The notes beneath the pieces are model-generated. The model was given only the letters and a program-made list of their open reading frames with translations. It was not told the origin of the DNA and did no database searches. Position numbers and translations under genes: made by a program. Source: a bacterium (lineage in GTDB: Bacteria > Vulcanimicrobiota > Vulcanimicrobiia > Vulcanimicrobiales > SCRA01). Taken from it: a stretch of DNA of 35,465 nt. Below are positions 1-35,465 of this stretch, piece after piece (position 1 is the first letter of the stretch; each line of letters begins with the position of its first letter). The stretch is from assembly GCA_004297985.1 (NCBI GenBank), contig SCRA01000051.1, forward strand, positions 1 to 35,465, given 5' to 3'.

Positions 1-61
1 ATTTGAACCTGTGACCTCTGCGTCCCGAACGCAGCGCTCTACCAAGCTGAGCTACGCCCCG
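1..61 (-). tRNA. tRNA-Pro (CGG), 3' end cut by window edge
   Basis: Read on the minus strand, the acceptor 5' arm CGGGGCG begins at 61. It is followed by TA, a D-arm with GCTC/GAGC stem, and an anticodon stem CTGCG/CGCAG enclosing the loop TTCGGGA. The anticodon is CGG at positions 27-25, with G at position 37 as is usual for proline tRNAs. The T-arm begins (ACAGG TTCAAAT) but the last 15 or so bases, including the acceptor 3' strand, lie outside the window. It decodes CCG. It is divergent from the TrkA gene that starts at 126. Confidence 0.93.
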
Positions 62-125
62 ACAAAAACTCCCCGGTATTCGCACGGATAGGTGCGTTTC
101 CTTCAGCCGTCGTATCGCTGACCAC

Positions 126-770
126 ATGGAGTATGTCATCGTCGGCTGCGGGCGCACGGGAGCTGCGCTGGCACGCTTGCTCCTGGCCGAAGGGGCGAGT
201 CTGACGATGCTCGACCAGAATCCCGCGGCCTTCGCCGCCCTGGGCGACGATTTCACGGGGCGCCTGGAAGTCGGGACGGGTATCGACGAGGACGTGCTTC
301 GCCGCGCCGGTGCGGAGCTCGCCGACGGTCTGGCCGCCGTGACATCGGACGACAATCGCAACTTGATGTGCGCGCTGATCGCTCGCCGGCGCTTCGGCAT
401 CTTGCATGTGGTGGCGCGCATCAACGACCCCGCACGCGGCGAGCTGTACGACGACCTCGACATACAGACGATCTGTCCCACCTTGACGGCCGCCAAGCAG
501 ATCCGCGACGCATTGGGCGTCGACCGCCTCGAGCCGCGCGCCATCCGCGCGGAGATCGGCGCGGGCTTCTCCGGTCGCACCGTTGGCGAGCTCGCCGAGC
601 CGGGGCGCGTGGTGATCGGCTCGGTGACGCGGGGCGCGCACGCCTTCATCCCCACCCTCTTCGACCTTCTCGAGGCGGGAGACCGCGTCGTCGCGTTCGT
701 GGCGCCGGAAGCCGTCGAGAGGTTCGCGCGGCGGCTCTCCGGGGCCACGCCGACGGAGTCGCGACGGTGA
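126..770 (+). CDS. TrkA-family NAD-binding potassium-uptake regulator, first copy
   Basis: A 214-residue cytoplasmic protein with one RCK_N (TrkA-N) Rossmann domain followed by one TrkA-C domain (roughly residues 130-205). The nucleotide loop is GCGRTG (residues 7-12), and Asp30 at the end of the second strand is expected to hold the adenosine ribose of NAD(H). Such proteins gate Trk/Ktr potassium transporters in response to nucleotides. The length is that of a single RCK unit, about half of E. coli TrkA, which carries two units in one chain. The stop overlaps the GTG of the next gene (GTGA, 767-770), so the pair is translationally coupled. This recalls the CeoB/CeoC pairs of actinobacteria. 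No TrkH/KtrB membrane subunit is seen in the window. Confidence 0.88.
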   Translation: MEYVIVGCGRTGAALARLLLAEGASLTMLDQNPAAFAALGDDFTGRLEVGTGIDEDVLRRAGAELADGLAAVTSDDNRNLMCALIARRRFGILHVVARINDPARGELYDDLDIQTICPTLTAAKQIRDALGVDRLEPRAIRAEIGAGFSGRTVGELAEPGRVVIGSVTRGAHAFIPTLFDLLEAGDRVVAFVAPEAVERFARRLSGATPTESRR

Positions 771-1435
771 GGATCCTGATCGTCGGCGGCGGCAAAGTCG
801 GCACCTACCTGGCCAAGGCGCTCCTGGAGGAGCGACACGAGGTGTGCGTGGTCGAGAGCGAGCCGCGCCGGGTCCACGAGATGGCCAGCATCCTCGAGCG
901 CGACGTCGCGCTGCTGGGAGACGGCTGCCGCCCCGACGTGCTCGAACGCGCGGGGATCGATCGCGCCGATGTGCTGGTCGCCGACACGGGCGACGACGAG
1001 GATAATCTCGCGGTGGTGCTGATCGCGCGCAAACGCGCACGGCCGCCGCGCATCATCGCCCGCGTCAACAATCCCAGGAACGAGGCGATCTTCGAGTCGG
1101 TTGGAACGGATACCGTGATTCCCGCCACGGAGATCGTCTTGCGCGCGATCGCGCAGGAGATCGACGTCGAGCGCATCGCCCCGCTGATCACGTTGCGCAA
1201 GGGAAACCTCGCGTTGCTCAAGCTCTCCATTCCCGAGCGCTCACCGGCCTGCGGCAGCGCGATCTCGGATATCGGCCTTCCGCACGACTGCGTGATCGTG
1301 GCGCTGGAGCGCGATGGCGAACTATTGATTCCCTCTGGCGAGACGATCGTGGCGACCGGCGACACGATGGTGATCCTCGCCAAACCCGAGGCGCGCGGCC
1401 AACTCCGCGACAACCTCATCGGATCACAAGGATAA
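767..1435 (+). CDS. TrkA-family NAD-binding potassium-uptake regulator, second copy
   Basis: A 222-residue TrkA-N plus TrkA-C protein. The GTG start at 767 is chosen because the Rossmann strand begins immediately (RILIVGGGKVG) and the start overlaps the preceding stop by four bases. The frame is open further upstream, but that stretch only shadows the first trkA-like gene. The loop GGGKVG (residues 7-12) and an acidic residue at the end of strand two (VVESEP) fit NAD(H) binding. The C-terminal half contains the TrkA-C fold (LLIPSGETIVATGDTMVIL). It probably forms a hetero-oligomeric gating ring with its neighbour. The membrane transporter partner must be encoded elsewhere. Confidence 0.88.
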   Translation: MRILIVGGGKVGTYLAKALLEERHEVCVVESEPRRVHEMASILERDVALLGDGCRPDVLERAGIDRADVLVADTGDDEDNLAVVLIARKRARPPRIIARVNNPRNEAIFESVGTDTVIPATEIVLRAIAQEIDVERIAPLITLRKGNLALLKLSIPERSPACGSAISDIGLPHDCVIVALERDGELLIPSGETIVATGDTMVILAKPEARGQLRDNLIGSQG

Positions 1436-1461
1436 GGCCACACGGAGAAGGAGTACGCTAC

Positions 1462-2244
1462 ATGATTGCCACCTCGGAGAACCTCGCCCTCGCGCGTGAG
1501 GGCGGCATCCTAGAGATGACCCTCAATCGCCCTGAAAAGCGCAACGCGCTCTCGCGGCAGATGATGCTCGACCTGATCGCGGCGCTGCGCGCCGTCGCTG
1601 GCGACCGCGAGATCCGCGCCGTGATCCTGCGCGGCGAAGGCGTAGCGTTCTCCGCCGGCCACGACCTCCGTGAGATGCTGGACCGCGACATCAACGCCTA
1701 TCGCGAGATCTTCGACATCTGCTCGGAGCTGATGACCACCATTCAGAGCATCCCACAACCCGTCATCGCCGAGGTTGCCGGCGTCGCCACAGCAGCGGGC
1801 TGCCAGCTCGTGGCGACCTGTGATCTCGCGATAGCTGCCGCCGAGGCGCGCTTCGCGACGCCGGGCGTGCGCATCGGCCTCTTCTGCTCGACCCCGATGG
1901 TGGCGCTGACGCGCGCCATCGGCCGCAAGCGCGCCATGGAGATGCTGCTCACCGGCGATCTCGTACCCGCCGCGACGGCCGCCGAGTGGGGTTTGGTCAA
2001 CCGCGTCGTGCCGGCGAGCGAGCTGCGCTCGGCGACGCGCGCCCTGGCGAACAAGATCGCCGAAGCCAGCGGCTTCGTTGTCGCCTTAGGTAAGGCGGCC
2101 TTCTACACACAGATCGATCTCGATCAGCCCAAGGCCTACGCCTATACCAAGGAGATCATGTCGATGAACGCATTGGCCGCCGATGCCCAGGAAGGCATGG
2201 GCGCGTTCGTTGAGAAGCGCAAACCTACATGGTGCGGCCGCTGA
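1462..2244 (+). CDS. Enoyl-CoA hydratase/isomerase family protein, ECHDC3-like, lacking both catalytic Glu
   Basis: A 260-residue crotonase-fold protein, full length for the family, with a good ribosome site (GGAGAAGGAG) ahead of the ATG. The CoA/oxyanion-hole segments are present: SAGHDLREM (64-72) and VATAAGCQLVATCD (108-121). In classical enoyl-CoA hydratase two glutamates do the chemistry (E144 and E164 of the rat enzyme). Here the equivalents read GCQLV (Gln115) and TPGVRIG (Gly135). The segment FATPGVRIGLFCSTP closely resembles the eukaryotic ECHDC3 group, whose reaction is not firmly established. I therefore expect acyl-CoA binding, but not ordinary hydration. It is separated from the trkA pair by 26 bases and may be cotranscribed. 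Confidence 0.88.
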   Translation: MIATSENLALAREGGILEMTLNRPEKRNALSRQMMLDLIAALRAVAGDREIRAVILRGEGVAFSAGHDLREMLDRDINAYREIFDICSELMTTIQSIPQPVIAEVAGVATAAGCQLVATCDLAIAAAEARFATPGVRIGLFCSTPMVALTRAIGRKRAMEMLLTGDLVPAATAAEWGLVNRVVPASELRSATRALANKIAEASGFVVALGKAAFYTQIDLDQPKAYAYTKEIMSMNALAADAQEGMGAFVEKRKPTWCGR

Positions 2245-2544
2245 CGTAAGCGTCCTCCAATCGGCTGGAGTGCCGCTCGACGCCTGGCGAACCTTCCGGC
2301 GTACAGCTATGCAAACGCCGTCGTTGGCACTCCGTTTGGCGGGCGTCATCTGCACCTGATCGCCGGCAACGTCTTCGATCAGCACTCCGGCGATCGTAAT
2401 CTTATCGGCCAGGGCTATCCGCTGCCGCTCAACCGCTACGCGACGCCCGAGGACATGGCGCCTATCGTCGGCGCGGGCGCCACGGTGCTCTATCCGTTGG
2501 CGCCCCGCCGAATCGAGCTCACCTATCAGCTCGATCTACGCTGA
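2245..2544 (+). pseudogene. Remnant of a TonB-dependent receptor C-terminus
   Basis: The gap after the crotonase gene is not empty. The same reading frame stays open to a TGA at 2542-2544 and from about 2296 encodes a protein-like tail with beta-barrel character: SYANAVVGTPFGG, then HLIAGNVFDQHSGDRN, and finally a closing strand RRIELTYQLDLR. The pattern of alternating residues, an LxxxNVF-like turn and a terminal strand ending in an aromatic-free LTYQLDLR is that of the last strands of a TonB-dependent outer-membrane receptor. There is no plausible start codon and no upstream receptor body, so this is a gene fragment left by deletion or rearrangement. The family call is by appearance only. 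Confidence 0.55.
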
Positions 2545-2550
2545 ACAGGC

Positions 2551-3822
2551 TCACGATGGGTAGTTGAGGCGGCAGACGCGCGCGGCGTCGCCCTCCGGGA
2601 GTGCGACCCGCTCCCCCTCTTGACGGTCGACGATCTCCATGACATCGTACTTGTCTTGCGGCGTACCGTTGGGACGCAGCTTGCCGAACCAGACCGGCCA
2701 GATCAGCGAGTGGTCGATCTTGCGATAGGACGGCACGCCGTCCCAAAGCGACGGGAAGGTCGAGCCCTCGAGGGCGCGCGCGACTTTCACCGGGTCGGTG
2801 CTCTTGGTCTCGTTCATCGCCCAGAGTAGGCGATCCGTCGCCGTGTAACCGAAGCAGCTTCGCTCCGTAGCCGGCGTGCCGAAGCGCTTGCGCCACTCAC
2901 GCACGAAGTCAGCCGCTAGCGTGTTCTTCTTGGTGTAGACGAGATCACTGTTGTAGTACCACTCGCAGCCCCAGTAGCCCACGCGATACTCCGGCGGCAG
3001 CGCCCAAATCGACTCGAGCTCGGCGGCCCAACCCGCAACCGGAAATTTCTGGAGGAGCCCAAACGAGCCGGCCTGCTTCATGAAGTTGACGTAATCCTGA
3101 CCGGCGACGGTCACGATGATGACGTCGGGCTTGGCCGCCTCGATCTTCGTGAGATAGGGGCTGAAATCCGTGGTGCCCAGCGGCGCAAGATCGTTGGCGA
3201 CGATCGTGCCGCCGACTCTCTGCACCACGTCGGCGTAGCCGGCGGAGATGGAGTGACCGAAGGCGTAGTCGGGCGTGACCTCATACCAGCGCTTCCCAAA
3301 GAGCTTGGCGATCGAGAAGCCCGTGGCATGGCTCATCATCCAGGTCGTATGACAGGTCATGAACGTGCACCAATGGCAGTCCTTGCCGACGGCGTCGTCC
3401 GTATGGCCCCCTGCGTCGACGAACGGCACGCTCATCGACGCCGCCGCCCCGCTGACGGAGAGCGTGACGGCACTGCTCACCGTACCGACGAGCGCGGAGA
3501 CGTGCTCCTCGTTGACGAGCTTGCGCGCCTTCTGGACGGCGACGCCAGGATTGGTCTGGTCGTCCTCGACCAGTTTTTCGATCTTGCGCCCCATCACGCC
3601 GCCGCGCTTGTTCCACGCCTCAACGGCCATATCGGCGCCGCGCACTTGGTTGAGACCGTCGGCCCCATACGGGCCGCTCAGCGAATCGACTTGACCGATC
3701 TTGATCGTCTCGGCAGCCTCGCCGAGCTTTGGGATGAAGGCGGGAAATCCAGCGCCGAGCGCCGCCGCCGCGATGCCCGCGCCCTTGACGAAGGACTCAC
3801 GGGATATGCCGGGATCACCCAT
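2551..3822 (-). CDS. Branched-chain amino acid/amide-type ABC substrate-binding protein (LivK-like)
   Basis: A 423-residue periplasmic binding protein of the type 1 (Leu/Ile/Val or amide) class. It has an N-terminal export signal (SRESFVKGAGIAAAALG, residues 7-23) that resembles a Tat motif but lacks the second arginine. The mature part starts with the family hallmark TIKIGQVDSLSGPYG, followed by GADMAVEAWNKRGGVMGRKIE and the second-lobe segment KPDVIIVTVAGQDYVNFMKQ. An unusual cysteine-rich stretch, DCHWCTFMTCH, lies near residue 150. A strong Shine-Dalgarno (AAAGGGGG) precedes the ATG. No permease or ATPase genes adjoin, so the transporter partners and ligand are unknown. It is the last gene of the long minus-strand run. 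Confidence 0.85.
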   Translation of the reverse strand: MGDPGISRESFVKGAGIAAAALGAGFPAFIPKLGEAAETIKIGQVDSLSGPYGADGLNQVRGADMAVEAWNKRGGVMGRKIEKLVEDDQTNPGVAVQKARKLVNEEHVSALVGTVSSAVTLSVSGAAASMSVPFVDAGGHTDDAVGKDCHWCTFMTCHTTWMMSHATGFSIAKLFGKRWYEVTPDYAFGHSISAGYADVVQRVGGTIVANDLAPLGTTDFSPYLTKIEAAKPDVIIVTVAGQDYVNFMKQAGSFGLLQKFPVAGWAAELESIWALPPEYRVGYWGCEWYYNSDLVYTKKNTLAADFVREWRKRFGTPATERSCFGYTATDRLLWAMNETKSTDPVKVARALEGSTFPSLWDGVPSYRKIDHSLIWPVWFGKLRPNGTPQDKYDVMEIVDRQEGERVALPEGDAARVCRLNYPS

Positions 3823-3861
3823 CGAGATACCCCCTTTCGAGGCCGCTCGAATGCAATGACG

Positions 3862-3875
3862 GACTCACCTGAGTC
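3862..3875. promoter_or_regulatory. Perfect short palindrome upstream of the LivK-like gene
   Basis: GACTCA-CC-TGAGTC is a perfect inverted repeat centred about 45 bases upstream of the start codon at 3822. It sits in the 145-base gap behind the EamA gene. It could be an operator for the binding-protein gene. A six-base half-site can also occur by chance, and no matching regulator gene is adjacent. Confidence 0.25.
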
Positions 3876-3967
3876 GCAAGAAACGTGTACTGCGGCCTCC
3901 GGTGCTACTAGAGTGCACGAAAGGCTGCCTCGGCGCAAGAGGGGGCGCCGTGGTACCGATGCTTTGG

Positions 3968-4816
3968 TCAACGGGCGGCGATCAGCGCTACGCCGACGGC
4001 CGCGCAGGCAATCCCCGCCCACTGAATGCGCCCCAGGCGCTCGTGGAGGACGATTCTCGCCAGGAGCACCGTGCTGGCCGGGTAGAGTGAGGTGACCACG
4101 GCGGCGACCGCCAGCAGCGTCTGACGCAGCGAGAGCAGGTAGAGAACGTTCGCGCTCACGTCGCAGAGGCCGGCCGAGGCGATCGCCGCCAATGAGGTGC
4201 GCGCAGGGCGCAGGCTCCCGCGCGCCAGCCACGCGGCAACGGTGAGGAAGGGAACCGAGGCGCCGCGCGCGGCAACCGTCGGCCAGAGTGCCGACGTCGT
4301 TCCCAGCGCCGCGAAGAAGACGTAGAGCAGGCCGAAGCCCAAGCCCGCGCCGATCGCTTCGGGAAGACCGCCACGGCCCAAGCGCACCCCGCCATCGGGC
4401 AGATGCTCGTCGGGGCTGGCGGAGACGAGAACGACGGCAGCGACGGCCAGTGCGATGCCAAGCCACACCGCCGGCGGCGCGCGCTCTCCGCGCAACACGC
4501 CGACCAGAACCGGAAGCGCAATGGCTACGACGCCCGTCACGGGGGCAACGATGCTCATCCTCCCGATGGCCAGGCCCCGGTAGAGCAGCGCAACACCGAT
4601 CCCGCCCGCGACCCCGCCGAATCCCGCCATGATGAGGGCATGCGCCGGCGGGGGCGCCTCGCGGCTCAGCAGCGCCGCCGCGAAGATGCCGACGCCGCCG
4701 ATGAGCTGCGAAGTGACGACCACCGCCCAGACGCCGCTGCGCTTGCTGCTCAGCCCGCCGAAGAAGTCACCGGTGCCGTAGATCGCCGCGGCGGCCAGCG
4801 CCAACACTACCCCCAC
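3968..4816 (-). CDS. EamA/DMT-superfamily membrane transporter
   Basis: A 282-residue, very hydrophobic protein with about ten predicted membrane segments in two homologous halves, as in drug/metabolite (EamA) transporters. Typical features are AAAIYGTGDFFGGLSSKR in the first segment, ALLYRGLAIGRMSIVAPV closing the first half, and VVTSLYPASTVLLARIVLHERLGRIQWAGI in the second half. The start is a GTG, four bases after the stop of the multicopper oxidase gene, so it is probably expressed with it. The substrate cannot be told from the sequence. By context it might export a metabolite or metal-related compound linked to the redox cluster, but that is speculation. Confidence 0.88.
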   Translation of the reverse strand: MGVVLALAAAAIYGTGDFFGGLSSKRSGVWAVVVTSQLIGGVGIFAAALLSREAPPPAHALIMAGFGGVAGGIGVALLYRGLAIGRMSIVAPVTGVVAIALPVLVGVLRGERAPPAVWLGIALAVAAVVLVSASPDEHLPDGGVRLGRGGLPEAIGAGLGFGLLYVFFAALGTTSALWPTVAARGASVPFLTVAAWLARGSLRPARTSLAAIASAGLCDVSANVLYLLSLRQTLLAVAAVVTSLYPASTVLLARIVLHERLGRIQWAGIACAAVGVALIAAR

Positions 4817-4820
4817 GTCG

Positions 4821-6263
4821 CTAGGCGTAGTCGACTTCGGTCATCATACCATCCATCATATGGATATCGTTATGACAGTGGAGGAGCCATCGCCCCGCCG
4901 GAGACGTTGCGGAGAACCGCCATGTCATCGTACCGCCGTTCGGATCTACGAGTGAGGTGTCCTTGAACAGCGGATGGCGTAACGCATGACCGTTGATCTC
5001 CACGATCTCGAAGACATGGCCGTGGAGGTGCATCGGGTGGTGCATGTCGGTCTTGTTGGTGAAGCGCACTTCCACCCGATCGCCGCGGCGCACGGCGATC
5101 TTCTCGGTATTCGGCCAGGCGCTGCCATTCATCGTCCACCTGTCGGAGGCCCACTGCCCGCCGCCCAGCACGTAGGATCGCGAGACGTCGATGCGCCCGC
5201 CGGCTGGCCACGCCCCCACTGCCTGTGCGAGGCCGGCAAGCTCGTACGTGAAGTAGCGCACTCCCTCGAGCGCCGACGGTGAGCCTTGCGGCGTGGCATG
5301 CTCCATTCCCGGCGTATGCACGACGACGGCCTGCTCGAAGGCCATCGGATCCGCCGAGAGGCCCTGCAAGAGCCACGCTCCCGGTTTCGTAAACTCAACC
5401 CACGCGTCGTAGCGCTCGGCGACCCCGACGCGGAGCGCCTCCACGTTGACGGGCTGCGCGAGCGGATTGCCGTCGGCGTGAGTGACGCGCAGTACATGCC
5501 CGGCCAGACGAACGTAGCGCGTCTGCGTCACGTTCGCGTTGAGAATACGCAGCCGAACTCTCTGCCCTACCTGCACCACGATGGGCGACGCTTTCGGATA
5601 GGAGGCACCGTTGATGCAATGTGCGGCATACGCAATCTCGTCGCCCATCCTGTCATCGGGAGACATCGCCAGCAGCTCCGGCGAACCGAGAGGATCGACC
5701 ATCGGAGCGGTGCTCGTTCCGGCGAGCGCCGCCTCCACGCTGGCCGGCTTGGGAACGTCGTGGAAGACCAGCGCGATATCCTGATCGGCGCGCTCGTCGC
5801 GTGGATCCTCGACGACGATCATGCCGAAGAGCCCCAGGAGCGTCTGATGGCCCGCGTGGCTGTGATACCAGCGCGTGCCCGGCGGATCGGGGGTGTACTC
5901 GTAAACAAACGCGCCGCTGTCTGCCACGGGCACCTGCGTGACGTCGGGCACGCCGTCCATAGCGTTGGGTAGGATCATCCCATGCCAATGAATCGTGCTT
6001 GGCTCGCCGGTACGATTGACATAGCGGGCTCGCAGTCGTTGTCCATACCGAATGCGTAGGAGCGGCCCTGGTATCGAGCCGTTGTACGCCAAGCCCTGGA
6101 ACGAGATGCCCGGAAACGGTGCGAAGGTCAAGGGAGTCGCCGTGAGGGAGACGTCGACGACGTCGCTCGCGGCGGCCCGCGCAGCCAGCGGGGGCAGGGC
6201 CTGCACGACCATGGCGCCGCCGGCCAAGGCGAAGCCGCCCGCGATGAATGTCCCGCGCCTCAC
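4821..6263 (-). CDS. Three-domain multicopper oxidase (laccase-like), exported
   Basis: A 480-residue multicopper oxidase with all copper ligands visible: IHWHG (91-95), WYHSHAGH (132-139), HHPMHLHGH (408-416) and HCHNDIHMMDGM (462-473). The Cys463/His464 pair bridges the type 1 and trinuclear sites. Met473, ten residues after the cysteine, is the axial type 1 ligand. The N-terminus MRRGTFIAGG with a following hydrophobic run suggests Tat export, as expected for a cofactor-loaded enzyme. The start is GTG, nine bases after the cytochrome gene. The family oxidises phenols, Cu(I), Fe(II), Mn(II) or accepts cytochrome electrons while reducing O2 to water. No CueO-type Met-rich insert is seen. The substrate is open; context suggests an electron route through the adjacent cytochromes. 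Confidence 0.93.
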   Translation of the reverse strand: MRRGTFIAGGFALAGGAMVVQALPPLAARAAASDVVDVSLTATPLTFAPFPGISFQGLAYNGSIPGPLLRIRYGQRLRARYVNRTGEPSTIHWHGMILPNAMDGVPDVTQVPVADSGAFVYEYTPDPPGTRWYHSHAGHQTLLGLFGMIVVEDPRDERADQDIALVFHDVPKPASVEAALAGTSTAPMVDPLGSPELLAMSPDDRMGDEIAYAAHCINGASYPKASPIVVQVGQRVRLRILNANVTQTRYVRLAGHVLRVTHADGNPLAQPVNVEALRVGVAERYDAWVEFTKPGAWLLQGLSADPMAFEQAVVVHTPGMEHATPQGSPSALEGVRYFTYELAGLAQAVGAWPAGGRIDVSRSYVLGGGQWASDRWTMNGSAWPNTEKIAVRRGDRVEVRFTNKTDMHHPMHLHGHVFEIVEINGHALRHPLFKDTSLVDPNGGTMTWRFSATSPAGRWLLHCHNDIHMMDGMMTEVDYA

Positions 6264-6272
6264 GTCACGGCC

Positions 6273-6881
6273 TCATCCATCGACGGTGACGGGTACGTCC
6301 ATCGCCGCGCCCTTGCCGTAGCGCACGCGCACGATCCACGGACCTCCCATCGTGAAGCGGACCTTGGCCGCAACGACGTGCGGGTCGTCGGTCTTCTGCA
6401 AGGGCACCCAACCCGTGCCGTGCTCCCTCGCCCCCATCCGCATCACGGCCTCCACCTGAACGTCGCTCGGCGGCGTGCCGGAGAACGTCACGAGCACCGT
6501 CGCCTGATCGGTCGGCTCCGCGGGCACGATCTTTACGACCGGCTTCCCCGTGCCGCCGTCCAGCCCCGAGAGATAGGCGACCAGATCGGCGGCCTGCGCG
6601 TCGGTGAAGCCGAAATTGGGCATCGGCGCCTTGGGATGCTGGATCTTGTCGGCGACCTGAGCGGCGGTCAATCGCTTCTCGATCCCCACGAGCGCCGGAC
6701 CGATGCCACCGGTGAACCCCGCGCCGTGACAGCCCTCGCAGCCCGAGGCCTGCACGAGCTTTGCGCCCTGCGCGGCATCGCCCCCGGCGAAGGGCTCGCC
6801 GGCGGCACGCGCATGGACGACGGAGAGGGCAACGGCGGCAGCGACGGCGAGCAGCCCGGCAAACAGACGCAGGTAACGCAT
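6273..6881 (-). CDS. Periplasmic monoheme cytochrome c with C-terminal YtkA/FixH-like domain
   Basis: A 202-residue protein with signal peptide (about residues 1-27), one class I cytochrome c domain and an extra beta-sandwich domain. Heme attachment is at CEGCH (48-52). The likely axial methionine is Met87 in APMPNFGFTD, followed by the standard C-terminal helix ADLVAYLSGL. From about residue 115, the segment VKIVPAEPTDQATVLVTFSG through VRFTMGGPWIVRVRY resembles YtkA/FixH-like domains, found with copper and cytochrome oxidase assembly proteins. The gene lies three bases after the heme-barrel gene and nine before the multicopper oxidase gene. Inference: it carries electrons, and perhaps copper, between the outer-membrane cytochrome and the oxidase. 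Confidence 0.85.
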   Translation of the reverse strand: MRYLRLFAGLLAVAAAVALSVVHARAAGEPFAGGDAAQGAKLVQASGCEGCHGAGFTGGIGPALVGIEKRLTAAQVADKIQHPKAPMPNFGFTDAQAADLVAYLSGLDGGTGKPVVKIVPAEPTDQATVLVTFSGTPPSDVQVEAVMRMGAREHGTGWVPLQKTDDPHVVAAKVRFTMGGPWIVRVRYGKGAAMDVPVTVDG

Positions 6882-6884
6882 GAC

Positions 6885-8075
6885 TCAGCCTCCTTGGCGT
6901 GCGCCGATCGGCGTCACGTGGATACCCTCGGTGGAGTTGAAGGTATAGCGGCGCCCTGGGAGCCACGGCCCGGCCCATCCCAGCCGCACGCCGAAGACGG
7001 GTGCCGCCCCCGGGGCCATCGCCATCTCTCCGGTGATCTTGAGATTCGGCGCGAAGTGGTGCACGAGGTCGAGCGTGATCCGACGATTGAGCGAGTCGCT
7101 CGCAGCCACGTCGTAGCGCACTACGACGTGGTTGCGCCAGCCAAAGTCTCGCTCATACTCGACGAAGTATCCGTTCAGCGGCAGATTTGTGGTGCCGAGA
7201 TCCGGCTGAGCGTCGTGACCGTGGTAGTACATCGTCTGGATCTGGAACGTCGGCCGCTGGTAGGAGTAGTAGATCCCCTCGCGCGTGAAGGCGTCCTGGC
7301 CTGCCGCGCCACCCGCCGCGTCGCGCAACGGCGCGCTGCCCTTCATGGCCACCACGCCGATCGTATAAGGCAGGTCCATGCCGCCGTAGGCAAGGTTGGC
7401 GTCGAGGACGCGCGGCGACGTAGCGGAGTTGTAGTCGAGAGCGTCACCGGCTCCCACGTCGCCCGTCAGCCACGAAAGATTGTACATGAACTCGTTCGAC
7501 ATCCCGTTGAAGGCGACTCCCCAATGGGAGTCGTTGGGCGCAAAGCCGTTCTGCCCCGAGGTCTGCGTGGCCAAGAGATAGTCGCCGATCGTGAAGCCGT
7601 GTGCCGGCATGAACGGGAACGGCGTGTGGTACTTGCCGACCTGGATCGAGTTGGTACCGTGAAAGAGGCCGTTCCACGAGAGCCACATCTGCTCCGTCAC
7701 GCCCGGCTCTCCCGTGTCGACGATCGGCTGCTCCGCATACCAGGTCACGTGGGGGCCGATGAAACCTGCGCCTAGCACAGAGAGCGTGGAGACGGAGGTC
7801 TGTGCTTTCTGCTCTCTGTTGGCCAGAAACGAGTCGATCTCCACGTGCAACGCAACCGGAAGGGTACCGCTCTGCATGTGCTCCTGGAGGTCCTGGAAGT
7901 TCATCATCATGGTCATCATGCCGTACGGCTTCATGCCGGGAAAGCTCGTGTGGCAGAGCGTGCACGAGACGCCCTGACCATTGGCGAAGACCGGGATCGC
8001 CGTTGCTGTTCTGGGTACGGCGAGTGGAATGAGCGCTAGCAGCGCCACGCACCATGCGCGAAACGAAAAAGACAC
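6885..8075 (-). CDS. Cyc2-like fused monoheme cytochrome-outer membrane beta-barrel
   Basis: A 396-residue protein with a signal peptide (residues 1-26), a single N-terminal heme site CTLCH (38-42) and then a porin-like barrel of alternating aromatic/polar strands ending in GVRLGWAGP and a short tail. The heme context PVFANGQGVSCTLCHTSFP followed by a proline/glycine turn (KPYG) matches the pattern of Cyc2-family outer-membrane Fe(II)-oxidising cytochromes, in which one heme is plugged into a barrel. An unusual run of methionines (residues 53-58, MMTMMM) follows the heme. The GTG start is preceded by a strong GGAGGGAGG ribosome site. Family resemblance is by motif only, so the electron donor could be iron, another metal or something else. 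Confidence 0.75.
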   Translation of the reverse strand: MSFSFRAWCVALLALIPLAVPRTATAIPVFANGQGVSCTLCHTSFPGMKPYGMMTMMMNFQDLQEHMQSGTLPVALHVEIDSFLANREQKAQTSVSTLSVLGAGFIGPHVTWYAEQPIVDTGEPGVTEQMWLSWNGLFHGTNSIQVGKYHTPFPFMPAHGFTIGDYLLATQTSGQNGFAPNDSHWGVAFNGMSNEFMYNLSWLTGDVGAGDALDYNSATSPRVLDANLAYGGMDLPYTIGVVAMKGSAPLRDAAGGAAGQDAFTREGIYYSYQRPTFQIQTMYYHGHDAQPDLGTTNLPLNGYFVEYERDFGWRNHVVVRYDVAASDSLNRRITLDLVHHFAPNLKITGEMAMAPGAAPVFGVRLGWAGPWLPGRRYTFNSTEGIHVTPIGARQGG

Positions 8076-8130
8076 GTGAAAGACCTCCCTCCGGTGGCGG
8101 TAGCGACGAGGCCGCGCGGACGCGGCGAGG

Positions 8131-8676
8131 TCAGATCGCCGGAGGGGGTCGCTTGAAACGCCGCGTACCCATGCGCGCGGCGAAGGGCTGCAGCGGCACG
8201 CGAACGCCCGTTCTGGTGCACCACTTCAACGAGGGCCCGTCGCCATAGCGGCGGAGGTAGGCCGCGGGCGCACCGGCCGCGCAGCGCCCGACCAACCCGA
8301 AGAAGAGCGTGAGGGCAACGGCGACAAGCAGCGCCGTCAACGCCTCGACCACGCAGCCGATGAGGTCGGGCGTCTGGCCCTCAAGGCGCTCCAGCAGCGC
8401 GAAGCCGCCAACCTGCACGATGGAGAGGCCTGCCCACAGGTGAGGCAGCGCGGGAAGCGACGGCGGATGCACGGCGCGCCCCGCGGCGGCGCGCACCACC
8501 AGCAGCGTTGCACCGAGAATGGCGAGGGCCGACGCCACATCGAGTGAGGGCGCGAAGTACGCGTGGCGTCCGTCCGCGAGATCGCGTCCTTGAACGAGAT
8601 AGGCCGCGGCGTGGCCAAGCAGGGTCACTGCGACCGCGACACACGCCACCCAGGCCAGGCGAAGTCTACCCGTCAT
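8131..8676 (-). CDS. Small integral membrane protein, function unknown
   Basis: A 181-residue protein with four hydrophobic segments: roughly residues 8-28, 46-62, 80-96 and 105-130. A basic tail (MGTRRFKRPPPAI) ends it. I do not recognise the family. It heads the run that continues with the Cyc2-like barrel (55-base gap), cytochrome c and multicopper oxidase, and follows the radical SAM gene by 54 bases on the same strand. By position it could be a membrane partner of the redox cluster, for example in assembly or quinone coupling. It shows no heme-binding CxxCH, no obvious His pairs across helices and no lipobox. Confidence 0.65.
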   Translation of the reverse strand: MTGRLRLAWVACVAVAVTLLGHAAAYLVQGRDLADGRHAYFAPSLDVASALAILGATLLVVRAAAGRAVHPPSLPALPHLWAGLSIVQVGGFALLERLEGQTPDLIGCVVEALTALLVAVALTLFFGLVGRCAAGAPAAYLRRYGDGPSLKWCTRTGVRVPLQPFAARMGTRRFKRPPPAI

Positions 8677-8730
8677 GGCAAGTGGGACTTCGCCTCATCT
8701 CCGCGCGAACCCGCAAGGCGAGCGGCTCGA

Positions 8731-9962
8731 TTACAGCACTTGGTGGGTGAAGTTGCCGACCAGCGACCCGGCTGCACGAATGCGCGCCAACGCCTCCAGC
8801 ATGCCGCGCGGCGCCAAGGGTGCGCCGACCGCTTGGCGGTACACGGCGGGATCGATGTTCAGGGTGCGCGTCTGCACCATCTCCACGTGTACCTCGCGCA
8901 GAAAGCGCTCCATCGCGTCGAGCTCCGCGTCTTCGTCGGTGACGCCGGGGAAGGTGAGCAGATTCAGCGAGACGCGCAAACCTGCCGTACAGGCACGGCG
9001 GATCGAATCGAGGACGTCACTCAACCCGTAACGGTCGGGGCGATAATACGCCGCGTAGACCTCGGGCCTGAACGAGTTGAGGCTCACGCGCACTGCCTGG
9101 AGCCCGGCGTCGATCATCTCTTGGAGCTTCTCGGGCAGGCTGCCGTTGGTATTGAGGTTGAGCGTCCCCGCGGCGGTCTGCGCGCGGATCTCGCGGATCG
9201 CTGCGACGATCGTGCGGTAGCGCATCAACGGCTCGCCCTCGCACCCTTGGCCGAACGAGACGACGGCGCCGGGGTCCTTCGCCAGGTGGTGGAGCGCGAC
9301 GCGCACGATCTCGTCGACGTCGGCGGCGCGCGAGATGCGCGTCTGCGGAGAAGGGAATGGACTATCCGGCTCCTGTTGGGAGATGCAGCCGAGGCAGCGT
9401 GCATTGCAGGCGGGCGAGACGGGGATCGCAGCCTCGCCGCACTCGAAGAAGACGTTCTGCGCAGTGAAGCACCCGTACTCGCGCGAGCAGAGCGCGACTT
9501 GTCCCAAGACGCCGTTTTCCGGGTCGATTTCGATGCGCTGCTCGATCGCCGTCTCGAGCTCGTCACCTTCGAAGAAGCGCGGCTTCCACGTCTCGCCCTC
9601 GTCGGTCTTCGCGGCCGCCACGTACAGCTCGTCGTCCACGACGCAGGCGAACGTGTAGCCGAAGAGCGGGAGCGCTGGGGCTGCGGCGGCGGCGCGGTAG
9701 GCCGGCAGGAGCAGGCGCGTATAGCCCGAGGGGAGCAGCACGCCAACGGCCGCGTAGCCACCTTTGCCGTAGGGGCGCGGATGCGCGACCGTCCCCACCA
9801 GCGGGGCGCGCTCAGGGAGCATCGCCGCCACGGAGCCGGCGGGCAAAGGGATCAACTCCTCGCGGCGCGGCTCTCGCAACACGCCGCCTTCGGCCAGTGC
9901 GCGCGCCTGTTCGTCGAAGAAGATGCGGCCGCGCCGGTCGGCGTACGGGAGACCATAGGACA

Positions 9963-9963
<1 letters not shown>
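8731..9963 (-). CDS. Radical SAM protein with long cysteine-containing N-terminal domain
   Basis: A 410-residue protein. The radical SAM cluster motif is CNARCLGC (Cys186, Cys190, Cys193), followed by a GEP strand (GQGCEGEPLMRY), an NTNG strand (LNLNTNGSLPEKL) and VRVSLNSFRPEVY, all usual parts of the SAM barrel. Before it lies a 160-180 residue domain I do not recognise, with Cys159, Cys165 and Cys175 spaced to be possible extra metal ligands. The ATG shares one base with the dapF stop (TGATG), so the two are coupled; a longer upstream frame is only the dapF shadow. The substrate is unknown. The strong link to dapF and hfq hints at a housekeeping role such as a modification reaction. Confidence 0.85.
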
Positions 9964-10741
<778 letters not shown>

Positions 10742-10745
<4 letters not shown>

Positions 10746-11011
10746 GGTCGTGTGGGCTCCCCGTTCTCCGGCGTCTCCACTGCCAGCTTCAGCGAAAGCA
10801 CGCCCTGCGGGGAGATAGTAGAGACGGCATGCTTGTAGACCAGATGCGGCTTACTCTCATACTCGAGGACGATCGTGAAGGCATCGAAGCCGAGCACGGA
10901 TCCGCGCAGTTGGAAGCCGTTCACGAGATAGATCGTGACGACCATACCTTGCCGCTTGATCTCGGCGAGATAGGCGTCCTGGAGCTGGGGCGGACGCGAC
11001 GGTGCGGGCAT
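10742..11011 (-). CDS. hfq: RNA chaperone Hfq
   Basis: An 89-residue Sm-like hexameric RNA chaperone that pairs small RNAs with mRNAs. The Sm1 region reads LQDAYLAEIKRQGMVVTIYLVNGFQLRGSV, split here as LQDAYLAEIKR and TIYLVNGFQLRGSV. The Sm2 motif is VYKHAVSTISP (canonical YKHA), which forms part of the proximal U-binding pore. The C-terminal extension is short (about 17 residues). The gene follows miaA by 13 bases and overlaps dapF by four, preserving the widespread mutL-miaA-hfq order. Confidence 0.95.
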
Positions 11012-11024
11012 GGCATGACAGCGT

Positions 11025-11936
11025 TCACGTCCAGCCTAGGGATTCCCTTGCCGAGCGCTCGAGCTCGGCAAGTGCCCCCGCACCGGATGTGACCCAGCAC
11101 AACGCCGGCTCGCGACGCAGCCACGTCATCTGCCGCTTGGCGTAACGAAGCGTGGCGCGCGTCAGTGCCTCCTCGAGCTCTGCGCGCGTGCACATGCCGC
11201 GCAGATACGCCAGCGCCTGCGGATAGCCCACCGCATCGGCAGCCGGGGCGTCACGCCCATCCAAGGATTCCGCCTCCGCCAACAAGCCGCCGTCGATCAT
11301 TGCACGCACCCGCTCACGAATGCGGCCGGCCAGCACCTTGCGATCGATCGCCAATGCGACTTTCAGCACGCGCTCGCCGCGCGCCGCCAGCGTGGGCAGC
11401 GCTCTCTGCGGTGCGCTCCCGCGCGAGAGCGCTACTTCCAGGGCGCGCAGCGTACGATAGCGGTCGGCCACGGGTACGGCGGCGGCGCGCAGCGCATCAC
11501 GTGCCAAGAGCCAAGCATGGAGCACCTCCTGCGGATGGAGGCGGCTCTCCTCGCGCAGCCGCGCGCGCAGCGATTCGTCGAACGCGACGTCGGCCAGCGC
11601 CATCTCCCCGCTAAGCGCGCGCAGATAGAAGCCGGTGCCGCCTACCACGATTGCACGCCGCCCACGCGCCGCGATTTCGTCGAGACAGATCGTGGCTTCA
11701 CGCACGAAGCGCGCCGCACTGTAGCGCTCCTCCGGTTCGAGGAACGCCAACAGATGGTGCGCGGCACGAGCAAGCTGAGCGCCATCGGGCTGCGCCGTGC
11801 CCACGGCCATCCCACGATAGACCTGCCGCGAGTCTGCCGAAACGATCTCGGCCCCAAAGCGCCGCGCCAACTCGACGGCCAGCGCCGTCTTCCCGGAGGC
11901 CGTGGGTCCCATCAACAGGAGCACGCCGTCGCTCAT
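11025..11936 (-). CDS. miaA: tRNA dimethylallyltransferase
   Basis: A 303-residue MiaA, which adds a dimethylallyl group to N6 of A37 in tRNAs reading codons that start with U. It has the P-loop GPTASGKT (10-17), the DSRQVYRGM segment that recognises substrate and the VGGTGFYLRAL motif, plus YAKRQMTWLRR near the C-terminus. The ATG at 11936 is chosen because it overlaps the mutL stop (ATGA, 11933-11936) and places the P-loop ten residues in; a longer frame upstream overlaps mutL and is not needed. MiaB, which acts on the MiaA product, is encoded at the head of the same operon. Confidence 0.95.
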   Translation of the reverse strand: MSDGVLLLMGPTASGKTALAVELARRFGAEIVSADSRQVYRGMAVGTAQPDGAQLARAAHHLLAFLEPEERYSAARFVREATICLDEIAARGRRAIVVGGTGFYLRALSGEMALADVAFDESLRARLREESRLHPQEVLHAWLLARDALRAAAVPVADRYRTLRALEVALSRGSAPQRALPTLAARGERVLKVALAIDRKVLAGRIRERVRAMIDGGLLAEAESLDGRDAPAADAVGYPQALAYLRGMCTRAELEEALTRATLRYAKRQMTWLRREPALCWVTSGAGALAELERSARESLGWT

Positions 11937-13648
11937 CGTTTGAAGAGGCGCGCCAGCTCGCTCTCGCTCCATCGCAGCACCGTCGGCCGGCCATGGGCGC
12001 AATGCATGGGATCGCCGCAGACAAAGAGACGGCGCAGCAGCTCCTCCATCTCGGCCACCTGCAGCGCCTCACCGGCACGCACGGAGGACTTGCAGGCCAG
12101 CGACGCCCACAGCGACTGCGCGCTGAAGGTTCCATCGGCGCGCTCCTCGAGCACGTCGTCGAGGAAGGCACGCAGATCGAATGCGCGCACGCGAAAGTCC
12201 AGCGGCGTGGCCTCCAGGCGAAAGGCGCGCTCTCCGAAGGGCTCGATCGTGAAGCCGGCGCTCTCCAACTGCGGCAGCAGCTCCATAAGAGCCGCCGCCT
12301 CGCCGTGGGAGACTTCGAAGATCTGGGGGAGCAGCAGCGGCTCGCGCACCGGATCGTCGCCACGGCTGGCGCGCTCGGCGATGCGCTCGTAGTTGACGCG
12401 CTCGTGAGCAGCATGCTGATCGATCACCAGCAGATCCTGTCCGTCGCTGGCCACGATGAAGGTATTGGCAAGCTGGAGCACCACGCGCAGGGAGCGTGCC
12501 TCGTTCCCCGTTCCCTGGACGGCGGCCGCACGCAACTCCGCCAGTCGCAGAGCGAGATCGGCCGGCGGCGCAGCGGGATCACGCCGATCGATGACCACGA
12601 CGCCGGGAGCGAGGCTGTGCTGCGGCAAAGGCGAGAGCACCGTCTGCTCCAGGCGCCGGGCCGCGTGGCGCTCGAGCGCCGACGCAATGGCACGTCTGGT
12701 GAGATCGAAGGCCAGCGCCTGACGGCGGAAGCGTACGTCGGACTTGGTTGGGTGTACGTTGACGTCAACTTCGCGCGGATCGACATCCAGCATCACTGCG
12801 CCGTACGGATAGCGCCCTGTCATGAGCGCGCTCTTGTAGGCCTGCGTCCACGCGGCGGCCATCTGTGCAGAGTGCAGGAGGCGACGATTGACGAAGAGAT
12901 ACTGCGAGGAACGGTTGGCTTTGTCGTCGCTAGGCGGGGAGACGTAGCCGCGCACGCGCAGCCCCGCTCCCTCCGCTGCGATGGGCAGCATGCGTTCCGC
13001 CGCCGCTGGACCGAAGAGCTGCGCCAGGCGGTGCTCCGCCTGGGCCGCGGGCGGGAGGCTCCAGATCGTCCGCCCGTCGTGCGTCAGCGTGAATGCGACG
13101 TGGGGGTAGGCCACGGCCAGCGCGGAGAGCCACGCCGAGATGCGCGCGAACTCCGCTCCCGGCGAGCGCAGATACTCGCGGCGCACGGGGAGCGCGTGGA
13201 AGATATCGCGCGCCTCGACACGCGTGCCCACGGGCGCCGCCGCAGGCTCCACGGCACCGATGCTCTCGCCTTCGGCGGTCACACGCGCGCCGATCTCCGA
13301 CCCCGCGCGACGCGAGAGCAGCACGGTGCGGCAGACGGCGGCGATGGAGGCCAGGCCTTCTCCACGGAAGCCCAGACTTTCGATGCGGAAGAGGTCGCCG
13401 GCCCCGCCGAGCTTCGATGTCGCGTGGCGGCGCAGCGCGAGCGGCAGCTCCTCCGGGAGGATGCCTGCACCGTCGTCGCCGACGGTGATCGCGCCGAGAC
13501 CTCCGCCTTCCACATCGACGCGAACGCGGTGCGCACCCGCATCGAGGCTGTTCTCGACCAGCTCCTTCACCACGGAGACGGGTCGCTCGATGATCTCGCC
13601 CGCGGCAATCTGTCCGATCGTCTCCGGATCGAGGACATGGATGCTCAT
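11933..13648 (-). CDS. mutL: DNA mismatch repair protein MutL, endonuclease-type
   Basis: A 571-residue MutL (from the ATG at 13648). The GHKL ATPase motifs are intact: IAAGEIIERPVSVVKELVENS, split as IAAGEIIERP and VKELVENSLDAG, then GDDGAGI and RIESLGFRGEGL. The C-terminal half has the nicking-endonuclease motifs DQHAAHERVNYE, ACKSSVRAGE, CAHGRP and a terminal FKR, as in MutL of bacteria without MutH. It should therefore cut the nascent strand itself. A GTG at 13657 gives three extra residues and overlaps a short leader frame, so it is an alternative start. The 5' boundary has been altered by a small insertion (see repeat at 13636-13738). Confidence 0.95.
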   Translation of the reverse strand: MSIHVLDPETIGQIAAGEIIERPVSVVKELVENSLDAGAHRVRVDVEGGGLGAITVGDDGAGILPEELPLALRRHATSKLGGAGDLFRIESLGFRGEGLASIAAVCRTVLLSRRAGSEIGARVTAEGESIGAVEPAAAPVGTRVEARDIFHALPVRREYLRSPGAEFARISAWLSALAVAYPHVAFTLTHDGRTIWSLPPAAQAEHRLAQLFGPAAAERMLPIAAEGAGLRVRGYVSPPSDDKANRSSQYLFVNRRLLHSAQMAAAWTQAYKSALMTGRYPYGAVMLDVDPREVDVNVHPTKSDVRFRRQALAFDLTRRAIASALERHAARRLEQTVLSPLPQHSLAPGVVVIDRRDPAAPPADLALRLAELRAAAVQGTGNEARSLRVVLQLANTFIVASDGQDLLVIDQHAAHERVNYERIAERASRGDDPVREPLLLPQIFEVSHGEAAALMELLPQLESAGFTIEPFGERAFRLEATPLDFRVRAFDLRAFLDDVLEERADGTFSAQSLWASLACKSSVRAGEALQVAEMEELLRRLFVCGDPMHCAHGRPTVLRWSESELARLFKR

Positions 13649-13738
13649 CCCACTCACTCCGCTGCGCTCCGTTCGCGGGAACCCTCTTCTTCAAAAGTCC
13701 CTCCGGGAGCGCATTCATGCAAGCCATGGATGCTCATC
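13636..13738 (-). repeat. Insertion with 14-bp flanking direct repeats at the mutS-mutL junction
   Basis: The 14-mer GATGAGCATCCATG (minus strand) occurs at 13738-13725 and again at 13649-13636, a period of 89 bases. The second copy supplies the mutL start and its first codons. The first copy overlaps the mutS stop (TGATGAGC), exactly where a coupled mutL start would be expected. The 75 bases between copies carry a perfect 8-bp inverted repeat, TGCGCTCC/GGAGCGCA (minus; plus positions 13706-13713 and 13663-13670), with a 35-base spacer. The simplest reading is a small element inserted with target duplication. A frame of 27 codons runs from the first ATG (13737) to a TGA at 13654-13656 that overlaps the GTG at 13657. 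Confidence 0.7.
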
Positions 13739-16223
13739 AAAAGAGGTCCAGTTGGCGGCGCGGCACGTCGGCGCGCTCACGCGCCAAGTTCTTGCGCAGC
13801 GGGACCGCGCGCTCCAGCGGCGTGCGGCCCAGCAGCTCGTCGGCCAACGATCGCGCGCGCTCCACCACGCTAGGCGGCAGCCCCGCCATGCGCGCCACCT
13901 CGATGCCGAAGGAACGGTCCGTCGACCCCGGCAGGACGCGGTGCGAAAAGACCGGTTCCCCGCCGCGCTGCGGGTGCTCGATGGCGGTAACGTGATAGTT
14001 CGCCACGCGCGGCCATTCGCCGGCCAGCTCGACCAGCTCGTGAAAGTGCGTGGCGAACAGGACGATCGGCGTCTCCGACTCCATGCCTAGCAGGTACTCG
14101 CAGATCGCCTGCGCGATGGCCAGACCGTCCACCGTCCCCGTGCCGCGGCCGATCTCGTCTACCACCACCAGCGAACGCGGGGTGCAGCGGCGTAGAATGT
14201 GTGCAGCCTCCGCCATCTCCAAGTAGAACGTGGATTGGCCGCTGGCCAGATCGTCGCCGGCGCCTATGCGGGTGAAGATGCGGTCGACGACGCCGATCTC
14301 CGCCTGACGCGCCGGCACGTACGAACCGATCTGGGCGAGGATGGTCAGCAGCGCCGCCTGCCGCAAGAACGTCGACTTCCCGCCCATGTTGGGCCCCGTG
14401 AGGATCAGGAAGCGATGCTCGCCCTCGTCGATGCGCAAGTCGTTGGGGACGAAGCGCTCGCCGAGCAAGACTTCGACTACCGGATGGCGCCCGTCGACGA
14501 TCGCCATGCACGACTCCTCGCGGATACGCGGGCGCACGTAGCCGCGCTCGCCCGCAGCCTGGGCCAGCGAGGCGTAGACGTCCAGATGAGCCAGCGCCTC
14601 CGCCGAGGCCATCAAGCGCTCCGCGTGCGCGGCGACGCGCTCCACGAGCTGTGCGTAGAGCGCTTCCTCCAGACGCAGTTGCCGCGAGTGCGCGGACGAG
14701 ATCGCCACCTCCAGCTCCTTGAGCTCCGGCGTGGTGAAGCGCTGCCCGTTGGTCAGCGTCTGCTTGCGAATGTAGTCCCCGGGGGCGGTGCCGGCGTGGG
14801 CGGCACTGATCTCGATGGCGTAGCCGAAGGCGTTGGTATACTTGACCTTCAGCGACTTGATGCCGGTGCGCGCGCGTTCGCGCTCCTCCAGCGCAGCGAT
14901 GCGTTCGCGCGCCCCCGTGCGCAGGGCCACGCACTCCGCCAGCTCCTCGCTGGCCTGCGGGCGAATCACTCCGCCGTCCGCGAGATTGGCCGGCGGCTCT
15001 TCCTCGAGGGTCTGCGCGAGATCGCGTTGCAGATCGTCGAAACGCTCGATACGCCGCGCCGTCCCGGCGAGTGCCGGCACCTCCGCCCGCGCGCGCACGG
15101 GCTCGAGCATCTCGAGCGTGCGCATGAGCGCGGCGAGGTCGCGCGGTCCTGCGCGCCGCACGCGCAGTCGCTGCGCCAGGCGCTCCAGGTCGTAGCAATG
15201 CTCCAGGTGCTCCTGCAGCGCGGCTCGGCGTGGGTACTCCTCGACCAGCGCCGCCACTGCGGCTTGGCGCTCGACGATGCGGTCCCGTTCCACCAGCGGT
15301 GCCAACAGCCAGCGCGCCAAGAGCCGCGAACCCATCCCCGTCCGGCAGCGGTCCACCGCCGCCAAGAGGGTCGCCTTCGGATTGGAGCCCAGGGCCTTGG
15401 TCAGCTCGAGGTTCCGCCGCGAAGCGGGATCGATGACCATGAACGTCTGTGCGCGATAGGTCCGCGGCGCGCGCAGCGCCTCGGCACCGCCCAGACAACT
15501 GCGCGCAGTGAAGGCGTAGAGCGCGTCGAGCGCGCGGTGCATCGCCGCCGACTCCTCGAGCGAGAAGCCCGCCAACGGCTCGCGGCGGCGCCCGTCGACG
15601 GCACCGATGCCGAGCTGCGCCACGCGCGCCCCCTGCTGTTCTACGACCTGGGCGAACGGCTCGCGCTGATCGAGCGGAATATCGAGTACGGCCTCGGCGG
15701 GAGACAGGCGCGCCAGCTCCGCCAGCGCATCCTCCTGCGCCGAGTCACCGGCGAACGCCGTCACGGCCAGCTCGCCGGTGGAGACATCGGCGTGGGCTAC
15801 CGCCAGTGCCTCGCCCAGCATGGCGACGGCCGTCAAGAAGTTGTTGGCGGAGGAGGGCAGCAGCGACTCCTCCAGCAACGTCCCCGGCGTCACCACTCGA
15901 ACCACGTCGCGCCGCGTCAGCTTGTTTGGAACCGGGGCCTCCAACTGCTCCGCCAGCGCAACGACGCGGCGCTGACGTACGAGCTTGACGAGATAGCCGT
16001 CAAGCGCGTGATACGGCACGCCGGCCATGGCCACGCGCTCGCCGCCGCCGGACTCCTTGGAGGTCAGGGCGATCTGCAAGGCGCGAGCGATCGTCTCCGC
16101 GTCCTCGCCGTAGGCTTCGTAGAAGTCGCCGACACGCATGAGGAGGACCGCCTCCGGGTAGCGCGCCTTGATACCGAAGTACTGCTCGAAGAGGGGAGAG
16201 CGGCGATTCTCTTTCGTCGTCAC
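13737..16223 (-). CDS. mutS: DNA mismatch repair protein MutS
   Basis: An 828-residue MutS that recognises mispairs and small loops. The mismatch-reading motif GDFYEAYGEDA near the N-terminus keeps Phe34 and Glu36. The ATPase domain has Walker A GPNMGGKST (about 609-617) and Walker B VVVDEIGRGT with the following signature helix. The length and the C-terminal DLF end are typical, so this is MutS1, not MutS2. It starts with GTG at 16223, overlapping the miaB stop by four bases (GTGA). Its stop abuts the repeat described for the mutL junction. Confidence 0.97.
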   Translation of the reverse strand: MTTKENRRSPLFEQYFGIKARYPEAVLLMRVGDFYEAYGEDAETIARALQIALTSKESGGGERVAMAGVPYHALDGYLVKLVRQRRVVALAEQLEAPVPNKLTRRDVVRVVTPGTLLEESLLPSSANNFLTAVAMLGEALAVAHADVSTGELAVTAFAGDSAQEDALAELARLSPAEAVLDIPLDQREPFAQVVEQQGARVAQLGIGAVDGRRREPLAGFSLEESAAMHRALDALYAFTARSCLGGAEALRAPRTYRAQTFMVIDPASRRNLELTKALGSNPKATLLAAVDRCRTGMGSRLLARWLLAPLVERDRIVERQAAVAALVEEYPRRAALQEHLEHCYDLERLAQRLRVRRAGPRDLAALMRTLEMLEPVRARAEVPALAGTARRIERFDDLQRDLAQTLEEEPPANLADGGVIRPQASEELAECVALRTGARERIAALEERERARTGIKSLKVKYTNAFGYAIEISAAHAGTAPGDYIRKQTLTNGQRFTTPELKELEVAISSAHSRQLRLEEALYAQLVERVAAHAERLMASAEALAHLDVYASLAQAAGERGYVRPRIREESCMAIVDGRHPVVEVLLGERFVPNDLRIDEGEHRFLILTGPNMGGKSTFLRQAALLTILAQIGSYVPARQAEIGVVDRIFTRIGAGDDLASGQSTFYLEMAEAAHILRRCTPRSLVVVDEIGRGTGTVDGLAIAQAICEYLLGMESETPIVLFATHFHELVELAGEWPRVANYHVTAIEHPQRGGEPVFSHRVLPGSTDRSFGIEVARMAGLPPSVVERARSLADELLGRTPLERAVPLRKNLARERADVPRRQLDLF

Positions 16224-17689
16224 TGGGGTGAGGCCAATGCCTCGCGTGCGACGATGTCGAGCACCACCGGGCCTTCGTCAGGCGCGCCGCCGCGCTCGAG
16301 CGGCGGGAGCAGGCGGGCCACCGGCGTGGCCGGCATGCCGGCATGCACAGCCGTCCCCTGCACCGTTCCCAACGTCCCCCACGTATAGGCCTTGTCGATG
16401 CGCACGTCGAGCCATGGCCCGTCGAGATGCTGCTTGGGCACGATGACCGTGACGTTCTGGCCGATTTTGGCGGCGTATCGGGTGCGATCTTTCTTGGAGG
16501 GCCCGACGATCAATGCGCGCTGCGTCGTGCCGACCAGCGACTGATGGTAGGCGCGCGTCATGCGATCCTGCGCTTCGGCCACTCGCCGCAGTCGCTCGCC
16601 CGCCACGGCGGGGTCGACGAACAGATCGCTCCACGCCGCCGCCTGCGTCCCGCGCCGCGGCGAGTAGATGAACGTGTAGCCGTTCTGAAACGTCCCCTCG
16701 TTGACGTAGGCGAGGGTCTCTCCGAACATCTCCTCGCTCTCGCCGGGGAAGCCTACGATGAGGTCCGTGGTCAACGCCCAATCGGGATAATGCGCGCGGA
16801 ACGTCGCCACCTTCTCGCGGTAGCGCTCGATCGTATATTTGCGGTTCATACGTTTGAGCATGACGTTTGAAGCCGACTGCAACGGCAGATGGAGCCGCTT
16901 GTTCAGCTTGCCGATGGCGCCCATCACCTGGAACGTATGCTCGTCGAAATCGTTGGGATGCGGGCTGATGAAGGTCAGGCGCTCCACCCGCTCCTGGGCG
17001 GCCACCATCTCCAGGAGGTCGGCGAAGCGCGCCCCCGTCTGCGGGCAATGGTAGTGGTTGACGGTCTGCCCGACCAGCATGATCTCGCGCGCGCCGCGGT
17101 CGAGCCGCTCGCGCACGTCGGCCATCACCGCCTCCGCGGTGCGATCTTCGAAGCGGCCGCGCACCATTGGCACGATGCAGAACGTGCAGTAGTACGAACA
17201 GCCCTGCTGAACGGTGACGAAGGCACGCAGGTTGCGCCAGCGTGGGTCGACCTCGGCGTCCTCGTGCAGGACCGCGCCGTACCCCTCCAGAGCGGCCAGC
17301 CGATTTTCGCTTCCGTCGTCGTCGCCGACGAAGTTGTCGCGCCACTCCGCCAGCCGCGCTATGACGGCGTCGATCTCACGCGTGCCGAAGATCGCATCGA
17401 CGTAGGGCACCTTGCCCGGCATCACGTCGCGGTCTTGTTCGGCTAAGCACCCCATGACCACGAGGCGCACCTCGGGGTCCTGCGCCTTGAGTGCCTTCCA
17501 CTGGCCGATGCGCCCGTAGGCCCGCATCTCGGCATTATCGCGCACGGTGCACGTGTTGAGTACCAAGACGCTGGCGTCTTCGGGCCTCTCCGCGGCGCGG
17601 TAGCCGAGTGCCAGGGCCCCGCGCAGTACGCGCTCGGAGTCGGCCTCGTTCATCTGGCAGCCAAAGGTTTGAATGTAGATCGAAGGCAT
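16220..17689 (-). CDS. miaB: tRNA-2-methylthio-N6-dimethylallyladenosine synthase
   Basis: A 489-residue radical SAM methylthiotransferase. The N-terminal UPF0004 domain supplies the auxiliary cluster cysteines (FGCQMN, NTCTVRDNAE, VMGCLAEQ). The SAM cluster motif is CSYYCTFC, followed by GRFEDRTAEAV and the typical LPLQSASNVMLKRMNRKYT. A TRAM RNA-binding domain closes the chain. NTCTVRDNAE and the overall length favour MiaB over MtaB or RimO. The ATG at 17689 is chosen because MPSIYIQTFGCQMNE is the usual N-terminus; an upstream extension overlaps the PEGA gene. It methylthiolates the tRNA adenosine first modified by MiaA, whose gene lies three genes downstream. Confidence 0.95.
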   Translation of the reverse strand: MPSIYIQTFGCQMNEADSERVLRGALALGYRAAERPEDASVLVLNTCTVRDNAEMRAYGRIGQWKALKAQDPEVRLVVMGCLAEQDRDVMPGKVPYVDAIFGTREIDAVIARLAEWRDNFVGDDDGSENRLAALEGYGAVLHEDAEVDPRWRNLRAFVTVQQGCSYYCTFCIVPMVRGRFEDRTAEAVMADVRERLDRGAREIMLVGQTVNHYHCPQTGARFADLLEMVAAQERVERLTFISPHPNDFDEHTFQVMGAIGKLNKRLHLPLQSASNVMLKRMNRKYTIERYREKVATFRAHYPDWALTTDLIVGFPGESEEMFGETLAYVNEGTFQNGYTFIYSPRRGTQAAAWSDLFVDPAVAGERLRRVAEAQDRMTRAYHQSLVGTTQRALIVGPSKKDRTRYAAKIGQNVTVIVPKQHLDGPWLDVRIDKAYTWGTLGTVQGTAVHAGMPATPVARLLPPLERGGAPDEGPVVLDIVAREALASPQ

Positions 17690-17696
17690 GGCGCGG

Positions 17697-18443
17697 TTAC
17701 TTCTTACTCTCTGCGACAAGCCACTGCAAGAGGGCCAGCGGAAGGTAGAGACGGCCTTCAACCACCGTGGGGGCGGCGTCGTAGCGGCGCGGTTGATCGT
17801 CGACGGCGTAGTTTCGCTGATCGAGGTGGCCGACGACTTTGTGGCCGCCGTAGCGGATCACCAGCTTCCCGCCAACCAGCGTGAAGGCGTCGTCGGGAAG
17901 GTAGCCGTCGACAGGAGCGAGGACGACCGGAGCGGCGCTCGACGCGGCGTGCAGGACCACTACGGTCTCGGTGTCGGGGTAGACGTCGACGTCGCGAGCA
18001 ACGGAATCGCCCTTGGCACGTACTTCCACGCGATGGCTCCCGGCCGCCAGGCGGCGCGAGACCACGGGGAGCCTGCCGATCGAGACTCCGTCGAGGTAGA
18101 CGACGCCCCCCACGATGTCGGAGCGGATCGCGAGGCTCCCGGTCTGGCGAAGGGCACTGGTCGTCGCTGCCAGGTGCACCGACTCCATCAGCGGCTCGTC
18201 CGAGCTGCCGACATCGACCCCCACGTCCTGTACGGTGAAGCCCGCCTTGCTCACGGAGATGACGTGGTGTCCGGGGGGCACGGCGGAGACCAGGATGGGA
18301 CTCTCGCCGACGAAGGTCCCGTCGAGCCAGATATCGGCGCCGCTGGGTAGACTGGAGATGAAGATCGCCCCGCGCCCGCGATCGGCGGCTGCCGGAGCGG
18401 TCAATGCGGCGAGCAAAAGGCAACATACGAGGAGGGAGCGCAT
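17697..18443 (-). CDS. Exported protein with two PEGA domains and a copper-amine-oxidase-N-like domain
   Basis: A 248-residue protein with a signal peptide (MRSLLVCCLLLAALTAPAAA). Two PEGA repeats follow: residues 26-72 (IFISSLPSGADIWLDGTFVG) and 102-145 (GSLAIRSDIVGGVVYLDGVS). The C-terminal 80 residues end with YDAAPTVVEGRLYLPLALL, the pattern of the non-catalytic stalk domain found at the N-terminus of copper amine oxidases and in many surface proteins. It probably acts in the periplasm or at the envelope as a binding or structural module. The ATG at 18443 directly precedes the signal; a longer open frame upstream runs into der. It lies seven bases before miaB and is divergent from der across 81 bases. 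Confidence 0.82.
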   Translation of the reverse strand: MRSLLVCCLLLAALTAPAAADRGRGAIFISSLPSGADIWLDGTFVGESPILVSAVPPGHHVISVSKAGFTVQDVGVDVGSSDEPLMESVHLAATTSALRQTGSLAIRSDIVGGVVYLDGVSIGRLPVVSRRLAAGSHRVEVRAKGDSVARDVDVYPDTETVVVLHAASSAAPVVLAPVDGYLPDDAFTLVGGKLVIRYGGHKVVGHLDQRNYAVDDQPRRYDAAPTVVEGRLYLPLALLQWLVAESKK

Positions 18444-18524
18444 CGAGCCACCCTTCGGGTTCGTCGTGCGCCCTGCCCCCCGCGCCATAGGTTGGCCCCC
18501 TCCAACGGCGAATCGGGTGCGGCT

Positions 18525-19880
18525 ATGTATCCTACCGTGGCCATCGTCGGGCGACCCAACGTCGGGAAGAGCGCCCTGTTCAATCGCCTGGTCGGCCAGC
18601 GCCTGGCGATCGTGGAGGACACCCCCGGCGTCACGCGCGACCGCCTCTACGCGGTGGCCGAGTGGCTCGGGCGTTACTTCACCCTTGTCGACACCGGGGG
18701 CATCGAGGCCGGCGTCGATCTGCGTAAGGAGGCCACGGACGAGCCGACGCGCATCCGCGCCAACGCGCGGCGCCAAGCCGAGGCGGCGGCCCAAGTGGCC
18801 GATGTGGTGATCTTCGTCGCCGACGGGCGCGAGGGCTATAACCCGCTCGACGACGAGGTGGCGCTCATCCTGCGGCGCGCCAGGCGCCACGTGATCTTCG
18901 TGGCCAACAAAGTGGAGTCACCTGCCGCTCGGCAGTCGGCGACCGCGGAGTTCGCGCGCTTGGGCTTCGGCGACCCCATCGGCGTCTCGGCCATCCACGG
19001 CGAGGGTACGGGGGACCTGCTCGACGCCGTCGTGGCACGCCTGCCCGCAGAGTTGGAAGCGCCCGCTGAGGGCGAGTTGGCGATCGCCATCATCGGCCAA
19101 CCCAACGTCGGGAAGTCCTCACTCCTCAACGCACTGGTGGGCCAGGAGCGCTCCATCGTCTCTACCGTTCCGGGCACCACGCGCGACGCCATCGACGAAG
19201 TCGTCGAGCGTGACGGCCGCCGGCTCCGCCTGATCGACACGGCGGGCATCCGTCGCCACGTCGACAAGCGCGACTCCATCGAGTACTACTCCAGCCTGCG
19301 TTCGCTGGCCGCGATCTCGCGCAGTCAGATCGCCCTGCTGCTGATCGATGCGATGAAGGGCATCCTAGCGCAGGACCGCCGCCTAGCCGGCATCGCCATC
19401 GAGGAGCGCAAAGGGCTGATTCTGGTCGTCAACAAATGGGATCTTGCCCTCGAGCAGGGCGGATACGGACAGGGAGAGCTCACGGAGATCCTCCACCAGC
19501 AACTGGGCTTTGCCCCGTACGCGCCGGTGGTCTTTCTCTCCGCGCTCACCAAGCGCGGCCTCGGGAAGCTTCTGCCGATGGTCGATCGTGTGGCGGAGAA
19601 CCTACGCCGGCGCGTCCCCACGCCGCAGTTGAACGAGGTTCTACGCGATGCCATGCTGGCCCATCCGCCGCCACCGGTCAAGGGGCGCCGGCTCAAGGTG
19701 CTCTACGCCTCGCAGCCGTACGACAATCCACCGGGGTTCGTGCTCATCGCGAACGATCCGGAGCTCGTCCACTTCTCGTATCAGCGATTTCTGGAGAACG
19801 TGATCCGTCAACACTTTGGCTTCGAAGGTGCGCCGATCACCCTGCACTTCCGCGAGCGCGGCAGGGCGGAGGCGACGTGA
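18525..19880 (+). CDS. der: Ribosome-assembly GTPase Der (EngA)
   Basis: A 451-residue protein with the tandem G domains that define Der, needed for 50S subunit maturation. G domain 1 has GRPNVGKS (residues 8-15), DTPGVTRDR and DTGG. G domain 2 has GQPNVGKSS, PGTTRDAID, DTAGI and NKWD. The C-terminal KH-like domain carries HPPPPVKGRRLKVLYASQ. In G domain 1 the base-specificity motif reads NKVE rather than NKxD. The ATG at 18525 is chosen because MYPTVAIVGRPNVGKS is the expected N-terminus; its ribosome site is weak. The stop overlaps the plsY GTG by three bases in the sequence GTGA. Confidence 0.96.
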   Translation: MYPTVAIVGRPNVGKSALFNRLVGQRLAIVEDTPGVTRDRLYAVAEWLGRYFTLVDTGGIEAGVDLRKEATDEPTRIRANARRQAEAAAQVADVVIFVADGREGYNPLDDEVALILRRARRHVIFVANKVESPAARQSATAEFARLGFGDPIGVSAIHGEGTGDLLDAVVARLPAELEAPAEGELAIAIIGQPNVGKSSLLNALVGQERSIVSTVPGTTRDAIDEVVERDGRRLRLIDTAGIRRHVDKRDSIEYYSSLRSLAAISRSQIALLLIDAMKGILAQDRRLAGIAIEERKGLILVVNKWDLALEQGGYGQGELTEILHQQLGFAPYAPVVFLSALTKRGLGKLLPMVDRVAENLRRRVPTPQLNEVLRDAMLAHPPPPVKGRRLKVLYASQPYDNPPGFVLIANDPELVHFSYQRFLENVIRQHFGFEGAPITLHFRERGRAEAT

Positions 19881-20473
19881 TCCTCTTGGGCGTGGCCGCC
19901 GCGTTTCTCGTCGGCTCGATCCCCTTCGGCATCGTCGTGGGCCGCGGATTCTTCGGCATCGACTTGCGCGCGCAGGGCAGCGGGAACATTGGGGCCGCCA
20001 ATGCCTTCCGTGCTCTCCCGAAGTGGGCCGCCGCCCTGGTCTTGGTGGGAGATGCCCTCAAAGGGTACGTGCCGACGGCGCTCGCCCTGCACTTCGGAGC
20101 GGGACCCTGGGGAAGCGTCGCGATCGCCTTGGCGGCGATCCTCGGCCACAACTACTCGCTCTTCCTGCGGGGGCGCGGGGGGAAGGGAGTGGCCACCGGG
20201 CTCGGCGCGTTGATCGCCCTCTCCTGGCTCGCGGCGCTGGGCTGCATCGGCGTCTGGGTCGTCGCCGTCCTTCTCACGGGGTACGCCAGCCTGGGGTCAC
20301 TCCTGCTGAACCTCGCGCAACCTCTCGCGTTGTGGATCGTGACCCGCGAGCCGGCCTTCGCCGCATTCGGCAGCGTGGCGTTCGTGCTCGCGCTCTGGCG
20401 CCATCGCGAAAACGTCGACCGACTGCTCCACGGCCGCGAGAACGCGCTCTTCAAGCGCCACACCGCTCACTAG
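19877..20473 (+). CDS. plsY: Glycerol-3-phosphate acyltransferase PlsY
   Basis: A 198-residue membrane enzyme that transfers an acyl group from acyl-phosphate to glycerol-3-phosphate, the first step of phospholipid synthesis. The three conserved loops are present: GSIPFGIVVGR, GSGNIGAANAFR (usually GSGNPGATNxxR) and GHNYSLFLRGRGGKGVATGLG, split here as GHNYSLFL and GRGGKGVATGLG. About five membrane segments are visible. The GTG start at 19877 overlaps the der stop (GTGA) and places the first membrane segment at once. The longer open frame upstream is only the shadow of der. Confidence 0.95.
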   Translation: MILLGVAAAFLVGSIPFGIVVGRGFFGIDLRAQGSGNIGAANAFRALPKWAAALVLVGDALKGYVPTALALHFGAGPWGSVAIALAAILGHNYSLFLRGRGGKGVATGLGALIALSWLAALGCIGVWVVAVLLTGYASLGSLLLNLAQPLALWIVTREPAFAAFGSVAFVLALWRHRENVDRLLHGRENALFKRHTAH

Positions 20474-20481
20474 CAGAGTGC

Positions 20482-20517
20482 GGCACCATGCTGCCCGAGA
20501 GGGGCAACCGCGGTGCC
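20482..20517 (+). promoter_or_regulatory. Nested hairpin in the plsY-efp spacer
   Basis: An outer stem GGCACC/GGTGCC (20482-20487 with 20512-20517) encloses an inner stem TGCCC/GGGCA (20492-20496 with 20502-20506) with loop GAGAG. It lies in the 92-base gap between plsY and efp. No T-run follows directly, so it is not a clear terminator. It may be a leader structure of the efp transcript, or just a GC-rich coincidence. Confidence 0.3.
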
Positions 20518-20565
20518 CTGCGAATGGCCGGGGGTTTTGCCGCACATGGAGCTGCTGTACACTAC

Positions 20566-21126
20566 ATGATCTCTAGCAACGACTTTCGCAACGGCGTGAC
20601 CATTACCATCGATGGCCAGCTCTGGACCGTCGTGGAGTTCCTCCACGTCAAGCCCGGCAAAGGCGCGGCCTTCGTGCGCACCAAGCTCAAGAACGTGAAG
20701 ACGGGGCAGACCCTCGAGCGCACGTTCCGCGCCGGCGAGAAGCTGGAGCGCGCCACGGTCGACAACCGCGAGATGCAAATGCTCTACAACGATGCGGACG
20801 GCTACCACTTCATGGACCTCGAGAGCTACGAGAACATCACGCTCCAGCGCGATCTCATCGGCGGTCCCGCCGACTTCCTCAAAGACGGCATGAAGATCCA
20901 AGTGCAGTTCCACGAAGCGGTGCCCATCGGCGCCGACCTGCCGGCACACGTGGAGCTGGAAGTCAAGGAGACCGAGCCTGGCTTCAAGGGCGACACAGCG
21001 ACGGGGGCGACCAAGCCCGCCCTCCTCGAGACCGGAGCCACGGTCAACGTTCCACTCTTCGTGAACCCGGGTGACGTCATTCGCATCGATACCCGCGATC
21101 GCCGCTACATCGGCCGCGTGCAGTAG
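20566..21126 (+). CDS. efp: Translation elongation factor P
   Basis: A 186-residue EF-P, which rescues ribosomes stalled on polyproline stretches. The modifiable lysine is Lys32 in HVKPGKGAAF, a lysine-type loop as in many bacteria. The OB domains end with the signature VNVPLFVNPGDVIRIDTRDRRYIGR, split here as VNVPLFVNPGD and IRIDTRDRRYIGR. The ATG at 20566 gives the standard N-terminus MISSNDFRNG. The frame upstream is open but only shadows plsY. No lysylation (EpmA/B) or rhamnosylation (EarP) gene is in the window, so modification status is unknown. The gene converges on the Rrf2 gene with an 18-base gap. Confidence 0.97.
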   Translation: MISSNDFRNGVTITIDGQLWTVVEFLHVKPGKGAAFVRTKLKNVKTGQTLERTFRAGEKLERATVDNREMQMLYNDADGYHFMDLESYENITLQRDLIGGPADFLKDGMKIQVQFHEAVPIGADLPAHVELEVKETEPGFKGDTATGATKPALLETGATVNVPLFVNPGDVIRIDTRDRRYIGRVQ

Positions 21127-21144
21127 CGCCGGCCGTCTTCGTCT

Positions 21145-21570
21145 TCAGATGACGTAGTGTAGGACGGAGTGGGCGGCACGCTGGCGATCGACGAGATCGG
21201 CGAACGTGACCCCTTCGAGCGCCTCCTCGAGCACGCTCCCCACGCGTCCGAGCGCCTCCTCCACGATATCGCGCTCGCGCGAGGAATCGGGGGGGGCGCC
21301 CTCGAGCAGCTCACGATCGAAACGGCGCACGACGTCGGCCAGCGTGATGGCGGAGGCGGAACGCGCCAAGAGGTAGCCGCCTTGGCTTCCTCGCCGGCTT
21401 GCAACCAGGCCCGCCGACTTCAACGCCAGCAGGATCTGCGGCAGAAATCGCTCCGGGATGCCCTGCGCCCGCGCGATATCCTCGATGCGCGTCGGTTCGC
21501 CGTCTCCCGGCGCTAACGCAAGCTCGAGAAGCGCCCGGGCGGCGTAGACGGTCTTGGCAGAAAGGCGCAC
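21145..21570 (-). CDS. Rrf2-family transcriptional regulator without cysteines
   Basis: A 141-residue winged-helix protein: MRLSAKTVYAARALLELAL opens the fold, RIEDIARAQGIPERFLPQIL is the recognition region, and LVASRRGSQGGYLLAR is the wing, typical of Rrf2. IscR- and NsrR-type members bind an Fe-S cluster through three cysteines in the dimerisation region. This protein contains no cysteine at all, so it should sense something other than an Fe-S cluster state, as CymR-like members do through partner proteins. The start is GTG at 21570. The target genes are not evident; the nearest upstream gene is sprT-like. Confidence 0.88.
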   Translation of the reverse strand: MRLSAKTVYAARALLELALAPGDGEPTRIEDIARAQGIPERFLPQILLALKSAGLVASRRGSQGGYLLARSASAITLADVVRRFDRELLEGAPPDSSRERDIVEEALGRVGSVLEEALEGVTFADLVDRQRAAHSVLHYVI

Positions 21571-21642
21571 GCATGTACCTTGGCGGGCATCACACAGCCG
21601 TCCTTCAGTGAAACGGTCTACCGCCGCGTGCTAGCAGGGCGT

Positions 21643-22185
21643 CTAGACCGGCGCGGAAAGCTCCGGAGCATCCGGCCCCGCCAGGTCGCGAACGCCGATC
21701 ACTTCGTAGACGCGCAACTGGAAGCGCGGATCGAACGAGCGCCGGCTGCATCGGCCGCAGGAGATGCGAACCGGCGGGCGCCGGCGGCGCAACAGCTCCG
21801 TCGCGCAGTGCGGACACTTGAGGATGTAGCGCCGCCCGCTCGGCCTTTCCTCGACGCGTCCCATCTCGTGGTAAATGCTGGCGATTCCAAGTTCGCGCAT
21901 CTTCTTTTTGAATGCCGGCGTATGCCCCGAGTCCAATCCTCTGGCATCGAGCCACGCATGGATCATCTCGTGGAGCAGCGTCTCCTCCAAGCGCTCGGGA
22001 TATCGGCGGAAGTGCTTGGTCGAGAGCTCGATCAGCGGCGGCTTGTGGATGATGCGCCCCGCCACCGTCGAGAAGCGCGGATTGTAGGCGATGCGATAGG
22101 GCGGGATCCCACCGCCGAAGTGCTGCAGGTTCAGGCGAGCGAAGAGCAGTTGGAGCTCGGCCTCGTCGGGTAGGGACTGATCCAT
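21643..22185 (-). CDS. SprT-like zinc metallopeptidase domain protein
   Basis: A 180-residue SprT/Spartan-like protein with the zincin motif HEMIH (72-76) and a third ligand at His88 in SGHTPAF. It also has a C-terminal zinc ribbon (CPHC at 124-127 and CGRC at 143-146). Spartan-type proteases degrade DNA-protein crosslinks in eukaryotes; bacterial SprT-like proteins are little studied. The ATG at 22185 is chosen because the domain begins soon after it ([16 protein letters not shown]); the frame is open upstream but reads as low-complexity sequence over the hpd start. It is divergent from hpd across 83 bases. Confidence 0.88.
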
Positions 22186-22268
22186 CGGCGCGGCAGCGTT
22201 CCCGCCGTGCGGTGGTCTGCCCTCCCTCCCCAGGACCGCCCCTCGCAGCTTCCGAAGGTTCCGGCACG

Positions 22269-23387
22269 ATGACCACCACGGCCTCCACCGCCCCGCAGAC
22301 GGCACTCGACCGCCCGGATTGGGATTACGTCGAGTTCTACGTCGGCAACGCCAAGCAAGCCGCGCACTTCTACCGCACCGCCTTCGGTTTCGAGCAGATC
22401 GCCTACGCGGGACCCGAGACGGGGATGCGCGACCGCGCTTCCTACGTGCTCGAGCAGAATCGCCTACGATTCGTGATCACGAGCTCCCTCCAGCCGGATC
22501 ACGAGATCACGCACCATGTGGCCCTCCACGGTGACGGTGTGCGCGACATCGCTCTTTGTGTCGCCGATGCCGGGGCAGCCTTCAGTCTGGCGGTGGAGCG
22601 CGGCGCCCGCCCCGTCCGTGAGCCTCGGACGCAGAACGATGCGTTCGGCAGCGCCACGCTCGCCTCGGTTGCCACGTACGGCGACACGATCCACACCTTC
22701 GTGGAGCGCGACGAATACCGCGGCCCCTTCCTGCCCGGCTTCGTGGAGCAGCGCGTCGCCGCGGGCTCCCAAGAGTATCCTGCGCTGCACCACATCGACC
22801 ACTGCGTGGGCAACGTCGGTTGGCACGAGATGGACGTTTGGGCCGACTACTATGCGCGCGTCTTCCACTTTACCCAGCTCGTCTCGTTCGATGACAAGGA
22901 CATCTCGACCGAGTACACGGCGCTGAAGTCGAAGGTGATGTCCGATGCGCGCCACGCCGTCAAATTTCCCATCAATGAGCCGGCGCAGGGCCTCAGAAAA
23001 TCGCAGATCGAGGAGTACCTCGACTTCTACCACGGCGCCGGGGTGCAGCATCTAGCGCTTCATACCAGCGACATCGTCTCGACGATCCGAGCGTTGCGCG
23101 CCAACGGCGTGGAGTTCCTCGAAGCCCCCGATGCCTATTACGACCAGCTCGAGGGGCGCGTCGGCAAGATCGACGAGGCCATCGATGTGCTACGCGAATT
23201 ACGCATCCTCGTCGACCGCGACGACCGCGGCTACATGCTTCAGCTCTTTACCAAGCCGCTGCAAGATCGTCCAACGCTCTTCTTCGAGATCATCCAGCGT
23301 AAGGGCAGCCTCTCCTTCGGCAAGGGCAACTTCAAGGCTCTCTTCGTAGCCATCGAACAAGAGCAGGCCAAGCGCGGAACGCTGTAA
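22269..23387 (+). CDS. hpd: 4-hydroxyphenylpyruvate dioxygenase
   Basis: A 372-residue Fe(II) dioxygenase of the vicinal-oxygen-chelate fold, converting 4-hydroxyphenylpyruvate to homogentisate in tyrosine breakdown or in plastoquinone/tocopherol-like synthesis. The iron ligands are visible: His188 ([10 protein letters not shown]), His261 (GVQHLALHT) and Glu340 ([10 protein letters not shown]). The C-terminal [11 protein letters not shown]-type gate helix is present as [11 protein letters not shown], which favours HPPD over hydroxymandelate synthase. The ATG at 22269 starts just before the first domain. No homogentisate dioxygenase gene is in the window. The TPR gene follows after six bases. 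Confidence 0.95.
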
Positions 23388-23393
23388 GGAATC

Positions 23394-24029
23394 ATGAACC
23401 AGACGCCACGGACCGCCGCGGGACTTCCCTCCCGCTTGGCCGTTCCGATCTTCATCGTCGTCGCCGCACTCTTCTTAGGGTCGCTCGGCTACTTCTTCAA
23501 AATCTCCAGCTCGCAAGAGGGTGCCGCCTTCGGGCGCAACGCCCTCCAGCAGGCAAACGCTCCTACTTCGGCCATGGGCGGATCCGATACCAAGGCGGCC
23601 CAGCTCCCGCAGACGGTCACCGTGCAGAGCGGCTCCGGACCCGTGCGGGGGGCGCCGATCGAAGACGGCCCCGAAGCTGCGGGCGAGCCGGCCGGCGCCC
23701 CCCCGGGGCCCGTGATGGCCGAGGTCCAGCGCTACCGCACGCAGCTCGAGCGGAACCCCAATGACGTCGAGGCGCTGATGGGCCTGGGCAAGCTGGAGCT
23801 GCAGGCTGGGATGTACGCCAAGGCCGAGGAGGGCTTTGCACGTGCCGCGCGCCTCCAGCCATCGAACGCAGAGGCCCTCTACGGCGAGGGTACCGCGGCG
23901 CAGGCACTCGGGCAGCGTGATCGCGCCATCACCGCGTACAAGCGCGTGCTCGATGCCGCCCCGAGCGATCCGCGAGCGAAAGACGCTCGCGCCGCTCTGC
24001 AGACGCTGGGCGCCGCAGCCAACCCGTGA
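23394..24029 (+). CDS. Membrane-anchored TPR protein
   Basis: A 211-residue protein with a single N-terminal membrane anchor (about residues 15-35, LAVPIFIVVAALFLGSLGYFF). A low-complexity Ala/Gly/Pro linker follows, then two to three tetratricopeptide repeats between residues 108 and 205 (DVEALMGLGKLELQAGMYAKAEEGFARAA, split as DVEALMGLGKLEL and MYAKAEEGFARAA). It is probably anchored in the inner membrane with the TPRs outside, as a protein-interaction scaffold. It resembles the CcmH/NrfG style of TPR tail, but there is no cytochrome maturation gene nearby. Its stop overlaps the pheA start. Confidence 0.8.
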   Translation: MNQTPRTAAGLPSRLAVPIFIVVAALFLGSLGYFFKISSSQEGAAFGRNALQQANAPTSAMGGSDTKAAQLPQTVTVQSGSGPVRGAPIEDGPEAAGEPAGAPPGPVMAEVQRYRTQLERNPNDVEALMGLGKLELQAGMYAKAEEGFARAARLQPSNAEALYGEGTAAQALGQRDRAITAYKRVLDAAPSDPRAKDARAALQTLGAAANP

Positions 24030-24850
24030 TGCGTGTCGCCTATCAAGGTGAGCCGGGAGCCTTCAGCGACGAAGCGGCACGGCGGTTGCTGCCGGGCGCC
24101 GAGAGCTGCGGCTACCCCAGCTTCGACGAGGCCGTGACCGCGGCCGTCAACGGCGCCGCTGACGCCGTGTTGTTGCCCGTGGAGAATACGATCTACGGCT
24201 CGGTGGTGCGCTCTTACGATCTGATCGGCGACTCACCGTTGCGCCTCTGCGGGGAGACCATCGTTCACGTGCGCCAATGCTTGATCGCACCACACGGCAC
24301 GACCCTTGCGCACGTGCGGACGGTGGCCTCCCATCCGGTAGCGCTGGAGCAGTGCCGCCGAGCGATCGCGCAGCACCACTGGAAGACGCTGCAGGCGGTG
24401 GACACCGCCGGCGCAGTGCGCGCGCTGCTCGACGGCTCCATCGCCGCCGACGCGGCCATCGCCGGTCCGCTGGCCGCAGAGCGCTACGACGCGCAGCTCC
24501 TGCTGGCCGACATCCAAGACGATCCGGGAAACTCGACGCGCTTTCTGCTGGGCGCACGCGAACCGCTGGCACAGGAGCTCGCTGGGCCGGAGCGCGACCG
24601 CTCCGCGCTGCGCTTGGAGCTGGCCAACCGTGCAGGCTCGCTTCACGCCGCGCTCGGCCTCTTCGCGGAACAGGGAATCAATCTGCGGATGCTGCTCTCC
24701 CGGCCGATCCCCGCGCAGCCGTGGCGCTACGCCTTCTACCTTGAAGTCGATGCCGACGCTCCACGCGCCGAGGCGGCGCTCGACGCGTTGGGGGACATCG
24801 GTACGGGCCGCCTGTTGGGGAGCTACCGCGGAGCGGCACGAGCAGACTAG
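24029..24850 (+). CDS. pheA: Prephenate dehydratase
   Basis: A 273-residue enzyme making phenylpyruvate from prephenate for phenylalanine synthesis. The catalytic domain shows GEPGAFSDEAA, ENTIYGSVVRSYDL and the active-site motif NSTRFLL. A C-terminal ACT domain (ELANRAGSLHAALGLF, then NLRMLLSRPI) should give phenylalanine feedback control. There is no fused chorismate mutase, unlike enteric PheA. The ATG at 24029 overlaps the TPR gene stop (TGATG); a GTG three bases earlier is an equal alternative. The order hpd-TPR-pheA puts aromatic degradation and synthesis genes in one unit. Confidence 0.94.
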   Translation: MRVAYQGEPGAFSDEAARRLLPGAESCGYPSFDEAVTAAVNGAADAVLLPVENTIYGSVVRSYDLIGDSPLRLCGETIVHVRQCLIAPHGTTLAHVRTVASHPVALEQCRRAIAQHHWKTLQAVDTAGAVRALLDGSIAADAAIAGPLAAERYDAQLLLADIQDDPGNSTRFLLGAREPLAQELAGPERDRSALRLELANRAGSLHAALGLFAEQGINLRMLLSRPIPAQPWRYAFYLEVDADAPRAEAALDALGDIGTGRLLGSYRGAARAD

Positions 24851-24904
24851 GAGCCTGCCTGAAGAGTCACCTGAGCCCGGAGAACCCGTCTGCGGCGTGC
24901 GCCT

Positions 24905-27900
24905 CTACTCCGTGGGCAGCGGTTGGCGCATCCCGCCGCGCTCCAGCTCGAGGCCGGGAACGCGCCTCTCCTCCTCCTCGAGACCGTGGCCCGAATCGTA
25001 CCGCTCCGGCGCAAGCCACACGTAGACCACAGGCACCAGCACAAGCGTTAGCAAGAGCGAGCTTGCCAGACCGCCGATCACCACGATGCCCAACCCTTGG
25101 CGTGTCTCCATGCCGGGCACGAGAGCGAATGCCAGCGGCGACATACCGGCGATCATCGAGACGGTCGTCATCACGATCGGGCGGAACCGAATACGTGCGC
25201 TCTCCATGATCGCGGCCGCCTTTCCGTAGCCGCGCTCGCGCAGAATATTGGCGAAGTCAACGAGCAGGATGCCGTTTTTCGTCACCAGCCCAACGAGCAT
25301 AATGGTGCCGATGAGCGAGAACAGATTCAACGTTTTGTGCGCCAGCGCAAGAGCACCGAGCGCCCCCACCGTTGCAACCGGAACGGAGAACATGATGATG
25401 AACGGCGTCATGTATCCGTTGTAGAGCGCCGTCATCAGCAGGTACACCAAGGCGAACGAGAGCATGAGCGCGGCTGCCAGACCGATGACCGTATCCCTGG
25501 TGTTCTGCTGGTTACCGTTGGGGTTGGCGTGCACGGAGACGTAGGCCGGCAGGCGGAGCTGTGCCAGCCGTTGCTGGAAGGCTTTCTCCACGTTCGACTG
25601 CGCGACGCCCGGAGCCACGTTGCCCGTGATGTGAATGACCGACTGGCGGTTCACGCGCGTAATGACCGGCGGGGCAGGAGCCCAGTTCAGATGCGCTACG
25701 TCGCCGACGTGAATGATCGTCCCGTTGTTCGTGCGAATCGGTATCGCCAGGACCTCCTTCAGGCTGGTCTGATTCGAAAGCGGATAGATGACCTGCACGT
25801 TCTTGAGTCCGTCAGGCGACTCGAACTGCGTTGCCAGCGCCCCTCCGAAGGCAGCACGAATCGCCTGTGAGGCGGTGCCGATGCTGACGTTGAGCGTCTG
25901 TGCCGCACGACGGTCGAAGATGACCTCCACCTGCGGCGAGAGCGTCTCCGCCGAGCTGGTCACGTTGGCCGAACCGGTCGTATCCTTGAGAGCCTGTTCG
26001 ACCTTGGCCGCATACGGCGCCGGGTCACCTTGGAGGCTCGTCACCAGGTAATCCAACGGCTGCGCGTTACCGCCGCCCGAGCTGCCCGCGGGAATGACGA
26101 CGAGCTCGGCTCCCGCGGCCACTGCCGGAGCCCGCTGGCGTAGCCACTGCACCCAGTCGTTGGTGCTGCGCTTGCGGTCGTCCTTGAGAAAGACGTGGAT
26201 CTGCCCGACAGCGCCTTGCTGGATGAAGCCGCCAAACGGCGAGGAGTATGCGCCCGCGGTCTCGGTGGCGACGTCGACGTCAGGGATGGTATTGACGAGA
26301 TCGCCGAGGCGCTGCACCGCATCGTTGGTCTTCTCGAGCGGCGTGCCGGTGGGATAGGTCACCTGCACGTAGAGCTCACCGCGATCCTGTGACGGGATGA
26401 ACTCGAAGCCAACGGTGCCGAGCGGGATCAACGAGAGCGCGCCCACGAGCGAAACAACGGATACCCCCACCACGAGCCAAGGATGCCTCAAGCCCGCCGG
26501 AAGCAGCTTCTCGGCATACCACATACGCGCACGCTGGAAACCACGCTCGAAGGCGCGGATAGGCGCCCAGGGCCTCCACTTGCTCTTCAGTGACCAGCGT
26601 CCCGCCAGCGTCGGCGTGACGGTGAACGAGGTCCACAGGGACGTGAGCGTGGCGACAACCACCACCAACCCGAACTCCACAAGGAACTTACCCACGACGC
26701 CCGGCAGGAAGGCGATGGGCAGGAAGACTACCACGTCGACCATCGTGATGACGATGGCGGCAAGGCCGATCTCCGATCGCCCGTTGATGGCGGCGTGCAG
26801 GGGAGGATCGCCGTTCTTGTAATGGCGCTCGATGTTCTCCAAGACGACGATCGAGTCGTCGACAAGGATACCGATGACGAGCGTCATCGCCAACAGAGAA
26901 ACCGTATCGATCGTGAAGTTTGCCAGCTTCATCACCGTGAGGGTGATGAGCAACGACGTCGGAATCGCGATGAGCACGACGATCGCGGCGCGCCACGAGC
27001 CCAGGAACAACATCAGCACCAAGCTCGTGAGGACGACGCCTTCGAGCAACGTGCGGAAGACGGCGTCGATCTGCTGCTCGGTGTATTTCGCCGACAGGTG
27101 GATGACCGCGAAGTGGATACCGGGGAACTGAGCTTCCAGCCGCGGAATGGCGGCGATGACGTTCTTGGCGGTATCGACCTCGTTGGCTTCAGTGGCCTTC
27201 TGCACCGCCAGATACATTTCGGTCTTGCCGTTGACGTACGAGTAGACGCGTTGCGTCTCGTAGCCGTCGGTTATCGAGGCGACGTCTCCGATTCGCAGCG
27301 CGCCAGGAGCAAGGCTCCACGGATTGAGCGGACCGGCGGTGCTCACGGGCGAGCTCGCGCCACCCGACGCGGCAAGGCCGGAGGCGGCTTGAAGCGGGAG
27401 GTTCGTCACCTGCTCCGGCGTCTGGACGTCACCGCGAATGTCCACCGTCGTCTCGCGCGTCGGCTGATAGACGATGCCCCCCGGGAGGCGCTGGTTGTTG
27501 CTGCCGATCGTGTTGACAACGTCGTTCAACGTGAGGTTGTTCGCCAACAGCGAAACCGGGTTGATCGTCACCTCGATTGCCGGCGTCACGGTACCGTAGG
27601 CGTTGACGTTGGCGACGCCGGGAGCCTGTTCGACCGCGGGAATGATACTGTTCTGGATCAGTTGCGAGAGGCCGGCCTTCGAATAGCTCCTAGCGGTCAC
27701 TCCGAGAAAGACAACCGTGGGCTCACTGGGATCGAAGGTCTGGACCGTCGGCGTCGTCAGGTCATTAGGCAACCGCGACTGCGCCGCTTGGAGACGCCGC
27801 TCCACTTCCTGCAACGAGACGATCGTGCTCGCGCCCAGGTTGAAGATGGCGGAGATATTGGCGCGCCCCAGTTGAACCGTTGAGTTGATCACGTTGAGGT

Positions 27901-28126
27901 CGGGGGCGCCGGCTAGCTGGTCTTCGATGGGGCGCACGATGTTATCGCGCATCTCCGTGGGTGAGGCGCCGGGGTACGTTACCGTGATAGTGACCGTCGG
28001 CAGGTCGACATTCGGCGTCTGCTGCTGGACCAACGTCCTATACGAGATCAAGCCCGCAATCGTCACGAATGCGAGCATCACGAAGACGAGAGCTGGACGC
28101 TGAACGAAGAGCCTGGTCAGCCACAT
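24905..28126 (-). CDS. RND-family efflux pump inner-membrane subunit (AcrB/HAE1 type)
   Basis: A 1073-residue RND transporter with two sets of six membrane segments and large periplasmic porter domains, full length for the hydrophobe/amphiphile efflux class. The proton relay is intact: adjacent aspartates at about 423-424 in GILVDDSIVVLENIER, and a lysine at about 950 in LVTKNGILLVDFAN. The N-terminus MWLTRLFVQRPALVFVML and the QQQTPNVDLPTVTITVTYPGASP segment are typical (given here for position, residues 34-53). The ATG overlaps the adaptor stop by one base (TAATG). It expels drugs or other hydrophobic compounds. No TolC-type outer channel gene is adjacent. Confidence 0.95.
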   Translation of the reverse strand: MWLTRLFVQRPALVFVMLAFVTIAGLISYRTLVQQQTPNVDLPTVTITVTYPGASPTEMRDNIVRPIEDQLAGAPDLNVINSTVQLGRANISAIFNLGASTIVSLQEVERRLQAAQSRLPNDLTTPTVQTFDPSEPTVVFLGVTARSYSKAGLSQLIQNSIIPAVEQAPGVANVNAYGTVTPAIEVTINPVSLLANNLTLNDVVNTIGSNNQRLPGGIVYQPTRETTVDIRGDVQTPEQVTNLPLQAASGLAASGGASSPVSTAGPLNPWSLAPGALRIGDVASITDGYETQRVYSYVNGKTEMYLAVQKATEANEVDTAKNVIAAIPRLEAQFPGIHFAVIHLSAKYTEQQIDAVFRTLLEGVVLTSLVLMLFLGSWRAAIVVLIAIPTSLLITLTVMKLANFTIDTVSLLAMTLVIGILVDDSIVVLENIERHYKNGDPPLHAAINGRSEIGLAAIVITMVDVVVFLPIAFLPGVVGKFLVEFGLVVVVATLTSLWTSFTVTPTLAGRWSLKSKWRPWAPIRAFERGFQRARMWYAEKLLPAGLRHPWLVVGVSVVSLVGALSLIPLGTVGFEFIPSQDRGELYVQVTYPTGTPLEKTNDAVQRLGDLVNTIPDVDVATETAGAYSSPFGGFIQQGAVGQIHVFLKDDRKRSTNDWVQWLRQRAPAVAAGAELVVIPAGSSGGGNAQPLDYLVTSLQGDPAPYAAKVEQALKDTTGSANVTSSAETLSPQVEVIFDRRAAQTLNVSIGTASQAIRAAFGGALATQFESPDGLKNVQVIYPLSNQTSLKEVLAIPIRTNNGTIIHVGDVAHLNWAPAPPVITRVNRQSVIHITGNVAPGVAQSNVEKAFQQRLAQLRLPAYVSVHANPNGNQQNTRDTVIGLAAALMLSFALVYLLMTALYNGYMTPFIIMFSVPVATVGALGALALAHKTLNLFSLIGTIMLVGLVTKNGILLVDFANILRERGYGKAAAIMESARIRFRPIVMTTVSMIAGMSPLAFALVPGMETRQGLGIVVIGGLASSLLLTLVLVPVVYVWLAPERYDSGHGLEEEERRVPGLELERGGMRQPLPTE

Positions 28127-29385
28127 TAGCGGAGGACCACCTTCTGGCCATCGGTGAGGCCCAGCGAGCCGTCGCTGACCACCGCGCTGCCGGCCGGCAG
28201 ACCGGTGACGACGGCGTAGCTCCCATCGCTTGCTCTCTCCTTGACATGCTGTAACTTCGTGACGCCGTTTTGGACGATCATCACGCTGTCGTTGTTGTCA
28301 TCCAAGAAGGCCGCCGCCGGCACGGCAACGCCGCGCACGGACGGGCTGCTGACGCGCCCGAGCACCGCCATTCCCGGGCGCAGCCGCTGGTCGGGATTTG
28401 GTACGTCGACCTTCACGACGAAACCGCTGCTGTTGGGCTGCGTCGGCGAGAGCAGCGCCACGACCTGCCCGCTGAACGGCGTTCCACGCAGAGCGTTGGC
28501 GGTGAGGATGACCGGCGCCCCCTGACGTACATCAACGACCTGTGCGGCGAAGGCGGAGAGCGTCGCGTAGACGTGATCGATCTCCTGGAGCGTGAAGATT
28601 TGACGGTTCCCTGGATACTCACCAGGGTTGAGATTGCGATTGACGATCACGCCGTCTATAGGCGAGACGATCGTCGCCTTGGCGATCTGCACTCGGATCT
28701 GGTCGGCTTGGGCCCGGGCTTGGGCGGCAGCGGCGCGTGCCGCTGCAATGTTGGCCGCTTGCAGGCCCTGCTGTTGCGTACCGTTGGTCTGAGCGTTGGC
28801 CTGCGCCGAGGCAAGGGCGGCTCGCGCGCTGTTCACGGCCTGCTGATCGTTTCGCGCCATCGTGCGCTGCTGATCGACCTGCTGCTGCGCGATGTACCCC
28901 TGCTCGAGGAGCTGCTCGTCGCTGCCCAGCATGCTCGTATCTTGGGCAAGAGTGTGCTCAGCCTGCAACACTGCCGCCTGCGCGCTCGTCACCTGATTGC
29001 CGCCTTGGGCGATCGATAGGTTCGCCTGGTAGTCGGTCTGCATGGCCTTGGCCTGGGCCGACGCATAGTTGCGCTCGGCCGCCTGCAAGTTGGCCTCCAA
29101 ATCGGCGGTGTCGAGCCTCGCGAGTACCTGTCCCTTGTGGACAAAGTCGCCCTCGGTAACCAGGACGGCGTCCGCCGACTCTGTGAGATCGCTGGTCAGC
29201 CCCACGCTCTGATGGGGCGCGATCAATCCGCCGAGCTCGCTGACCGGCGTGACATCGCGCTCTACCGCCGTCACAACCTGTACTGAGGGGGGCGGTGGTG
29301 CCGCGCGCTCGCTGGTCCTATGGCCGCATGCAGAGAGCAACCCACTGAGCGCCGCAACGGCGAAGAGGCGGAAGGCGATGCGCAT
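28126..29385 (-). CDS. RND efflux periplasmic adaptor (membrane fusion) lipoprotein
   Basis: A 419-residue adaptor with a lipoprotein signal (MRIAFRLFAVAALSGLLSAC, lipidated Cys20). It has a biotinyl-lipoyl-like half (VTEGDFVHKGQVLARLDTAD), a long alanine/glutamine-rich helical hairpin (about residues 95-210), the second lipoyl half (IVSPIDGVIVNRNLNPGEY) and beta-barrel/membrane-proximal domains. The ATG at 29385 is chosen because it directly begins the lipoprotein signal; a frame extension upstream adds 19 residues of no clear value. It bridges the RND pump encoded next to it and an outer channel. Confidence 0.94.
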   Translation of the reverse strand: MRIAFRLFAVAALSGLLSACGHRTSERAAPPPPSVQVVTAVERDVTPVSELGGLIAPHQSVGLTSDLTESADAVLVTEGDFVHKGQVLARLDTADLEANLQAAERNYASAQAKAMQTDYQANLSIAQGGNQVTSAQAAVLQAEHTLAQDTSMLGSDEQLLEQGYIAQQQVDQQRTMARNDQQAVNSARAALASAQANAQTNGTQQQGLQAANIAAARAAAAQARAQADQIRVQIAKATIVSPIDGVIVNRNLNPGEYPGNRQIFTLQEIDHVYATLSAFAAQVVDVRQGAPVILTANALRGTPFSGQVVALLSPTQPNSSGFVVKVDVPNPDQRLRPGMAVLGRVSSPSVRGVAVPAAAFLDDNNDSVMIVQNGVTKLQHVKERASDGSYAVVTGLPAGSAVVSDGSLGLTDGQKVVLR

Positions 29386-29438
29386 AGTCTCCAGTCTAGC
29401 AGTCTTTCCTTGGAGTGCTATGGGAAGGCGCCGCGGCC

Positions 29439-30842
29439 TCACGCGCCGGCCGCGCGGACGGGGCGGCCGAGCGCCGTGGCTATCTCGACGACCTCGTCTT
29501 CGCTGACGCCCAGGCCTGCCAGGGCGGCACGATGACAGAGGATCAGCGCAGCGGCCTCGCGCCGCTCGGCCCGCTCCTCGCGCACGCGCTTGACTTCCTC
29601 GGTGACGCGCAAGGCCAGCTCGTGGCTGCAGGAGACGCCTTCCTGTGCCAAGCGCGCCTCGTGTTTGCGCAGCGCATGCTCCACAAGCGCGGCACCGGAG
29701 TGCTTACCGTAGACGAAGGCCATCTCGGCACCAACCAGCTCGGCCGGGACGGCCTCGTAGATCCGGCGGTCGATCAGCATGCCCTGCGTGTGAATGCCGC
29801 TCTCGTGGGTGAAGACGTTCATGCCGACGATGGGCTCGTGTACCTGCATCGGTACGCCGCTCATCTCCTCCATGAAGCGTGCCAGCTCGCGCAGCTTCTC
29901 GTACTTGAAGCCGGGGATCTCCACCCCGTAGAGGACGCGCAGCGCCGTCATCACCTGGTGCAGGGGTACATTACCGGCCCGCTCGCCGTAGCCGTTGGCC
30001 GTCACCGTGAAGGCCTTGAAGCCGCAGGCGAGCGAGGTGATGCAGTTGATCGCCGCCAGACCGTAGTCATTGTGAAAGTGGTTGAGGAGCGTGACGCCTG
30101 GGCCCATCGCCTCGACGATGCGCGAGCAGTACCAGCGCGTCGCCTCCGGCGTCAGCGTGCCGACGGTATCCGGCCAGGCCGGGCGAACGGCGCCGGCTTC
30201 CAAGCCGCGCTTGAAGAGCTCGATGAAGTAGTCGACCTCCCCGCGGCTGCCGTCCTCGCCGCCGAACTCCACCCGCTCCACGCCCTTGGCACGCGCATGG
30301 CGGATGGCATCGCACTGCATCTTGATATTCTCTTCACGATACCAGGCGACGGGGAGATCGAGCCATTGGGACTCCGGCTTGCCCGCGCGGGCGAGGAGCG
30401 TCTTGCCGATCTTGTACTTGAGGTGCAGATCGCTGCCGCTGGTGAAGACGAAGAAGGTCACCTCGCGCGGCGCGATGCCGACATCCTCGAGCGCTCCGAT
30501 GGTGACGTCGATGTCCTTCGGGTTGCTGCGGCACATCACCACCAGCTCCAAGTCGCTGCGGAGATCGCCGCGGCGCTTGGCCTGCGCTACCAGTTGCAGG
30601 GTACGCTGGTCGCCTTTCGACGCGGCAGGGAAGCCCACGTCCATGATGTGCACGCCGATGTCGGAGAGCCGCTGGGCGATCTCGAGCTTCTGCTCGGGGG
30701 TGTAGCAGATGCCGGGCATCTGCTCGCCGTCGCGCAGCGTGTCGTCGTAGATCCGCAGCTCGCGAGGGTCCGCGAAGCTCACGTGCTTGGTGAACTCGCG
30801 GGGATCGTGGATCAGTTGATCAACCGGCTCACGAAACTCCAT
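29439..30842 (-). CDS. LeuA/NifV-like DRE-TIM metallolyase-family acyltransferase
   Basis: A 467-residue enzyme of the isopropylmalate/homocitrate/citramalate synthase family, which condenses acetyl-CoA with a 2-oxo acid. Catalytic and metal residues are visible: DDTLRDGEQMPG (33-44), NHFHNDYGLA (metal HxH) and GYGERAGN, plus HESGIHTQGM in the subdomain. It lacks the full C-terminal allosteric domain of leucine-sensitive LeuA (usual length above 500), having only about 60 extra helical residues. The exact substrate is therefore uncertain: isopropylmalate, homocitrate, citramalate or Re-citrate chemistry are all possible. The ATG at 30842 precedes MEFREPVDQLI; an upstream extension overlaps the NADH dehydrogenase gene. 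No other leucine genes adjoin. Confidence 0.85.
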   Translation of the reverse strand: MEFREPVDQLIHDPREFTKHVSFADPRELRIYDDTLRDGEQMPGICYTPEQKLEIAQRLSDIGVHIMDVGFPAASKGDQRTLQLVAQAKRRGDLRSDLELVVMCRSNPKDIDVTIGALEDVGIAPREVTFFVFTSGSDLHLKYKIGKTLLARAGKPESQWLDLPVAWYREENIKMQCDAIRHARAKGVERVEFGGEDGSRGEVDYFIELFKRGLEAGAVRPAWPDTVGTLTPEATRWYCSRIVEAMGPGVTLLNHFHNDYGLAAINCITSLACGFKAFTVTANGYGERAGNVPLHQVMTALRVLYGVEIPGFKYEKLRELARFMEEMSGVPMQVHEPIVGMNVFTHESGIHTQGMLIDRRIYEAVPAELVGAEMAFVYGKHSGAALVEHALRKHEARLAQEGVSCSHELALRVTEEVKRVREERAERREAAALILCHRAALAGLGVSEDEVVEIATALGRPVRAAGA

Positions 30843-30861
30843 GGCTCCCTCCCTGGCAGCG

Positions 30862-32169
30862 TTACGTGGGCAGGGGTTTCTCTTCCGTCCGCACCCCCTC
30901 CCTACCGGCTGAGAGCTCACCGGAGATGCGCAGACGCGCGATATCACGGCGAAAGAGCAGGTTCAACGTCCAGTCCATCGCCACGCGCAGCTTGCGGTCG
31001 AGACCGGGGAGCTGAAATAGGTAGTACGACCGCCAGAGGAACCAGGCCGGGAAGCCCGTCAGCATGCGCCCGCGGAAGATCTCCGCCACGCCTTGACGAT
31101 GCCCGAGCGAGGCCATCATGCCCAGCGAACGGTAGACGAACGCTTTCGTCGCGCGGCCGCGGATGGCGGCCGCAATATTGCGTGCCAGCAGGGGCGCCTG
31201 ACGGATGGCGTGTTGAGCCGTCGGCGGATACCAGCCGCCTTCCGGTTTCGGAATCTGTGCGCAATCGCCCAGCGCCCAGACTCCGGGAAAGCCGGGGACC
31301 GAGAGGTCGCCGTTGACGATGACGGCACCGTTGCGCGCATGCTCGACCGGCAGATCGCGCACTTGCTGCGAGGGGCGTGCCCCGGCGCTCCAGACGATGA
31401 GCTGGCAGTCGATGTGCCGCCCGGACTTCAGCAGGATCCCTAACGCGTCGGCACAGGCAACTTGGTCTCCCGTGACGACCTCGACGCCACGATGCTTGAG
31501 CATCGCGCTCGCCGAAACGCCGAACGGCTCCGGCAGCTCCGGCAAGAGGTGCGAACCGCCCTCGAGGAGGATCACGCGCACCCAGCTCGCCCGCAGGCCG
31601 GGGTAGAACGAAGCCACCGAGTCGACGAACTCCTGCACTTCGCCTGCCGCCTCGACGCCCGTGAAGCCGCCCCCCACGATCGTGAAGCAGAGGAGACGCC
31701 GACGCTCGTCCTCGTCCGCGGCGACCTCGGCCAGTTCGAACATGCGGATCAGCTCGTTGCGCAGGCGAATGCCGTCGTCGAGCGTCTTCAACTGCACGGC
31801 TCGCTCCTCGACTCCCGGCAATCCGAACGTGTGGGCAGCCGCGCCGAGCGAAAGGACCAAGTGATCGTACGAGAGCAACGAGGGCACGCCCAGCAGCGGA
31901 TGGTGAACCAAGACGCGCTTGCGCTCGAGATCGATGCGCTCGATCTCACCCAACACGAAGCGCGTCTTGCGCAGCTCGGCACGAATCGGCTGTACGATGT
32001 GGCGCGTCTCGATGCCGCCGGTGGAGACTTCGGGGAGCATCGGGGTAAAGAGCCCATAATTGTCCCTGCTGACCAGCGTGACGTCGACCGGTTCTCCGAG
32101 TCGCTCAAGCGTGCGGGCGACGCTGATGCCGCCGAATCCACCGCCGAGAATGAGCACGCGCTGTGGCAT
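30862..32169 (-). CDS. Type II NADH dehydrogenase-like FAD oxidoreductase
   Basis: A 435-residue two-dinucleotide-fold flavoprotein. The FAD site is LILGGGFGGISVARTLE (residues 6-22), with a closing FAD motif VWALGDCAQIP. The NADH fold is TIVGGGFTGVEAAGEV (about 165-180). The C-terminal third (FLWRSYYLFQLPGLDRKLRVAMDW, split as FLWRSYYLFQLPG and RKLRVAMDW) has the amphipathic membrane-binding character of NDH-2. It would feed electrons from NADH to quinone without pumping protons. The gene is 19 bases ahead of the LeuA-like gene and divergent from the GT87-like gene across 74 bases. Confidence 0.9.
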   Translation of the reverse strand: MPQRVLILGGGFGGISVARTLERLGEPVDVTLVSRDNYGLFTPMLPEVSTGGIETRHIVQPIRAELRKTRFVLGEIERIDLERKRVLVHHPLLGVPSLLSYDHLVLSLGAAAHTFGLPGVEERAVQLKTLDDGIRLRNELIRMFELAEVAADEDERRRLLCFTIVGGGFTGVEAAGEVQEFVDSVASFYPGLRASWVRVILLEGGSHLLPELPEPFGVSASAMLKHRGVEVVTGDQVACADALGILLKSGRHIDCQLIVWSAGARPSQQVRDLPVEHARNGAVIVNGDLSVPGFPGVWALGDCAQIPKPEGGWYPPTAQHAIRQAPLLARNIAAAIRGRATKAFVYRSLGMMASLGHRQGVAEIFRGRMLTGFPAWFLWRSYYLFQLPGLDRKLRVAMDWTLNLLFRRDIARLRISGELSAGREGVRTEEKPLPT

Positions 32170-32208
32170 CAGGGGCGACCCCCCGTGCTCGTTGGGTGAT
32201 CTTGCATG

Positions 32209-32227
32209 GTGAAAGTTTTCCCTTCAC
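32209..32227. promoter_or_regulatory. Imperfect dyad in the ndh / GT87 divergent spacer
   Basis: GTGAA and TTCAC (32209-32213 and 32223-32227) form an inverted repeat around an AT-rich core AGTTTTCCC, in the 74-base gap that must hold both divergent promoters. It stands out for being AT-rich in a GC-rich region. It may be an operator or part of a promoter. No clear -35/-10 pair with good spacing could be assigned. Confidence 0.22.
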
Positions 32228-32243
32228 GCCTAGGCTACACAGC

Positions 32244-33686
32244 GTGAGTCGGATATCCTTCGAGCTCGCGTCCAGCCGGTTCCTAACGATGCTGGCCGCC
32301 GTGCTCGTGCTCGCCGCGGTCGCCGCCATCCCCCACCCCGCGCGCGAGCCCGGTGTTACCACGCGCGACTTCGAGGCCTACTGGGCGGCGGGGCGCGCGG
32401 CGCTGGCCGGGCGCTCGCCCTACAGCGGCGCCGCGCTTTGGGTGGCCGAACGTGAGGTCCCCGGCGTCGACACCGAGCGCGAGGAGCTCCTGCCGTTCGT
32501 CTCGCCCCCGGCGGTCGTACCGCTCTTCGCCGCCCTGGCGCGCCTGCCATATGAGCACGCTCGCCTGCTGTGGCTGGCCATGCTCACCGTCTGCTGTGCC
32601 CTTGGCACCTGGGCATCGTTCGCCGCGGCGGGATGGAGCCCGCGCGAGGGATCGCTCGCCGCTCTAGCCGCGCTGACGTTCTCCCCGCTCACCGCTACGC
32701 TTGCGCTGGGCCAGTTGGCCGGGCTCTCCTTCAGTCTCCTCGCTCTGGCACTGCTCATGCTGCCGCGCCCTTGGAGCGGCATCGCGCTGGCCTGCAGCGC
32801 CCTCCAGCCCAACCTCACCTTGGCGGCGCTGGCGGGCCTCCGGCGCTCGACGCTCGCCGCCTACGCGCTCGCCGGCGCGCTGGCAGCCGCGGCTACCGCG
32901 GCGACCCTGGGGTACCTCGGCGGGGGCCTCCCCAGCTACCTGGCGATGCTGGCACGGCACGGTGCGGCGGAACGCAACGACGCAATCCAGTTCTCGCTCC
33001 CCTCGCTGCTGGCCGGCGGCGTATCCCACGCGCCGTCGCTCTTCAACATCCTGGCCTACGCCGGCCCGATTGCGGCCGTTACGCTCATCATCGCGCTCGC
33101 TCCGCGTCTCGAACCGCCCGCCGGCGTAGCGTTCGCCTGCGCGCTCTCGCCCTTTGCCCTACCCTTCTTTCACCACCACGATTTGATCGTCGTGCTGCTG
33201 CCCGCCGCCTTCGCGCTGCGCTCATGGCGCGTGCGCGGTACGTTGCTCGGGGCCCTGGGCACGGCGCTCGTCGCAGTGGACTGGCTGGACCTCGCACAGC
33301 AGCCGGCCTCGCGCAGCGAGGATCTCTTGCTTGGCGCCGCGGCGGCCTGCACGATCGCCGCACTCCATCCTTCGCGCCGCGCGCTATGGCTCGCCGCTCC
33401 GACGCTGGCGGCCATCGTGCTGGTGCCGCTGGCCGCCGCGCATCCGGTGCCGCTTTGGCCCTTCGCGCTGCCCCACGCCTTTCACGTGCCGGCCGGATTG
33501 GATGCTGCCGCCGTGTGGGCGCGGGAGCAAGAGGCCTCGGGACTGATGCATGCGGATCCGCTGTGGATCACGCTGCGCGCGCTCCCGCTGCTGGGCTGTG
33601 CGCTGTTGGCCATCGCTGTGGCCGCTACGTCGAGAGATGCGCGGCGTTCCAGAACGTCTCGTCGAGGTCCGGCGCCAGCCCCTTGA
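32244..33686 (+). CDS. GT87-like polytopic membrane glycosyltransferase (DUF2029 type)
   Basis: A 480-residue protein (GTG start at 32244) with about ten membrane segments. The N-terminal periplasmic loop has the hallmark TRDFEAYWAAGRAALAGRSPY, split as TRDFEAYWAAG and ALAGRSPY, whose acidic residue is the expected catalytic base of polyprenyl-phosphate-dependent GT-C enzymes. A QPNLTLAALAGL segment resembles the family QPK(x)P loop. It would transfer a sugar from a lipid carrier onto an envelope glycan or lipid. An ATG at 32289 is an alternative start inside the first membrane segment. The 3' end overlaps the convergent peptide-binding lipoprotein gene by 62 bases. Confidence 0.8.
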   Translation: MSRISFELASSRFLTMLAAVLVLAAVAAIPHPAREPGVTTRDFEAYWAAGRAALAGRSPYSGAALWVAEREVPGVDTEREELLPFVSPPAVVPLFAALARLPYEHARLLWLAMLTVCCALGTWASFAAAGWSPREGSLAALAALTFSPLTATLALGQLAGLSFSLLALALLMLPRPWSGIALACSALQPNLTLAALAGLRRSTLAAYALAGALAAAATAATLGYLGGGLPSYLAMLARHGAAERNDAIQFSLPSLLAGGVSHAPSLFNILAYAGPIAAVTLIIALAPRLEPPAGVAFACALSPFALPFFHHHDLIVVLLPAAFALRSWRVRGTLLGALGTALVAVDWLDLAQQPASRSEDLLLGAAAACTIAALHPSRRALWLAAPTLAAIVLVPLAAAHPVPLWPFALPHAFHVPAGLDAAAVWAREQEASGLMHADPLWITLRALPLLGCALLAIAVAATSRDARRSRTSRRGPAPAP

Positions 33687-35322
33687 GATCGGGATTGGCG
33701 GCGAAGACTTCCTCGATGTTGGAGATCACGATCCACGGCACGTCGTGAGCGAGGATGTGCTGCTCTTCGACAAGATCGCTCCTGCGCCGTGCCCGATCGT
33801 AGTGCGTGTCCGCATCTTCCTGGAGACGATCGAAAGCAGGATTGCAGTAGCGCACGTAGTTCTGGCCGTAGGGCGGCACGCTTTTGCACGCAAGAAGATT
33901 CGAGAGATCGGGATCGGGCTGGAGCTGCCACGCGTAGATCGTGAGGTCGTACTTCCCCGTTGCGACGATGCCGCCGGCCGCGTAGGAGCCGAAGAGCAGC
34001 GGTGTGGGATAGCGCTTGTAGTCGAGGGCGATCCCGAGCCGTTTGAACGACGACTCGATGATCAGCACGGTGGAGTCGAGGAGTGGATTGCCCGTGTTCC
34101 CGGCGAGCTCCAAGCGCAACGTTTTGCCGTCTTTGCGGCGCAGGCCGTCGCTCCCCATGCGCCACCCCGCCGCGTCCAGCAGCCGCGCAGCAGCGCCCAG
34201 ATCGTAGCCGTAACCGCGCAGGTGCTGCGCATACGCCCAACTGCTGCTAGGAAAGGGGGAGTCTCCGACGACGCCTACGCGATGGTAGACCTTCGCCCAG
34301 ATCGCCTCGCGGTCGACGGCATGGGCGACTGCTTGACGCACGCGCAGGTCCCGCAAGGCCGGCCGCGCGAGGTTGAAGTCCAGGTGGCGGAAGCTGTTGG
34401 AGACGATGGAGACCGTACGCACGTCCGGCAGCGAGCGCACCTGCGGCACCTCGTTCGATGGAACGCGGACATCGACGTCCAGCTCGTGGGTGCGTACCTG
34501 CGTCAGCACGGTATTCGCATCCGGGATGATCTTGAAGATCACGTGCTTCAAGCCCGGCGCGCCGCCCCAGTAGCGCGGGTTGGCCGCCATCTCCACCTCG
34601 TTGCCGCGCCGCCACGCCGTGTAGACGAAGGGCCCCAGACCTACGGGGAGCTGGTTGTAAGCGACGTGGTTGAGATCCGCGTACTTCGCCAGGAGGTGCT
34701 CGGGTAGAATCGCGGGGTTGCCGACCGGCGTGAAGAACTTGTCCACGAACGGCGCGTAGGGCTTGCGCAGGTGAAAGACGACGGTATACGGGTCCGGCGT
34801 CTCCACGCGCTCGATGAGATCCCAGCCCACGCGTGTCAGCACGTTGTTGCGCGGGTTCTGGATCGCGCGCACGCTGAAGGCGACGTCCCGCGAGGTGAAG
34901 GGTGCGCCGTCGGACCAGACGACGCCGTGGCGCAGCTTGAAGCGCATCGTGCGCCCATCGGCGGAGATGTCGCCGTTGGCCTGCGTCGGCACCTCCACGC
35001 AGAGATCGGGCACCGGCTCGCCGTGCGGGCCAAAGTGGAAGAAATAGCCCATCGTGAACGCCGAGAGGTCGTTTACGAGCAGCTCGGTTGAGAGCATGGG
35101 ATTGAGGTTATCCGGCTCCTCGCCGTCGGCCCAGCGCATCGTTCCGGGAATCGTCCACGGGTGCAGCCCGCCGCTCGCGCCGGTCTCCACTTTCGTGCAT
35201 CCGCCCAGCACGACGAGCAACGCAACGCCGGCGCAGAGCACCATGAGCCCACCCCACGTGCGTTTGAAGCACGCGGCAGCTTGCTGAACGCGTCGCTGCG
35301 GGGCGTGCGACGTCTCTCCCAA
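33625..35322 (-). CDS. Peptide/nickel-type ABC substrate-binding lipoprotein (SBP_bac_5)
   Basis: A 565-residue binding protein of the DppA/OppA class. The lipobox VVLGGC (Cys42) follows a hydrophobic stretch with KR just before it. The mature domain has the usual elements: EEPDNLNPML, LRHGVVWSDGAPFTSRDVAFS (split as LRHGVVWSDG and FTSRDVAFS), LGPFVYTAW and LRDLRVRQAVAHAVDREAI (split as LRDLRVRQAV and HAVDREAI). The TTG at 35322 is preferred because GGAG lies five bases upstream and because it keeps the positive residues of the signal. The ATG at 35244 is the alternative but would lack them. No permease or ATPase gene is beside it. Confidence 0.88.
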   Translation of the reverse strand: MGETSHAPQRRVQQAAACFKRTWGGLMVLCAGVALLVVLGGCTKVETGASGGLHPWTIPGTMRWADGEEPDNLNPMLSTELLVNDLSAFTMGYFFHFGPHGEPVPDLCVEVPTQANGDISADGRTMRFKLRHGVVWSDGAPFTSRDVAFSVRAIQNPRNNVLTRVGWDLIERVETPDPYTVVFHLRKPYAPFVDKFFTPVGNPAILPEHLLAKYADLNHVAYNQLPVGLGPFVYTAWRRGNEVEMAANPRYWGGAPGLKHVIFKIIPDANTVLTQVRTHELDVDVRVPSNEVPQVRSLPDVRTVSIVSNSFRHLDFNLARPALRDLRVRQAVAHAVDREAIWAKVYHRVGVVGDSPFPSSSWAYAQHLRGYGYDLGAAARLLDAAGWRMGSDGLRRKDGKTLRLELAGNTGNPLLDSTVLIIESSFKRLGIALDYKRYPTPLLFGSYAAGGIVATGKYDLTIYAWQLQPDPDLSNLLACKSVPPYGQNYVRYCNPAFDRLQEDADTHYDRARRRSDLVEEQHILAHDVPWIVISNIEEVFAANPDLKGLAPDLDETFWNAAHLST

Positions 35323-35430
35323 GGGGGCTCCGAGGCGCGCGCGGGGCCAGGATGGCGAGAGCGCGCGCGAGGGCAGTAGGAGCGGCGCAGGAGAGCGCCG
35401 CGACGCGCGGCCCCGAGGGAGGGATGTCGC

Positions 35431-35465
35431 ATGCCCCGCAGCATGCTCTTCCGCCGCGTGCTTCA
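35431..35465 (+). CDS. Possible 5' start of a further plus-strand gene, cut by window edge
   Basis: A purine-rich GAGGGAGGG (35415-35423) lies seven bases before ATG at 35431, and the frame reads MPRSMLFRRVL to the window end, the kind of basic start that precedes a membrane or signal segment. An ATG at 35424 in another frame is also possible. It is divergent from the peptide-binding lipoprotein gene. Too little is present to say more. Confidence 0.25.
   Translation, partial: MPRSMLFRRVL

Follow-up and report, generated by a model that had tools for sequence, protein, structure and literature searches.

We propose that a set of minus-strand genes in the 35,465-nucleotide stretch of bacterial DNA analyzed here (hereafter the window) constitutes a copper-responsive redox operon connecting the outer membrane to the periplasm. 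Electrons from Cu(I) or Fe(II) would enter at the heme of an outer-membrane barrel, pass to a cytochrome c and reach a multicopper oxidase (MCO) that reduces O2; we assign this reading a probability of about 0.5. The source genome comprises 3.19 Mb in 90 contigs, and the features on which the argument draws are the following:

8131..8676, minus strand: leader ORF coding for a 181-aa membrane protein with the C-terminus RFKRPPP-AI-stop
8140..8151, minus strand: RPPP codons CGA CCC CCT CCG (leader residues 176-179), followed by two residues and the stop
8082..8150, minus strand: predicted mRNA hairpin that joins the RPPP codons to the Shine-Dalgarno (SD) sequence of the barrel gene by base pairing (minimum free energy, MFE, -40.1 kcal/mol; z -3.0)
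8084..8092, minus strand: SD of the barrel gene, GGAGGGAGG; the barrel start codon is GTG at 8075
6885..8075, minus strand: Cyc2-like fused cytochrome-porin, 396 aa, with signal peptide, heme plug and 16-strand barrel
7893..8000, minus strand: heme plug AIPVFANGQGVSCTLCHTSFPGMKPYGMMTMMMNFQ, with CTLCH and the invariant Met53, Met56 and Met57
6966..7856, minus strand: predicted 16-strand outer-membrane beta barrel, residues 74-370
6273..6881, minus strand: periplasmic cytochrome c gene, 202 aa, with CEGCH and its own signal peptide
6561..6779, minus strand: cytochrome c domain with CEGCH and an invariant PMP, Met87 being the candidate axial Met
6324..6527, minus strand: weak YtkA-like match, under the Pfam cut-off; modelled as a beta domain in a fused relative
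4821..6263, minus strand: three-domain MCO, 480 aa, with all T1, T2 and T3 ligand motifs
3968..4816, minus strand: EamA gene, 282 aa, Pfam EamA

The gaps along the five ORFs, from leader to EamA, are 55, 3, 9 and 4 bases, in agreement with the compact run of same-strand genes (gaps of 3-55 bases) described in the initial annotation, which was made from the sequence by itself. Its recognition of a cytochrome c with an extra domain likewise holds, as Pfam assigns Cytochrome_CBB3 to the 202-aa protein (6e-12) beside the weak YtkA-like match, and so does that of a full-ligand MCO: the 480-aa protein contains three Pfam Cu-oxidase domains with the motifs HWH, HSH, HLH and HCH and a Met axial ligand. 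These motifs are identical in the relatives with complete genes, and laccases are the closest solved relatives of this MCO. The five-gene set that it had put forward survives in part, in that the succession leader-barrel-cytochrome-MCO is repeated across many related genomes, whereas the EamA gene is kept downstream in the closest relative only and is best regarded as an accidental neighbor.

In 29 of 32 loci (31 from Eremiobacterota and the window), heme barrel and cytochrome c are joined in a single ORF, about 555-650 aa long, and this fused form is found in two families of the class, for which reason splitting within the window's genus provides the simpler history. The split arrangement is confined to three loci, all in that genus, where the separated cytochrome carries its own signal peptide and, in the window, lies 3 bases from the barrel gene. 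An MCO gene comes next in 30 of the 31 loci whose contigs allow the test, the exception being L046, and in a more distant family the same slot is filled by a two-domain MCO with unchanged ligand motifs. The barrel-cytochrome fusion and the constant neighborhood of two oxidase types are the strongest evidence that cytochrome and oxidase cooperate. At the level of sequence and gene order, it is thus strongly supported that barrel, cytochrome c and MCO act as one electron-transfer unit, as had been suggested from the window, and the genes did not prove to be scattered in relatives, which was the arrangement named at the outset as speaking against such a unit. Given that the three form a unit, electrons would most naturally flow from the barrel heme via the cytochrome c to the MCO. 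The three split loci of the window's genus are not joined in the barrel tree, which parts the window (6885-8075) and L034 from L047; the cytochrome and oxidase of L047 are much nearer to those of the window than its barrel is, and the barrel gene alone has therefore possibly been exchanged.

AlphaFold2, with an alignment of 31 sequences, models the barrel with 16 strands between residues 74 and 370 and the plug with low confidence. The best PDB matches of this model in Foldseek are 16-strand porins, and when a fused relative was modelled, a helical cytochrome domain and then a beta domain came after the same barrel, with porins once more as the best matches; the predicted fold is hence the barrel that had been anticipated. 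Pfam returned no match for the 396-aa protein. A single CXXCH motif follows the signal peptide (CTLCH, residues 38-42), its cysteines and His being invariant in the 31-sequence alignment, as are Met53, Met56, Met57, His150, Met156 and His159, and some of the fused relatives contain Met-rich linkers of the GMxMxGM kind. These Met and His residues and linkers suggest Cu(I) as the substrate and a candidate metal site in the barrel.

Profile comparison shows that homology to those barrels of the phylum that resemble Cyc2 more closely extends over the full length. With three Cyc2-like proteins from proteobacteria, among them one with the exact motif AXPXFARQT, hhalign gave 97% (E 1.3e-10, 94 columns), and here the homology reaches no further than the plug and the first part of the barrel; homology among Cyc2 proteins is itself described as restricted to the N-terminus (PMC5566968). 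The published description of Cyc2 specifies AXPXFAR[QK][TY] five residues upstream of CXXCH, PXL four residues downstream, a 16-strand porin and a length of at least 365 aa (PMC8406198). In the window the first of these reads AIPVFANGQ, and nearly all members of the family similarly keep AxPxFA with NGQ in place of R[QK][TY], and have PGM in place of PXL; the length of 396 aa and the 16 modelled strands agree with that description. The Cyc2 identity initially proposed is therefore upheld by the heme, the length, the barrel and the plug homology, but not by the R[QK][TY] and PXL signature. Compared with Cyc2 of A. ferrooxidans, Mariprofundus PV-1 and Leptospirillum (Cyt572), the window's barrel shares a signal peptide, a plug with a single CXXCH, the AxPxFA start, a 16-strand barrel, a length over 365 aa and N-terminal profile homology, while FGRxFK of Cyc2 is YGMMxMM in its family. 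Unlike Cyc2, this family has a fused C-terminal cytochrome c and a further domain in most genera, and the window's operon includes an MCO partner and a copper-type leader. Manganitrophus and neutrophilic iron oxidizers resemble the present case in having Cyc2 and MCOs in one genome, with neither a shared Cyc2-MCO operon nor a fusion described in the available portions of those reports (PMC9040806, PMC5566968). In the accessible parts of the open-licence papers we likewise found no Cyc2-like barrel that is fused to a second cytochrome or shares an operon with an MCO.

The connection to copper comes from the leader. A search with its profile recovered three strong matches away from the barrel, all in genomes lacking the barrel, and these leaders have the RFKRPPP end and an SD-pairing hairpin as in the window. 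Further, when 16 canonical CopC genes were examined, 15 had an ORF ending in R[PA]PP upstream, in one case 3.3 kb away, and the contig of the sixteenth is too short. None of the 16 genomes with CopC has the window-type barrel, compared with 32 of 149 genomes that have it (hypergeometric p 0.016, uncorrected for relatedness), and CopC and the barrel alternate within four genera. Based on the CopC-CopD operons of this leader and on the published copper-responsive leaders, we place the operon in copper biology; by virtue of the leader's other operons, an electron donor tied to copper is more likely than Fe(II). The three matched loci have the order leader, exported protein, CopC and CopD::cytochrome c (L140:4899-9111, L141:4820-8661, L142:5428-9597); the fusion of CopD to a C-terminal cytochrome c, confirmed by Pfam in two of the three, is itself unusual.

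The foremost alternative is that the barrel oxidizes dissolved Fe(II) and the electron travels on the cytochrome c to the MCO or another oxidase for the reduction of O2, in which case copper control could merely fit the supply of the Cu cofactor to the synthesis of an iron-oxidizing MCO. Isolate names suggest an origin in peat, mine drainage and groundwater for several relatives, and we counted this provenance for Fe(II), together with the Cyc2 plug homology detected by hhalign. The 16-strand barrel is likewise as in Cyc2 (PMC8406198), and a Cyc2-like gene in a metagenome-assembled genome (MAG) of Eremiobacterota has been read as possible iron oxidation (PMC8357290). We nevertheless regard Fe(II) oxidation as an unlikely account of this operon, as the plug is Met-rich and departs from the AXPXFAR[QK][TY] and PXL motifs, the leader type is common to CopC-CopD operons, and the same genome has more Cyc2-like paralogs about 10-15 kb from heme-copper oxidase genes.

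We consider it more doubtful still that the operon represents conventional copper tolerance, with the MCO alone serving as a periplasmic cuprous oxidase and the barrel and cytochrome acting separately, for example in sending electrons outward or in passing copper through the pore. The MCO indeed matches the CopA and CueO families, below the curated cut-offs (TIGR01480, 198 of 479 bits; CueO, 117 of 525). Operons of the copABCD type, moreover, include an outer-membrane barrel, and we counted this parallel in layout for the same explanation. Like CopABCD/PcoABCD, the window has a single operon for an MCO, an outer-membrane barrel and an additional periplasmic domain, and in sister genomes a leader of the window's type precedes CopC-CopD. 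It differs from those systems in that the operon is devoid of CopB, CopC and CopD (Pfam gave no CopB or CopC matches for the window's proteins) and that both the barrel and its partner carry heme; furthermore, the adjacency of barrel and MCO in 30 of 31 loci persists though the type of MCO changes, which argues against separate functions.

The 181-aa protein, a four-helix membrane protein that the initial annotation had counted with the redox system, appears instead to be a copper-type arrest leader. It gives only a sub-threshold match in Pfam, and shows neither a DUF2946 match nor a conserved Cys pair (CXXC/CXXXC), having two invariant His instead; across genera its family retains His22, His38, Glu96 and Glu99. 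The C-terminus reads R[FL]xRPPP just before the stop, with RAPP in one member, and in the 22 loci with a leader directly upstream of the barrel R[PA]PP is found a few residues from the stop; in 6 of 32 loci, some of them truncated by contig ends, neither the gene next upstream of the barrel nor the one before it proved to be a leader. ORFs ending in RPPP number 30 of 2657 in the barrel loci vs 0 of 2067 around paralogous barrels. As RNAalifold detected no hairpin common to a MAFFT alignment, tail and SD being offset differently from locus to locus, the hairpin was tested by per-locus folding, synonymous recoding and pair-swapping. In 19 of the 22 loci the MFE fold has the RPPP codons paired to the SD of the barrel gene, the tail-SD pairing of the window exceeds that of synonymous recodings (p 0.003), and a tail pairs more strongly with its own SD than with swapped ones (permutation 0/5000), although effects of base composition are not fully removed from this comparison. 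Given this predicted pairing and a layout matching that of CutF-CutO and CruR-BfrG, the protein is most likely a regulatory leader of the copper-sensing arrest type and not a redox subunit. That it might be an inner-membrane subunit for electron transfer or transport, which any view of the operon could accommodate and with which the two His and two Glu conserved at the protein level are consistent, seems improbable in view of the near-invariant C-terminal RPPP, whose codons pair with the SD of the next gene, and of its homologs or analogs that precede unrelated copper genes and TonB-receptor genes.

Published precedents exist for such leaders. Copper-responsive leaders control a TonB receptor by arrest in CruR-BfrG (PMC9426467) and an MCO by way of an SD hairpin in CutF-CutO (PMC9973294), and RAPP or RGPP leaders precede copper genes in Streptomyces, one of them being a four-TM protein with a predicted His/Met copper site (PMC12992588). 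As far as the available portions of these accounts extend, CutF-CutO-CutG of Rhodobacter capsulatus resembles the window in having a small exported leader, Pro-rich at its C-terminus, that immediately precedes a metal operon including an MCO, and in a hairpin that masks the SD of the next gene, predicted in the window. In contrast to CutF, the window's leader is a sequence-unrelated, multi-helix membrane protein without CxxxC, and it is followed first by the heme barrel and only later by the MCO. The leaders of Bordetella CruR-BfrG and Streptomyces, like those of Eremiobacterota, have a RAPP-like C-terminus and a TonB receptor or copper gene downstream; the Eremiobacterota leaders differ, again with respect to the accessible descriptions, in nearly always having RPPP for RAPP/RGPP and in being without a DUF2946 match and CXXC. 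We regard RPPP as a putative ribosome arrest motif; it speaks against this that, when RAPP-like sequences of E. coli and B. subtilis proteins were tested, most are described as not stalling (PMC10987492).

On our preferred reading of the operon as a copper-responsive redox system, the leader would act as a nascent-chain sensor: R-x-R-P-P-P would pause the ribosome, the hairpin would open and the ribosome-binding site of the barrel gene would be freed. The pause would couple production of the downstream proteins to periplasmic copper, which could either promote or relieve it. A reduced metal, Cu(I) as the first choice and Fe(II) as the second, would then be oxidized at the plug heme of the barrel, and the electron would pass to the cytochrome c, which is tethered to the barrel in most genera and separate in the window. 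In the MCO, electrons probably enter at the T1 copper and O2 would be reduced at the trinuclear site, for which the ligands are in place. The cell would likely benefit by being rid of toxic Cu(I) at its envelope, as with CueO, CutO and CopA, with the site of oxidation extending in this case to the outer membrane. The genome contains seven matches to subunit I of heme-copper oxidase (COX1), and the MCO is therefore not required for respiration; this, together with the failure to find RuBisCO in the genome, makes a protective or auxiliary system more likely than a main respiratory chain.

Cyc2-like genes serve to label uncultured bacteria as iron oxidizers. In many Eremiobacterota, a subfamily of such proteins with a cytochrome fusion, a tie to an MCO and a copper-type leader points to copper instead of, or besides, iron. 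More speculatively, and with rather less than even odds in our estimation, these systems might represent a new class of outer-membrane cuprous oxidases, in which a two-heme porin-cytochrome oxidizes Cu(I) in its pore and hands the electrons straight to the MCO. Control would lie with a new, multi-helix type of copper-sensing arrest leader, exchanged among this operon, CopC-CopD::cytochrome c and TonB receptors across the phylum, and iron oxidation could then no longer be safely called from Cyc2-like proteins. The leaders would likewise constitute a phylum-wide set of candidate metal-sensing arrest peptides whose arrest codons double as the anti-Shine-Dalgarno strand. Other small membrane ORFs with an RPPP end were observed (L035:2-547, L036:3456-4553, L043:71-676, L059:5063-5590), and similar ones are located downstream of the operon in L055, L057, L060 and L061. 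Such ORFs directly precede a TonB-dependent receptor of 771-791 aa, with an intergenic hairpin before the receptor, and in four loci the pair of RPPP leader and TonB receptor stands just ahead of the barrel.

Exact peptide patterns recovered 26 barrel loci among 84,980 species, each represented by one genome; all 26 are MAGs labelled Candidatus Eremiobacterota, Vulcanimicrobiota or just 'bacterium', and these labels place the group in Eremiobacterota/Vulcanimicrobiota, a restriction that depends on exact patterns, which distant relatives in other lineages could escape. Among 149 genomes of the phylum, 113 have some barrel homolog, and the window's own subfamily is found in 31 genomes besides the window; no plasmid-borne relatives of the barrel were found. 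An extra copy of the cytochrome c gene is situated beyond the leader on its far side in one locus (L016:3256-3846), and in a genus in which no leader was found an SCO1-like protein and an Nramp-type transporter are coded near the operon (L037:11536-12486, L039:2634-3917). The source genome has three single-heme Cyc2-like paralogs (L065, L066 and L067; G000 C54:5944, C30:7410 and C30:137534), each about 10-15 kb from a COX1 gene, which are better candidates for an iron-type chain than the window's barrel. A second subfamily of heme barrels (L068-L071, L100-L112) has an ANGQGG plug and mostly a fused C-terminal cytochrome, with no RPPP leader near it in the loci checked; one of its members, L068, has a long MGS repeat linker.
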